Source of the DNA: Kineosporia mesophila
GTDB lineage: Bacteria; Actinomycetota; Actinomycetes; Actinomycetales; Kineosporiaceae
NCBI RefSeq assembly: GCF_021129235.1
Contig: NZ_JAJOMA010000004.1
Coordinates: forward strand, 248,001 to 312,000
Direction: 5' to 3'
DNA length: 64,000 bases
The position numbers and the translations under genes are program-made. Shown here piece after piece: positions 1 to 64,000 of this stretch. The stretch's first letter is position 1; each line of letters opens with the position of its first letter. The notes under the pieces are model-generated. The model was not told the origin of the DNA and did not search any database. It worked only from the letters and a program-made list of their open reading frames with translations.

Positions 1-2
1 TT

Positions 3-488
3 TCACTCGATGATGTGGACCGCGGCCTCTTCGGCGCTCGCGGCCCCCTGGTCGATGCCCACGTCGGAGCCGATCAGGTCTTTCTCCTCGTCGGCGCCCA
101 GACCCTCGTCCGGGTCGACCAGCCGGCCCGCGCGACCCTGACCGACCTCCGCGTAGGAGAGTTCCTCGTCCTCGATGCGGTTGTTGTCCACCGAGTCGAC
201 GTTCTCGTCCGTCGGCGAGGCCTCCAGGTCGGAGGCCAGATTCGGGTCGGGCTCCTCCTGCGCGAGGCGCGCATCGAGGCTCTCGCCCTGCGCCTCCTCG
301 GCGTCGGTGGTGCCGAACCGGGTCATGCCCCGCGGCTTCTCCGGCGGAGAGTAACCCGCGTCGTAGACCTGCCCGTCGACGTCGTCGTCACCGAAGGCCT
401 GGTCCAGGTCGTAGGTATCGTCGGAACCGTCGGAAGACGGCTGGTACACCTCGTCCGAGTCGCCCGGCTCAGGGGTCGAATTACTCAT
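3..488 (-). CDS. DUF5709-like acidic protein
   Basis: This 161-residue protein is very acidic and rich in Asp, Glu, Ser and Ala, with no membrane segment or signal peptide. The N-terminal half has the pattern YQPSSDGSDDTYDLDQ followed by YDAGYSPPEKPRG, which I associate with the DUF5709 family of actinobacterial proteins of unknown function. The family recognition is from memory of this motif, not from a search. The protein is probably cytoplasmic and partly disordered. The TGA stop is only three bases from the window edge, so the gene is complete. It lies 57 bases below the nuclease gene on the same strand and could be transcribed alone. Confidence 0.65.
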   Translation of the reverse strand: MSNSTPEPGDSDEVYQPSSDGSDDTYDLDQAFGDDDVDGQVYDAGYSPPEKPRGMTRFGTTDAEEAQGESLDARLAQEEPDPNLASDLEASPTDENVDSVDNNRIEDEELSYAEVGQGRAGRLVDPDEGLGADEEKDLIGSDVGIDQGAASAEEAAVHIIE

Positions 489-545
489 GAAGGCGACCTT
501 GGCACTCTCGCGCCGAGGCCGCCATTCGTGAGCGTCCGAAGATCT

Positions 546-2420
<1,875 letters not shown>

Positions 2421-2497
2421 GGTCGAGGAGCCTAAGGGTCTTCTGTGCGTTCTGGCGTGAACAGCACGTGACGACTGACACCTGATCTGTCAGCGGG

Positions 2498-3367
2498 CTA
2501 CGGCAATGTACGTACTGATCGCGATTCCTGCGCCCGGGCCGCCAGTTCGTCGTCCGCGGGGTACCCGACCTCCTCCAGCACCAGCCCGTGCGGGGGCACC
2601 ACCGCGACGCGCGGGTCCCGACGTCCCTGCGTCAGCACCTGAGCCGGCCAGTCATCGGGCTTGCGCCCCTCCCCCACCGGCAGCACGGCGCCGACCAGGG
2701 CCCGCACCATCGAGTGGCAGAAGGCGTCGGCGAGCACCGTGGCCACGAGCAGACCCTGCTCGTCGCGATGCCACTCGTAGTTCAGCAGGGTGCGGATCGT
2801 GGTCGCGCCCTCGCGGTACTTGCAGAACGCGGCGAAGTCGTTGAGTCCGGCCAGGGTGCGGGCGGCCCGGGTCATGGCGACTTCGTCCAGAGGACGCCGG
2901 TGGCTCAGGACGTCGCGGCGGCGCAGCGGGGGTGGCCCGCTGGGGTGGTCGCTGATCCGGTAGGCGTAACGACGGTGGATCGCGGAGAAGCGGGCGTCGA
3001 AACCCACGGGGGCGATCGAGGCACCGTGCACCCGGATGTCACCCGGCAGGACACCCGCCAGCCGGGTCAGGACTGCCTGCTCCGGAGCTCGGTCGCTGCG
3101 GCCGGGCAACTGGTTCCAGGCGCTCATGGGCACGTCGGCGTGCGCTACCTGGCCGTTCGCGTGCACGCCGGCGTCGGTACGGCCGGCCACCGTGAGCTTC
3201 GGTGCGACTGGCAGGCGCAGGATCGTGCCCAGTCCCGCCGACAGGGTCCCCTCGACCGTGCGGCGGCCGGGCTGGGCGGCCCAGCCGCTGAAGTCCGTGC
3301 CGTCGTAACCCAGGTCCAGGCGAACTCTCACTGTGGACCGCGGGGGCTCAACAACGTCCAAAAGCAC
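2498..3367 (-). CDS. truA: tRNA pseudouridine(38-40) synthase TruA
   Basis: TruA converts uridines 38-40 of the tRNA anticodon arm to pseudouridine. The motif GRTDAGVHANGQVAH carries the catalytic Asp, and RVRLDLGYDGTDFSGWA opens the first domain. The reading frame is open back to 3715, but that part overlaps rplQ in another frame. I place the start at GTG 3367, preceded by AGAAAGAG at good spacing, which gives 289 residues. A second GTG at 3331 would also fit the family start. The gene is the last of the infA-rpmJ-rpsM-rpsK-rpoA-rplQ cluster, its usual actinobacterial place. Confidence 0.9.
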   Translation of the reverse strand: MLLDVVEPPRSTVRVRLDLGYDGTDFSGWAAQPGRRTVEGTLSAGLGTILRLPVAPKLTVAGRTDAGVHANGQVAHADVPMSAWNQLPGRSDRAPEQAVLTRLAGVLPGDIRVHGASIAPVGFDARFSAIHRRYAYRISDHPSGPPPLRRRDVLSHRRPLDEVAMTRAARTLAGLNDFAAFCKYREGATTIRTLLNYEWHRDEQGLLVATVLADAFCHSMVRALVGAVLPVGEGRKPDDWPAQVLTQGRRDPRVAVVPPHGLVLEEVGYPADDELAARAQESRSVRTLP

Positions 3368-3400
3368 TGGGCTCTTTCTGTTTCGGTGACCACAACGACG

Positions 3401-3437
3401 CGAGCCCGCCACCCCCGGGACGGGGATGACGGGCTCG
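3401..3437 (-). terminator. Hairpin between rplQ and truA
   Basis: CGAGCCCG at 3401-3408 pairs perfectly with CGGGCTCG at 3430-3437, and the loop holds C-rich and G-rich stretches that could extend pairing. It lies just below the rplQ stop and above the truA start. There is no U tract, so partial termination or an mRNA-stability element is as likely as full termination. Confidence 0.45.
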
Positions 3438-3449
3438 GCGGCGTGGAAC

Positions 3450-4097
3450 TTACTTCTTGCCGTCGACCGCGTCGTCGGCAGCCTCTTCGGCAACCTCGGC
3501 AGCAGCCTTGGCGTCCTTGGCCTCGTCGCTACCCGAAGCCTCGGCCTCGGCCGCAACGGCAGCGGTCTCGGACTGGGCCGCAGCGTCGACCGAACCCTCG
3601 GCGTCACCGTCGACCTTGGCGTTCTCGGCCTCGGTCGCGGTGTCCTCGGCGGCCTGCTCCGCGGCCACGGACTTGTTGCCACGGGCAGCGCGACCGGTGG
3701 CGGCCTCGGCCTCACGCACGGTCGACTGACCGGCGGTCAGCGGGTCCAGGACCAGCTCGATGACGACCATGGGGGCGTTGTCGCCCTTCCGGTTACCGAT
3801 CTTGGTGATCCGGGTGTAGCCACCCTTGCGCTCCGCCACGACCGGCGCGATCTCGGTGAAGAGCGTGTGCACGACGCCCTTGTCCGTGATCGTCTGCAGC
3901 ACCCGGCGGCGGGCCGCCAGGTCACCGCGCTTCGCGAAGGTGATCATGCGCTCAGCCAGGGGCTGCATGCGCTTGGCCTTCGTCTGCGTGGTGGTGATGG
4001 ACTTGTGCGTGAACAGCTGGGTCGCGAGGTTGGCGAGCATCAGCCGCTCGTGCGCGGGACCACCCCCGAGACGGGGACCCTTGGTGGGCGTGGGCAT
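3450..4097 (-). CDS. rplQ: 50S ribosomal protein L17 with long acidic tail
   Basis: L17 sits near the exit of the large-subunit peptide tunnel. Residues 1 to about 120 match the family ([24 protein letters not shown] at the start, then [16 protein letters not shown]-type sequence and VVIELVL). The remaining 95 residues are a low-complexity Ala/Glu/Asp/Ser tail, making the protein 215 residues against about 120-130 in most bacteria. Long tails of this type occur in other actinobacterial L17 proteins. The gene follows rpoA at 68 bases and precedes truA. Confidence 0.95.
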
Positions 4098-4165
4098 GTC
4101 TGTGACTCCTAGAGATGCACAACCCGGGCACGGGGGTTCGCGTCCCGCGCCGGGCTATGGGGTTG

Positions 4166-5182
4166 TCAGAGCTGCTCGTCCTCGGCGAACGACATGTCGT
4201 CGTCCGCTCCGAAGCTGTCGACGACGAGGGTGGGGTCGAACCCGGGCGGGCTGTCCTTGAGCGCCAGGTTCATACCGTGAAGCTTGGCCTTGACCTCGTC
4301 GATCGACTTGGCGCCGAAGTTGCGGATGTCGAGCAGGTCGGCCTCACTGCGCCCGACGAGTTCACCCACGGTGTGGATGCCCTCGCGCTTGAGACAGTTG
4401 TACGACCGGACCGTGAGGTCGAGCTCCTCGATCGGCAGCGCCAGATCGGCGGCCAGGGCGGCGTCCGACGGGGACGGGCCCATGTCGATGCCCTCGGCCT
4501 CGAGGTTGAGCTCACGGGCCAGACCGAACAGCTCGACCAGCGTCTTGCCGGCGCTCGCCATGGCGTCGCGCGGCTGCATCGACGGCTTGGTCTCGACGTC
4601 GACGATCAGCCGGTCGAAGTCGGTGCGCTGCTCGACCCGGGTCGCCTCGACCTTGTACGTGACCTTCAGCACCGGCGAGTAGATGGAGTCGATCGGGATC
4701 CGGCCGATCTCCTGCTCACCGGTCTTGTTCTGGTTGGCCGACACGTAGCCACGACCGCGCTCGACGGTCAGCTCGAGCTCGAGCTTGCCCTTGCCGTTCA
4801 GCGTGGCGATGTGCAGGTCGGGGTTGTGTACCTCGACACCGGCCGGCGGAGCGATGTCCGCGGCGGTGACCGTGCCCGGACCCTGCTTACGCAGGTACAT
4901 CACGATCGGCTCGTCGTGCTCCGAGGAGACGACCAGACGCTTGATGTTCAGGATGAGCTCGGTGACGTCTTCCTTGACACCGGGCACGGTGGTGAACTCG
5001 TGCAGCACACCGTCGATGCGGATGCTGGTGACCGACGCGCCCGGGATGCTCGAGAGCAGGGTGCGACGGAGCGAGTTCCCGAGGGTGTACCCGAACCCCG
5101 GCTCCAGCGGCTCGATGACGAACCGGGAGCGGTGCTCGGAGACCGCTTCCTCGGCGAGGATGGGGCGCTGTGCAATCAGCAC
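4166..5182 (-). CDS. rpoA: RNA polymerase subunit alpha
   Basis: The alpha subunit (338 residues) nucleates RNA polymerase assembly and contacts UP elements and activators. The N-terminal domain (about 1-235) contains [20 protein letters not shown], the dimerisation and beta-binding region. A flexible linker follows, then the C-terminal domain with [21 protein letters not shown] and [15 protein letters not shown], the helix-hairpin-helix that binds DNA. It starts with GTG. It follows rpsK directly, without an intervening rpsD. Confidence 0.97.
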
Positions 5183-5277
5183 TGGTGTTTTCCCTTTCGC
5201 TACAGGCGACCGCTATATGACGCCTGCTGGGGGTGAGCCCGCCGGTCCTCTGTCCGACCGGCGGGCCGGGTGAAGCG

Positions 5278-5685
5278 TTAGACGCGACGACGCTTCGGCG
5301 GGCGGCAGCCGTTGTGCGGCGTCGGGGTGACGTCCTGGATCGAGCCGACCTCCAGGCCGGTGGCCTGGAGCGAGCGGATCGCGGTCTCGCGGCCCGAGCC
5401 CGGGCCCTTCACGAAGACGTCGACCTTGCGCATGCCGTGCTCCTGCGCGCGACGGGCAGCGGCCTCGGCGGCCATCTGCGCGGCGAACGGGGTCGACTTA
5501 CGCGAGCCCTTGAAGCCGACCTGGCCGGACGAGGCCCACGCGATGACGTTGCCCGTCGGGTCGGTGATCGAGACGATGGTGTTGTTGAACGTGCTCTTGA
5601 TGTGGGCGTGCCCGTGAGCGACGTTCTTCTTCTCCTTGCGACGCGGCTTGCGCGACGCAGCGGACTGGCGTGACTTGGGAGGCAT
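5278..5685 (-). CDS. rpsK: 30S ribosomal protein S11
   Basis: S11 (135 residues) lies on the small-subunit platform near the mRNA exit. The basic N-terminus [20 protein letters not shown] is followed by the conserved [18 protein letters not shown] and the C-terminal [15 protein letters not shown], both diagnostic. It sits between rpsM (66 bases upstream) and rpoA (95 bases downstream) on the minus strand and is probably cotranscribed with them. Confidence 0.97.
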
Positions 5686-5751
5686 CTAAAAGCTACTTCC
5701 TGGGAGGTCGTCGGTCCGTACTCCGGACCCTTGGTGAGAGGGTGGAGCGGA

Positions 5752-6132
5752 CTACTTCTTGCCGGCCTTCTTCTTACCGGCCACAGTGCGCTTCGGGCCC
5801 TTGCGGGTACGAGCGTTCGTCTTGGTGCGCTGGCCGCGGACCGGCAGGCCGCGACGGTGACGCAGACCCTCGTAGCAACCGATCTCGACCTTGCGGCGGA
5901 TGTCGGCGGCAACCTCGCGGCGCAGGTCACCCTCGAGCTTGAAGTTGCCCTCGAGGTGGTCGCGCAGACGGACGAGGTCTTCCTCGCTCAGCTCACGCAC
6001 GCGCAGGTCGGCGCTCAGGCCGGTCGCGGCGAGGGTCTCCTTGGCGCGGGTCTTGCCGACGCCGAAGATGTAGGTGAGGGCGACCTCGAGACGCTTTTCG
6101 CGCGGGAGGTCGACTCCAACGAGACGTGCCAT
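5752..6132 (-). CDS. rpsM: 30S ribosomal protein S13
   Basis: S13 (126 residues) is in the head of the small subunit and touches P-site tRNA and the B1 bridges. The start [20 protein letters not shown] is typical, as is the basic tail [20 protein letters not shown] and the Lys-rich C-terminus. A 198-base gap separates it from rpmJ upstream. That gap carries a 21-nt motif found also upstream of rpsJ (see regulatory entries). Confidence 0.97.
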
Positions 6133-6236
6133 TGCAGGGGTTCTCTTCTCTGCTCATTACCAGGTGTGGAGCAGCGGCATTTCCCTGCGTTCAACTACCG
6201 CGAGGGTCCCCGGCCCAGTTGTCCGGGGGTGTCGTA

Positions 6237-6257
6237 CCCCGAGGTCGGGCGTGTCGC
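6237..6257 (-). promoter_or_regulatory. Ribosomal-leader motif, copy A (upstream of rpsM)
   Basis: The sense (minus) strand reads GCGACACGCCCGACCTCGGG plus one more G. The same 21 bases occur before rpsJ (20009-20029) and, with two changes, before rpsL (24832-24852). CCCG-N4-CGGG inside it could form a small hairpin. It lies 105 bases upstream of the rpsM start. The repetition is visible in the sequence; a role in leader RNA control or antitermination is inference. Confidence 0.6.
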
Positions 6258-6330
6258 CCTGCACCTCAGAGACGTGCGCTGCTGTTTTACTCAGATCCTG
6301 CGATGGTGCGGTGGTTCTGCGGGGCTTGGA

Positions 6331-6444
6331 TCAGCCCTGACGCTGCTTGTGGCGCACGTTGTCGCAGATCACCATGACCCGGCCGTTACGGCGGATCACT
6401 CGGCACTTGTCGCAGATCTTCTTGACGCTCGGCTTGACCTTCAT
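6331..6444 (-). CDS. rpmJ: 50S ribosomal protein L36, zinc-binding form
   Basis: L36 is a 37-residue protein of the large subunit. CDKC near residue 11, a single Cys about fifteen residues on (VICDN) and NVRHKQRQG give the Cys3-His zinc ribbon of the C+ form. The frame continues upstream, but the ATG at 6444 (MKVKPSVKK) matches the family start. It follows infA by 49 bases. Confidence 0.96.
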
Positions 6445-6493
6445 CGTGGCTTCCGGGAGTGGCTGATGGAGCAGGGCATGGGCTGCGGAGATG

Positions 6494-6715
6494 TCACTTG
6501 TAGCGGTAGACGATGCGCCCACGGGAAAGGTCGTACGGGCTCAGCTCGACCACCACCCGGTCTTCCGGAAGGATCCGGATGTAGTGCTGGCGCATCTTGC
6601 CGGAGATGTGCGCGAGTACCTTGTGCCCGTTGGAAAGCTCCACGCGGAACATGGCATTCGGCAGCGCCTCCACCACGCTGCCTTCGATCTCGATGACACC
6701 GTCTTTCTTCGGCAT
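6494..6715 (-). CDS. infA: Translation initiation factor IF-1
   Basis: IF-1 binds the ribosomal A site during initiation. The 73 residues [16 protein letters not shown] through GRIVYRYK form one OB-fold (S1-type) domain with the family motif [19 protein letters not shown]. The reading frame is open 20 codons further up, but the ATG at 6715 gives the standard length. It heads the infA-rpmJ-rpsM cluster, 220 bases below map. Confidence 0.97.
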
Positions 6716-6898
6716 GTCCTCCGCTTTTCCTGTCGATCGTTCATCGCGGCGCCCGGCCGCTACCCGACCCTCCAACTACAGGGACCGGAACGATCAGGCG
6801 TTTCATCAGACGGCTCAGACTGACGTCTAGAGGCTGTCTCAGGCCGTCATCGGGTGTTTCCGGACGACGAAGAAATTCAGCACATGAGCCGACGTAAA

Positions 6899-6928
6899 AG
6901 TCTACGCCATACCATGGTGGACGGCGAA
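6899..6928 (-). promoter_or_regulatory. Weak promoter candidate for infA
   Basis: On the minus strand TTCGCC (6923-6928) and TAGACT (6899-6904) are 18 bases apart in the 220-base map-infA spacer. The -10 context GCGTAGACT also occurs upstream of tRNA-Trp. The -35 match is poor, so this is tentative. Confidence 0.3.
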
Positions 6929-6935
6929 ATCGAGC

Positions 6936-7784
6936 CTAGGCCGAGGTGGCCAGGGAAGAGACCGGGGCGCCCAGTTCGGTCAGTTTCGAGACCCCGCCGT
7001 CGTGGGCCGTGAGCACCCAGAGACCGTCTTCGAGCAGAGCCACCGAGTGCTCCCAGTGAGCGGCGTTCCCGCCGTCCACCGTTGCCACGGTCCACTCGTC
7101 GGAGAGCACCCGGGTGTCCGGGTTGCCGGCGGTCAGCATCGGCTCGATGGCCAGGCAGATGCCGGCCCTGAGCTTCGGGCCGCGGTCGCGGGTGCGGTAG
7201 TTCAGCACGTGCGGGGCCTGGTGCATCTCGGTGCCGATGCCGTGGCCACCGTAGTCCTCGACCAGGCCGAAACGGTCACCGACGAAGTCCTCGACCGCCA
7301 CACCGATGGCGTTGAGGCGCTCCCCCGCGACGATGGCCGCGATCCCGCGCCACATCGATTCCTCAGTGGTGTCGATCAGGTCCTGGTCGGTCTTGGCCAG
7401 TTCCGGGTCCCGCTCGCTGTCACCGGGCACCACCGCGGTGAAGGCCGAGTCGCCGTGCCAGCCGGCCAGGATGGCGCCGCAGTCGACGCTCACCACGTCG
7501 CCCGCCCTGAGCACCTTGCTGCCCGGGATGCCGTGCACGACCTCGTCGTTCACCGAAACGCAGAGGGTGGCGGGGTAGGGCGGACGGCCGTAGTTCAGGA
7601 ACGACGGCGTCGCGCCCCGCCCGACGATCAGCTCGTTCGCGACCCGGTCCAGGTCACCTGTCGTCAGCCCCGGGGCCAGTGCAGCACGCACGGCCTGAAG
7701 GGCGTCGGCGACAATCAGCCCGGCGGCCCGCATGAGGCGGACCTGATCGGGCGTCTTGTACTGGATCCGGTCGCGACCGAGCAT
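6936..7784 (-). CDS. map: Methionine aminopeptidase, type I
   Basis: The enzyme removes initiator Met from nascent proteins with a two-metal centre. The ligands are visible in order: VSVDCG and HGDSAF (two Asp), GHGIGTEMH (His), AIEPML (Glu) and HWEHSVAL (Glu). At 282 residues it is a little longer than the E. coli enzyme. It follows adk by 22 bases, the classical secY-adk-map order, so it couples to the secretion and ribosome operon. Confidence 0.95.
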   Translation of the reverse strand: MLGRDRIQYKTPDQVRLMRAAGLIVADALQAVRAALAPGLTTGDLDRVANELIVGRGATPSFLNYGRPPYPATLCVSVNDEVVHGIPGSKVLRAGDVVSVDCGAILAGWHGDSAFTAVVPGDSERDPELAKTDQDLIDTTEESMWRGIAAIVAGERLNAIGVAVEDFVGDRFGLVEDYGGHGIGTEMHQAPHVLNYRTRDRGPKLRAGICLAIEPMLTAGNPDTRVLSDEWTVATVDGGNAAHWEHSVALLEDGLWVLTAHDGGVSKLTELGAPVSSLATSA

Positions 7785-7806
7785 TCTTGGTTCTCTCTTG
7801 GTTGGT

Positions 7807-8379
7807 TCAGGCTGCGAAGTCGTCGCAGGCGGCCAGGAGCCGGCTGGTCACGTCGCTGATGTCGCCCATCCCGTCGACCCGCAGCAGCAGGTTGCGGTCC
7901 GAGTAGATGTGCACGAGCGGAGCGGTCTGCTCGGTGTAGACCTCGAGGCGGTGCCGGATGACGTCTTCCGTGTCGTCCGGGCGGCCCTCGATCTCGGCCC
8001 GCTTGAGCAGGCGATCCACCACTTCGTCCATGTCCACGGTCAGCTCGAGCACGGCGTCCAGCTTCGTGCTGGACGTCGCGATCATCGAGTCGAGCTCGTC
8101 GACCTGCGCCGCGGTACGCGGGTAACCATCCAGGAGGAACCCGACAGCGGCATCCTCCTCGAGGAGACGGTTGCGCACCATCTCGTTCGTCACCTCGTCC
8201 GGCACGTACTTGCCGGACTTCATGATCTCCTCGACCTGCTTGCCCAGCGGCGTTCCGTCCGTGACGTTCTGCCGGAAGATGTCACCGGTCGAGATCGCCG
8301 GGATGCCGAAGTGGGCGGCGACCTTCTTGGCCTGTGTGCCCTTTCCAGCGCCGGGTGGACCGAGGATCACAAGCCTCAT
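7807..8379 (-). CDS. adk: Adenylate kinase
   Basis: Adenylate kinase interconverts ATP and AMP with two ADP. The P-loop LGPPGAGKGTQA is at residues 6-17, the AMP-binding region ISTGDIFR follows, and LLDGYPRT marks the NMP site. The length of 190 residues and the lack of a Cys-containing lid fit the short-lid form common in actinobacteria. I use the ATG at 8379 (MRLVILGPP) instead of the ATG 11 codons earlier. It starts 13 bases below the secY stop. Confidence 0.95.
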   Translation of the reverse strand: MRLVILGPPGAGKGTQAKKVAAHFGIPAISTGDIFRQNVTDGTPLGKQVEEIMKSGKYVPDEVTNEMVRNRLLEEDAAVGFLLDGYPRTAAQVDELDSMIATSSTKLDAVLELTVDMDEVVDRLLKRAEIEGRPDDTEDVIRHRLEVYTEQTAPLVHIYSDRNLLLRVDGMGDISDVTSRLLAACDDFAA

Positions 8380-8392
8380 CGACGCACCGCTC

Positions 8393-9703
8393 TCATCGCA
8401 GGAACCCTTCATAGTGACGCTGCTGCAGCTGGGACTCGATCTGCTTGACCGTTTCCAGACCCACTCCGACGACGATGAGGATGCTCGTACCGCCGAAGGG
8501 GAAGTTCTGATTCGCGTCGACCAGGATCAACGCGATCAGAGGGATCAATGCCACCATGCCGAGGTACAGAGCACCAGCAAGAGTAATGCGACTCAGAACA
8601 TATTCGAGGTAGTCGGCCGTCGGTCGTCCCGCGCGGATTCCGGGGATGAAGCCGCCGTACTTCTTCATGTTCTCGGCGACCTCGTCCGGGTTGAACGTGA
8701 TCGCCACGTAGAAGTACGTGAAGAAGAGAATCAGCGCGAAGTACAGCGCGATGTAGATCGGGTGGTCACCCTTCACCAGGTTGTCCCGGATCCAGACGAC
8801 CCAGCCGGCGGTGCTGTTCTGCCCCTGGAACTGGGCGATCAGGGCCGGTAGGTACAGCAGCGACGAAGCGAAGATGACCGGGATGACACCCGCCATGTTC
8901 ACCTTGATCGGGATGTATGTCGTCGTGCCGCCGTACGCCCGCCGGCCGACCTGCCGCTTGGCGTACTGCACCGGGATCCGGCGCTGGCTCTGCTCGACGA
9001 AGATGACCGCCGCCATGATCAGCAGGCCGAGACCGATCACGATGAAGAAGGTGTTGAAGCCGCGCTGCGTCTTGATCGACCAGAGCGAGCCGGGGAACGC
9101 CGACGCGATCGAGGTGAAGATCAGCAACGACATACCGTTGCCGATGCCCTTCTCGGTGACGAGCTCACCCAGCCACATGATGAAGCCGGTACCCGCCGTC
9201 ATGGTCAGAACCATGACGCCGAGGGTGAAGAGGTCGTCGTTCGGGATCAGCGTCTCGGTGCAGTTGGTGAAGAGGCCACCCTGCTGACGGGAGATCGCCA
9301 CGAAGGTGGTCGACTGCAGCACCGCGAGACCGATGGTCAGATATCGCGTGTACTGGGTCAGTTTGGCGGTGCCCGACTGACCTTCCTCCTTCAGCGCTTC
9401 GAACCGCGGAATGACCACGGTGAGCAGCTGGATGATGATCGAGGCCGTGATGTACGGCATGATCCCGAGCGCGAAGATCGACAGCTGCAGCAACGCACCA
9501 CCGCTGAACAGGTTCACCAGCTCGTAGAGGCCGGACGAGCTGCTGTTGCTCGCGAGGTCCACACAGCGCCGTACGGCCGCGTAGTCGACGCCGGGGGTCG
9601 GGATGTACGACCCCAGACGGAAGAGCGCCATGATCGCTACGGTGAAGAAGATCTTGCGCCGCAGATCAGGGGTTCGAAACGCCCGGAAGAACGCGGTGAG
9701 CAC
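8393..9703 (-). CDS. secY: Protein translocase subunit SecY
   Basis: SecY (436 residues) forms the protein-conducting channel with SecE. Ten hydrophobic segments can be traced, beginning IFFTVAIMALFRLGSYIPTPGVD, and RVIPVQYAKRQ-type and GIRAGRPTADYLE loops are typical. I choose the GTG at 9703 (VLTAFFRAFRTPDLR) because AGGAGG lies six bases before it. A frame extending 39 codons upstream has no such signal. It is in the spc operon between rplO and adk. Confidence 0.95.
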   Translation of the reverse strand: MLTAFFRAFRTPDLRRKIFFTVAIMALFRLGSYIPTPGVDYAAVRRCVDLASNSSSSGLYELVNLFSGGALLQLSIFALGIMPYITASIIIQLLTVVIPRFEALKEEGQSGTAKLTQYTRYLTIGLAVLQSTTFVAISRQQGGLFTNCTETLIPNDDLFTLGVMVLTMTAGTGFIMWLGELVTEKGIGNGMSLLIFTSIASAFPGSLWSIKTQRGFNTFFIVIGLGLLIMAAVIFVEQSQRRIPVQYAKRQVGRRAYGGTTTYIPIKVNMAGVIPVIFASSLLYLPALIAQFQGQNSTAGWVVWIRDNLVKGDHPIYIALYFALILFFTYFYVAITFNPDEVAENMKKYGGFIPGIRAGRPTADYLEYVLSRITLAGALYLGMVALIPLIALILVDANQNFPFGGTSILIVVGVGLETVKQIESQLQQRHYEGFLR

Positions 9704-9842
9704 GCAAAACCTCCTGCGCGCTGCCCAACACAGGGCAGCTCGTCGTGACGGGCCATTGGATTGGGCCGTTGGTGCGCCCGACAGATCGGCTGTGAGCCAC
9801 CTGGGCCCGCCGATCTGCAAGACGCCGGTCGTGTGACCTTAA

Positions 9843-9881
9843 CACCCCGGCGACTCCCATATTTCGGGAGTCACCGGGGTG
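9843..9881 (-). terminator. Strong hairpin between rplO and secY
   Basis: CACCCCGG-C-GACTCCC pairs with GGGAGTC-A-CCGGGGTG around a seven-base loop: a stem of about 15 pairs with one mismatch. It lies 28 bases below the rplO stop and 140 bases above the secY start. On the minus strand TTAAGG follows, not a long U tract. It may reduce readthrough from ribosomal genes into secY-adk-map. Confidence 0.6.
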
Positions 9882-9908
9882 TCAGAAATCGAGCTGGTCG
9901 AGCAGGTG

Positions 9909-10373
9909 CTACAGCTCGGTGGCGCTGCCACCGGCAGCAGCGAGCTTCTCCTTGGCGCTGGCGGAGAACTTGTTCGCGGTCACGTTGATCGCGACCGAGA
10001 TCTCGCCGTCACCCAGAACCTTGACCAGGTGGCCCTCACGGACTGCACCCTTGGCCACCAGGTCCTCGACGGAGACGCTGCCGCCGTCGGGGAACAGGGA
10101 GCTGAGCTTGTCCAGGTTGACGACCTGGTACTCGGTCCGGAACGGGTTCTTGAACCCACGCAGCTTCGGGAGCCGCATGTGGAGGGGCATCTGCCCACCC
10201 TCGAACCGGGCCGGAACCTGGTAACGGGCCTTCGTACCCTTGGTACCGCGACCCGCCGTCTTACCGCGCTTGCCGCCTTCACCGCGACCGACCCGGATCT
10301 TGGCCGTCTTGGCCCCGGGGGCCGGGCGCAGGTGATGCACCTTCAGCGCGTGCTCGCGCTGGCCTTCTGCCAT
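9909..10373 (-). CDS. rplO: 50S ribosomal protein L15
   Basis: L15 (154 residues) helps fold 23S rRNA during assembly. The Gly/Lys/Arg-rich N-terminal tail [20 protein letters not shown] and [17 protein letters not shown] is diagnostic, followed by [11 protein letters not shown]. The start codon comes one base after the rpmD stop, so translation is probably coupled. A strong hairpin follows before secY. Confidence 0.96.
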
Positions 10374-10374
10374 C

Positions 10375-10557
10375 TCAGTCCACCTCCTCGACGGTGACGA
10401 GATGCCGCACCGTGTTGACCATCCCGCGAATCTCGGGACGGTCTTCCTTGATCACAGTGTGGCCGATCCGCTTCAGGCCGAGCGAACGCAGCGATTCGCG
10501 CTGGTTCTGCTTGCCGCCGATCTTCGACTTGATCTGAGTGACCTTCAGCTGAGCCAT
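10375..10557 (-). CDS. rpmD: 50S ribosomal protein L30
   Basis: L30 has 60 residues here, the normal bacterial size: [20 protein letters not shown] through HLVTVEEVD with the conserved [14 protein letters not shown]. The ATG at 10557 overlaps the rpsE stop as TGATG, and the long open frame above it is not coding. It precedes rplO by one base. Confidence 0.96.
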
Positions 10558-11216
10558 CAGCCGGCCACCCCCGCGGCCCGGGCGCGCAGCATGGCGACCG
10601 GGGCGACGTCCTCGAGGGGCAGACCACGACGGGCCGCAACCTCTTCCGGACGCTCGAGACCACGCAGCGCGGCAACGGTCGCGTGAACGACGTTGATCGC
10701 GTTGTCCGAGCCGAGCGACTTGCTCAGCACGTCGTGGATACCGGCGCACTCCAGCACGGCGCGCACCGGACCACCGGCGATAACGCCGGTACCCGGAGAC
10801 GCCGGCATGAGCAGCACGACGCCGGCCGCTTCCTCACCCTGGATCCGGTGAGGAATCGTGCCCTGGATACGCGGAACCTTGAAGAAGGCCTTCTTCGCCT
10901 CTTCAACGCCCTTCGCGATCGCGGCGGGTACTTCCTTGGCCTTGCCGTAACCGACGCCGACCGTGCCGTCGCCGTCACCGACGACGACCAGGGCGGTGAA
11001 GCTGAAGCGACGACCACCCTTCACGACCTTGGCAACCCGGTTGATCGCGACGACGCGCTCGACGAACTGGTTCTTGTCCTGGCCGCCGTCACGACCACCA
11101 CGGTTGTCGCGGTCACGGCCGCCCCGGCGACCGCCGCCGCCGCTGTTCTCGCCGCCGCTGCTCGGCCCGCCGGAGTTGGTGTTACCCCCGGGCCCGCGAC
11201 GCTGAGGTCCAGCCAT
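10557..11216 (-). CDS. rpsE: 30S ribosomal protein S5 with Gly/Arg-rich N-tail
   Basis: S5 shapes the mRNA entry tunnel and decoding accuracy. The first 48 residues are a Gly-, Arg- and Ser-rich tail with RGG repeats. The S5 double-stranded-RNA-like domain starts at [19 protein letters not shown], and [20 protein letters not shown] and [15 protein letters not shown] follow. The total of 219 residues exceeds the E. coli length by about 50 because of the tail. AAGGA precedes the ATG. The stop overlaps the rpmD start. Confidence 0.96.
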
Positions 11217-11263
11217 CAGACGTTCCTTCTCTCTCGCTTCGTAAAGGTCAGCGTGCGCATGGG

Positions 11264-11653
11264 CTAGAGGACCAGCCCGGCCTCACGGGCGCCGTCCGCA
11301 ATTGCGGCGACACGACCGTGATACCTGTTGCCACCGCGGTCGAAGACCACAGCGGTGACACCGGCGGCCTTGGCGCGCTCGCCGAGCAGCTCGCCGACAC
11401 GGCGGGCCTTGGCGGTCTTGTCGCCGTCCAGGCCCCGCAGGTCCGCCTCCATGGTGGAGGCCGACGCCAGGGTCTTGCCCTGCGTGTCGTCCACGACCTG
11501 CACGAAAACGTGACGGGCGGAACGGTTCACGACCAGGCGCGGGCGCTCCGTGGAGCCCCGCAGCTGCTTGCGCACTCGCAGGTGGCGACGGGTACGGGAG
11601 GCCTGCTTGTTGCGGACCGAGCCACCGCCGCTGCGCTTGACACCGATAGCCAT
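11264..11653 (-). CDS. rplR: 50S ribosomal protein L18
   Basis: L18 (129 residues) carries 5S rRNA into the large subunit. [20 protein letters not shown] begins the basic rRNA-binding region, [13 protein letters not shown] follows, and [20 protein letters not shown] is the usual C-terminus. Its ATG overlaps the rplF stop as TAATG. It precedes rpsE by 47 bases. Confidence 0.96.
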
Positions 11654-12195
11654 TACTTCTTACCCGCCTTTCCGACCTTGCGCTTGATCACTTCGTCGGC
11701 GTAGCGGACGCCCTTGCCCTTGTAGGGGTCGGGCTTACGCAGCTTGCGCAGGTTGGCGGCAACCTCGCCGACAGCCTGCTTGTCGATGCCGGACACCGAG
11801 AACTTCGTCGGGCCCTCCACCGCGAAGGTGATGCCGGCCGGCGGCTCCACCGTGATCGAGTGGCTGTAGCCCAGCGCGAACTCCAGGTTGGAGCCCTTCG
11901 CCTGGACGCGGTAACCCGTGCCAACGATCTCAAGCTTCTTGGTGTAACCCTCGGTCACGCCGACCACCATGTTGGAGATCAGCGTGCGGGTCAGACCGTG
12001 CAGTGCGCGCGACGTACGCTCGTCGTCGGGGCGCGTGACCTTCACCGTTCCGTCGTCCTCGCGGGCGACGGTGATCGGGGCGGCAACGGTGAGGTTCAGG
12101 GTCCCCTTGGGGCCCTTAACCGACACCTGCGCGCCGTCGAGGTTCACGTCGACGCCGGCGGGAACGGTGATCGGCAGTCGTCCGATTCGGGACAT
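11653..12195 (-). CDS. rplF: 50S ribosomal protein L6
   Basis: L6 (180 residues) lies at the base of the L7/L12 stalk near the sarcin-ricin loop. Both halves of the duplicated fold are visible: [20 protein letters not shown] at the start and a C-terminal [23 protein letters not shown]. It follows rpsH by 18 bases and overlaps rplR by one base. Confidence 0.96.
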
Positions 12196-12213
12196 GCTCT
12201 CTCTCCCTTCCCG

Positions 12214-12612
12214 TTACCAGACGTAGGCGAGGACTTCCCCACCTACGCCCTTCTGCTTGGCCTGCTTGTCGGTCATGAGCCCGGACGAGGTCGACAGGAT
12301 CGCCACGCCGAGGCCACCAAGGACCCGGGGCAGGTTCGTCGACTTCGCGTAGACCCGCAGACCGGGCTTGCTGATCCGCCGGAGACCGGCGATCGAGCGC
12401 TCCCGGTTGGGGCCGAACTTCAGCTTCACGGTGAGCGTCTTGCCCACCTCGGCGTCAGCGATCTCCCAGGAGGAGATGTAGCCCTCCGCCTTGAGGAGCT
12501 CGGCCACGTTCGCCTTCAGCTTGCTGTAAGGCATCTGAGTCTGGTCGTGGTACGCGGAGTTCGCGTTCCGTACGCGGGTCAACATGTCCGCGATCGGATC
12601 GGTCATCACCAT
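12214..12612 (-). CDS. rpsH: 30S ribosomal protein S8
   Basis: S8 (132 residues) binds the central 16S domain and often acts as repressor of the spc operon. [16 protein letters not shown] opens it, and [26 protein letters not shown] closes it. The ATG at 12612 or the ATG at 12606 could be used; homologues often begin MTMTDP, so I keep the longer. Upstream is an unusual 264-base gap before rpsN, holding a hairpin and a possible small frame that ends inside this start. Confidence 0.95.
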
Positions 12613-12785
12613 TGGGCTTGTCCGCCCTTTCCCACCACGGTTTCGGCAACCTTCTCGGAGGCGTCGACCTGTGGCGTAGTTGCTGCTTCGAGAACCTCGG
12701 GCTCGAGGAACTCGGGGAGGTACTCCGGTACATCGTGCCGCAGCGTCACCAAGCCGGTCGGAAGGCTGGAGCGCAGCGAAACCAT
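12606..12785 (-). CDS. Possible 59-residue small protein between rpsN and rpsH
   Basis: The frame starts at ATG 12785 and its TGA overlaps the rpsH start region. The middle is acidic and coherent ([17 protein letters not shown]), and about three quarters of codons end in G or C, less than the neighbouring genes. No clear Shine-Dalgarno sequence precedes the ATG. It could be a leader peptide, a small actinobacterial protein, or a chance frame. I recognise no family. Confidence 0.3.
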
Positions 12786-12821
12786 GCGATTGTTGCGCAC
12801 CGTCCGACGACGGCCGGACCG

Positions 12822-12843
12822 GGGCGCCACCGAAGTGGCGCCC
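12822..12843 (-). terminator. Hairpin in the rpsN-rpsH gap
   Basis: GGGCGCCAC and GTGGCGCCC pair perfectly around a CGAA tetraloop. It lies 34 bases below the rpsN stop. No U tract follows, so it is more likely an attenuator, processing or stability element than a full terminator. Confidence 0.45.
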
Positions 12844-12876
12844 GGGGTCGGAATTGTCAGCTGTGACACGGCCGGC

Positions 12877-13062
12877 CTACCAGCTGCTCTTGGTGACGCC
12901 GGGCAGTTCGCCCCGGTGAGCCATCTCGCGCAGGCAGATCCGGCACAGGCCGAACTTGCGGTAGACAGAGTGCGGGCGGCCGCAGCGCTGGCACCGGGTG
13001 TAACCCCGGACACCGAACTTCGGCTTACGCGCCGCCTTGTTGATCAGCGCAGTCTTCGCCAC
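12877..13062 (-). CDS. rpsN: 30S ribosomal protein S14, zinc-binding type Z
   Basis: This 61-residue S14 is the short, zinc-containing kind: [20 protein letters not shown] gives the CxxC-x12-CxxC ribbon, then [18 protein letters not shown]. Actinobacteria may carry a second, longer zinc-free S14 elsewhere that is induced by zinc starvation; none is in this window. It starts one base below the rplE stop. Confidence 0.97.
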
Positions 13063-13063
13063 G

Positions 13064-13636
13064 TCAGTTCTCCTTGAACGGGAAACCGAGGAGCTTCAGG
13101 AAGACTCGCCCCTCTTCGTCGTTGGTGGCCGTCGTGACGACCGTGATGTCCATACCCCGAACGCGGTCGATCCGGTCCTGGTCGATCTCGTGGAACATGG
13201 ACTGCTCGTTCAGGCCGAACGTGTAGTTGCCACGCCCGTCGAACTGCTTGCCGCTGAGTCCACGGAAGTCGCGGATACGCGGCAGGGCGATGCTGACCAG
13301 GCGGTCCAGGAACTCCCACATGCGGTCGCCGCGCAGCGTGACGTGCGCACCGATCGGCATGCCCTCACGCAGCTTGAACTGCGCGATGGACTTGCGGGCC
13401 TTGGTGACCTGGGGCTTCTGGCCGGTGATCGCGCTCAGGTCGCGCACCGCGCCGTCGATGAGCTTGGAGTCGCGGGCAGCCTCGCCCACACCCATGTTCA
13501 CGACGACCTTGACCAGACGCGGGGTCTGCATCACGTTCGGGTAGTTGAACTGCTTGCGCAGCTCCGGCGCGATCTCCGCGTCGTAGCGCGTACGCAGACG
13601 CGGCTGCACCTTGGTGCCCTCTTCGGTCACAGTCAT
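13064..13636 (-). CDS. rplE: 50S ribosomal protein L5
   Basis: L5 (190 residues from this start) binds 5S rRNA and contacts P-site t[26 protein letters not shown] and the C-terminal [17 protein letters not shown] are family hallmarks. A GTG at 13642 overlaps the rplX stop as GTGA, but AAGGA is only three bases from it and nine from the ATG at 13636, so I prefer the ATG. Both give the same core protein. Confidence 0.94.
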
Positions 13637-13638
13637 GG

Positions 13639-14004
13639 TCACAGATCCTTACCGGAACGCTTGGCGTAGCGAACCCGCACCGTCTTGGTCTTGCCGTCGC
13701 GCTCGACGGTCTCGACCCGGGTGCCGACGCGGGTGGCCTTCTTGGTCTCGGGGTCGACCAGCATCAGGTTGCTGATGTGGATCGCCGCCTCCTGAGTGAT
13801 GATCCCGCCGGTCTGCGAACCCCGGCTGGACTGTCCCTCCTTGGTGTGGCGCTTGACCCGGTTGAGGCCCTCGACCAGGACCCGCTGGGTCTCCGTGTTC
13901 ACGGAGATCACCTTGCCGGTCTTGTTCCGGTCGCCGCCGTTCTTCTGGCTACGACCAGTGATCAGCTGGACGGTGTCGCCCTTCTTGATCCTCATCTTCG
14001 CCAT
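13639..14004 (-). CDS. rplX: 50S ribosomal protein L24
   Basis: L24 (121 residues) is an assembly initiator of the large subunit. [17 protein letters not shown] forms the KOW element, and [23 protein letters not shown] and [18 protein letters not shown] follow. It lies one base below rplN, and its stop overlaps the start region of rplE. Confidence 0.96.
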
Positions 14005-14005
14005 C

Positions 14006-14374
14006 TCAGAGCACCTCCGGTGCCAGCGAAATGATCTTCATGAACTTCTTGTCGCGCAGCTCACGGCCGACCGGCCCGAAGATACGGGTGCCACGGGGGT
14101 CGCCGTCGTTGCGCAGAATGACCGCAGCGTTCTCGTCGAAGCGGATGTACGAGCCGTCCGGCCGGCGGCGCTCCTTGACGGTGCGCACGATGACAGCCTT
14201 GACGACGTCGCCCTTCTTGACGTTGCCGCCGGGGATGGCGTCCTTGACGGTCGCGACGATGACGTCACCGATGCCGGCGTACCGACGGCCGGAGCCGCCG
14301 AGCACGCGGATGCAGAGGATCTCCTTCGCACCGGTGTTGTCGGCGACGCGGAGCCGCGATTCCTGCTGAATCAC
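14006..14374 (-). CDS. rplN: 50S ribosomal protein L14
   Basis: L14 (122 residues) lies at the subunit interface. [21 protein letters not shown] and the C-terminal [24 protein letters not shown] are diagnostic. It begins with GTG overlapping the rpsQ stop (GTGA), so translation is coupled across the S10/spc operon boundary. Confidence 0.97.
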
Positions 14375-14652
14375 TTGGCCTTCTCCAGAATCTCGACCAG
14401 GCGCCAGCGCTTGGTGGCCGACAGCGGACGGGTCTCCGAGATCGACACCAGATCGCCGACACCAGCGGTGTTGGCCTCGTCGTGCACCTTCACCTTGGTG
14501 GTGCGCCGGATGACCTTGCCGTAGAGCGGGTGCTTGACCCGGTCCTCGACCTCGACCACCACGGTCTTGTCCATCTTGTCGCTGACGACGTAGCCGCGGC
14601 GTCCCTTACGGTTGCCACGCACCTCAACGTCAGCCTGGGTGTTCTCACTCAT
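14371..14652 (-). CDS. rpsQ: 30S ribosomal protein S17
   Basis: S17 (93 residues) is an OB-fold primary 16S-binding protein. [20 protein letters not shown] and [21 protein letters not shown] match the family. The first 15 residues are a loose acidic tail. It starts two bases below the rpmC stop and overlaps rplN by four bases. Confidence 0.96.
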
Positions 14653-14654
14653 GC

Positions 14655-14888
14655 TCAGGCCTCCGGGGTGACGGTGATACCGAGCTCGCGCTCGCGCATC
14701 ACCGTGTAGATGCGGGCGATGTCCCGCTTGACAGCACGCAGCCGCATGTTGTTTTCCAGCTGGCCGGTCGCGGACTGGAAGCGAAGGTTGAAAAGCTCTT
14801 CCTTCGCCTTCTTCAGCTCCTCGGCCAAGCGCTCCTGGTCGAAACCGCGCAGGTTAACCGGGTTCAGATCCTTGGAACCGACGGCCAT
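14655..14888 (-). CDS. rpmC: 50S ribosomal protein L29
   Basis: L29 (77 residues) is a helical hairpin near the tunnel exit, where SRP and trigger factor dock. [20 protein letters not shown] and [19 protein letters not shown] form the two helices. Its start overlaps the rplP stop by one base. Confidence 0.95.
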
Positions 14889-15307
14889 CAGCTTTCACCG
14901 CCTTCGCGCCGGACGATCCGGCACTTCATCGGCAGCTTGTGGATCGCCCGGGTGAGGGCTTCCTTCGCCACCTTTTCAGTCGGGAACGAGAGTTCGAACA
15001 TCACGCGACCAGGCTTGACGTTCGCGACCCACCACTCCGGGGAACCCTTACCGGAACCCATGCGGGTCTCGGCGGGCTTCTTGGTCAGCGGGCGGTCCGG
15101 GTAGATGTTGATCCAGACCTTGCCGCCACGACGGATGTGACGGGTGATCGCGATACGCGCCGACTCGATCTGGCGGTTGGTCACGTACGCAGGCTCCAGA
15201 GCCTGGATGCCCCACTCGCCGAAGGTCACGGCGGTGCCGCCCTTCGACATGCCGGAGCGGCTGGGGTGGTGCTGCTTGCGGTACTTGACCCGACGCGGGA
15301 TCAGCAT
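14888..15307 (-). CDS. rplP: 50S ribosomal protein L16
   Basis: L16 (139 residues) positions A-site t[23 protein letters not shown] opens the protein, and the segments [20 protein letters not shown] and [20 protein letters not shown] are conserved. It lies five bases below the rpsC stop and overlaps rpmC by one base. Confidence 0.97.
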
Positions 15308-15312
15308 GGTGC

Positions 15313-16149
15313 TCAGGCCTCCGATCCGGTGGCGGCAGGCGCGTCAGCGGCCGGCGCGGAGGCGGCGGGCGCCTCCGCAGCGGGGGCGCTGTCAGCGGAC
15401 TGCTGCGGACGACGACGCTGCGGGCGAGCCGCGCGGCCACCGGGGCCACCCGGACCGTCGCGACGCGGACCACGCGCCGGGGCGGCAGCCTGCTCACGAG
15501 CGAGCTCGCGGCTGGTGATGTCGCCCTTGTAGATCCACACCTTCACGCCGATGCGACCGAAGGTGGTGCGGGCCTCGTACAGGCCGTAGTCGATGTTCGC
15601 GCGGAGCGTGTGCAGGGGCACGCGGCCCTCGCGGTAGAACTCCGAGCGGCTCATCTCGGCGCCGCCGAGACGACCCGAGCACTGCACCCGGATGCCCTTG
15701 GCACCGGCGCGGAGCGAGGACTGCATGCCCTTGCGCATCGCGCGGCGGAAAGAGACCCGGCTGGCCAGCTGCTCGGCGATGCCCTGGGCGACCAGCTGAG
15801 CGTCGACCTCGGGGTTCTTCACCTCGAGGATGTTCAGCTGAACCTGCTTGCCCGTGAGCTTCTCGAGCTCGCCACGGATCCGGTCGGCCTCGGCGCCACG
15901 GCGACCGATGACGATGCCCGGACGCGCGGTGTGGATGTCGACGCGAACCCGGTCCCGGGTGCGCTCGATCTCCACGCGGCTGATGCCGGCCCGCTCCATG
16001 CCCTTGGACATGAGCTTGCGGATCGCGACGTCTTCCTTCACGTAGTCGCGGTACCGCTGCCCACCCTTGGTGCTGTCAGCGAACCACCGGCTCTTGTGCT
16101 CGGTGGTGATGCCCAGGCGGAACCCGTGCGGGTTGACCTTCTGGCCCAC
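15313..16149 (-). CDS. rpsC: 30S ribosomal protein S3 with Pro/Ala-rich tail
   Basis: S3 lines the mRNA entry channel. It starts with GTG ([14 protein letters not shown]) overlapping the rplV stop as TAGTG. The KH domain motif [18 protein letters not shown] lies near residue 75 and the C-terminal domain ends in VWIYKGDI. After about residue 215 a 60-residue Arg/Pro then Ala/Ser/Glu tail follows, making 278 residues against 233 in E. coli. Confidence 0.96.
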
Positions 16150-16544
16150 TAGCGGGTCCTCCCATTCGCGGAGGCGGCCTGGGGGCCGCCCTTCTTCTCG
16201 GCCGGACCGACGACCACGGTGATGTGGGCGGTCCGCTTGCGGATCCGGTATGCCCGGCCCTGTGCCCGCGGCCGGAACCGCTTGAGCGTCGGGCCCTCGT
16301 CCACGAAAGCCTCCTGGATGACCAGGGTGCGCTCGTCGAACGCCTCGGACGCGGCAGCGGCCTTCACCCGTGCGTTCGCGATCGCGCTCTGCACGACCTT
16401 GAGCACCGGCTCGCTGGCGGCCTGCGGAGCGAACTCCAGCGTGGCGATCGCCTGCGGCGCCTGCTTCCCGCGGATGAGGTCGACGACGCGGCGGGCCTTC
16501 ATGGGCGTGACACGGACATACCGCGCCTGCGCCTTGGCTTCCAT
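16149..16544 (-). CDS. rplV: 50S ribosomal protein L22
   Basis: L22 (131 residues) extends a loop into the exit tunnel. [20 protein letters not shown] and [21 protein letters not shown] are diagnostic. The loop shows no obvious macrolide-resistance insertion, though I cannot judge single residues with confidence. It overlaps rpsC by one base and lies 47 bases below rpsS. Confidence 0.96.
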
Positions 16545-16591
16545 CGCTACTTCCTACCTTCTGTCGCTTCTGACTGCTTGGGTGGGCGCGA

Positions 16592-16873
16592 TCAGCGCCG
16601 GCGACCCTTGCGGTCGTCCTTCTCGTGTCCGCGGAACGTGCGGGTGGGGGCGAACTCGCCCAGCTTGTGACCGATCATCGACTCGGTGACGAACACCGGG
16701 ACGTGCTTGCGGCCGTCGTGCACGGCGATCGTGTGACCGAGCATGTCGGGCACGATCATCGAGCGCCGGGACCAGGTCCGGATGACTGTCTTGGTCCCCT
16801 TCTCGTTCTGAACGTCCACCTTTTTCTGCAGGTGGTCGTCGACGAAGGGACCCTTCTTCAGACTGCGAGGCAT
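16592..16873 (-). CDS. rpsS: 30S ribosomal protein S19
   Basis: S19 (93 residues) is in the small-subunit head next to S13. [19 protein letters not shown] and the motif [20 protein letters not shown] are diagnostic, ending [19 protein letters not shown]. It lies 16 bases below rplB. Confidence 0.97.
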
Positions 16874-16889
16874 TCTCGAAAGGCTCCTA

Positions 16890-17726
16890 TCAGCGCTTCT
16901 TGCCGGAACGGCGGCGGCGAACGATCATCTTGTCGCTCTCCTTGTTGGGGCGACGCGTGCGTCCCTCGGCCTGGCCCCAGGGGCTGACCGGGTGACGACC
17001 ACCAGAGGTCTTACCCTCACCACCACCGTGCGGGTGGTCGATCGGGTTCATGGCCACACCGCGCACCGTCGGGCGCTTGCCCTTCCAGCGCATGCGGCCG
17101 GCCTTGCCCCAGTTGATGTTCGACTGCTCGGCGTTGCCGACCTCGCCGACCGTCGCGCGGCAGCGCACGTCGACGTTCCGGATCTCGCCGGACGGCAGAC
17201 GAAGCTGAGCGAAGCGGCCCTCACGGGCGACCAGCTGGACCGAGGATCCGGCCGAGCGGGCGATCTTGGCCCCGCCGCCCGGACGCAGCTCGATCGCGTG
17301 AACGACCGTACCGACGGGGATGTTGCGCAGCTCGAGGCTGTTACCCGGCTTGATGTCGGCCGTGGGGCCGTTCTCGATCCGGTCGCCCTGCTTGAGCTTG
17401 GTCGGCGCGACGATGTAACGCTTTTCGCCGTCCGCGTAGTGCAGCAGCGCGATACGCGCCGTGCGGTTGGGGTCGTACTCGATGTGAGCGACCGTGGCCG
17501 GAATGCCGTCCTTGTCGTGACGACGGAAGTCGATCACCCGGTAGGCGCGCTTGTGACCGCCGCCCTTGTGCCGGGTGGTGATCCGGCCGGTGTTGTTCCG
17601 GCCGCCGCTCTTGGTCAGCGGGCGCACCAGGGACTTCTCCGGCTCCGACCGGGTGATCTCCACGAAGTCGGCGACGGACGAACCACGGCGGCCCGGCGTC
17701 GTCGGCTTGTACTTGCGGATTCCCAT
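16890..17726 (-). CDS. rplB: 50S ribosomal protein L2
   Basis: L2 (278 residues) is needed for subunit joining and peptidyl-transferase activity. [20 protein letters not shown] opens it, [20 protein letters not shown] follows, and [20 protein letters not shown] near the C-terminus holds the conserved His close to the catalytic centre. It is in the S10 operon between rplW and rpsS. Confidence 0.97.
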
Positions 17727-17815
17727 GTGAGTCAGTCCTCTTGCTGTTTCTCGGATGTCGGTCTTCGGACGCCCTCAATCCAGCGACGGAATCGCCGGAT
17801 AGGAACGTACGGGCG

Positions 17816-18127
17816 TCAGGAGACCGGCCCGCCGAAGATGTCGATGGTGCCTTCGCTCAGCGTGATGATGGCGCGCTTGGTGTCCTTGCGCTTGCCCAGG
17901 CCGTTCCGCGTGCGGCGGGTCTTACCCTGCCGGTTCGCGGTGTTGACGGCCGAGACCTTGACCCCGAAGACCGTCTCGACCGCAATCTTGATCTCGGTCT
18001 TGTTGGCCCGCGGGTCCACCAGGAAGGTGTACTTGCCCTCGTCGAGGAGGCTGTAGCTCTTCTCCGAGACAACCGGCGCCAGCAGGATGTCGCGCGGGTC
18101 CTTGTGGACGCTTCCGATGCTGCTCAC
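17816..18127 (-). CDS. rplW: 50S ribosomal protein L23
   Basis: L23 (103 residues) is the main dock for trigger factor and SRP at the tunnel exit. [20 protein letters not shown] is the family signature. I use GTG 18127, which overlaps the rplD stop as GTGA; a frame opening 31 codons earlier lies inside rplD and is not coding. Confidence 0.95.
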
Positions 18128-18804
18128 TTGGCAGCCTCCTTCGCGGTGACCTTGGTGACGACCGGGCTCTCGAGGAACGAGTCCAGCGCGGCCTTGGTGA
18201 ACACCACGTCGTCGGCGCACAGCACGTCGTAGGCGTTCAGCTGGTCGAAGGGCAGCACGTGGATGCCGTCCAGGTTGGACAGGCTCCGCTGGCCGACCTC
18301 GTCCGTGCGGGTCACGACGACCAGCAGGTTCTCCCGCTCGGTCAGGCCGGCAAGGGCCTTGCGCACCGCCTTGGTGGACGGGGCGTCGCCCTTCACGAGC
18401 TCGGAGAGCACGTGAACGCGACCGTGACGGTTGCGGTCCGAGAGGGATCCCCGCAGCGCGGCGGCGATCATCTTCTTCGGGGTCCGCTGCGAGTAGTCCC
18501 GCGGGTGCGGTCCGTGAACCACGCCACCGCCGGCGAACTGAGGAGCGCGGGTCGAGCCCTGACGGGCGCGGCCGGTGCCCTTCTGGCGGTACGGCTTACG
18601 GCCGCCACCGCGAACTTCGCCACGGGTCTTCGTGTCGTGCGTGCCCTGGCGGGCCGCGGCCAGCTGGGCCACGACGACCTGGTGGATCAGGGGCACGTTG
18701 GTCTGGACGTCGAAGATGGCGGCGGGGAGGTCGACGGTGCCGACCTTCTCACCCGTGCCGTCGACGACGTTCAGGCTCAGGTTGGTGGTGGTTTCGGTGG
18801 CCAT
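18124..18804 (-). CDS. rplD: 50S ribosomal protein L4
   Basis: L4 (226 residues) has a globular domain and a long basic loop lining the exit tunnel, seen here as [20 protein letters not shown] followed by [21 protein letters not shown]. The start ATG at 18804 ([10 protein letters not shown]) lies four bases below the rplC stop. An upstream ATG inside rplC is rejected. In some bacteria L4 controls its own operon; I cannot show this here. Confidence 0.95.
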
Positions 18805-18808
18805 CGTT

Positions 18809-19480
18809 TCAGCCCTTCTTCGCCGCGGTGCGAACCAGGACGATGCCGCCGCGCGGCCCCGGGACGGCACCCTTGATCAGGAGCAGACCGCGCTCGGCGT
18901 CGACGGCGTACACGCTGAGGTTCTGCGTGGTCTGCCGCTCGCCACCCATACGGCCGGCCATCCGCATGCCCTTGAACACGCGACCCGGGGTGGCGCAACC
19001 GCCGATGGAACCCGGGGAACGGTGCTTGCGCTGCGTGCCGTGCGAGGCGCCGAGGCCCTTGAAGCCGTGACGCTTCATGACACCGGCGTGGCCCTTGCCC
19101 TTGGTGGTACCGGAGACGTCGACCACCTGGCCGGCCTCGAAGGTCTCCACGGTGAGCTCCTGGCCCAGGCTGTACTCGGCGGCGTTGGCCGTGCGCAGCT
19201 CGAGCACGTGACGGCGCGGCGTGACGCCGGCCTTCTCGAAGTGCCCGGCCAGCGGCTTGGTCACCTTGCGGGGGTCGATCGCGCCGTACGCGATCTGAAC
19301 CGCCGGGTAACCGTCGCCCTCAGCGTTGCGCACCTGCGTGACGACGCACGGACCGACCTGGATGACGGTGACCGGGACGAGCCGGTTGTTCGCGTCCCAG
19401 ACCTGGGTCATCCCGAGCTTCTCGCCGAGCAAGCCCTTGACGGTGGTCACCGTCGGCTTACTGATCGTCTTCAGAGTCAT
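18809..19480 (-). CDS. rplC: 50S ribosomal protein L3
   Basis: L3 (223 residues) reaches the peptidyl-transferase centre. [20 protein letters not shown] near the N-terminus and [20 protein letters not shown] with [13 protein letters not shown] are characteristic. It follows rpsJ by 14 bases in the S10 operon. Confidence 0.97.
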
Positions 19481-19494
19481 GAGATGAGGTCCTT

Positions 19495-19803
19495 CTAGAG
19501 CTTGATCTCGATGTCCACGCCGGCGGGCAGGTCAAGCCGCATCAGCGAGTCCACCGTCTTCGGCGTCGGGTTGATGATGTCGATCAACCGCTTGTGCGTG
19601 CGCATCTCGAAGTGCTCGCGGCTGTCCTTGTACTTGTGCGGCGAACGGATGACGCAGAACACGTTCTTTTCCGTCGGCAGTGGCACCGGCCCCGCGACCG
19701 TCGCGCCCGTCCGAACGACCGTGTCGACGATCTTGCGGGCCGAGCTGTCGATGACCTCGTGGTCGTAGGCCTTCAGCCGGATGCGGATCTTTTGTCCCGC
19801 CAT
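19495..19803 (-). CDS. rpsJ: 30S ribosomal protein S10
   Basis: S10 (102 residues) works in the 30S head and, as NusE, in antitermination with Nus[21 protein letters not shown] and [20 protein letters not shown] are diagnostic. The ATG at 19803 gives the standard length; an open extension upstream lacks similarity. It heads the S10 operon after a 588-base non-coding region. Confidence 0.97.
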
Positions 19804-20008
19804 GGCGTCGTTGCGCTCTCTTTCGCTTGGTCGACAGGCGTTCGGCGAGTGGTGCTGCCGATCGGCGCTGTCTGTGGTCCACCCGGGCCGTGGTGTGCGG
19901 TCCGGGCCTCGCATTCACAAGGAATGCAGTGCAACTGCTGTCTTACTGGCGTTTCACGTCTTCTGCGACGCTCACACCCCTACTTCGGTCGGGCTGGCGA
20001 ACACCGAC

Positions 20009-20029
20009 CCCCGAGGTCGGGCGTGTCGC
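20009..20029 (-). promoter_or_regulatory. Ribosomal-leader motif, copy B (upstream of rpsJ)
   Basis: All 21 bases are identical to the copy upstream of rpsM. It lies 206 bases before the rpsJ start, inside what should be the 5' leader of the S10 operon. Confidence 0.6.
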
Positions 20030-20168
20030 GTTCGCGGCCCAGAATCGCCCTACGCTTTCAACGAGGACCAGGGTCTGGGCCGATGGTGCATTGGTGGCTG
20101 CCCGGTGCCGGTCGTTCCGGGCCCCCGAAGGGGCACGACGGACGCGACGGTGCGCGAGCAACCTGTCC

Positions 20169-20199
20169 AGTGTGCCAGACGTAACCCGCCATTGACCAA
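20169..20199 (-). promoter_or_regulatory. Candidate S10 operon promoter
   Basis: The minus strand has TTGGTC (20194-20199) and CACACT (20169-20174) separated by 19 bases. Position fits a promoter between the tuf terminator and rpsJ, but both boxes and the spacing are imperfect. Confidence 0.35.
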
Positions 20200-20350
20200 T
20201 CGCAGTCCTGGCGGTAAACGGAAAACCGCCCGCCTGAACCCGTGATCCCTTGCCGCTCCCCCGCTTTCGCTCTTCGCGAGTTCGGGTGACCGGAGCTGGA
20301 AGAGACGCCCGGCACGAAGGCGCAGACGGCGTTACGGGTCCAGACGCACG

Positions 20351-20385
20351 CCAGCGGCGGCAGCCTGAGAGGCTGCCGCCGCTGG
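20351..20385 (-). terminator. tuf: tuf terminator
   Basis: CCAGCGGCGGCAGCC and GGCTGCCGCCGCTGG form a perfect 15-bp stem around TGAGA. It begins seven bases below the tuf stop. There is no U run, as is common for GC-rich actinobacterial terminators. Confidence 0.85.
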
Positions 20386-20391
20386 TGGGTA

Positions 20392-21588
<1,197 letters not shown>

Positions 21589-21651
21589 GGGGTCCTCCTG
21601 TCGGACGGGTTGTTATCTGTACTTGGTTCGACGGGAATGCTGGTGGCGCGA

Positions 21652-23754
21652 TTACTCGCCGCGAACCTTCTTGATGATCTCTTCCGCAACGTTCCGGGGA
21701 ACCTCTGCGTAAGAGTCGAACTGCATGGTGTAAACGGCACGTCCCTGCGTCTTGCTGCGCAGGTCACCGACGTAGCCGAACATCTCCGACAGCGGAACCG
21801 TGGCCTTGACGACCTTGGCGCCGCTGACATCCTCCATGGCCTGGATCTGACCGCGACGGGAGTTCAGGTCGCCGATCACGTCACCCATGTACTCGATCGG
21901 GGTACGCACCTCGACTGCCATCATCGGCTCAAGGAGCACGGGGCTGGCCTTGCGGGCAGCCTCCTTCAGCACCATTGAGCCGGCGACCTTGAACGCCATC
22001 TCGGACGAGTCGACGTCGTGCGCCGCACCGTCCAGCAGGGTGGCCTTGATGCCCACCAGCGGGTAACCCGCCAGGATGCCGAACTGCATGGCGTCCTGGA
22101 TACCAGCATCCACGCTCGGAATGTATTCGCGCGGGATGCGGCCACCGGTGACCTTGTTCTCGAACTCGTAGAACACGCCCTCGGACGTGTCCATCGGTGC
22201 GATCGTCACCTGGACCTTGGCGTACTGGCCCGAGCCACCGGTCTGCTTCTTGTGCGTGTAGTCGTACTTCACGACCTCCTTGCGGATGGTCTCTCGGTAC
22301 GCCACCTGCGGCTTGCCGACGTTGGCCTCGACCTTGAACTCGCGGCGCATGCGGTCCACCAGGATGTCCAGGTGGAGCTCGCCCATGCCGGCGATGATGG
22401 TCTGCCCGGTCTCGTCGTCCTGACGGACCTGGAAGGTCGGGTCTTCCTCGGCGAGCTTCTGGATCGCGGTGCCGAGCTTCTCCTGGTCGCCCTTGGTCTT
22501 CGGCTCGATAGCAACCGAGATGACCGGCTCCGGGAAAGTCATCGACTCCAGGACGATCGGGTTCGTCGGGTCTGCGAGGGTCTCACCGGTGGTGGTGTCC
22601 TTCAGACCGATGACCGCGTAGATGTGGCCCGCAGCAGCCTCGTCGACCGGGTTCTCCTTGTTGGAGTGCATCTGGAAGATCTTCCCGATGCGCTCCTTCT
22701 TGCCCTTGGTCGAGTTGATGAGCTGCGCGCCGCTCGCCACCTTGCCGGAGTAGACCCGGATGTAGGTGAGCTTCCCGAAGAACGGGTGCGAGGCGATCTT
22801 GAAGGCCAGCGCCGAGAACGGAGCCTCGTTGTTGGCCGCGCGGGTGATCACGGCCTCTTCGTCGTTGAGCGGGTGACCCTCGACGTCGGGGACGTCCAGC
22901 GGGGTCGGCAGATAGTCGATCACGGCGTCGAGCATGGGCTGAACGCCCTTGTTCTTGAACGCCGAACCGCACAGAATCGGGTTGACCTCGCTGGAGATCG
23001 TCAGCTTCCGGATCGCGCCCTTGATCTCCTCGGGCGTGAGGCCTTCGCCGCCGAAGAATTTCTCGAGCAGCGCCTCGTCAGACTCAGCGACCGTCTCGAG
23101 CATCTTCTGACGCCACTCCTCGGCCTTCTCCTGAAGGTCGGCCGGGATCTCCTCGATCTCGTACGCCTCGCCCTTACCCGTATCGCCACGCCAGGTCAGC
23201 GCGCGCATGTGGATCAGGTCGATGACGCCGGTGAAGTCGGACTCAGCACCGATCGGGATCTGGATGACCAGCGGCTTGGCACCGAGACGATCGATGATCG
23301 TCTGGACCGTGAAGTAGAAGTCCGCACCCAGCTTGTCCATCTTGTTGACGAAGCAGATGCGGGGCACGTCGTACTTGTCAGCCTGCCGCCAGACCGTCTC
23401 GGACTGCGGCTCGACACCCTCCTTGCCGTCGAACACAGCGACCGCACCGTCGAGGACGCGCAGGTTGCGCTCGACCTCGACCGTGAAGTCGACGTGCCCG
23501 GGGGTGTCGATCAGGTTGATCTGGTTGCCTTCCCAGAAACAGGTGGTGGCAGCAGACGTGATCGTGATGCCACGTTCCTGCTCCTGCTCCATCCAGTCCA
23601 TCGTGGCGGCGCCGTCGTGGACCTCACCGATCTTGTAGTTGATCCCGGTGTAGAACAGGATCCGCTCAGTGGTGGTGGTCTTGCCGGCGTCGATGTGAGC
23701 CATGATGCCGATGTTGCGGACCTTGTTGAGGTCCGTCAGCACGTCTTGTGCCAC
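21652..23754 (-). CDS. fusA: Elongation factor G
   Basis: EF-G drives translocation. The G domain starts [20 protein letters not shown]; the effector region [19 protein letters not shown] and [10 protein letters not shown] follow. Domains II to V extend to the C-terminus, and the domain IV loop has [21 protein letters not shown] choose GTG 23754 ([14 protein letters not shown]), preceded by GAGAGG at eight bases; the ATG six codons earlier has no such signal. The product is 700 residues. Confidence 0.96.
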
Positions 23755-23831
23755 GTCGATCGCCTCTCTCATGAGGTTTCAGTTCCGCCGGGGAATTTCC
23801 CGCAGTGCTTCACTGCCGGGATTTCCCGGCG

Positions 23832-23866
23832 CCACTGTGGCCGCCGGATTCCGGCGGCCGCAGTGG
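23832..23866 (-). terminator. Hairpin between rpsG and fusA
   Basis: CCACTGTGGCCGCCGG pairs with CCGGCGGCCGCAGTGG, a 16-pair stem with one G-T pair and the three-base loop ATT. It is 24 bases below the rpsG stop and 78 above the fusA start. It may attenuate or process the str-operon mRNA. Confidence 0.55.
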
Positions 23867-23889
23867 TGGGTAGATGACTACCGGCTGAA

Positions 23890-24360
23890 TTACCAGCGGT
23901 AGTGAGCGAACGCGCGGTTGGACTCCGCCATCTTGTGCGTGTCCTCGCGACGCTTGACCGCCGCGCCGAGGCCGTTACTCGCGTCCAGAATCTCGTTCAT
24001 CAGACGGTCGGTCATCGTCTTCTCCCGGCGGGCCCGGGAGTAGCCGACGAGCCAGCGCAGCGCCAGGGTGGTGGAGCGACCGGCCTTGACCTCGACCGGA
24101 ACCTGGTAGGTCGCGCCACCCACACGGCGGCTGCGGACCTCGAGGGCCGGCTTCACGTTGTCCAGCGCACGCTTGAGCGTGATGACCGGGTCGTTGCCGG
24201 TCTTGTCGCGGCAACCCTCCAGCGCTTCGTAGACGATCTTCTCGGCGGTGGACTTCTTACCGTCGAGCAGGATCTTGTTCACCAGCTGGGTGACCAGCGG
24301 CGAGCCGTACACGGGGTCGACGACGAGCGGCCGCTTCGGGGCCGGGCCCTTGCGGGGCAT
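23890..24360 (-). CDS. rpsG: 30S ribosomal protein S7
   Basis: S7 (156 residues) organises the 16S 3' domain and contacts E-site t[23 protein letters not shown] and [20 protein letters not shown] are diagnostic, and it ends [14 protein letters not shown]. It overlaps rpsL by one base (TAATG). Confidence 0.97.
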
Positions 24361-24734
24361 TAGCTCTTCTCCTTCTTCGCGCCGTAACGGCTGCGAGCCT
24401 GCTTACGGTTCTTGACACCCTGGGTGTCGAGCGAGCCGCGGATGATCTTGTACCGGACGCCGGGAAGGTCCTTCACACGGCCGCCGCGGACGAGCACGAT
24501 CGAGTGCTCCTGCAGGTTGTGACCGACACCCGGGATGTACGCCGTGACCTCGATCTGGGAGGTCAGCTTGACACGCGCGACCTTACGCAGAGCGGAGTTC
24601 GGCTTCTTCGGCGTGGTTGTGTACACACGCGTGCACACACCGCGGCGCTGGGGGCTGCCCTTGAGAGCAGGGGTCTTGGTCTTGCTGACCTTGTCCTGCC
24701 GGCCCTTTCGGACCAGCTGCTGGATCGTGGGCAC
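24360..24734 (-). CDS. rpsL: 30S ribosomal protein S12
   Basis: S12 (124 residues) monitors codon-anticodon pairing. [20 protein letters not shown] opens the protein. [16 protein letters not shown] carries the lysine that mutates in streptomycin resistance, and [12 protein letters not shown] the second; both look wild type. I use GTG 24734, preceded by GGAG, because an earlier open frame has no homology. It heads the str operon. Confidence 0.96.
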
Positions 24735-24831
24735 CGGTTCTCCGAACTCTCTGCTCGCTTGTGCTACCTGACTTGCTGGGTGGTGCTGGTGTTGCTGTGT
24801 CCGGATCGTCGCGAACGACCTTGCGGCCGCA

Positions 24832-24852
24832 CCCCGCGCTCGGGCGTGTCGC
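24832..24852 (-). promoter_or_regulatory. Ribosomal-leader motif, copy C (upstream of rpsL)
   Basis: The sense strand reads GCGACACGCCCGAGCGCGGG plus G, 19 of 21 bases identical to copies A and B. The two changes fall in the putative loop of the CCCG-N4-CGGG hairpin, so the stem is kept. It lies 98 bases before the rpsL start and 131 bases below the -10 box. Confidence 0.6.
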
Positions 24853-24982
24853 GATCCTCGCGATATTGCCCGGCGACGTCCCGCGGGATGGGAGCTTCGC
24901 TTGCGCACTACACACGCTGACAGCTTCCGGACCGCCAGGAGGGCACGCGCGGCAGCCCAAGAGAACTCGGGCACGAACTGTG

Positions 24983-25012
24983 AGGCTACCCGCTGGCCCG
25001 CGCGAGCGTCAA
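24983..25012 (-). promoter_or_regulatory. Promoter of the rpsL-rpsG-fusA-tuf operon
   Basis: The minus strand shows TTGACG (25007-25012), an 18-base spacer and TAGCCT (24983-24988), a good match to the vegetative sigma factor consensus of actinobacteria. It would produce a leader of about 240 bases. Confidence 0.65.
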
Positions 25013-25193
25013 AACGGCCCGCACTCGGGTCAGGGGCTGCTCCCCTGTCTCATCCGTCCGGTGGCGGGTGAACCCGGCCGGACGCCGGACCCACCCCACA
25101 CCCACGGTCCCCAACCGCCCCGCGCGCCGGTTTTGTTCCTCTACGGGAACCGGAGCACGGAGACAGCCGGGAATCGACATCAGTTCTGCTACC

Positions 25194-29069
<3,876 letters not shown>

Positions 29070-29198
29070 GACGTGCCTGCTTTCTCCTGGGTGGTTCTTA
29101 ATTTTTTACTGACCGGACTTCTCAGTCCGTGGTGAGCGGGAGGCCGGCGCGGCCCGCATCCTTCCAATTGACACGGGCCGCGCGGCGCTACTTCCGGC

Positions 29199-32675
<3,477 letters not shown>

Positions 32676-32771
32676 GAGGGGTCCTTCCACGGGCCTGCGG
32701 GCGTAACGTGCGCGCGCTCTGGATTCTCCCGCGAATCGACGCTCGGAGGGCAGAGGTCAGCGCAAAGGCTC

Positions 32772-32802
32772 ACCCTACCGGAAAATGGCCAGGACTGTCT
32801 AA
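32772..32802 (-). promoter_or_regulatory. Candidate rpoB promoter
   Basis: On the minus strand TTAGAC (32797-32802) and TAGGGT (32772-32777) lie 19 bases apart, about 100 bases before the rpoB start. The -10 box is good; the -35 box and spacing are only fair. Confidence 0.4.
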
Positions 32803-33170
32803 CCGGCATTTCAGCCGGTGCTGGCAACTCAGCACGTCGCCGTTCGGAGCTTGGCGCAGACGATGGGCGTAGCCCGGCTCACCTGCATCTTCACGCTCTA
32901 CGGCGGTGCTTGCAGAAAGAGCATGACAAGCGCTCAGACCAGCGTCAACCCCACGCGCCGCGACATTCCGGTGACCGGTGCGCCGACTTTGCGTCGACTT
33001 CCGGTCACACTCGCGGACCACGAACGGTGCAGAGCCACATCATCCGGAGGAACGAGCCTGCTACCTGGCCGTTCGGCCGATCGGGTGACAGGGCGAACCC
33101 AGAGCTTCAAGAGGTACGGGACGACGACCGGTGCGCGACGACCGGTGCGATGTGAATCATCCCAAAGCAG

Positions 33171-33205
33171 CGGTTCCCCGCACCGCCGGGCGGTACGGGG
33201 AACCG
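33171..33205 (-). terminator. rplJ-rplL terminator
   Basis: CGGTTCCCCG pairs with CGGGGAACCG, and inner ACCG/CGGT extends the stem. On the minus strand the stem is followed by CTGCTTTGGGATG. It lies 33 bases below the rplL stop and may be partly read through to rpoBC. Confidence 0.75.
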
Positions 33206-33213
33206 TGGAGCAT

Positions 33214-33232
33214 GCCCGGCGGTGTGCCGGGC
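33214..33232 (-). terminator. Small hairpin just below rplL
   Basis: GCCCGGC and GCCGGGC pair around GGTGT, five bases below the rplL stop, directly before the larger terminator. The tandem arrangement suggests mRNA 3'-end protection or attenuation. Confidence 0.5.
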
Positions 33233-33237
33233 GGAGA

Positions 33238-33618
33238 TCACTTCAGGGTGACGGTGGCGCCGGCGCCCTCGAGGGCAGCCTTGGCCTTCTCCGCAGCGTC
33301 CTTGGCGACCTTCTCGAGGACGGCCTTCGGGGCGCCGTCGACCAGGTCCTTGGCTTCCTTCAGACCCAGGCTCGTGAGGCCACGGACCTCCTTGATGACC
33401 TGGATCTTCTTGTCACCGGCCGCCTCGAGGATGACGTCGAACTCGTCCTGCTCCACAGCGGCCTCGGCCGGAGCGGCGCCACCGGCGGCGGCCACGGCAA
33501 CCGGGGCGGCGGCGGTGACGTCGAAGGTCTCCTCGAACGCCTTCACGAACTCGGAGAGCTCGATCAGGGTCAGTTCCTTGAAGGCGTCGAGCAGTTCGTC
33601 GGTGCTGAGCTTCGCCAT
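33238..33618 (-). CDS. rplL: 50S ribosomal protein L7/L12
   Basis: L7/L12 (126 residues) forms the flexible stalk that recruits translation GTPases. The N-terminal dimerisation part ([20 protein letters not shown]) is followed by an Ala-rich hinge and a C-terminal domain with [20 protein letters not shown] and [16 protein letters not shown]. The ATG at 33618 gives the standard length; the frame extends 15 codons upstream without family similarity. Confidence 0.97.
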
Positions 33619-33732
33619 GGTGGCTATCCCTTTCGGTACTGCGTTGCGAGACATGCTCCGCAACGAGGTCTGGAGAAGTGGATCTGCTGCGCAGGATCCA
33701 GATGAATCAGGTGGTGCGGGACTGACCTGAGG

Positions 33733-34299
33733 TCAGGCCTCCACGGTCTCGGCCGCGGTCTCGCTCTCGGCAGCTGCGGGAGCGCCTTCGGCCTGCTTCG
33801 CCCGGAGGGCGTCGACAGTCCGGACCGTCTTGGAGAGCGGGGCGTTGAAGAGGACGGCGGCCTTGGTGAGGGACGCCTTCATCGCGCCGGCCATCTTGGC
33901 CAGCAGCACCTCGCGGGACTCCAGGTCGGCGAGCTTGCGCACCTCGTCGGCGGTCAGCGGGTTGCCGTCAAGGAAACCGCCCTTGACGACCAGCGCCGGG
34001 TTCGCCTTCGAGAAGTCACGCAGGCTCTTGGCCACCTCGACCGCGTCACCGGTGACGAACGCGACCGCGCTCGGACCGGCCAGCTCGCCGTCGAACGCCG
34101 TGACGCCGGCGTTCTGCGCGGCCAGCTTCGTCAGCGTGTTCTTGGTGACCGTGTAGGTCGCGTGCTCCGCGATGCTCTTACGCAGCTGCGTGAGCTGGGA
34201 GACGGTCAGTCCTCGGTACTCGGTCAGGACCGCGGCGTTGGAACCGCGGAACTTCTCGGTGAGTTCTGCGATCGTCGCAGCCTTGTCTGCCCGTGCCAT
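33733..34299 (-). CDS. rplJ: 50S ribosomal protein L10
   Basis: L10 (188 residues) anchors the L7/L12 stalk and can bind its own leader [23 protein letters not shown] and the motif [19 protein letters not shown] are typical, with a C-terminal acidic Ala/Glu tail. It precedes rplL by 114 bases. Upstream is a 242-base leader with a strong hairpin. Confidence 0.96.
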
Positions 34300-34349
34300 G
34301 GGACTCCTTCACTTCTGTTGCCGGTGCGGTCACGGCCCCAGACGTGCGA

Positions 34350-34377
34350 AACGCCCCGCGCAGATGCACGGGGCGTT
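34350..34377 (-). terminator. Terminator-like hairpin in the rplJ leader
   Basis: AACGCCCCG and CGGGGCGTT pair perfectly with an inner GC/GC. On the minus strand it is followed by TCGCACG, and it ends 51 bases above rplJ. It may be the attenuator of an L10-type autoregulatory leader, or simply end the upstream signalling operon. Confidence 0.5.
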
Positions 34378-34515
34378 GAGAAGTCTTCCACCCACCAGGG
34401 GCAGAGCAATCAAAGCCGATCCGGACACCTACGCAGGTCGCCCACGCAATGGCGGGACCTTAGGCCGAACTCGGTAGAGGACGGCGACCGGCGATCTTTG
34501 GCTACGTCAAGAGTA
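34378..34515 (-). promoter_or_regulatory. Putative L10 leader and promoter region
   Basis: The minus strand has TTGACG at 34505-34510, then AGCCAAAGATCGCCGGTCGC, which resembles the conserved part of actinobacterial rplJ leaders as I remember them. A clear -10 box is not visible. Autoregulation by L10(L12)4 is known for the family but is only inferred here. Confidence 0.35.
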
Positions 34516-34541
34516 CGGGGCAAGAGGGCTCAGAACAAAAT

Positions 34542-34964
34542 TCAGCGCCGGGGCAGCCGGACGACGCTCACGAAGAAGTCGTCGATGTGCCGGACCACCT
34601 TCACGAACTGCTCGAAATCCACCGGCTTGGTCACGTAGGCGTTGGCGTGCAGGTCGTAGCTGTGCAGCACGTCTTCCTCGGCCTCCGAGGTGGTCAGCAC
34701 CACCACCGGGATCTGCCGCAGCTGCGGGTCGTCCTTGACCTGGGCCAGCACCTCGCGGCCGTGCACCTTCGGCAGGTTCAGGTCGAGCAGGATCAGGTCG
34801 GGCGTCAGTGCGTCGGTGTACGCACCCCGCTTGTAGAGGAAGTCCAGGGCCTGGGCCCCGTCCCCCACCACGTTCAGCCGGCTGGCGACACCGGTGCCCT
34901 CCAGGGCCTCCTGCGTCATCAGGACATCGCCCGGGTCGTCCTCGACCAGCAGGATCGCTATCAA
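34542..34964 (-). CDS. Rcp1-like single-domain response regulator
   Basis: This 140-residue protein is one receiver domain with no output domain. Acidic residues EDD at 8-10, the phospho-acceptor Asp61 in [15 protein letters not shown] and Lys113 in TKPVDF are all present. The long insert [19 protein letters not shown] is typical of Rcp1-type regulators of phytochrome-like kinases. It starts with TTG 34964, preceded by GAAGG, and overlaps the histidine kinase stop as TTGA. It is the probable partner of that kinase; the third gene's receiver could compete for phosphoryl groups. Confidence 0.85.
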
Positions 34965-36634
34965 CGCGTCACCTTCACCGTGGGCTCGAGCTCCAGCACC
35001 TTCAGGTCGGAGCTGACCGGCAGCGTCCAGCGGATGGTGGTGCCCGGGCCGTCCTGGCCCGGCTGCCAGACGCCGTCCCGGGGCTGCGCCAACGGGCCGG
35101 CGGGCGGCGGCTCGACCCAGATCTTCCCGCCGTGGTATTCGATGATCTTCTTGCACATGGCCAGCCCGATGCCGGTGCCCCCGTAGGCCTCCTTGGCGTG
35201 CAGGCGCTGGAAGATCAGGAAGACCCGGTCGGCGTACTCCTGCTCGATGCCGATGCCGTTGTCGGAGCAGGTGAACTCCCAGAACTCACCGTCCCGCCGG
35301 GCGGCGATCCGGATCCGGGGGGCCGCGCCGGCCCGGAACTTGATCGCGTTGCCGATCAGGTTCTGCATCACCTGGGTCAGCAACGGCGCCTCACCGTGCA
35401 CCACCGGCAGGTCGTCGGCGGTGATCTCGGCCGCCGACTCCTCCTTGGCCGTCTCCAGGTTCAGCAGCGCGTTCTCCAGGCACTCGGACAGGTCCACGTC
35501 TGCGGAGGGCGCGCTGAGCCGGCCCACCCGGGAGAACTCCAGCAGGTCGTTGATCAGCTGCTGCATGCGCTTGGCGCCGTCCACCGCGAAGTGGATGTAC
35601 TGGTCGGCCCGGTCGTCGAGCTGCCCGCCGTAGCGCCGCTGCAGCATCTGGCAGAAGCTCGCCACCTTGCGCAGCGGCTCCTGGAGGTCGTGCGAGGCGA
35701 CGTAGGCGAACTGCTCGAGCTCCCGGTTCGACCGCTGCAGCTCTTGCGTCTGGTCCTCGAGGATCGCCCTTGCCTGCAGCGTCTCGCGCCGGGCCTGCTC
35801 GGCCTGTTCGACCTCGGTGATCAGCCGGTGCCGCATCATCTCGACGTCGGCGCCCAGCTGCACGAACTCCGGCGGCCCGATGCCGATGACCTGATGGCCC
35901 AGCTCACCGTCGGCCACGATCCGGGCCTCACCGGCCAGGAACGCCACCGGCCGGCTCACCCAGCGCCGCATCAGGATCCACAGCACCAACCCGGCGATCA
36001 GGCAGATGATCGCGCTGAGCACACCAATGGCAAATCCCAGGTTGGTCACGTCGGCCAGGTGGACGGCGGCCTTCTCCCGCTCCGGGCGAAGAGTATTGAT
36101 GGTCTCGGTGTAGGCGCTCCTGAAGTTGTCGAAGAGCCGGCGCCCCTCGTTGACGTCTGCCGGCGTGAGGTTCGCGCCGCTGTCGATCAACTGGATCATC
36201 GGGGCGGCCCAGTCCTCGTACCAGATCCGGGCAGCCTCCTCGGCCTCCTGCATCTTCGGCACTGCGCGGGTGTCGGGCAGCACCTTGCTCAGGTCGCCGG
36301 AGACCGGGTGAGCCCAGGGCTGGCCGGATTCGTTCAGGGGCTTGAGCGAGGCCTTGTCGTGGGTCAGCGCATAGCCGCGGATCGCGGTCTCGGAGTCGAG
36401 CATCCCGATGAAGTAGTTCTGCGACGAGCGCAGGCCGGTGTAGTAGTCCCGGACCACCTCGCGCTGCACCTGCCGGGTCTCCAGCAGGGTCACCACGGCC
36501 GCGGTGACCACCCCGGTGAGCAGCGCCACGACCACGACCAGGGCGGCGGCGATGCGGCCGTGGACACCCCAGACCCGGGGCTGCCGGACCCGGTCCCACC
36601 GGGTGTTGCCGGTCACGGTCTGCGTCTGCGTCAC
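34961..36634 (-). CDS. CHASE3-type membrane histidine kinase
   Basis: This 557-residue sensor has a helix at about 27-50, an extracytoplasmic helical region (52-195) of CHASE3 type with [20 protein letters not shown], a second helix at about 199-222, and a HAMP linker. HisKA follows with the phospho-acceptor His315 in [13 protein letters not shown]. The ATPase shows NLIGNAIKF (N box), DNGIGI (G1) and GGTGIGLA (G2). The signal is unknown. It lies 13 bases below the PP2C gene and overlaps the response regulator, so all three form one operon. Confidence 0.9.
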
Positions 36635-36647
36635 TGAAGGTCTCTCG

Positions 36648-37844
36648 TCACTGGAATTCCCGGGGCCACTGCACGGCGATCACCGCGACGTCATCGGGCA
36701 GCTCTCCCCCGTGCGCGCCCTGCACCCGGTCGAGCAGGTCGTCCACCACGTCCGCCCCGTCGTCACTGATCGTGCGGCTGGACCGGGCCAGCTCGAGCAG
36801 ACCGGGCACGCCCAGCTCGTGCGGCATGCCGTGGCCACGGGAACCCTCGACCAGGCCGTCGGTGTAGAAGAGCAGCCGCCAGCGGGTGGGCAGGGTGATC
36901 TTGCGGCCCCGCCAGGCCCCCGGCGGGAGGAGCCCGAGCGCCAGGCTGGCCGGGTCACCCGGCAGCGGCGTGGGCACCGGGTCGAGCAGGACCGGCGGCA
37001 GGTGGGCCGCGAGCCACAGGTGCGCGGTGAGCCGGTCGGCGTCGATCACGCAGAGCGTGGCCTGCACGAAGATCTCGTCCGAGCGCCGCTCCCGGATCAG
37101 CACGTCTTCCAGCACCGGCAGCAGGCGGTTCGGGTCGACCCCGGCCATCACCAGCGCCCGCCAGGCGACGCGCAGGCTGACCCCGAGCGCGGCCTCTTCC
37201 GGCCCGTGCCCGGCGACGCCGCCGATCAGCACGAAGACCCGGCCGTCGGGAGCCTCGACCACGTCGTAGAAGTCGGCGCCGAGCAGGTCACCGGACTGCG
37301 GCCGGTAGCGCGCGGTGACGCCGAGGGCAGGGTCGCGGGTCTGGGTGAGCGGCAGCAGGCCACGCTCCAGACGGGCGTACTCCCCGGCCCGCACCTCGCT
37401 GGCGTAGAGCTGGCGGGACTGCTCCTCGGCCCGGCGGCGCTCCATCGCATAACGGATCGCCCGGCTCAGCAGCTCGCCGTCGACCTGGCCCTTGACCAGG
37501 TAGTCCTGTGCCCCGGCGGCGACTGCGGCGGCGCCGGAGCGCTCGTCGTCCAGGCCGGTGAAGCAGATGACCGCGACGTCGGAGGCCTCGTCGAGCAAGG
37601 CATGCACGACGCCGAGGCCCTGCCCGTCGGGCAAGCCGAGGTCGAGCAGGACGCAACCGAAGCGGCTACGGCGCAGCAGGTCGCGAGCCTGCTTGAGACT
37701 GCGGGCGCGAACGATCTCGAAGTCACTGCCGGCGAGGTCCAGAAGGTCCTCGACGATCAGCGCATCACCGTCGTCGTCCTCGACGAGCAGCAGCCTGCTC
37801 TCCGAGCGTGCCGCCGGCTCTTCCAGTCGTTCAGTTTCGTACAC
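36648..37844 (-). CDS. Receiver-PP2C (SpoIIE/RsbU-type) phosphatase, altered motif
   Basis: The protein (398 residues) joins a receiver domain (16-130, phospho-acceptor Asp68 in LLDLGLPDG) to a SpoIIE-type PP2C domain (about 165-395). Such phosphatases usually dephosphorylate anti-anti-sigma factors. GADFYD, FYTDGLVEG and DDVAVIAV motifs are present, but the usual GDVxGHG reads GGVAGHG: a metal-binding Asp is replaced by Gly209, so activity may be altered or lost. I choose GTG 37844 because GGAGG precedes it by four bases. It is first in the operon with the kinase and small regulator. Confidence 0.88.
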   Translation of the reverse strand: MYETERLEEPAARSESRLLLVEDDDGDALIVEDLLDLAGSDFEIVRARSLKQARDLLRRSRFGCVLLDLGLPDGQGLGVVHALLDEASDVAVICFTGLDDERSGAAAVAAGAQDYLVKGQVDGELLSRAIRYAMERRRAEEQSRQLYASEVRAGEYARLERGLLPLTQTRDPALGVTARYRPQSGDLLGADFYDVVEAPDGRVFVLIGGVAGHGPEEAALGVSLRVAWRALVMAGVDPNRLLPVLEDVLIRERRSDEIFVQATLCVIDADRLTAHLWLAAHLPPVLLDPVPTPLPGDPASLALGLLPPGAWRGRKITLPTRWRLLFYTDGLVEGSRGHGMPHELGVPGLLELARSSRTISDDGADVVDDLLDRVQGAHGGELPDDVAVIAVQWPREFQ

Positions 37845-38017
37845 CGGGCCTCCGCCCCACACTTTTGTGCACAGCAAACGGCGCTGGGGCCCGGCTGCTG
37901 GACCCTCACCAGGGACAGGTGTATCCCCGTCTGGCGCCGCGCCGATTAACCCTACCTTGCGGATCAGTAGAAATTACCCCTGCCAGATGCTGATGATGCG
38001 CTTTAGTGATCATGAGA

Positions 38018-38050
38018 AAGGCCCCGTTCGCAGAACGCGAACGGGGCCTT
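38018..38050 (-). terminator. rplA terminator
   Basis: AAGGCCCCGTTCGC and GCGAACGGGGCCTT form a 14-bp stem around AGAAC, and on the minus strand CTTTCTCAT follows. It lies 58 bases below the rplA stop and separates the ribosomal genes from the signalling operon. Confidence 0.85.
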
Positions 38051-38108
38051 CCATCAGGTCGTTGCCCCGGGCGTCAGGCGCCCGGGTTCATGCCGGTGCG
38101 GAACAGGC

Positions 38109-38819
38109 TCAGGCCTGGTCCTCGACCAGCACGCGCACCTGGGTCGGGTCGACCGGGATGCCCGGGCCCATGGTGGTGGTCATGGTCGCCTTCTTCAGGT
38201 AGCGACCCTTCGCGGCGGACGGCTTGAGGCGCATGACCTCGTCGATCGCGGCCGCGTAGTTCTGCACCAGCTGGGTCTCGGTGAACGAGGTCTTCCCGAT
38301 GATGAAGTGCAGGTTGGCGTGCTTGTCGGTGCGGAACTCGATCTTTCCGCCCTTGATCTCCTCGACCGCCTTGGCGACGTCCATCGTCACCGTGCCGGTC
38401 TTCGGGTTCGGCATCAGGCCACGCGGGCCCAGCACCTTACCCAGACGCCCGACCTTGCCCATCAGGTCGGGGGTGGCGACGACGGCGTCGAAGTCGAGGA
38501 AGCCGCCCTGGATCTTCGTGATCAGGTCGTCGGAGCCGACGATGTCGGCGCCCGCGGCCTCGGCCTGCGCGGCACGGTCACCGGTGGCGAAGACCAGCAC
38601 CCGGACGGTCTTGCCGGTGCCGTTCGGCAGGTTCACGGTGCCGCGGACCATCTGGTCGGCCTTACGGGGGTCGACACCCAGGCAGAACGCGACCTCGACG
38701 GTGGCGTCGTACTTGGTGCTCGACGTCTCCTTGGCCAGCTTGACCGCGTCGACCGGGGAGTACAGCTCAGAGCTGTCGATCTTCTCCGCCGCTGCGCGGT
38801 AGGACTTGCTGCGCTTCAT
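38109..38819 (-). CDS. rplA: 50S ribosomal protein L1
   Basis: L1 (236 residues) forms the mobile L1 stalk at the E site. [20 protein letters not shown], the motif [20 protein letters not shown] and [18 protein letters not shown] are diagnostic. It follows rplK by 88 bases and ends with a strong terminator, so rplJ-rplL must be transcribed separately. Confidence 0.97.
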
Positions 38820-38907
38820 GGTTCTCCTCCTGGAGAGGTTGTGGTCGACGGACCGCGCTCGGCCCTGCCACGTGGTGCTGTGAAAAAAGTTCAGTACGGG
38901 GAGGGAC

Positions 38908-39345
38908 TCAGCCCTGGACCGTGATGCCCATCGAGCGGGCGGTGCCGGCGATGATCCGGGACGCGTTGTCCAGGTCGGCGGCGTTCAGGTCTTCGAGCTT
39001 GGTCTGGGCGATCTCCCGGACCTGGGCGGCGGTGAGCGTGCCGACCTTGGTCTTGTGGGGCTCACCAGAGCCCTTGGGAACGCCCGCGGCCTTCTTGATC
39101 AGCTCGGAGGCCGGCGGGGTCTTCGTGATGAAGGTGAAGGAACGGTCTTCGTAGACCGTGATCTCCACCGGCACCACGCTGCCGCGCTGGCCTTCGGTCT
39201 TGGCGTTGTACGCCTTGCAGAACTCCATGATGTTCACGCCGTGCTGACCGAGCGCAGGGCCGATCGGCGGGGCGGGAGTTGCCTGGCCAGCATTGATCTG
39301 CAGCTTGATCAGAGCTGAGACCTTGGCCTTCTTCTTGGGGGGCAT
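38908..39345 (-). CDS. rplK: 50S ribosomal protein L11
   Basis: L11 (145 residues) is in the GTPase-associated centre, senses deacylated tRNA for RelA and is the thiostrepton target. [40 protein letters not shown] and the C-terminal [20 protein letters not shown] are diagnostic. The ATG at 39345 gives the family length; upstream ATG codons lie within the nusG end. Confidence 0.97.
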
Positions 39346-39379
39346 GACGCTGTTCCTTTTCCGGGTGTTATGGGTGCGA

Positions 39380-40186
39380 TCAGATCTTGGAGACGTCGGC
39401 GAACGACAGTTCAACCGGAGTCTCTCGACCGAAGATCGAGACCAGCACCTTGAGCTTCTGGGCGTCGGCGTTGATCTCGGAGATGGTGGCCGGCAGGGTC
39501 TCGAACGGCCCCTCCATCACGGTGACGGTCTCGCCGACCTCGAAGTCGACGACCTTCACCTCAGACTTGCCGGAGCTCTTGCTGGTGCTCGCGTTCTCCG
39601 CCGGCTCCAGGGCCGGGGCGAGCATCGAGAACACCTCGTTCAGGCTCAGCGGCACCGGCTGGTGCGTGTGCCCGACGAAACCGGTGACCCCCGGGGTGTG
39701 CCGGACGGCGCCCCAGGACTCGTCGGTGAGGTCCATGCGCACGAGGACGTAACCGGGAATGCGCACCCGGCGGACCTGCTTGCGCTGACCGTTCTTGATC
39801 TCGGTCACGTCTTCCATCGGAACCTCGACCTGGAAGATGTAATCCTCCATGTTGAGGCTCGTGGTGCGGTTCTCGAGGTTGGCTTTGACCCGATTCTCGT
39901 AACCCGCGTACGAGTGGATCACATACCAGTCGCCGGGGGCGCGGCGCAGGCCGGCCTTGAACTCCTCGACCGGGTCGACGGCAGGCTCGTCGTCCGCACC
40001 GGCGGTCGGGGCCTCATCGGCCTCGTCAGCCTGGTCGGTCTCGTCAGCTTCGTCGGCCGAGGTGAGCTCGTCCTGCTCGAGGGCGTCCGCCACCTCTTCG
40101 GTGGCGGCGGCGTCGGAATCGGCCTCAGCTGCCTTGGCGGCGAGGTCGATCTCCTCCTCGGTGACTTGCGAGGTGTTCTCGGACAC
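39380..40186 (-). CDS. nusG: Transcription factor NusG
   Basis: NusG binds RNA polymerase through its NGN domain and Rho or S10 through its KOW domain. The first 85 residues are an acidic Ala/Asp/Glu-rich tail. NGN begins at [40 protein letters not shown] and PGVTGFVGH follow, and KOW is [20 protein letters not shown] use GTG 40186, with AGGA six bases before; length 268 residues. Long acidic N-tails are usual in actinobacterial NusG. Confidence 0.96.
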
Positions 40187-40298
40187 GCTTTGTCCTGCTT
40201 CCCTTCGTACCTTCGGCCTGGTCACGTTCAGGTCAGGCCCGCTCTCAACGCTCACGTTCGATCTTGCGATCCTCTACGGGAGCCGGCCTGGAGGCGAC

Positions 40299-40520
40299 CT
40301 AGCTGCCGCCGCCGAACGCCCAGAGCACGAACTTGCCGAAGCCGAAGTCCAGCGCCGACACGTACAGCATCACGGCCATGACGAAGACCAGCACTACAGA
40401 CGTGTAGGTGATCAGTTCGTTCCGGGTAGGCCGGACAACCTTCCGCAGCTCGGCCACGACCTGCCGCAGGAAGAGCATCGGCCCGCCCCTGCGCTTCTTC
40501 GTCGATGACGTGCTGCTCAC
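40299..40520 (-). CDS. secE: Protein translocase subunit SecE
   Basis: SecE clamps SecY. The 73 residues have a basic N-terminus, the amphipathic helix FLRQVVAELRKVVRPTRNEL and one membrane helix LITYTSVVLVFVMAVMLYV. Of two in-frame GTG codons I choose 40520, with GAGG three bases ahead. It lies between tRNA-Trp and nusG, the classical arrangement. Confidence 0.94.
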   Translation of the reverse strand: MSSTSSTKKRRGGPMLFLRQVVAELRKVVRPTRNELITYTSVVLVFVMAVMLYVSALDFGFGKFVLWAFGGGS

Positions 40521-40610
40521 GGTCCTCACCTGGTTGTCTAGGCCCCGTTGTCAGGCCCGGGTCCGCCCGAACCAGCGCCGAGGCGTGGATCTAGGTCGGC
40601 CCGTGGTCGC

Positions 40611-40639
40611 GGCCCGTATCGAACCTGTCGATACGGGCC
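40611..40639 (-). terminator. Hairpin between tRNA-Trp and secE
   Basis: GGCCCGTATCGA and TCGATACGGGCC form a perfect 12-bp stem around ACCTG, 45 bases below the tRNA 3' end. A second stem CGTGGCA/TGCCACG at 40651-40672 lies closer. They may end the tRNA transcript or assist its processing. Confidence 0.65.
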
Positions 40640-40683
40640 CTTGTCGGCCTCGTGGCACATCCTGTTGCCACGAACACATCCCG

Positions 40684-40756
40684 CAGGGCAGGAGGGACTC
40701 GAACCCACAACCGCCGGTTTTGGAGACCGGTGCGCTACCAATTGCGCCACTGCCCT
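40684..40756 (-). tRNA. tRNA-Trp (anticodon CCA)
   Basis: The 73-base gene folds as a cloverleaf: acceptor AGGGCAG/CTGCCCT with G discriminator, D arm with GCGCAATTGGTAGCGC, anticodon stem CCGGT/ACCGG with loop CTCCAAA, and T loop GGGTTCGAGTCCC. CCA is not encoded. It precedes secE as in many actinobacteria. Confidence 0.95.
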
Positions 40757-40824
40757 ACGAGTAGAGGCTCACTTCCGGTCAGCACACCATTGGCGCACTG
40801 GCGGATCGCAACTACCCGGGCGAG

Positions 40825-40855
40825 AGTCTACGCATCGATGAGGCCCTTGGTCGAA
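40825..40855 (-). promoter_or_regulatory. Candidate tRNA-Trp promoter
   Basis: On the minus strand TTCGAC (40850-40855) and TAGACT (40825-40830) are 19 bases apart, about 70 bases before the tRNA. The -10 context GCGTAGACT matches the one near infA. Confidence 0.4.
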
Positions 40856-40974
40856 CCGGCACCTCATCGGGGGTGTCTGCACCGCTGTGCCGCCAGTTCT
40901 GTCCACCGACCGGTGGACGTCTGTCAGCCCGTTGGTTGCCCCTGCGTGGTGACTCCCGGAACCAGTATGACGGC

Positions 40975-41817
40975 ATGGATACCGATTCCCTGCCCATCCG
41001 GGTACGCGGCCTGGCCAAACGCTACGGCGACCTGACCGCGGTGAGAGATCTCGACCTCGATGTCCGGGCCGGGGAGATCTTCGCGCTGCTGGGCCCCAAC
41101 GGGGCCGGCAAGACCACCACGACCGAGATCCTCGAGGGATTCCGCGAGCGCGACGGCGGTGAGGTCAGCGTGCTCGGGCAGGACCCCCAGCGGGCCGGAC
41201 GGGCGTGGCGCTCCCGGATCGGCATCGTGCTGCAGAGCTCGAACGACTACGCCGAGCTGAGTGTCGGTGAGCTGGTCGGCCACTTCGCCCGGTACTACCC
41301 GCGGCCGCGGGACGTGGACGAGGTGATCGGGGCCGTGGGTCTGGAGCCGAAGCGGAACACCCGGGTGCGGGCGCTGTCCGGTGGGCAGCGACGGCGTCTG
41401 GATGTGGGGCTGGGCATCGTCGGCTCCCCCGAGCTGCTGTTCCTCGACGAGCCGACGATGGGGTTCGACCCGCAGGCCCGGCGCTCGTTCTGGGAGCTGA
41501 TCCGGCAGCTGCGGGACGAGGGCACGACGATCCTGCTGACCACGCACTACCTGGACGAGGCCGAGCAGCTGGCCGGGCGGGTCGGGGTGATCGTGGGCGG
41601 TCGGCTGGTGGAGGTGAACACCCCGGCTCAACTCGGCGGGCGGCAGCAGCAGCGTGCGCGGGTGGTGTGGCGGGACGGCGAGGAGCTCACCGCCGCCCCG
41701 ACGAACACGGTGGCGCACCTGTCACAGCAGTACGGCGGCGAGGTACCGGATCTTCAGGTCCTGCGCCCCACCCTGGAGGACATCTACCTCGGAATGATCG
41801 GAGCAGGCGATGAATGA
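40975..41817 (+). CDS. ABC exporter ATP-binding protein
   Basis: This 280-residue ATPase drives an ABC-2 type exporter. Walker A is GPNGAGKTT at 40-48, the signature is LSGGQRRRLDVGLG, Walker B is LLFLDEPTMGFD, and the switch His is in TTHYLDEA. A C-terminal extension after about 220 is typical of drug, antibiotic or lipid exporters. I choose ATG 40975 (MDTDSLPIRVRG); the frame extends 34 codons upstream without family similarity. It overlaps the permease by eight bases. Confidence 0.92.
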   Translation: MDTDSLPIRVRGLAKRYGDLTAVRDLDLDVRAGEIFALLGPNGAGKTTTTEILEGFRERDGGEVSVLGQDPQRAGRAWRSRIGIVLQSSNDYAELSVGELVGHFARYYPRPRDVDEVIGAVGLEPKRNTRVRALSGGQRRRLDVGLGIVGSPELLFLDEPTMGFDPQARRSFWELIRQLRDEGTTILLTTHYLDEAEQLAGRVGVIVGGRLVEVNTPAQLGGRQQQRARVVWRDGEELTAAPTNTVAHLSQQYGGEVPDLQVLRPTLEDIYLGMIGAGDE

Positions 41818-42616
41818 CACTCTGCCGAGCGCTCTCTCGATCGGGCTGGCCCGTACCGGGATCGAGCTGAAGGAGTTCTTCCGGCTGCGCGAGACGGTGG
41901 TCTTCACCTTCTCCTTCCCCCTGATCCTGCTCTTCGTGTTCGGCTCCGTCTTCGATACCGATCTGGCCCCCGGTGTGTCGTTCACCCAGTACTTCGCCGC
42001 CGGGATGATCGCCAGCGGTATCGTCCTGTCCAGCTTCCAGACGCTGGCCATCGGGATCGCGGTCGAGCGGGACGACGGCACCCTGAAGCGACTGCGGGGC
42101 ACTCCGATGCCGCCGGTGGCGTACTTCCTCGGCAAGATCGGCCTGGTGCTGGCCACCAGCCTGGTGCAGACCGCGGTGCTGCTGGCCGTGGGCGCCGCGT
42201 TGTTCGGCCTGGAACTGCCCACCGACCCGCTGCTGTGGCTGCGGTTCGCCTGGATCTTCGTGCTCGGCGCGGGGGCCGGCACGGTGATGGGGATCGCCTA
42301 CTCCTCGCTCGCCCGCTCCTCGAAGAGCGCCGCGGCGGTGGTGAGCCCGGTGGTGATCGTGCTGCAGTTCGTCTCCGGGGTGTTCTTCGTGTTCACCGAT
42401 CTCCCGGGCTGGATGCAGGCGGTCGGATCGGTCTTCCCGCTGCGCTGGCTGGCGCAGGGCATGCGCTCGGTGTTCCTGCCCGCGGACTTCGCCGGGGCTG
42501 AGGTCTCCGGATCCTGGCAGCTCGGCCCGACCGCCCTGATACTGACGGCATGGCTGGTGATCGGGTCGGTACTGGCCCTGCGCACCTTCCGCTGGCAACG
42601 ACCGGGCTCCCGGTGA
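41810..42616 (+). CDS. ABC-2 type exporter permease
   Basis: This 268-residue membrane protein has six hydrophobic segments, beginning near TVVFTFSFPLILLFVFGSVF, and the ABC-2 permease sequence AVERDDGTLKRLRGTPMPPV between helices 2 and 3. A late segment, FVSGVFFVFTDLPGWMQAV then PLRWLAQGMR, is common to this family. It pairs with the ATPase just upstream. Its stop overlaps the kinase GTG as GTGA. The cargo is not predictable. Confidence 0.92.
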   Translation: MNDTLPSALSIGLARTGIELKEFFRLRETVVFTFSFPLILLFVFGSVFDTDLAPGVSFTQYFAAGMIASGIVLSSFQTLAIGIAVERDDGTLKRLRGTPMPPVAYFLGKIGLVLATSLVQTAVLLAVGAALFGLELPTDPLLWLRFAWIFVLGAGAGTVMGIAYSSLARSSKSAAAVVSPVVIVLQFVSGVFFVFTDLPGWMQAVGSVFPLRWLAQGMRSVFLPADFAGAEVSGSWQLGPTALILTAWLVIGSVLALRTFRWQRPGSR

Positions 42617-43806
42617 CGACCGCACCGCACGTCTGGAACCGTTTCGCCCGCGGGTGGGGCCTCGGGTTCGCCGCCTTCATGATGGTGGCCGTCATCCGTC
42701 TGGTGACGGCCCCCGACCTGAACGCGCCGCAACGGAACCTCGCGCTGGTCTGCATCGCGGCAATCGTGCTGGCCTTCCTCGCGTTCCGCCCCGACATGCA
42801 CGTGCCGGGCCGCGGGCGGCCCGAGATCGCCTATCTGCTGACCGCGATCGTCGCGACCGGGGTGGCGTGCGGTACGGACTCGTCCCTTGCTCTCCTGCTG
42901 TGCATCGTGTTCCCGCAGGTGTGGTTGTTCTCCCCGGACAATCGGACCGGGGTGATCCTGACCGGCCTGCTCGGGCTGTCCGCCACCCTCGGTTTCATGA
43001 CCGGGGGCGGCTGGAACGCGGAGAACGCCGGCCTCACTCTCCCGATCATGGTGATGAGCACCGTCTTCTCCGGCGCGTTCGGCCTCTGGATCCAGGGCGT
43101 GATCGATCAGTCGGCCGAAAGATCAGAGCTGATAAATCAACTCGAGCAGACCCGCGCGGAACTCGGGCGCGCGCACCACACCCAGGGCGTACAGGCCGAG
43201 CGCGAGCGACTGGCCCGGGAGATCCACGACACCCTGGCCCAGGGCTTCACGAGCATCGTCATGCTCGCGCAGGTGGCCCGGGCGGCGCTCCCCGAGGAGG
43301 ATTCGGCGCTCGACGGCAAGCTCGCCCTGATCGAGTCGGTCGCCCGCGAGAACCTCGGTGAAGCAAGATCTCTCGTTGCCTCCTTCTCTCCCGTCGGGCT
43401 GGACGGGAGCACCCTGGCCGACGCGGTACGCCGGCTCACCGGCCGGTTCGGTCAGGAGACCGGGATCACGACCAGGATCCAGGTGACCGGCGACCTGACC
43501 GGCCTCACCCGCGATCGCGAGGTGGTGCTGCTGCGCGCCGCCCAGGAAGGTCTGGCCAATGTGCGGCGGCACTCGGGGGCCGGTTCGGTGTCGGTGCGGC
43601 TGAGCGGTACAGCAGAGGACGCGATGGTCGAGATTTCGGACGACGGCAAGGGTTTCGAGATGGAGGACGAGGTGGCACCACGGGGCTTCGGGCTCACGGG
43701 CATGCGCGACCGGGCCCGGTCGGGTGGGGGCGGCATCGAGGTGGTCAGCGCTCCCGGCCGGGGAACGACGATCACCGTGCGGGTCCCCAGGGACGTGACC
43801 GGGTGA
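42613..43806 (+). CDS. NarL-type sensor histidine kinase
   Basis: This 397-residue kinase has about five N-terminal membrane helices (to residue 162), a coiled segment, and a HisKA_3 dimerisation domain with the phospho-acceptor His205 in REIHDTLAQGFTSIVML. The ATPase domain has AAQEGLANVRRHS, ISDDGKGF and GFGLTGMRDRA. With little extracytoplasmic sequence it resembles intramembrane-sensing kinases that watch a transporter or membrane stress. It overlaps both the permease and the regulator by four bases. Confidence 0.92.
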   Translation: MTTAPHVWNRFARGWGLGFAAFMMVAVIRLVTAPDLNAPQRNLALVCIAAIVLAFLAFRPDMHVPGRGRPEIAYLLTAIVATGVACGTDSSLALLLCIVFPQVWLFSPDNRTGVILTGLLGLSATLGFMTGGGWNAENAGLTLPIMVMSTVFSGAFGLWIQGVIDQSAERSELINQLEQTRAELGRAHHTQGVQAERERLAREIHDTLAQGFTSIVMLAQVARAALPEEDSALDGKLALIESVARENLGEARSLVASFSPVGLDGSTLADAVRRLTGRFGQETGITTRIQVTGDLTGLTRDREVVLLRAAQEGLANVRRHSGAGSVSVRLSGTAEDAMVEISDDGKGFEMEDEVAPRGFGLTGMRDRARSGGGGIEVVSAPGRGTTITVRVPRDVTG

Positions 43807-44444
43807 TCCGGATCCTGGTGGCGGACGACCACCCGATCGTGCGTTCCGGTCTGGCCGGGCTGCTCGAGGTGGAGCCCGACCTGACGATCGTGGGCGAGGC
43901 CGCGGACGGTGCGGAGGCCGTCACCCGGGCCACCGCCTTGCGCCCGGACCTGGTGCTGATGGATCTGCGCATGCCCGGTGTGGACGGCGTCAGCGCCACC
44001 CGCACGATCACCTCCACCCTGCCGCAGACCCGGGTGCTGGTGCTCACCACCTACGACACGGACGACGACATCGTGCACGCGGTCGAGGCGGGGGCCACCG
44101 GCTACCTGCTGAAGGACACACCCCGCCCGGTGCTGGTCGACGCGGTGCGCGCCGCCGCCCGCGGCGAGACCGTGCTGGCCCCACCGGTCGCGGCGCGACT
44201 GGTCTCCCGCCTGCGCACCCCGCCGGCCCCGCCCCCGGTGAACCCGCTGACGCCGCGCGAGGTCGAGGTCTTGCGGGCGGTGGCGCGGGGCCTGTCCAAC
44301 GTCCAGATCGCGCGCGAGCTGTTCATCGGTGAGGCGACCGTGAAGACCCATCTGCTCCGGGTCTTCGCCAAGCTGGGCGTCGACGACCGGACCCGGGCGG
44401 TGATGGTCGCGATGGAGGCCGGCGCGCTGCCTCCCCCTACATGA
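43803..44444 (+). CDS. NarL/LuxR-family response regulator
   Basis: This 213-residue regulator has a receiver domain with phospho-acceptor Asp54 in LVLMDLRMPGVDG and Lys105 in LLKD, then a LuxR-type HTH at about 145-205 (LTPREVEVLRAVARGLSNVQ). It starts with GTG overlapping the kinase. The four genes form one coupled operon, so the regulator probably controls the exporter. Its stop overlaps the convergent glycosyltransferase gene by eight bases. Confidence 0.93.
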   Translation: MIRILVADDHPIVRSGLAGLLEVEPDLTIVGEAADGAEAVTRATALRPDLVLMDLRMPGVDGVSATRTITSTLPQTRVLVLTTYDTDDDIVHAVEAGATGYLLKDTPRPVLVDAVRAAARGETVLAPPVAARLVSRLRTPPAPPPVNPLTPREVEVLRAVARGLSNVQIARELFIGEATVKTHLLRVFAKLGVDDRTRAVMVAMEAGALPPPT

Positions 44445-45720
44445 CGCCCACCCGCTGGAACTCGTCGATGCCGAGCTGGTTGAACGCCCCCTTGAAGGTC
44501 TCCTGCCGGTGCAGCTGGGCCAGCTCGTACCGCCAGGTCTGCAGGTCTTGCAGCCAGAGCGCGACGAACTCGGCCAGCTCGTACGGGGTGATCAGGTTCA
44601 GCCGCTCCTGCCCCGCGCGCACGGCCCGCAACTGCACGGCCGCCTCCGGGTCGGTGGCCGCCCGGGCCTCGAGCCGGCCCGTCACCTCGGCCAGCATCGC
44701 ATGCCGCCCGGCGAGCACCTGCGACCAGTAGCCCCGGTAGCGAGCGGGTTCCACCTGGCGGGCCCGCTCGGCGGCCGGACCCTGACCGACCAGTCCCAGC
44801 AGGACGTCGGCGGGCGATCGGTGCAGCAGGGCGAAGAGCCCCTCCCCCAGCACGTCTCCGAACTCCTCCCGGGTCGCGCGGCGCGGGTCGAACGGGTTGT
44901 ACGGCATCTGGTCGACGCTGCCGGGCATGGCCATGCGCCGGTCGCGCACGGCCTCCCAGCAGAACAGCCAGTCCTCGTTGTAGACGCCGGGGAAGTACGG
45001 CAGTGTGCGGGTCAGGTCGACCAGCAGACAGCCGCCGGCCAGGAAGGTGCCCTGCTCCAGGCCGACCACCCGCCGGGCGTGGCAGACCACCGAGTTGTCG
45101 GGGAACTCCTGCGCCGGCCAGCTGGCCATCGAGGCACCGGAGGGCCCGAGCATCGCCGTGGCCCGCAGAATCTCCCGGGCCGGGGGTGGCTGAATATCAT
45201 CGTCCAGGAACAATAATCGCCGCCAGCCGAGCTGGCGGGCGAGCAGCAGCGCGACATTGCGCTTGGTCGAGACGTCCACATAAGGCGCCTGACTCATCGC
45301 CCCGTCGGGTGCTGTTCGGGCTCGGGTCAGCAGGGCCCGGCCGGTCAGGTCACCGGCTGGCTCCCGGCGGGCCCGGGGCACGCGCGGGTCGTCGGCCGGG
45401 GTGTCGAGTGCCAGCTGCCGGGTGCGCAGCCGGCGCACGGCAACGGGCGGCTCGACACCGATCCGGAAGGCCACTCCCTGCCACCGCTCCAGCTCGAGCG
45501 CCACCTCGGCGACCTCGGCCCGGGCGCTGCACGCCACGACCAGAGGGCAGCCGAGTTCCTCGGCCAGCCGTACCGCAGGCCCCAGATTCCAGCTCGGTCT
45601 GCTCGCGGGCACCACGACCGCGGAGACCGAGCGCTGATAGTTCTCAGGCCAGTCCGAGCGGATCAGATGCGCATGCGAAGCATGGTGCGCAACCGGCCGC
45701 CAATGTTCCCCGTCCAGCAT
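44437..45720 (-). CDS. Glycosyltransferase-like protein, paralogue 1
   Basis: This 427-residue protein looks like a GT-A nucleotide-sugar glycosyltransferase: RSVSAVVVPASRPSW starts a Rossmann-type half, and LLFLDDDIQPP (171-176) gives the DxD metal site. Further motifs shared with the next gene are TKRN (152-155), FPDNSVVCHAR (206-216), YFPGVYNEDW (242-251) and VLGEGL. No signal peptide or membrane helix is seen, so it is probably cytoplasmic. Donor and acceptor are unknown. GGGG lies four bases before the ATG. Confidence 0.65.
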   Translation of the reverse strand: MLDGEHWRPVAHHASHAHLIRSDWPENYQRSVSAVVVPASRPSWNLGPAVRLAEELGCPLVVACSARAEVAEVALELERWQGVAFRIGVEPPVAVRRLRTRQLALDTPADDPRVPRARREPAGDLTGRALLTRARTAPDGAMSQAPYVDVSTKRNVALLLARQLGWRRLLFLDDDIQPPPAREILRATAMLGPSGASMASWPAQEFPDNSVVCHARRVVGLEQGTFLAGGCLLVDLTRTLPYFPGVYNEDWLFCWEAVRDRRMAMPGSVDQMPYNPFDPRRATREEFGDVLGEGLFALLHRSPADVLLGLVGQGPAAERARQVEPARYRGYWSQVLAGRHAMLAEVTGRLEARAATDPEAAVQLRAVRAGQERLNLITPYELAEFVALWLQDLQTWRYELAQLHRQETFKGAFNQLGIDEFQRVGVM

Positions 45721-45842
45721 GTTTCCCCGCCTTTCCCCGTGCGATGACAGCGGGTGGCGGGAGCAATGCGCTGTCAGGCCGAGACTGTCCGCCCTCAGCC
45801 GTTACCGATGCTGACGGGGACAGGGGATTCCTGGCAACCCCC

Positions 45843-47162
45843 TCAGTTCGACGGCGACTGCCAGGGTGCGCGCGGACTCATGAGTAGCTTCGCGATCTCC
45901 GGTTCGGGACGCCGGTCGCGTGCCTCGGACTGCAGGCTGACCAGCACGAGTTCCCATTGCTCGTGATCCTGCCACCAGGTTCTGGCGTATTTCGTGAGAC
46001 CGGGGAGGGGGATATCCCCGTGCGTCTGGAGTGCAGTGTTCATGCAGTCGACGACGCGCTCCCGGTCGGCGACCCTCTCCATGATGGTGCGCAGCAGGGT
46101 GCGACGTCCCGCCTTCACCCGCTTCCAGAAACGATTGCTCATCAGGCTCACGAAGCCCGGCCCGTGGTCTTCCACCAGGTTCATCAGGCCTTCGCCGAGG
46201 ATCTCCCCCACCTCCTCGGACCGGGCGCGCACCGGGCAGAACGCGTCGTACTCCTGCTGGCGCACCGGGCCGCCCGCGGCGAGGGCCCGCTGGTAGTTGC
46301 CCGAGCGGGCCAGCAGCATGATCATCAGCAGCCAGTCCTCGTTGTAGACGTTCTCCGGGAAGTAGGCCATCTGCTGGGTGCAGCGCAGCAGCAGGGCCCC
46401 GCTGCTGATGAAGATGTCCTGGGGCAGGTCGGCCAGGGGGCGGGCATGACCGACCACCGAGTTGTCGTCGAAGCCGACCAGCGGCCAGCCGACGGCCTGC
46501 AGGTCGTCGTCCAGAGTCATCACCCGCAGGGCGTGGGCCAGGTGCTTCTCGTCGAGCGTGGAAACCCTTTCGTGCGGGGAGATGTCGTCGTCCAGGAAGA
46601 GCAGGAACTCCCAGCCCAGGCGCTGGCCCAGCATCAGGCCGAGGTTGCGCTTGCGGCCGACATCGTTGACACGGTGCAGGGCACTGAGGGGGTCTTGCGA
46701 GGACTCCAGCCCCGGGCCCCAGTCGGCGTGCACCTCGTCCAGCTCGATGAGGATCAGTGCCTCGCCGAGCATCTCGCGGATGCTGGCGGGGAACTCCGGG
46801 GCCCGGGCGTCGCGGCTGAGCACGACGAACAGGTAGCAGTCGTGGGCCTGGGCGAGCTCGGCGGCGAAGATCAGGCCGGGCTTGGTGGTGAGGAAATCGC
46901 GGCAGGTCGGCACCACGATGCCGCCGCGCCGAGGGCCGCCCGGCAGCCGTTCGCCGAGCCGGGGGCCGTAGGCGCCCAGCTCGCTGCCCTCGGGCGGGAG
47001 GACGGGCCGGCCCGGACCGTAGATGCTGCCCAGCAGGCTCGAGTGACTGGCTCGGTAGTCGGCCGCGCGATCCGGGGCAGGTGCCGTCGTGGGCCCCGGG
47101 ACCGCGGGCGAGCACGGCTGAGTGTGCGTCCACGGCGTGGACGCAGGAGACATGAAGGTCAT
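45843..47162 (-). CDS. Glycosyltransferase-like protein, paralogue 2
   Basis: This 439-residue paralogue of the preceding entry has GGIVVPTCRDFLTTKPGL near 80, RKRN (170-173), LLFLDDDISP (189-194), FDDNSVVGHAR (231-241), YFPENVYNEDW (267-277) and EILGEGLMNL. The shared motifs occur in the same order and spacing, so the two arose by duplication, although overall identity is modest. The first 75 residues are Pro-rich and unmatched. The start at 47162 lacks a good Shine-Dalgarno sequence, and an ATG three codons later is possible. Confidence 0.65.
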   Translation of the reverse strand: MTFMSPASTPWTHTQPCSPAVPGPTTAPAPDRAADYRASHSSLLGSIYGPGRPVLPPEGSELGAYGPRLGERLPGGPRRGGIVVPTCRDFLTTKPGLIFAAELAQAHDCYLFVVLSRDARAPEFPASIREMLGEALILIELDEVHADWGPGLESSQDPLSALHRVNDVGRKRNLGLMLGQRLGWEFLLFLDDDISPHERVSTLDEKHLAHALRVMTLDDDLQAVGWPLVGFDDNSVVGHARPLADLPQDIFISSGALLLRCTQQMAYFPENVYNEDWLLMIMLLARSGNYQRALAAGGPVRQQEYDAFCPVRARSEEVGEILGEGLMNLVEDHGPGFVSLMSNRFWKRVKAGRRTLLRTIMERVADRERVVDCMNTALQTHGDIPLPGLTKYARTWWQDHEQWELVLVSLQSEARDRRPEPEIAKLLMSPRAPWQSPSN

Positions 47163-47225
47163 GACCCGGTTTTCGGCTCAGGCGACCGGCCGGGGGCGGG
47201 TCGCGGGCAGGAGACTCAGGAAGAC

Positions 47226-48428
47226 TCAGGAGGTACGAATTCGGGTGGCCGCGCGCCCCAGGTCAGGCGTCATCGTGGTTCCGGCGATGACCGGAACCCT
47301 CAGCAGCATCCAGAAGTCCTCGGATTCGAGGGTGTTTTCGAGCCACTGCTCGTTTCGCGAGCGGAATCGGGCGTCGGTGAAGGCGCGTACCGCGCCGTAG
47401 GTGCCACGGCTGAACATGCCGCCGAACCGGGTCGCGGACGCGCCCGGGTTGAACGGGTTACGGGTGCGCTGGATGATCGCGACGTCGGAGAGCAGCTGGG
47501 GCACGCCCCGCAGGTACTGCCGGTTGCGGCTGTCGGAGGTGCCGGCCACCCACTCGGGCCGGTGCGGTTCGCGCACCTGGACCTTCTCCACGTCGGAGGT
47601 CGGGATGCCCTCACCGTCGAGCAGCACCTGGACCTCGCCGTCGAACTCGATGCCGTCCTCGTCCCACTGCAACCGGATCGGCACGTCGAGCTGGTCGCGC
47701 AGGACACCCAGGACGTTGACCGTGCCGTCCGGCACTTCCTGGATGTTCTCGTCCACCCCACCGAGCAGGATGAGGTGGCCGGTGAACTGGTCGGCCGAAC
47801 TGACCCGGTCGTACGTCATCCACTGCACGTCGGCGGTCGGGTTCTCCGCCCGCACGTGACCGACCAGCTCGATCAGGGCGTCGATGTCGGCGTTACCGAG
47901 GTTGCGCACATAGTTGGGGTGGTGCTGGTTGGTGGTGTACTGCACCGCCGGCAGCAGGTCGGCGACCTGCGCCCGGGCATCGTCGTACCCCAGCTGCCGG
48001 GCGCTGAGGGGAGTGCAGAGAATCGTGATGGGCTGGCCGTCCGCGTAGTGCAGGAAGCGCCCGCCGAGCGCGCCGGTCTCCCGGCCGAAGTCACCCGGCT
48101 CGTCCAGAACCTCGTTGCGCAGTGCCCGCAGGTCTTCGAAAAGCCGTTCCCGCGTGTACTCCTCGTCGGGGGTGAGCTCTTCTTCCGGCAGCAGCCGGGC
48201 CACCGACCCCTCGATCGAACGCTCCGAGCAGAAGAACCGCGCATAGCCGTTGAGACGGTCTTCCGGAGGGACCGCCGATCCGCTCTCCCAGGAACTGATC
48301 AGTGCACCGCTCAGTCTCAGCGCGGTGGAGAGTTGCCGCTGGGTGACCACCTGCGAGTAGTGATGCTGCCGCAGGGACCTCAACCGGTTGCCCAGACGGG
48401 TGTTCGCTGCCTCGGCCATCTCCACCAC
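47226..48428 (-). CDS. XRE-type HTH regulator with large C-terminal domain
   Basis: This 400-residue protein has an HTH in the first 70 residues (RLRSLRQHHYSQVVTQRQLS, then SGALISSWESGSAVP). The rest is not an HTH: LHYADGQPITILCTPLSARQ, a segment HPNYVRNLGNADIDALIELV, TGHLILLGGVDEN and LLRVPVIAG suggest an alpha/beta ligand-binding or enzyme-like fold that I cannot name. It is the first of three minus-strand genes with the two glycosyltransferases. The spacer above its start holds palindromes that could be its operators. GTG 48428 or ATG 48419 could be the start. Confidence 0.7.
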   Translation of the reverse strand: MVEMAEAANTRLGNRLRSLRQHHYSQVVTQRQLSTALRLSGALISSWESGSAVPPEDRLNGYARFFCSERSIEGSVARLLPEEELTPDEEYTRERLFEDLRALRNEVLDEPGDFGRETGALGGRFLHYADGQPITILCTPLSARQLGYDDARAQVADLLPAVQYTTNQHHPNYVRNLGNADIDALIELVGHVRAENPTADVQWMTYDRVSSADQFTGHLILLGGVDENIQEVPDGTVNVLGVLRDQLDVPIRLQWDEDGIEFDGEVQVLLDGEGIPTSDVEKVQVREPHRPEWVAGTSDSRNRQYLRGVPQLLSDVAIIQRTRNPFNPGASATRFGGMFSRGTYGAVRAFTDARFRSRNEQWLENTLESEDFWMLLRVPVIAGTTMTPDLGRAATRIRTS

Positions 48429-48487
48429 ACCCCCGCTTCACTGAAGTCCGCTGGAACTACAGTCCACGCCGACTCATCAAGTTAACC

Positions 48488-48503
48488 ACTGAAGGGCTTC
48501 AGT
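48488..48503. promoter_or_regulatory. Palindromic operator candidate 1
   Basis: ACTGAAG-GG-CTTCAGT is a perfect 7-2-7 inverted repeat, 60 bases above the regulator start. A related half-perfect site CTTCACTGAAG lies at 48436-48446, immediately before the start. Confidence 0.55.
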
Positions 48504-48716
48504 CGGGGAGAGCCTGAGCGGAATTGAAACCGCGCGTGTCCTGCACTCTTCCTGCTTTGCCGGATACCCCGAACAATAGCGGGCGACAACTGTCGGGACG
48601 ACATTTTCAGTGACACCAATTGATGTCACCATGTGATCGAAAATGACAACGTTGCAAGGGTTCCTGAGCTTCGCAGGTGATGATCAGCAGTCTCGGGCGG
48701 CATGGCTGAATGGCAC

Positions 48717-48726
48717 TGAAATTTCA
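48717..48726. promoter_or_regulatory. Palindromic operator candidate 2
   Basis: TGAAATTTCA is a perfect 10-bp palindrome within CACTGAAATTTCAAG. CTGAA also occurs just before it at 48706-48710. Confidence 0.45.
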
Positions 48727-48800
48727 AGTTTTGGATCGAATCAGTACCTGAAATGGGTTGCCTTGAGGCTTCAGTGTGGTCAGACTGAGGTCAAGTATTT

Positions 48801-48810
48801 TTCAGCTGAA
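48801..48810. promoter_or_regulatory. Palindromic operator candidate 3
   Basis: TTCAGCTGAA is a perfect palindrome with no spacer, flanked by single TTCAG copies at 48770 and 48833. It is 137 bases above the membrane-protein start. Confidence 0.5.
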
Positions 48811-48946
48811 CACCAGTCGCCCCGCCGCTCTCTTCAGCGACGAGGACTGACGGACCGCAGGTCTTTCGAACACCTCTGGACCCCGCGGAATCAGCGGTCG
48901 CCCTGCGACCCGCACCTTGCTCGGCCGCACGAGGGAGGGGAACCCG

Positions 48947-49228
48947 GTGACCGGCTACAACGCGGGCAGCGCACCATCTCTGAACACACTGATCGCCTCG
49001 GGGGACAGCGACGGAGGGCAGGGCGTGGTCGTGCTCGTCGTCCTCCTGATCTGCGCGGTGGTGCTGGTGATGGTGAGCATCATCAGCAAGTTCCAGCAGC
49101 CGTTCGTGATCGTCCTGCAGAACCCGTTCAAGCTCCTGATGAAGACCGTCATGGTGGGAGTGACGCTGACCGTGGTCGGGGTCGCCGTCATCTCCATCAT
49201 CCTCGCGGCCGCCGGCACGCCGAGCTGA
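48947..49228 (+). CDS. Small two-helix membrane protein, unknown
   Basis: The product is 93 residues starting at GTG 48947, with GGAGGGG six bases before it. After a short Ser/Gly/Asp N-terminus there are two membrane helices: VVVLVVLLICAVVLVMVSII (about 27-46) and KTVMVGVTLTVVGVAVISII (about 65-84). The link KFQQPFVIVLQNPFKLLM is amphipathic. I know no family. It is transcribed away from the HTH regulator across the palindrome-rich spacer, so it may be a co-regulated partner of the glycosyltransferases. Confidence 0.7.
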   Translation: MTGYNAGSAPSLNTLIASGDSDGGQGVVVLVVLLICAVVLVMVSIISKFQQPFVIVLQNPFKLLMKTVMVGVTLTVVGVAVISIILAAAGTPS

Positions 49229-49286
49229 TGCTCGCGACCGGCACGCATACCGCACCACCAGGCGAAACTGCCTGACACCACAAGCT

Positions 49287-49333
49287 TCCGGTTCGGTCAG
49301 GACCTGCCCCCCGTCGGGCCCCACCGAACCGGA
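49287..49333 (+). terminator. Terminator of the small membrane gene
   Basis: TCCGGTTCGGT and ACCGAACCGGA form an 11-bp stem with a 25-base loop, 58 bases below the stop. No strong U tract follows. Confidence 0.6.
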
Positions 49334-49359
49334 GCCGCGCACCGAGAGGCGCGGCGCCT

Positions 49360-49398
49360 GGTCTGTTGTTCCGCTTGAGGGAGCAGGAACAACAGACC
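49360..49398. terminator. Hairpin between convergent genes
   Basis: GGTCTGTTGTTCC and GGAACAACAGACC form a perfect 13-bp stem with a 13-base loop. It is the middle of three hairpins between the small membrane gene and add and could act in both directions. Confidence 0.6.
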
Positions 49399-49409
49399 GG
49401 GCTCATCCA

Positions 49410-49445
49410 GGGCGTGGCTCCGGGTTCGCCGCCGGAGCCACGCCC
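49410..49445 (-). terminator. Terminator of add
   Basis: GGGCGTGGCTCCGG and CCGGAGCCACGCCC form a perfect 14-bp stem around GTTCGCCG. It touches the add stop codon. Symmetry suggests bidirectional action. Confidence 0.75.
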
Positions 49446-50474
49446 TCATGATGTGGTGTCGCTCCCCCAGGCCTCGACCTCGGCCAGGAGCTGCTTCTTC
49501 ACGTCGTCGGGCGCCCGCGAGGCCTCGATCGACGACGACGCCAGGTACCGCAGCCCCTCGTCGGACAGGCCGTGCACGTCACGGGCCGCCTCGTACTGGG
49601 CCGCCAGCCGCGGACCGAACAACAGCGGGTCGTCCGCCCCCAGCGCCACCCGGGCACCGGCGTCCACCAATTTCTGCAACGGCACCTCGCCCAGCGTCGG
49701 GTACACCCCGAGTGCCACGTTGGAGGCGGGGCAGACCTCAAGAGCCACACCGGCGTCGATCACCCGGCCCAGCACCTCCGGGCTCTCGGCCGCGCGCACG
49801 CCGTGCCCGAGGCGGTCGGGGTGCAGGGTGTCGAGCGTCTGCGTGACGTGATCGGGCCCCCTCAGCTCACCGCTGTGCGGCACGCTGGCCAGCCCGGCGT
49901 TGCGGGCGATCCGGAAGGCGCCGGCGAACTCCTCGGTGTCGCCGCGGCGCTCGTCGTTGCTCAGGCCGAAACCCACCACCGTGCCGGGACCCTCACCGGC
50001 GTACCGGGCCGCCAGCCGGGCCAGGATGCGTGCGTCCAGCGGATGACGCATGCGGCTGGCCGCCACGATGATCGCGACCTGGCAGCCGGTGGTCTCCGAG
50101 GCCTCCCGCGCGGCGTCGAGCACGATCTCCAGCGCCGGGGTCAGGCCACCCACGTGCGGGGCGTACGACGTGGGGTCGACCTGCATCTCCAGCCAGCGCG
50201 ACCCCTCGGCGGCGTCGTCCTCCGCGGCCTCCCGCACCAGGCGGCGCATGTCGTCCTCGTCCCGCACGCAGGCGCGGGCCGAGTCGTAGAGGCGCTGGAA
50301 CCGGAACCAGCCCCGCTCATCGGGGGTAAGGCGCAGCAGGTGATGCTCACGCAGGCTCTCCGGCAGCCGGATCCGGTGCTTCGCCGCCATCTCCTGCAGG
50401 GTCGCCGGTCTCATCGAGCCGGTGAAGTGCAGGTGCAGATGGGCCTTGGGAAGAGTGTTGACCGGGCGCTCCAT
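49446..50474 (-). CDS. add: Adenosine deaminase
   Basis: The enzyme (342 residues) converts adenosine to inosine with a zinc ion in a TIM barrel. PKAHLHLHFTGSMRP holds the first two His ligands, VPHSGEL and HPDRLGHGVRA contribute the third His and catalytic residues, and ALGADDPLLFG supplies the Asp ligand. The HLHFTG variant of the usual HLHLDG is one I remember from actinobacterial members. It is a single gene between the accessory block and murB. Confidence 0.9.
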   Translation of the reverse strand: MERPVNTLPKAHLHLHFTGSMRPATLQEMAAKHRIRLPESLREHHLLRLTPDERGWFRFQRLYDSARACVRDEDDMRRLVREAAEDDAAEGSRWLEMQVDPTSYAPHVGGLTPALEIVLDAAREASETTGCQVAIIVAASRMRHPLDARILARLAARYAGEGPGTVVGFGLSNDERRGDTEEFAGAFRIARNAGLASVPHSGELRGPDHVTQTLDTLHPDRLGHGVRAAESPEVLGRVIDAGVALEVCPASNVALGVYPTLGEVPLQKLVDAGARVALGADDPLLFGPRLAAQYEAARDVHGLSDEGLRYLASSSIEASRAPDDVKKQLLAEVEAWGSDTTS

Positions 50475-50535
50475 GAACAGAGTTTGCCAGCTCCCGGTCA
50501 GTGCTCCGTCACGCAGCCGTCCCGGCTGTCGTTCC

Positions 50536-51585
50536 CTAGAGCTCGCAGCCGATCAGTTCGGGCTCGGGAACCAGGCGAACTCCGTAGGTCTTCTCCACCC
50601 CGTCGCGCACCTGCCGGGCCACGTCGAGCACGTCGGCGGCGACCGCCGGACCCCGGTTGGTCAGGGCCAGGGTGTGCTTGGTGGAGAGGCTCGCCGGGCC
50701 GGGAAGCCCGAAACCCTTGGAGAAGCCCGCATGGTCGATCAGCCAGGCGGCCGAGGTCTTCACCCGTCCGTCGGCGGCGGGGTAGCGCGGCGCGTCGGCG
50801 GGCAGCGCGTCGGCCTGCTCGACCGGCAGCACCGGGTTGGTGAAGAACGACCCGGCACTCCAGGTGTCGTGGTCGGGCGCGTCGAGCACCATGCCCTTGG
50901 CCGCCCGTAGTTCGAGGACGTTGTCCCGCACCTGTGTGAGGGGGACCCGGTCGCCGATCTCCACGCCGAGCGAACGGGCCAGCTCGGCGTACTTCACCGG
51001 CTCGCTGAAGTCCGCGACGACGAACTGGAACGACACCTGGAGCACCACGTAGCGCGGCCCGCCCAGGAACCGCTCCCGCTTGAACAGCGAGTCTCGGTAA
51101 CCGAAGCGGCAGTCGGCCGCGGCCAGCGTGCGGATCTTCTGCTCGGCCCGGTCCCAGGTGCGCACGCTCGCGACGGTGCCGGACACCTCCTGGCCGTAGG
51201 CGCCCACGTTCTGCACCGGTGTCGCACCGGTCGAGCCGGGGATGCCGGACAGCGCCTCGACGCCGATCCAGCCCTCGGCCACGGCCCGGGCCACCACTCC
51301 GTCCCACGGTTCACCGGCCTCGACCGTGATCTCCGCGCCACCGCAGTAGTCGACGTTGTGCACGGTGATCCCGCGCGAGGCGACCTGGATCACCGTGCCC
51401 TCGAACCCGGCGTCGCCGATCACCAGGTTGGACCCGCCGCCGATCAGCAGCAGCGGTTCCCCGGCGGCGTCGGCCTCGCGCACGGCCGCCAGGATGTCGT
51501 CGGCCGAGGTGGCGATCACGTGCCGGCGGGCCGGGCCGCCCACCCGGAGGGTCGTCAGTTCAGCCAGCCTGGTCACGGCGGTCAC
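50536..51585 (-). CDS. murB: UDP-N-acetylmuramate dehydrogenase MurB
   Basis: MurB reduces enolpyruvyl-UDP-GlcNAc to UDP-MurNAc with FAD and NADPH. LTTLRVGGPARR opens the FAD domain, IGGGSNLVIGDAGF and GIPGSTGATPVQNVGAYGQE bind FAD, and AGSFFTNPV carries the proton-donating Ser. I use GTG 51585, overlapping the upstream dehydratase stop as GTGA; the 70-codon open extension lies inside that gene. The product has 349 residues. Confidence 0.94.
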   Translation of the reverse strand: MTAVTRLAELTTLRVGGPARRHVIATSADDILAAVREADAAGEPLLLIGGGSNLVIGDAGFEGTVIQVASRGITVHNVDYCGGAEITVEAGEPWDGVVARAVAEGWIGVEALSGIPGSTGATPVQNVGAYGQEVSGTVASVRTWDRAEQKIRTLAAADCRFGYRDSLFKRERFLGGPRYVVLQVSFQFVVADFSEPVKYAELARSLGVEIGDRVPLTQVRDNVLELRAAKGMVLDAPDHDTWSAGSFFTNPVLPVEQADALPADAPRYPAADGRVKTSAAWLIDHAGFSKGFGLPGPASLSTKHTLALTNRGPAVAADVLDVARQVRDGVEKTYGVRLVPEPELIGCEL

Positions 51586-52007
51586 GGCAGCCGGACCACG
51601 GCGATCGCCTTGCCCAGGACCTTCTGGCCGCCGTGCAGCGCGGTCAGGGTGAGGGTGACGGTGCGAGCCGCCTCGTCGGTCTTGGTGATCTTCCCGCTGT
51701 AGGTGATCGTGGCGCCGGCCTCGTCGTCCGGCACCGGCACCAGGTTGGTGAACCGCGTGCCGTACTCCACGACCGCGCCCGCGTCGCCGGCCCACTCGCT
51801 GACGTACTGACCGCCGAGCGCCATCGTGTACATGCCGTGGGCGATCACGCCGGGCAGGCCGACGGAGGTGGCCACCCGCTCGTTCCAGTGGATGACGTTG
51901 AAGTCACCGCTGGCCCCCGCGTAGCGGATCAGGTCGGCCCGGGTGACGGTGACGTCGGCCGGGGGCAACTCCTCGCCGACCGAGATGTCGTCGAACTTCA
52001 CGCTCAT
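51582..52007 (-). CDS. MaoC-like dehydratase, HadB-type subunit
   Basis: This 141-residue hot-dog protein carries the hydratase motif: YAGASGDFNVIHWNE supplies the catalytic Asp and His, and GLPGVIAHGMYTMALG the following helix. In mycobacteria HadB pairs with HadA to dehydrate 3-hydroxyacyl-ACP in long-chain fatty acid synthesis. The partner here is the gene directly upstream, overlapping by four bases. Its role in this organism is inferred from that pairing. Confidence 0.85.
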   Translation of the reverse strand: MSVKFDDISVGEELPPADVTVTRADLIRYAGASGDFNVIHWNERVATSVGLPGVIAHGMYTMALGGQYVSEWAGDAGAVVEYGTRFTNLVPVPDDEAGATITYSGKITKTDEAARTVTLTLTALHGGQKVLGKAIAVVRLP

Positions 52008-52453
52008 GCCTCCTCCGCCCGGATCAGCACCATCGAGACCGCCGTGGTGACGGGTTCGCCTGCGGCGTCGGTGATCTCGACCCGGGTGATCACCCGGCCG
52101 TTGCCGGCCATCAGGCGGGCGTCGTCGACGTGGGCGACCGAGGTGAGACGGTCACCGGCGACGATCGGGCGGTGATGGGTGAAGCGCTGCTCACCGTGCA
52201 CCAGGCGCGAGTAGTCGATGCCGGCGTCCGGGTCGGTCATCACCAGACCCTCGCAGCGCTGCGCGATCACGATCGCGAAGGTGGGCGGTGCCACCACGTC
52301 GGGGTAACCGAGCGCACGGGCGGCCTCGGGATCGGTGTGCACCGGGTCGGTGGACCGGATCGCCTGGGCGAACTCGCGGATCTTCTCGCGGCCCACCTCG
52401 TAGACCGGCGCATCGGTGTAGATCTTCCCGACGATCTCTGGGTTGACGCCCAC
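52004..52453 (-). CDS. MaoC N-terminal-domain dehydratase, HadA-type subunit
   Basis: This 149-residue hot-dog protein begins VGVNPEIVGKIYTDAPVYEV and has the UPF0336/HadA pattern DPVHTDPEAARALGYPDVVA with PPTFA. HadA subunits lack the catalytic pair and bind the acyl chain. I choose GTG 52453, with AAGGAG eight bases before; an ATG-like start ten codons earlier overlaps that signal. It sits below rpmG, as hadA does in mycobacteria. Confidence 0.85.
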   Translation of the reverse strand: MGVNPEIVGKIYTDAPVYEVGREKIREFAQAIRSTDPVHTDPEAARALGYPDVVAPPTFAIVIAQRCEGLVMTDPDAGIDYSRLVHGEQRFTHHRPIVAGDRLTSVAHVDDARLMAGNGRVITRVEITDAAGEPVTTAVSMVLIRAEEA

Positions 52454-52495
52454 GAGTCCCACTCCTTGGTTCTGACTCAACACGCAAACACGACG

Positions 52496-52524
52496 AAGGG
52501 CCGCCCCGATAACGGGACGGCCTT
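52496..52524 (-). terminator. Hairpin downstream of rpmG
   Basis: AAGGGCCGCCCCG and CGGGACGGCCTT pair with one bulge around ATAA, 14 bases below the rpmG stop. It lies 43 bases above the dehydratase start and may be an attenuator. Confidence 0.55.
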
Positions 52525-52537
52525 CCGACGGAACAAC

Positions 52538-52708
52538 CTAGCGGGTCTCGCGGTGCGCCGTGTGGCTGGTGCAGCGCGGGCAGAACTTCTTCAGTTCCAT
52601 CCGGTCCGGGTTGTTACGCCGGTTCTTCTTGGTGATGTAGTTGCGCTCCTTGCACTCGACGCACGCCATGGTGATCTTGGGACGGACGTCGGCGGACTTG
52701 CTGGCCAC
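52538..52708 (-). CDS. rpmG: 50S ribosomal protein L33, zinc-binding form
   Basis: The gene encodes 56 residues from GTG 52708 to [23 protein letters not shown], then [20 protein letters not shown] and [18 protein letters not shown] and CPRC form the zinc ribbon of the C+ paralogue. AAGAGG precedes the start at seven bases. It lies directly below tRNA-Met, and the rpmG-hadA-hadB order matches mycobacteria. Confidence 0.93.
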
Positions 52709-52777
52709 GGCTGTGCCTCTTTCAGATGGAGTCGCTGTCGATGAGGATCGATCTGCGCGGTATGGATAACTTCAGAG

Positions 52778-52850
52778 TAGCGAGGACGGGACTTGAACCC
52801 GTGACACAACGATTATGAGTCGTTTGCTCTACCAACTGAGCTACCCCGCC
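52778..52850 (-). tRNA. tRNA-Met, elongator (anticodon CAT)
   Basis: The 73-base cloverleaf has acceptor GGCGGGG/CCTCGCT (with G-T pairs) and A discriminator, D arm GCTCAGTTGGTAGAGC, anticodon stem AACGA/TCGTT with loop CTCATAA, and T arm around GGGTTCAAGTCCC. A-U rather than GGG/CCC pairs in the anticodon stem argue for elongator Met. Confidence 0.92.
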
Positions 52851-52883
52851 AGGAGCGGCCTCGCTCTGAACAAGACCAACCAG

Positions 52884-52956
52884 AGCCCCGATAGGGAATC
52901 GAACCCTAGACCTTCTCCTTACCATGGAGACGCTCTACCGACTGAGCTATCGGGGC
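52884..52956 (-). tRNA. tRNA-Thr (anticodon GGT)
   Basis: The cloverleaf has acceptor GCCCCGA/TCGGGGC and T discriminator, D arm GCTCAGTCGGTAGAGC, anticodon stem TCTCC/GGAGA with loop ATGGTAA, and T arm AGGGTTCGATTCCCT. It lies 33 bases before tRNA-Met and the two are probably cotranscribed. Confidence 0.94.
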
Positions 52957-53070
52957 CTGCCTTCCGGGCGGTGTCTTTCTCCCCGGCGGGCTTCGCCAAC
53001 AGTACAGGATCCGGGGCCCGAGACAGAAATCGGCGCCCGCGCGCCCCGCCCGGACTGCCGTCTTCGCAGC

Positions 53071-53730
53071 TCAGGCCGGTACCGGCGGCCCGTCCGGGTC
53101 GGGGAAGACCAGAGTCCCGGGTACCGCGAATCCGCGAAAGACCATGCGCAGCAGTTGCCGGTAGCCGACCTCGGCATCGCCCGAATTCCGCCGCCCGGCC
53201 AGCTCCAGCGCGACCGCGCCGTGCACCGCGCTCCAGACCTGCTGGGCGATCAGCTCCGGGTCACCCGCGGTGAAGTACCCGGCCGCGATCAGCCCGGCCA
53301 CGCGGTCGACGAGCACGGCGAACGATCCGTCGAGGCAGGCCGCCAGTTCGGGCGAGAGATCTTCACCCCCGAGCCGGTCGCCGAACATCAGGGCGTAGTG
53401 CGACCGGTGCGAGAGCGCGTACTCCCGGTACCGCACCCCGGCCAGCCACATCCGGGTGATCGCGTCGGTCTCCCCGGGGGCCGCGATCGCCTCGGTCAGC
53501 CCCGTGAACCCTCGCATCAGCAGCGCCCCGACCAGACCGTCCTTGCTGCCGAACCGGTTGTAGACGCCCATCGGTGCCACGCCGGCCTCGGTCGCCACCG
53601 CCCGCACGGTCACGCCGCCCGGCCCCTCACGCACCAGGACCGCCTCGGCGGCATCCGTCAGCGCCGCCTCCAGATCCCGGCTGGAAGTGCGCGCTCTTCT
53701 GCCCTGACCAGCAGCTTTACGTTCGCTCAA
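53071..53730 (-). CDS. TetR-family repressor of the adjacent MFS pump
   Basis: The protein (219 residues) has an N-terminal TetR HTH (GGVTVRAVATEAGVAPMGVY then NRFGSKDGLVGALL) and a C-terminal helical ligand domain of the WHG/TetR_C type. I choose TTG 53730 (then Ser-Glu-Arg-Lys), with GGAGGA five bases ahead; an upstream ATG at 53763 has its signal too close. It diverges from the MFS gene, with palindromes in the gap, so it very probably controls the pump. Confidence 0.88.
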   Translation of the reverse strand: MSERKAAGQGRRARTSSRDLEAALTDAAEAVLVREGPGGVTVRAVATEAGVAPMGVYNRFGSKDGLVGALLMRGFTGLTEAIAAPGETDAITRMWLAGVRYREYALSHRSHYALMFGDRLGGEDLSPELAACLDGSFAVLVDRVAGLIAAGYFTAGDPELIAQQVWSAVHGAVALELAGRRNSGDAEVGYRQLLRMVFRGFAVPGTLVFPDPDGPPVPA

Positions 53731-53806
53731 CGTCGTCCTCCGCTCTGCTCCGACCGCGCCCATCCTCCCCCACGCAACCGGACGGGTTGACGAACGGGGG
53801 AACTTA

Positions 53807-53844
53807 TTAGAACGTTGTGCCATAACTATAGGACATTGTTCTAA
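53807..53844. promoter_or_regulatory. TetR operator region for the MFS pump
   Basis: TAGGACATTGTTCTA (53829-53843) is an imperfect 15-bp palindrome with one mismatched pair. TTAGAAC at 53807-53813 and GTTCTAA at 53838-53844 also face each other. It lies just above the pump's AAGGAG. Confidence 0.55.
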
Positions 53845-53854
53845 GGAGTTGGCC

Positions 53855-55408
53855 GTGCCCGAGGAAGCCCCGATCCCCCACCGCTGGTGGATGCTCGCCG
53901 TGCTGTGCCTGAGCGTGTTGCTGGTCACGGTCGACAACACCATCGTCAACGTCGCCCTCCCCACCCTGAGCCGGGACCTCTCGGCCTCGACCAGCGGACT
54001 GCAGTGGATCGTCGACGCATACACGCTGGTCTTCGCCAGCCTCCTGCTGCTGACCGGCCACCTCGGCGACCGCTTCGGCCGGCTGCGCACCCTGCAGGTG
54101 GGCCTGGTGCTCTTCGGGCTGACCTCGTTCGCCGCCTCGCTGGCCACCGGCACCGAGCAGCTGATCGCCGGGCGCGCCGCGATGGGCGTGGCCGCGGCGC
54201 TGATCTACCCCGCGACCCTGGGCCTGCTCACCAACATCTTCACCGACGCCCGGGAGCGGGCCACGGCCATCGGCATCTGGGCCGGCATCTCCGGCCTGGC
54301 GGTGGCGATCGGGCCGGTCAGCGGGGGTGTGCTGCTGGAGCACTTCGACTGGAGCGCGGTGTTCCTGGTGAACCCGCCGATCGTGGTGATCGCCCTGGTC
54401 GCCGGCCGGCTCCTGCTGCGCGAGTCCCAGGACCCGCACACCGCAGGCTTCGACCTACTCGGCGCCCTGGGCTCGGTCGCCTTCACCGCCACGCTGGTGT
54501 GGACCCTGATCGAAGCCCCGAACCAGGGCTGGACCTCACCGGCCACGATCACCGGGTTCGTCGTCACCGCCGTGCTTCTCGTGGCGTTCGTCACCTGGGA
54601 GGCCCGGCACCCGCAGCCGCTGCTCGACGTGGCCCTGTTCCGGAACCCGCGTTTCAGCGCCGCCAGCGGGGCGATCACCGCGGCGTTCTTCGCGCTCTTC
54701 GGCTTCATCTTCCTGATCACCCAGTACTTCCAGGCCGTACAGGGCTGGAGCGCGCTCCGCTCGGGCCTGGCCACCCTGCCGTTCGCCCTGGTCACCGGGG
54801 CCCTGTCGCCGGTCGCGATCCTGTTGATGAAGCGCCTGGGCACCACCGTGGTGGTGGCCGGCGGCCTGGCGCTGATGTCGGCCGGCTTCTTCCTGGCCTC
54901 CACGGTGACCCTGGAATCGCACTACTGGGGCTCGATCATCGCCGCGATGGCGCTGATGGCCGGCGGCCTGGCGATGAGCACCGGCCCGGCCACCGACGCC
55001 ATCCTCGGGGCCCTGCCGCGGGAGAAGGCCGGCGTGGGCTCGGCCGTCAACGACACCACCCGCGAGGTCGGCGGCACCCTCGGCGTGGCCGTGCTGGGTT
55101 CGGTGATGAGCTCGTTCTACGGCAGCCACGTGCACGACACCCTGCTCGGCCTGGGCGTCGGCGGTGAGGCCGCGGACAGCGCCCGGGAGTCGGTGATGGC
55201 CGGTCTCGGGGTGGTCTCCGGGCTGCCCGCGTCGGTGGCCGGGCCGGCCACCACCGCCGTACGGCAGTCGTTCATCGACGGGCTCCAGGCCGGATCGCTG
55301 ATCGCCTCCGGCGTCGCCGCCCTCGCGGCGGTCGCCGCGGCCCTGCTCCTGCCGGCCCGGCACCGGGACGAGGTGAGCGATCAGGTGACTGAGCTCACCC
55401 CGGTGTGA
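53855..55408 (+). CDS. DHA2-family MFS drug efflux transporter
   Basis: This 517-residue protein has about 14 membrane helices, as in EmrB/QacA proton-driven drug pumps. Visible motifs are LDNTIVNVALP-like VDNTIVNVALPTL, GHLGDRFGRLRTLQVGL (motif A) and GIWAGISGLAVAIGPVSGGVL (motif C). The C-terminal part has GVGSAVNDTTREVGGTLGVA. I use GTG 53855, six bases below AAGGAG; the TTG before it abuts that signal. Substrate is unknown; the divergent TetR suggests inducible export. Confidence 0.92.
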   Translation: MPEEAPIPHRWWMLAVLCLSVLLVTVDNTIVNVALPTLSRDLSASTSGLQWIVDAYTLVFASLLLLTGHLGDRFGRLRTLQVGLVLFGLTSFAASLATGTEQLIAGRAAMGVAAALIYPATLGLLTNIFTDARERATAIGIWAGISGLAVAIGPVSGGVLLEHFDWSAVFLVNPPIVVIALVAGRLLLRESQDPHTAGFDLLGALGSVAFTATLVWTLIEAPNQGWTSPATITGFVVTAVLLVAFVTWEARHPQPLLDVALFRNPRFSAASGAITAAFFALFGFIFLITQYFQAVQGWSALRSGLATLPFALVTGALSPVAILLMKRLGTTVVVAGGLALMSAGFFLASTVTLESHYWGSIIAAMALMAGGLAMSTGPATDAILGALPREKAGVGSAVNDTTREVGGTLGVAVLGSVMSSFYGSHVHDTLLGLGVGGEAADSARESVMAGLGVVSGLPASVAGPATTAVRQSFIDGLQAGSLIASGVAALAAVAAALLLPARHRDEVSDQVTELTPV

Positions 55409-55441
55409 CCCCCGGACGCCGCGCCGGCCGAGATGGACGCG

Positions 55442-55472
55442 AGGACGCCGCCGGTGGTGCCGGCGGCGTCCT
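55442..55472. terminator. Bidirectional terminator between MFS gene and yajQ
   Basis: AGGACGCCGCCGG and CCGGCGGCGTCCT form a perfect 13-bp stem around TGGTG. It lies between the convergent stops at 55408 and 55493 and can serve both. Confidence 0.8.
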
Positions 55473-55492
55473 TCCTCCGGTTCGCGGAAACC

Positions 55493-55987
55493 TCAGCGGT
55501 AGTTCACGAACTGCAGGGCGACGTCCAGGTCCGCGCCCTTGAGCAGCGCGATGACTTCCTGGAGGTCGTCCCGGTTCTTGCTGGAGACGCGCATCTCCTC
55601 GCCGGTGATCTGGGACTTGACGCCCTTCGGGCCCTCGTCCCGGATGATCTTGCCGATCTTCTTGGCGATCTCCTGGCTGAGACCCTCCTTGATCTCGGAC
55701 TCCATCCGGTACTCCTTGCCGGAAGCCTTCGGCTCGCCGGACTCCAGCACCTTGAGCGAGACCCCGCGCTTGATCAGCTTGCTCTGGAACACGTCCAGGA
55801 CCGCGGTCACCCGCTCCTCGCTGTTCGCCTTGATGACGACCGTCGTCTCACCGCTCCACTCGATCGAAGCGCCGACGCCCTTGAAGTCGTACCGCTGGGC
55901 GATCTCCTTCTCCGCCTGGTTGAGCGCGTTGTCGACCTCCTGCCGGTCGACCTTGCTGACCACATCGAACGACGAATCGCTGGCCAA
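55493..55987 (-). CDS. YajQ-family nucleotide-binding protein
   Basis: This 164-residue protein has the YajQ/UPF0234 pattern: [20 protein letters not shown] at the start, IAQRYDFKG, and the C-terminal [20 protein letters not shown]. Family members bind RNA or cyclic di-GMP in other bacteria. I use TTG 55987, six bases below AAGGAG; an ATG 30 codons earlier has no family similarity. It is a single gene. Confidence 0.9.
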
Positions 55988-56138
55988 GAGAAGCTCCTTG
56001 ATGCTTGCTAGTGGGTTGTTCACAGAGGATCGCACCGGGTGCGCGCCGGCCCCGGAGGGAACGGATGCGCGAAACACCCGCGATCCTTGCTATCCTCGCA
56101 TCCGCCGGACGGGCTTACGGGCCCGCACGGTGGAGCAC

Positions 56139-56220
56139 GGCCGGTTGCCCGAGTGGCCAAAGGGATCTGACTGTAAATCAGACGGCTCAGCCTACGCAGG
56201 TTCGAACCCTGCACCGGCCA
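56139..56220 (+). tRNA. tRNA-Tyr (anticodon GTA)
   Basis: This 82-base class II tRNA has acceptor GGCCGGT/ACCGGCC with A discriminator, anticodon stem TCTGA/TCAGA with loop CTGTAAA, an extended variable arm and T arm GCAGGTTCGAACCCTGC. An extended -10-like TGCTATCCT lies about 45 bases upstream. Confidence 0.94.
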
Positions 56221-56228
56221 CGTGCACC

Positions 56229-56261
56229 AGAACGGCCCCTGACCTCGTCAGGGGCCGTTCT
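56229..56261. terminator. Terminator of tRNA-Tyr and the PaiB-like gene
   Basis: AGAACGGCCCCTGAC and GTCAGGGGCCGTTCT form a perfect 15-bp stem with a CTC loop, followed on the plus strand by GCTTTGG. It lies eight bases after the tRNA and nine below the convergent stop, so it probably works in both directions. Confidence 0.88.
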
Positions 56262-56270
56262 GCTTTGGCC

Positions 56271-56894
56271 TCAGTGCCCCACCATCCGGGCCCCGTCCAC
56301 ATCACCCTCGGCCCGCAGCCCCGCCGCGACGCCCTGCCGATCCGCCTCCGGCTTGTTCTGGCCGAACTTGGACTTCGCCTCGATCCGGGTGATCCGCATC
56401 TCGACCCCGACGACCGCGCGCAGCTGCCCGGCGACGAAGGCGGCCGGGGCGTCGTCGAACTTCCACGGCTTCTCGCGGCCGGCCTCGTGCTTGTCCGTGA
56501 GCCGGCGCACCAGCGAGTCGAGCCAGGCCGGGTCGTCGTGCCAGACCAGCTCGCCGTACACGTGGGCGGTGAGGTAGTTCCAGGTCGGCACCACCCGGCC
56601 GTGCTCGGCCTTGGAGGCGTACCAGGAGGGTGTGACGTAGTGGTCGGGTCCGCGCACGATCACCAGCGACTCACCGGTCGCCGGCTGCTGCCAGTGCGGG
56701 TTGTTGCGGGCCACGTGCCCGAGCAGGGCGCCGTGCCCACCCGCGGCGGGCTCGAACAGCAGCGGGAGCAGGGTGGCGACCAGTCCCTGCGCGGTCGGGG
56801 TGATCAGGTCGGCCGCGCCGTGGCGGTGCAGGAGATTGCTCACCTGCTCGTCATCGGCGGCGAAATACGTGGGGACGTACATGGGCACGATCAT
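56271..56894 (-). CDS. PaiB-like FMN-binding protein
   Basis: This protein of about 207 residues has the PaiB/FMN-binding split-barrel pattern: MYVPTYFAADDEQVSNLLHR, then LLGHVARNNPHWQQ, VTPSWYASKAEHGRVVPTWN and YLTAHVYGELVWHDD. The family includes Bacillus PaiB, a negative regulator of sporulation and degradative enzymes, but many members are simply flavin-binding. ATG 56894 or ATG 56882 may be the start. The long frame joining it to the next gene is artificial. Confidence 0.88.
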   Translation of the reverse strand: MIVPMYVPTYFAADDEQVSNLLHRHGAADLITPTAQGLVATLLPLLFEPAAGGHGALLGHVARNNPHWQQPATGESLVIVRGPDHYVTPSWYASKAEHGRVVPTWNYLTAHVYGELVWHDDPAWLDSLVRRLTDKHEAGREKPWKFDDAPAAFVAGQLRAVVGVEMRITRIEAKSKFGQNKPEADRQGVAAGLRAEGDVDGARMVGH

Positions 56895-57032
56895 GCGCGG
56901 GTCACCCTGGGCGGTCCACGGCCAATCGGGAGAGGCTGGCCGGGGAGGGTGTGGGTCGATCCGGTGAACTCCTGCGCGCGGACGGGCTGTCAGCTTGCCC
57001 GCCGGGATCGGGGAGGTGTTCGATCGATCATC

Positions 57033-57599
57033 GTGACCACCGGCGATTTCGTGACCGACCTGCCCAGCCTCGATGACGACCTGCTCACCGAGGGTGCGCC
57101 CGAGGCCGAGTTCAACCCGGGCATCTCGTCCCGGCTGCCGTCGAAGAACGTGGCGGCGGCCGCCCTGATCCGGGACGGGCAGGGCCGGGTGCTGCTGCTG
57201 GAGGCCGTCTACAAGCCCACCTGGGTGATGCCCGGCGGCGCGGTGGAGGACAACGAGGATCCACGCCTGGGCTGTGCCCGGGAGCTGACCGAGGAGCTCG
57301 GGCTGGAGCGCGAGCCGGGTCGGCTGCTGGTCGTGGACTGGGTGCCGCGCCACGGGGTGTGGCGCGACCAGATCCAGTTCGTCTTCGACGGGGGCGTGCT
57401 CGACCAGGCGGCGATCGACGGGCTGGTGCTGCAGGAGAGCGAGCTGCGGGCCGCCCGTCTCGTGGCTCCCGCGGACCTGGGGAGCGCCCCGCTCACGCCC
57501 TCGCTGACCCGCCGGTTGCAGCAGGCGATCGAGGCGCAGGAACGGGGCACCACCGAGTACACGACCTACGGCCGCCCGGGCCGTCAAGCCACCCGTTAA
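57033..57599 (+). CDS. NUDIX hydrolase
   Basis: This 188-residue protein has a full Nudix box, GGAVEDNEDPRLGCARELTE followed by ELGL, matching G-x5-E-x7-REUxEExGU. NUDIX enzymes hydrolyse nucleoside diphosphates linked to another group; the substrate here is unknown. I use GTG 57033, since GGGGAGG lies upstream although at long distance; GTG 57051 is an alternative. It diverges from the PaiB-like gene, and its stop overlaps the dioxygenase stop by four bases. Confidence 0.88.
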   Translation: MTTGDFVTDLPSLDDDLLTEGAPEAEFNPGISSRLPSKNVAAAALIRDGQGRVLLLEAVYKPTWVMPGGAVEDNEDPRLGCARELTEELGLEREPGRLLVVDWVPRHGVWRDQIQFVFDGGVLDQAAIDGLVLQESELRAARLVAPADLGSAPLTPSLTRRLQQAIEAQERGTTEYTTYGRPGRQATR

Positions 57600-58474
57600 G
57601 CCACCTGGAACGAGCGCTTCGACAGGCCCCACATGTAGCCCTCGATGGTCGTGGTGACCGGGGCCTCGGGGTTCGAGGCCGCGCCCAGGGTGATGAACGC
57701 GGGCACGAAGTGCTCGACGGTGGGGTGGGAGTAGGGCAGGCCGGGAGCGCGCTTCAGGTAGTTCATCAGCGTGTCCACGTCGCCGCGGGCCAGTGCGTCC
57801 TGGGCCCAGGCGTCGAAGTCGGCCGACCAGCCGGGGATCTTGCCCATCATCGCGTCGCGGGTCAGGAACGGCAGGCCGTGCGTCATGAAGCCGGAGCCGA
57901 TGATCATGACGCCCTCCTCCCGCAGCGGGCGCAGGCGACGGCCGAGGTCCAGCAGCTTCGCCGGGTCGTGCGTCGGGATACTCAGCTGGAGCACCGGCAC
58001 GTCGCCCAGCGGGTACATGACCTTCAGCGGCACCCAGGCACCGTGGTCGAGGCCGCGGCTCTGGTGCTGGTGCACCGTCTCGACGTCCGGGAAGACCGAC
58101 GCGACCAGGCGGCCCAGTTCCGAGGCGTCGGGTGTGCCGTACTGCATCTCGAAGTAGCGCCGGGCGAACCCGCCGAAGTCGTAGACCAGTGGGGTGTTGG
58201 CGAACGGGCTGGTCAGGCTGAGCGGCGCCGACTCCCAGTGCGCGCTGATGATCAGGATGCTCTTCGGCTTGGGCATCCGGCGGGCCCAGGCGTGGAGCTG
58301 GTCCATCCAGTCGCCGTCGTCGAACAGCGGGGGCGCCCCGTGGGAGAGGTACAGCGCGGGCAGCGCGCCGTCCTGCGGGGTCCAGGGTCGCTGGGCCCGG
58401 CTGGTGGCCAGCGCCCCGGGAAGGAAGGCGTCGAAGGCCGCACCGGGTGCTGTGGGATCCACCGTGGTCGTCAT
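57596..58474 (-). CDS. DODA-type extradiol ring-opening dioxygenase
   Basis: This 292-residue enzyme belongs to the LigB/DODA group (relatives include plant DOPA dioxygenase and E. coli YgiD). LPALYLSHGAPPLFDDG and ILIISAHWESAP supply two His ligands, LDHGAWVPLKVMYP follows, and GSGFMTHGL and HFVPAFITLGA complete the site. The ATG at 58474 has no Shine-Dalgarno sequence, but a promoter ends seven bases before it, so the mRNA is probably leaderless. Substrate is unknown. Confidence 0.9.
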   Translation of the reverse strand: MTTTVDPTAPGAAFDAFLPGALATSRAQRPWTPQDGALPALYLSHGAPPLFDDGDWMDQLHAWARRMPKPKSILIISAHWESAPLSLTSPFANTPLVYDFGGFARRYFEMQYGTPDASELGRLVASVFPDVETVHQHQSRGLDHGAWVPLKVMYPLGDVPVLQLSIPTHDPAKLLDLGRRLRPLREEGVMIIGSGFMTHGLPFLTRDAMMGKIPGWSADFDAWAQDALARGDVDTLMNYLKRAPGLPYSHPTVEHFVPAFITLGAASNPEAPVTTTIEGYMWGLSKRSFQVA

Positions 58475-58477
58475 GTA

Positions 58478-58511
58478 CTTGACGATAAAAGCATTTAGTT
58501 GAACGGTCAAG
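58478..58511 (-). promoter_or_regulatory. Leaderless promoter with inverted repeat
   Basis: The minus strand has TTGACC (58505-58510), a 17-base spacer and TATCGT (58482-58487), then seven bases and the ATG. CTTGAC (58478-58483) and GTCAAG (58506-58511) form an inverted repeat around the promoter, a possible repressor site. Confidence 0.65.
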
Positions 58512-58669
58512 CATTGGACGAGAGCAGTCGCGGCCGTCCGGGTGACCCGGATCGGTGGTTCCGTGGTGCGGCCGTGAATCATCACTGCCACTCTCAGCGG
58601 AATCACCGTGATCACGGGGCACTCTCAAGGCCGGAAGAAGCGCCCGATCCGTCGAAAGGCTTTGCGACC

Positions 58670-59953
58670 ATGCGTGCCACGCCCTCTGATGACGCCCCGC
58701 GTCCCGAGGCCCCTCCCGAAGGCCGGCACGCCGCGTCCGCAAGCGACCCCGCGACGCCGGCCACGGCGTCCACCATGGGCGAAGGCGACCTGCCGACCCG
58801 ACCGGTGCCCGTCGGCCCCGCCGGTACCGAACCGCCCCGGCCCCCCGGGCCACCCGCGTCCCCTGCTCCGACCGGCCCGAATCGCCGGCTGCTCCTCGGA
58901 GCCGGCGCCGCCGCGGCCGCGCTGGCCCTGATCGGCGTGATCTTCGTCGCCACCCGCGGCCCGGACGACGGCGACAGCGGCGCCACGCCCACCGCGAGCG
59001 CGTCGGCCTCGGCCGCCACTACCTCGGGTACGAAGTTCGGCGTGTTCAAGCAGACGTCGGCGGACGAGGTGGCCGCCTACGAGCAGTGGCTCGGCACGGA
59101 CGTCAGCTACGTGGTCGACTTCTCGGCCCGTGAGACCTGGGACAACATCGCCGACCCGCAGTACCTGCTGGACGAGTGGAAGGACACCCCGTACCGGCTG
59201 GTCTACGCGGTGGCGATGCTGCCCACCGACGGCAGCGGCAACCTTCGGTCGGGCGCGAACGGGGAGTACAGCCAGTACTTCCAGACCCTGGCGCAGAACC
59301 TGGTCGCGGGCGGTCAGGAAGACGCGATCCTGCGGGTGGGCTGGGAGTTCAACCTGTCCGACTGGCCCTGGGCCTCGAAGGACTCGGCGAGCTGGAAGAG
59401 CTACTACCGCAACATCGTCGAGACGATGCGGGCGGTGCCGGGGGCGAACTTCGAGTTCGACTGGAACGTCAACAACGGCTCCAACGCCTACGACGCGGCG
59501 GATTACTACCCCGGTGACGACGTGGTCGACTACGTCGGGGTGGACGCCTACGACGTGTCGGGCAAGGCCTATCCGTACCCGGACACCTGCGACAGCGCCT
59601 GCTACGTGAAGCACCAGAAGCGGGCCTGGGACGAGTCCGTCTACGGCGGGGACCGGGGCCTGAAGTACTGGTCGAGCTTCGCCCAGGAGCACGGGAAGCG
59701 ACTCACCCTGCCGGAGTGGGGGGTGTGGCAGCGCCCGGACGGCATCGGCGGCTCGGACGACCCGGACTACATCCAGCGGATGTACGACTTCATCACCGAC
59801 CCGGTCAACAACGTGGCGTACGCCTCGTACTTCGAGTACGACTACAGCGACGGCTCGGGCGGGCAGCACAGCCTGGAGAACTCGTTCCCGAACAGCGCGG
59901 CGAAGTTCAAGGAACTGTTCGTCCCGCTCTACCGGGGGTCCACGTCGTCGTGA
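58670..59953 (+). CDS. Membrane-anchored GH26-like glycoside hydrolase
   Basis: The protein (427 residues) has a Pro/Ala-rich cytoplasmic N-terminus, one helix (about 67-92, LLLGAGAAAAALALIGVIFV), an Ala/Ser/Thr linker and a TIM-barrel domain. ILRVGWEFNLSDWPW carries the likely acid/base Glu and LTLPEWGVWQRPDG the nucleophile Glu, as in GH26 mannanases and related clan A enzymes. NVNNGSNAYDAADYYPGDDV lies between. It probably faces the cell wall. Substrate (mannan, xylan or glucan) is open. ATG 58670 follows GAAAGG. Confidence 0.78.
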   Translation: MRATPSDDAPRPEAPPEGRHAASASDPATPATASTMGEGDLPTRPVPVGPAGTEPPRPPGPPASPAPTGPNRRLLLGAGAAAAALALIGVIFVATRGPDDGDSGATPTASASASAATTSGTKFGVFKQTSADEVAAYEQWLGTDVSYVVDFSARETWDNIADPQYLLDEWKDTPYRLVYAVAMLPTDGSGNLRSGANGEYSQYFQTLAQNLVAGGQEDAILRVGWEFNLSDWPWASKDSASWKSYYRNIVETMRAVPGANFEFDWNVNNGSNAYDAADYYPGDDVVDYVGVDAYDVSGKAYPYPDTCDSACYVKHQKRAWDESVYGGDRGLKYWSSFAQEHGKRLTLPEWGVWQRPDGIGGSDDPDYIQRMYDFITDPVNNVAYASYFEYDYSDGSGGQHSLENSFPNSAAKFKELFVPLYRGSTSS

Positions 59954-60091
59954 GGAACGCTGCCTGCACGTAGCAGTGCCTCGTCCGGGCTAAGATCCTT
60001 CCGGACCTTTGTGAAGCAGTCGTAAAGATCCATTTCCTGGCGGGACCCCCCTAATCCTCCCGCCCTGTGATGGATGGGGAAGTACGACTGC

Positions 60092-60508
60092 ATGACGACC
60101 ACAGGCCGTCCGCCGAGGCCCGACACCGCCCAGCCGGAGAGGCTCCAGAGTTCCACTCCTCTGCGTGAGTTACTGAACACCATGATCGGCCTGCTGCTCG
60201 GCGAGATCGGTGACGGCGTCGAGACCGACCACCTCAGGCGATACGTGGGTCCGCTGACCATGTGCCTGGCGCTGGACCGGGATCTCGACGACCAGGCCGG
60301 TCAGGCCCGCGACGCGGTGTCGCAGGTCCAGATCCAGCAGATGAGTGATCTGGCGACCGGGATGATCATGGCGCGGCTGGGATGCGACGCGTCCACCGCC
60401 CGCACCCTGCTCGCGGGGTGGCTGGACAAGAAGGGGCTGGAGTCGGCCTCCCTGACGCCCGCCGAGGTGAAGTCCCTGCTGGAAGAGCCGGATCTCGAGA
60501 AGTTCTGA
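60092..60508 (+). CDS. Small protein with ANTAR-like C-terminus
   Basis: This 138-residue cytoplasmic protein ends with MSDLATGMIMARLGCDASTA then RTLLAGWLDKKGLE, resembling the three-helix ANTAR RNA-binding domain, which prevents transcription termination. The N-terminal half (STPLRELLNTMIGLLLGEIG) is helical and unmatched; there is no receiver or GAF domain. GGGGAAG lies nine bases before ATG 60092; ATG 60074 is possible. A strong terminator follows. Confidence 0.6.
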   Translation: MTTTGRPPRPDTAQPERLQSSTPLRELLNTMIGLLLGEIGDGVETDHLRRYVGPLTMCLALDRDLDDQAGQARDAVSQVQIQQMSDLATGMIMARLGCDASTARTLLAGWLDKKGLESASLTPAEVKSLLEEPDLEKF

Positions 60509-60513
60509 GATAC

Positions 60514-60551
60514 GACGAAGCCCCCGGAGCGACGGCTCCGGGGGCTTCGTC
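60514..60551. terminator. Bidirectional terminator
   Basis: GACGAAGCCCCCGGAGC and GCTCCGGGGGCTTCGTC form a perfect 17-bp stem around GACG, followed by CTGTTCACTTCC on the plus strand. It lies six bases after the ANTAR-like gene and 12 below the convergent htpX. Confidence 0.9.
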
Positions 60552-60562
60552 TGTTCACTTCC

Positions 60563-61423
60563 TCAGCGGCGGTAGCCGGCCATCGACTCCAGCCGGGCGA
60601 TGCGCTCGGCCATCGGCGGGTGGGTGGCGAAGAGCTTGGCCACGCCACCCCCGCGGAACGGGTTCGCGATCATCATGTGGCTGGCGTTGACCAGTTCCCG
60701 CTCGGGCGGGAGCGGCAGCTGCCGGGTACCCATCTCCAGCTTGCGCAGGGCCGAGGCCAGCGCCAGCGGGTCGCCGGTGAGCTTGGCGCCGTCTTCGTCG
60801 GCGTCGTACTCGCGGGTGCGGCTGATCGCCATCTGGATGATGCCGGCGGCCAGCGGGCCGAGAATCGAGAAGGCGATCATGGCGATGAAGTTCGGTCGCT
60901 CGTCGTCGTCACTGCCGCCGAAGAAGAAGGCGAAGTTGGCGATGAACGTGACCGCGCTGGCCAGGGCACCGGCGATCGAGGCGGTGAGGATGTCGCGGTT
61001 GTAGACGTGCATCAGCTCGTGGCCGAGCACACCCCGCAGCTCCCGCTCGTCGAGGATCTGGAGAATGCCCTCGGTGCAGCAGACCGCCGCGTGCCGCGGG
61101 TTACGGCCGGTGGCGAAGGCGTTGGGCGCCTGCGTCGGCGACACGTACAGCGCGGGCATCGGCTGGCGGGCCTCGTTCGAGAGCTCCCGGACGATGCGGT
61201 ACATCGCCGGCTGCTCGGCCTCACTGACCGGTCGCGCCCGCATCGAGCGGATCGCCATCTTGCCGGAGTTCCAGTACTGGTAACCGCTGATGGCCAGCGA
61301 GATCAGCAGCGCGATGACCAGACCGGGACCCTTGGCGAAGATCCCACCGATCAGCATCAGAAATGCTGCCATCCCGCCCAGCAGGATCGCGGTCTTCAGC
61401 CCGTTGAAATGACTATGGCCCAT
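60563..61423 (-). CDS. htpX: Membrane zinc protease HtpX
   Basis: HtpX (286 residues, M48B family) degrades damaged membrane proteins. Two N-terminal helices (ILLGGMAAFLMLIGGIFA and GLVIALLISLAISGYQYW) precede HELMH (about residue 138) with its zinc-binding His pair and catalytic Glu; REYDADEDGAKL supplies the third ligand. Two further helices follow the active site. I use ATG 61423, seven bases below AGGGAG; 19 upstream codons are not conserved. Confidence 0.94.
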   Translation of the reverse strand: MGHSHFNGLKTAILLGGMAAFLMLIGGIFAKGPGLVIALLISLAISGYQYWNSGKMAIRSMRARPVSEAEQPAMYRIVRELSNEARQPMPALYVSPTQAPNAFATGRNPRHAAVCCTEGILQILDERELRGVLGHELMHVYNRDILTASIAGALASAVTFIANFAFFFGGSDDDERPNFIAMIAFSILGPLAAGIIQMAISRTREYDADEDGAKLTGDPLALASALRKLEMGTRQLPLPPERELVNASHMMIANPFRGGGVAKLFATHPPMAERIARLESMAGYRR

Positions 61424-61528
61424 TTCGGCGCTCCCTGACTCCTCTCGATCGGTGCCACCGGGCACCGTCAGGAAACTCAACGGTATCCGGCTTGATCACG
61501 TTCCCGGTGCTTCGGTGTTGCCGACGCC

Positions 61529-63100
61529 TCAGCGCAGGAGATCGGGCAACAGCCCGGCGATCGTCCCGGCACCGATGGACAGACCTACACAACCTGCCGC
61601 CGCTCCACCCAACACGATCCCTTCCGCGGGGCGCAGGCGCCACCTGGGGGTCGCCTGATCGGTCGTGGCGAGCAGGAGCGCGGTCCAGCGCAGGTAGTAG
61701 GCCAGGGCCAGGGCGACGTTGAGGGCCGCGACCACGGCGAGCGGCCACAGCTGGGCGTCCACCACCGGGCGCAGCGCCACCACCTTGGCGATCAGGCCCA
61801 TCACCCCCGGAGGGAGCCCGGCCAGGCAGGCCAGGGCGAACGCCAGGACGGCGCTCGCCACCGGTTCGGTGCGGGCCAGGCCGCGGTAGGCCTCCAGGGT
61901 GTGTTCCTCACCGGCCCGGTGGTGGCGCGCGACCAGCACCACCACGGCGAACACGGCCAGACCGGCCACCACGTAGGCCAGCAGGTAGCCGAGCGAGGCG
62001 GCGACCGCCTCCCGCACGCCGTCGCGGGTGGTACCCGAGGCGGCCAGCGGCAGGACCACCCAGCCCGCCTGGGCCACGGTCGACCAGGCCAGCAGCCGCA
62101 CGGCCACCTGCTGCCGCAGAGCCACCAGGTTGCCGGCGGTCATGGTCAGCGCGGCCAGCACCCCGATCAGCGGCGCCCAGGCGTCGTGCAGCGCCGGCAG
62201 CCCGATGCCCAGCAGCACCGCGGCGGCGGTCAGCCCGGCGGCCTTGGAGACGGTGGACAGCAGCGCGGCGACGGGCAGCGGGGCGCCCGCGTAGGTGTCG
62301 GGCGTCCATTGGTGGAACGGCACCAGCGAGATCTTGAACCCGATGCCCGCGAGCGCGAACATCGCCCCGGCCACCGCGACGACGAGCACCTTCTCATCCG
62401 GGTCGGAGGCGAGGACGTCGGCGATGCGGGAGAGGTAGAGCGAGCCGGTGGCCAGGAAGAGCAGGCCGATGCCGAGCAGGAGCAGGCCGAGGGAGGCGAT
62501 GGCGGTGAGGAGCAGGGTGACGGCGGCCTGGGCCCCCTGGGCGTCGCGGCGCAGGGCGATCAGGCCGATCGCCGGGAGGGTCGCGGTCTCCAGGGCGACG
62601 GTGAGGGTGGCCAGGTCGCGGGCGCCGGCCAGGGCGGTGGCACCGGCCACGGTGGCGAGCAGCAGGGTGTGGTGGGCGGTGCGGTCTTCGGCGCCCGGGC
62701 CGTCGAGGGCCAGCAGCAGGCAGCCGATCGCCGCCACCAGCACGATCGCCTGCCCGGTGAGGGTGAGGTCGGAGACCAGGTAGGAGCAGCCGAAGCCGAC
62801 GTCGGACGGGCTCAGGCTCTCGGGCAGGGGTGAGGGTCCGCTCAGGCCGGCCGTGCCCACCACGACCCCGATGGAGCAGGCCGTGGAGCGTTCGGTGCCC
62901 TCGAGCGCCAGGTAGGCCACGCCGCCGGCGGCGGTGAGCAGGCCGGCCAGGGTGACCAGGTTCAGCAGGGGCTTCACCGGCCGGACGGCGTCGATCAGGA
63001 GCACCAGCAGCAGCGCGACCACGGGGGCGATGACGGGGAGCAGGGCCACCGCGTCGATCCGGGGGACGCCGGTCAGCGTCCCGGTGATGTCGGTGAGCAT
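61529..63100 (-). CDS. nuoN: NADH-quinone oxidoreductase subunit N
   Basis: NuoN (523 residues) is one of three antiporter-like proton-pumping subunits of complex I. About 14 membrane helices are visible, with GIGFKISLVPFHQWTPDTYA, the key Lys/His motif of the family, and LSTVSKAAGLTAAAVLL after it. Its start overlaps the nuoM stop (TGATG), though a GTG one codon earlier has better spacing from GGGGGAG. It is probably the last gene of a nuo operon. Confidence 0.93.
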   Translation of the reverse strand: MLTDITGTLTGVPRIDAVALLPVIAPVVALLLVLLIDAVRPVKPLLNLVTLAGLLTAAGGVAYLALEGTERSTACSIGVVVGTAGLSGPSPLPESLSPSDVGFGCSYLVSDLTLTGQAIVLVAAIGCLLLALDGPGAEDRTAHHTLLLATVAGATALAGARDLATLTVALETATLPAIGLIALRRDAQGAQAAVTLLLTAIASLGLLLLGIGLLFLATGSLYLSRIADVLASDPDEKVLVVAVAGAMFALAGIGFKISLVPFHQWTPDTYAGAPLPVAALLSTVSKAAGLTAAAVLLGIGLPALHDAWAPLIGVLAALTMTAGNLVALRQQVAVRLLAWSTVAQAGWVVLPLAASGTTRDGVREAVAASLGYLLAYVVAGLAVFAVVVLVARHHRAGEEHTLEAYRGLARTEPVASAVLAFALACLAGLPPGVMGLIAKVVALRPVVDAQLWPLAVVAALNVALALAYYLRWTALLLATTDQATPRWRLRPAEGIVLGGAAAGCVGLSIGAGTIAGLLPDLLR

Positions 63101-64000
63101 CACGGCACCACTCCCCCGCCGGGCAGGAGCAGCCGGACCACCCCGGCGGTGGTGGACAGCAGCGGACCGGGCAGCAGTCCGAGGACGACGGTGGCCACGA
63201 CCAGGGGAAGGACGACGACGGTCTCGTGGTGGGTGGCGTCGGGCAGCCCGGCCTGGTCCGCGGGGGGCGTTCCCTGCCAGATCAGCCGCAGCACGCGCAG
63301 CCAGTAGGCGGCGGCGATCGCGGTGCCGACCGCGGCGATCACGGCGTAGGGGCGGTCGAGGGCGCCGAGTGCGGAGGACTGCCAGGCCCCGGCGATCGCC
63401 AGCAGCTCGCCCCAGAACACGGCCAGGCCGGGCAGACCGAGACCGGCGACCGCGCCTAGGGTGAGCAGCCATCCCAGCCGGGGCAGCCGGTCGCGCAGGC
63501 CGGGTCCGAGAACGCTCAGGTCGGCGCTGTGGTGGCGGTCTTTCAGCGCCCCGACGACGAAGAACAGCAGGGCGCTGACCACGCCGTGCGCGATGTTGGC
63601 GTAGAGCGCCCCCTGCAGGCCGGTCGGGGTCATCGAGGCCACGCCGAGCAGGACGAAACCCATGTGCGCCACCGACGACAGCGCCACCAGCCGCTTCAGG
63701 TCGCGCTCGGTCAGGCAGGCCAGCCCGGCCCAGACGATGCCCACCACCGCGAAGCCGCCGAGCCAGGGCGCCACGTTCTGCAGGCCGGCGGGCAGCACCG
63801 GCACGGCCACCCGCACCAGGCCGTAGGTGCCGAGCTTGAGCAGGATCCCGGCGAGCAGGACCGATCCGGCGGTCGGGGCGATCGTGTGGGCCGGGGGCAG
63901 CCAGGTGTGCAGCGGCCACATCGGGGTCTTCACGGCCAGGCCGAGCACGATCAGGCCGGCCGCCACGGTCTGCGTGGTCACCGACATACCGGCGCCGCCG
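63100..64000 (-). CDS. nuoM: NADH-quinone oxidoreductase subunit M, 5' truncated by window
   Basis: About 300 C-terminal residues of NuoM are present; the gene continues beyond base 64000. VKTPMWPLHTWLPPAHTIAP followed by TAGSVLLAGILLKLGTYGLV is the hallmark of NuoM, with the conserved Lys in the discontinuous proton path, and SSVAHMGFVLLGVASMTPTG follows. It is translationally coupled to nuoN. Confidence 0.93.
   Translation of the reverse strand, partial: GGAGMSVTTQTVAAGLIVLGLAVKTPMWPLHTWLPPAHTIAPTAGSVLLAGILLKLGTYGLVRVAVPVLPAGLQNVAPWLGGFAVVGIVWAGLACLTERDLKRLVALSSVAHMGFVLLGVASMTPTGLQGALYANIAHGVVSALLFFVVGALKDRHHSADLSVLGPGLRDRLPRLGWLLTLGAVAGLGLPGLAVFWGELLAIAGAWQSSALGALDRPYAVIAAVGTAIAAAYWLRVLRLIWQGTPPADQAGLPDATHHETVVVLPLVVATVVLGLLPGPLLSTTAGVVRLLLPGGGVVP

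Follow-up and report, generated by a model that had tools for sequence, protein, structure and literature searches.

A regulator, GT-A-type glycosyltransferases and a small membrane protein: a candidate undescribed module in Kineosporia mesophila and other actinobacteria

Pairs of an XRE regulator and a small protein, of the DUF5753/DUF397 type, are known in actinobacteria. MtdL, a GT75 NDP-pyranose mutase (PDB 7xpr, 7xpu), comes from antibiotic A201A biosynthesis, and its D87, D109 and R159 mutants lose mutase activity (PMC9937993). Glycosyltransferase and GCN5-like domains are included in published NTP-dependent conflict systems (PMC7159879). The Kineosporia mesophila locus described here is one instance of a module, found in several actinobacterial families, in which a regulator (A) is encoded with two glycosyltransferase-like (GT) proteins (B and C) and a divergent small membrane protein (D). 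An earlier note on this DNA had claimed the four genes as an undescribed cassette; all four ORFs are present at the claimed place, and Pfam, NCBIfam, PADLOC, PHROGs and a limited literature search gave no family match for the module. The host is a filamentous soil bacterium. Coordinates are those of the window, the 64,000-nt stretch of contig NZ_JAJOMA010000004.1 that was analysed.

Regulator A, gene D and the repeats between them

47226..48428, minus strand: gene A, HTH_31 regulator of 400 aa with a GTG start (ORF, Pfam, 54-member alignment)
48231..48398, minus strand: HTH_31 DNA-binding domain of A, residues 11-66 (Pfam)
47229..48047, minus strand: C-terminal domain of A, residues 128-400, flavodoxin-like with a weak resemblance to BcsB
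48947..49228, plus strand: gene D, 93-aa membrane hairpin with a positively charged loop, divergent from A (ORF, orthologues, hydropathy)

The N-terminal region of A matches HTH_31 above the Pfam cut-off (E 5.2e-7, 30.3 bits, cut-off 27); of 54 A-type proteins, 42 match this model at E <= 0.1. Apart from HTH models, Pfam gives these 54 proteins only weak, single-member matches to PaaX_M, PWWP and MAP70 (E 0.027-0.089) and the C-terminal part of A is therefore unassigned, as had been proposed. D181, E187, P197, G223, D315, N324, G337, G342, G345, T351, N359 and P388 are invariant within it.

Gene D starts at a GTG, with an alternative TTG at 48917 that would give 103 aa, and hydropathy bears out the divergent 93-residue two-helix membrane protein originally described, with the topology of a hairpin. 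Orthologues are present in all six Kineosporia genomes examined, but by sequence D is confined to the genus (13 family genomes searched) and elsewhere different small membrane proteins, or unrelated genes, occupy its position. At 52 loci, the divergent gene encodes a two-helix membrane protein in 36 cases, a cyclase-like protein in 5, a c32-type protein in 5, a c10-type protein in 1 and other proteins in 5; in 33 of the 36 two-helix proteins the hairpin loop is more positively charged than the tails. The cyclase resemblance was judged from motifs by visual inspection; the first Asp is missing from the Lentzea copies. Pfam does not place these proteins among the class III cyclases, with no match for the representatives from loci L092 (E <= 0.01) or L110 (0.5), and a PDB sequence search with the L092 protein also found none.

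48429..48946, no strand: divergent A/D spacer with 11 CTGAA/TTCAG half-sites, a putative operator array
48488..48503, no strand: 16-bp palindrome ACTGAAGGGCTTCAGT, 60-75 bp upstream of A
48706..48720, minus strand: TTCAG-N5-TTCAG direct repeat, kept in 5 of 6 Kineosporia spacers
48801..48810, no strand: TTCAGCTGAA, inverted half-sites on the D side of the spacer
48436..48446, no strand: CTTCACTGAAG, palindrome adjoining the A start (sequence)

The palindromes previously noted in this spacer are present. Without mismatch, ACTGAAGNNCTTCAGT occurs once in the window, at 48488..48503, and the CTGAAGnnCTTCAG core of this palindrome is conserved in 4 of 6 Kineosporia spacers. The site TTCAGCTGAA is whole in five and keeps its CTGAA half in all six, as CTTCACTGAAG keeps its TTCAG half-site. 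The 51 A spacers contain 211 CTGAA/TTCAG copies, versus 36 expected from 567 other spacers and 43.5, at most 59, in 100 shuffles. The half-sites are also footprinted, with 34 of 55 half-site columns identical in the six Kineosporia spacers versus 125 of 463 other columns (Fisher p 6e-7); 4 of the 11 half-sites in the window are retained in all six spacers, and 9 in the five that remain when genome G002 is omitted. The window as a whole is also rich in TTCAG (121 versus 71 expected), and half-sites are largely missing at the c32-type loci (0, 0, 0, 1 and 3 copies) and at two hairpin loci, L091 and L105. These repeats, new in this analysis, constitute a putative operator, predicted from the sequence.

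Elsewhere in the K. mesophila genome, the repeat is present in one GNAT spacer and inside one c32-type operon. The first, a triple repeat between a c13-type GNAT gene and gene c47, is closer to c47 than to the GNAT gene and is retained in three Kineosporia genomes; in K. rhizophila it is not triple. The second, on contig C3, falls in the interval from c32 to the next gene rather than ahead of the operon. Copies on five contigs (C15, C20, C30, C45, C60) show no link to the module, nor do four of the seven triple sites found across the genus.

Fold of B and C and pairing of a GT with A

45843..47162, minus strand: gene B, GT-A-fold glycosyltransferase-like protein of 439 aa (ORF, alignment, model, fold search)
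46644..46652, minus strand: KRN motif of B, residues 171-173 (invariant in 57 of 57 rows)
46584..46592, minus strand: DDD metal-site motif of B, residues 191-193 (57 of 57 rows; aligns with the MtdL DDD)
46332..46346, minus strand: YNEDW motif of B, residues 273-277 (Y273, N274 and D276 in 57 of 57 rows)
44437..45720, minus strand: gene C, second GT-A-type paralogue, 427 aa (ORF, comparison with B)
45196..45204, minus strand: DDD metal-site motif of C (sequence, alignment)

Genes B and C encode paralogous proteins (33% identity over 271 aa, E 2e-32) that share, in identical order, the RN, FLDDDI, DNSVVxHAR, VYNEDW and LGEGL motifs to which the earlier note had drawn attention. In a 57-row alignment of relatives, KRN, DDD, D233/S235/H239, Y273/N274/D276, Q302, E317/G319/E324/G325, W346, R353 and D399 are invariant. 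An AlphaFold2 model of B (pLDDT 91.4, pTM 0.90) positions DDD191-193 directly after the strand formed by residues 186-190, as in a DxD-type metal site, and matches 94 PDB chains at E <= 0.001. Mannosyl-3-phosphoglycerate synthase ranks best, followed by MtdL, cellulose and hyaluronan synthases and GpgS, and the majority of the 50 fold matches listed for B are, by title and known fold, GT-A enzymes. The GT-A fold anticipated from the motifs is thus well supported, as is the pairing of A with a GT. By sequence, only 2 of 57 GT members match the GT2 model PF00535 (best E 0.05), and B scores 14.5 bits against TAGT PF20691, below the cut-off of 27.5 that none of the 57 members reaches (5 at E <= 0.1, best 0.015). 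Of the six Kineosporia genomes, five have a C-type second paralogue, and in G002 the second GT is a different one.

In 394 sampled genomes of the class, an A-profile search gave 13 strong matches in 9 genomes, all 9 with a GT, and 10 of these 13 A genes are directly upstream of the GT on the same strand, with the other 3 within about 1 kb. The 13 family genomes contain either both A and GT (10) or neither (3), and A and GT distances are correlated (r = 0.86, Mantel p = 0.001, n = 45); these results show that the two genes are inherited as a pair. They adjoin each other in several families whose flanks differ, the module being present in genera that include Actinoplanes, Dactylosporangium, Frankia, Kribbella, Lentzea, Nonomuraea, Pseudonocardia and Kineosporia, and the position of the main locus is conserved in all six Kineosporia genomes and at L039 and L042. 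Co-occurrence of the four genes, suggested earlier as a check, was therefore found for A and GT, whereas D, by sequence, does not extend beyond its genus. For 11 of 57 A genes there is no called GT directly downstream; at four or more of these loci (L041, L092, L120, L122) it was missed by gene calling. In G010, full-length A and GT genes are on different contigs. Loci L075 and L076 are placed differently by different trees. At 30 of 64 loci a GNAT-type gene is close to the GT or fused with it, with fusions at L106 (by Pfam) and L087 (by sequence).

Possible functions of the module

The reading that we favour, tentatively, is that A is a ligand-responsive regulator of two divergent arms, A-B-C and D, with sugar transfer by the GTs and the hairpin at the membrane. 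The HTH of A would bind the TTCAG half-site arrays between A and D, and a small molecule would be sensed by the Rossmann-like C-terminal domain of A; A may also act in trans on the GNAT locus and the c32-type operon with the same repeats. B and C would be soluble, metal-dependent sugar transferases that, on signal, add a sugar and, in many species with a GNAT, an acyl group to a small molecule of the cytosol or to a precursor of the envelope, and D could work at the membrane as their partner or effector. The outcome may be envelope modification or self-protection; the earlier note's suggestion that the genes jointly modify a surface glycan or glycolipid would be one such case.

Rather unlikely, in our view, is a function in conflict with phages or competitors, with A a sensor-repressor, the hairpin a membrane-active effector, GT and GNAT modifying a host or invader molecule, and replacement of the divergent gene a swapping of effectors. 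Relative to K. rhizophila, divergence is 3-5 times faster in the four proteins (dN 0.22-0.33) than in the flanking deaminase (0.07; 0.08 for the response regulator), and the divergent gene is varied. A second cassette occurs in some genomes and is missing from others as a 5.3-kb block, with flanks 92-94% identical between genomes, and the published conflict systems cited above include both domain types. However, relative to the closest relative, G005, A has evolved more slowly than the flanks (dN 0.007 versus 0.018 and 0.025) and C about equally (0.020), the excess over the response regulator relative to G003 is just 1.3-2-fold, and dN/dS nowhere exceeds 1, so that loose constraint could explain the rates. 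PADLOC gave only HTH-level matches for A and a weak 1TM effector match for D (E 0.011), with no match for 8 neighbour proteins; the main locus stays in place, as noted above, and searches for relatives were negative on IMG/VR contigs, among plasmids (for B) and among phages (for C). An unrecognised actinobacterial immunity system is similarly improbable. In this, a TTCAG-binding sensor-repressor would restrain an exchangeable effector (membrane hairpin, cyclase-like, kinase-like or c32) together with a fast-evolving GT-A and GNAT, for on-demand glycosylation and acylation of molecules of the invader or of the cell itself.

It is distinctly unlikely that B and C are GT75-type NDP-sugar mutases, rather than transferases, that supply a furanose donor to another enzyme. 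In the PDB, a sequence search at E <= 0.01 matches MtdL chains alone (best 3.1e-4), MtdL ranks second among the fold matches of B, and the GT-A fold and D..(K/R)RN...DDD arrangement are common to both, with D87, RRN and DDD of MtdL aligned to D167, KRN and DDD of the module GT. But only profile positions 9-158 align; the alignment ends just past DDD, before R159 and the metal-binding H287 of MtdL, and the GT75 arginine and C-terminal histidine could not be placed in the GT, nor the DNS..H, YNEDW, Q and E.G....EG motifs of the GT in GT75. The GT75 model, RGP, is absent from the 15 Pfam families listed for the 57 members at E <= 0.1, and mannosyl-3-phosphoglycerate synthase is equally near in fold.

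Protection from a xenobiotic or the cell's own antibiotic, with A sensing a toxic small molecule and inducing GT and GNAT as classical drug-modifying activities, is also decidedly doubtful. Consistent with it, GT and GNAT genes both occur in the module, the divergent position in Kribbella L104 encodes an APH-family kinase (E 1.4e-18), Kribbella neighbours include MFS and beta-lactamase-like genes (clusters c7 and c35, labelled by eye), and MtdL, from an antibiotic pathway, is the closest PDB sequence relative. Against it, the APH and c35 context is mostly limited to Kribbella, the membrane hairpin is left unexplained and the known drug-inactivating GTs are of the GT-B type. It is very improbable that the genes have no relation and are neighbours through chance or hitchhiking; for A and GT this is largely refuted by their adjacency across families with different flanks, the enriched repeats and the correlated distances, even though the Kineosporia flanks are also syntenic and D is linked to the other genes by position and spacer alone.

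Relation to described families

Two protein families for which the searched libraries have no model, that of the A C-terminal domain and that of the B/C glycosyltransferases, are tied together in the module, joined in many genomes by a small membrane protein and a GNAT. Given the predicted operator, the regulon can be tested directly in any actinomycete that has the module and is amenable to genetics. Knowing the output of the module, be it envelope modification, detoxification of a compound or resistance to phage, would provide a function for dozens of genes without a match to any family model.

The A model finds its best fold matches in BcsB chains, with their flavodoxin-like domain (E 1.7e-4), although with a TM-score of only about 0.24, and a distant relative of the A domain matches S_layer_C below the cut-off of that model (E 0.0077). 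No BcsB- or S_layer_C-type Pfam match is found in the 54 A-type proteins and A differs from both in being fused to an HTH. For the GTs, sub-threshold similarity to the TET-associated glycosyltransferases (TAGT) falls around the DDD motif in the five members noted above, and a phage TAGT protein ranks fifth in a viral fold search. Mannosyl-3-phosphoglycerate synthase (2zu8, E 4.5e-7) and the glucosyl-3-phosphoglycerate synthase GpgS of M. tuberculosis (TMt about 0.5-0.58), presumably families GT55 and GT81, are among the best fold matches of B but are just 12-16% identical to it, and neither is matched at E <= 1 in a sequence-profile search. Neither DUF5753 nor DUF397 is among the Pfam matches listed for A or D. 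The pairs named for these domains likewise have an HTH_31 regulator beside a very small gene; the module differs from them in that its small protein is a membrane hairpin.

Distribution and neighbourhood of the four genes

The reading best supported by the analysis is that the regulator and glycosyltransferase genes are a co-inherited module, with a membrane hairpin partner and a putative TTCAG-repeat operator. ORF calling recovered the four genes of the earlier note at the same positions: A, an HTH_31 regulator (400 aa), B (439 aa) and C (427 aa), GT-A-type proteins (GT) whose proposed paralogy was borne out (33% identity over 271 aa, E 2e-32), and D, a 93-aa membrane hairpin divergent from A. 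The surrounding contig is 364 kb in a genome of 7.8 Mb. In Pfam, A matches HTH models (HTH_31 at 30.3 bits, cut-off 27); in Pfam, NCBIfam, PADLOC and PHROGs, the sole library match for B and C was a sub-cut-off TAGT model and D had no match reaching cut-off. A Pfam search with 54 A-type proteins returned HTH models and otherwise three weak hits, each in one member, consistent with the earlier description of the C-terminal part of the regulator as unassigned; 57 GT-type proteins gave at most scattered sub-threshold models. A published account of the module was not found in literature searches, with subscription journals mostly outside their coverage.

A and GT occur together in 10 of the 13 family genomes and the remaining three have neither; in one of the ten (G010), the full-length A match is on a different contig from the GTs. 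A GT profile identified GT in 10 of 394 class genomes. On a class sample of the same size and with the same handles, an A C-terminal profile gave 13 strong hits in nine genomes, all nine with GT, in a search independent of GT recruitment per genome but with a profile built from the A proteins of mostly GT-recruited loci. By coordinates, 10 of these 13 A genes are directly upstream of GT on the same strand, and three are ~1 kb from GT, on its far side. The sole class genome with GT but without A (G641) has no more than a GT fragment. Five weak hits (E 2e-20 to 1e-3) are distant relatives, four of them in genomes without GT. The co-occurrence survey proposed in the earlier note bears out A and GT, which are paired in several families; D by sequence is confined to the genus (six genus genomes, with 13 family genomes searched). 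Among the matches listed, named loci are from Kineosporiaceae, Micromonosporaceae, Pseudonocardiaceae, Streptosporangiaceae, Frankiaceae and Kribbellaceae, and Kineosporia babensis and K. rhizophila come nearest, among named relatives, to the window A protein. As a single-protein query of genome contigs B found no relative, and an alignment query for GT found at least 47 loci; the C-terminal part of A, as a single-protein query of 396 phylum genomes, found its own genome only, the alignment query used for it in the class being more sensitive. A viral origin of the module is without support, with no relatives on IMG/VR contigs in two pattern-based scans and zero tblastn matches for B in plasmids and for C in phages.

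Genes were called in 72 loci (L numbers), of which 64 were left after removal of eight duplicates (L079-L082, L086, L088, L097 and L117); for trees, the named copy was retained. The crude gene caller left GT uncalled in L041, L078, L086, L098, L107 and L116, called a GNAT-type gene alone at the expected GT place in L092, L120 and L122, and shortened several gene starts. With A genes <280 aa excluded from this and from the spacer and divergent-neighbour counts, GT is directly downstream of A in 46 of 57 cases, a figure biased because the loci were mostly recruited through GT matches. The divergent upstream neighbours of A (n = 52) are 36 proteins of 54-114 aa that score as two-helix, five members of neighbour-protein cluster c43, five of c32, one of c10, and five others, including an APH-family protein in L104 (E 1.4e-18). 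The c43 proteins are cyclase-like by motif only, and the name cyclase was dropped. In 33 of the 36 two-helix proteins positive charge is greater in the loop than in the tails (net charges sum to +91 over loops and -17 over tails); the three without a positive loop (L038, L115, L124) are exactly those in clusters c46/c10, whose members mostly score three to four helices, though these three count as two-helix. GNAT-type genes are present in 30 of 64 loci (18 standalone in one cluster, 10 in c13, two GT-fused), labelled by Pfam in L083, L037 and L106 and by cluster or eye in the remainder. At K. rhizophila L038:11017-11757, there is a second, shorter A-type gene ~1 kb downstream, after GT. One flanking gene was considered as part of the module:

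Window 49446-50474: adenosine deaminase gene, converging on hairpin gene D in Kineosporia

It was rejected because most other neighbourhoods did not show it. A deaminase of the same cluster adjoins the hairpin gene or A in several Frankia-type loci.

TTCAG repeats upstream of A and elsewhere

The 51 divergent A spacers counted, which leave out the >1200 bp spacer of L124, total 23,005 bp and contain the half-site CTGAA/TTCAG 211 times; 36 would be expected from 567 other spacers in these loci, and 100 dinucleotide shuffles gave a mean of 43.5 and a maximum of 59. The half-site is found in 44 of the 51, most commonly as TTCAG-N5-TTCAG (16), CTGAA-N-TTCAG (13) and TTCAGCTGAA (8). Loci with a cyclase-like neighbour have 6-7 half-sites and those with c32 have 0-3. 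The window A/D spacer has 11 in 518 bp; over the whole window TTCAG is over-represented (121 versus 71 expected), at a density far below that of the spacer. When six Kineosporia spacers are aligned, identical columns number 34 of 55 in half-sites and 125 of 463 outside them (Fisher p 6e-7), with four of the 11 half-sites whole in all six and nine of 11 in the five without genome G002. Within the same spacer (window 48429-48946), there are further conserved elements, GCAACGTTGTCA and TGACATcaattgGTGTCA among them, that are common to several Kineosporia species and that the TTCAG repeats do not explain.

Over the window genome as a whole, TTCAG-N5-TTCAG occurs nine times versus two for the reversed control and CTGAA-N-TTCAG in four places versus one. 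Outside the A/D spacer, a triple repeat (L154:7106-7130) is located between a c13 GNAT gene and a c47 gene (asparaginase-like, by eye), in their 337-bp divergent spacer and nearer c47. Genomes G003 and G005 keep this repeat as a triple; K. rhizophila does not. A site on contig C3, also holding CTGAAGTTCAG, is in a gap preceding a gene for a 505-aa protein:

L153:4649-7810: operon of a c32-type gene, the 505-aa protein and a small membrane-type protein; the 190-bp gap that follows c32 has four TTCAG/CTGAA half-sites

The three proteins have no credible Pfam match. The 505-aa protein resembles the one encoded next after c32 in Pseudonocardia locus L084. L036, too, has half-sites in the gap that follows c32, in this case three CTGAA. 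Over 98 genomes there are 10 triple sites, in six genomes, versus none for the reversed control. These sites suggest a regulon that may extend beyond the A/D spacer; other repeat matches appear unrelated to the module. CTGAA-N-TTCAG on contigs C4, C5 and C59, and TTCAG-N5-TTCAG on C15, C20, C30, C45 and C60, were rejected as regulon sites, lacking a link to module genes; also rejected were the triple repeats of G043 and G078 and one of those in G005, which look like simple tandem repeats, and those in G004 and two more in G005, which adjoin unrelated genes.

Divergence, inheritance and role of the module

Relative to K. rhizophila, dN is 0.33 for B, 0.26 for A, 0.25 for D and 0.22 for C, and 0.07 for the deaminase and 0.08 for the response regulator, with dS of 0.41-0.75. 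Relative to the closest genome, G005, B (0.043) and D (0.040) alone exceed the flanks (0.018, 0.025), with C (0.020) about equal and A (0.007) below. None of the comparisons made gave dN/dS >1. This pattern fits either conflict or loose constraint; a conflict role for the module, although accommodated by it, is considered unlikely, and envelope or small-molecule modification is put first. That the four genes are chance neighbours is very improbable, as A distances correlate with GT distances (r = 0.856, Mantel p 0.001, n = 45), with shared species history adding to the correlation, and half-sites are enriched in A spacers. The best explanation as a whole, put tentatively, is that a ligand-responsive A would act on the TTCAG arrays and so control A-B-C and hairpin D.

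The A and GT trees have most main clades in common and conflict at L075/L076. Kineosporia sequences fall into two lineages: one is the main locus, and the second groups with a sequence from Pseudonocardia. The second cassette, ~5.3 kb (second GNAT, GT, A, c32, c46, c10), is present in G005 but not in the genome of the window, whose matching flanks are 53 bp apart:

L154:6327-6381 versus L037:7936-13254: a second A-GT cassette, cleanly present in one and absent from the other of closely related Kineosporia genomes

In the genome without this cassette, the triple TTCAG repeat is still there, as is a GNAT gene.

The regulator domain and the GT enzymes

Following its HTH, A has a ~270-residue domain with many polar invariants (D181, E187, D315, N324, T351, N359). 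The A model (pLDDT 87.9, pTM 0.69) has a weak fold match (E 1.7e-4, TM 0.24) to BcsB, a cellulose-synthase subunit; XRE-type HTH proteins come next, with E exceeding 0.05. We infer that the C-terminal domain is ligand-binding and Rossmann-like. Its distant relatives carry other HTHs or none, suggesting a wider sensor-domain family; one matches S_layer_C at E 0.0077, short of cut-off. Such relatives are found at L135, L136, L137, L138 and L143, some joined to other HTH types.

Invariant in B over 57 aligned relatives are KRN 171-173, DDD 191-193, D233, S235, H239, Y273, N274, D276, Q302, E317, G319, E324, G325, W346, R353 and D399. The GT-A assignment in the earlier note agrees with structure prediction for B: the AlphaFold2 model (pLDDT 91.4, pTM 0.90) matches GT-A enzymes, among them mannosyl-3-phosphoglycerate synthase (E 4.5e-7), MtdL (9.3e-7), cellulose synthases, hyaluronan synthases and GpgS. 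TAGT-like DNA modification was dropped as a main reading because its matches are all sub-threshold. In Prauserella muralis (L108:9683-11494), the GT open frame reads on into a hexapeptide-repeat (LbH) acyltransferase, an apparent fusion.

PDB sequence matches at E <= 0.01 are to MtdL chains only (best 3.1e-4). For MtdL mutants at D87, D109 and R159, PMC9937993 reports no mutase activity. The alignment with MtdL stops short of this arginine, and for that reason both mutase and transferase readings are kept. The D87, RRN and DDD of MtdL align with D167, KRN and DDD of B.
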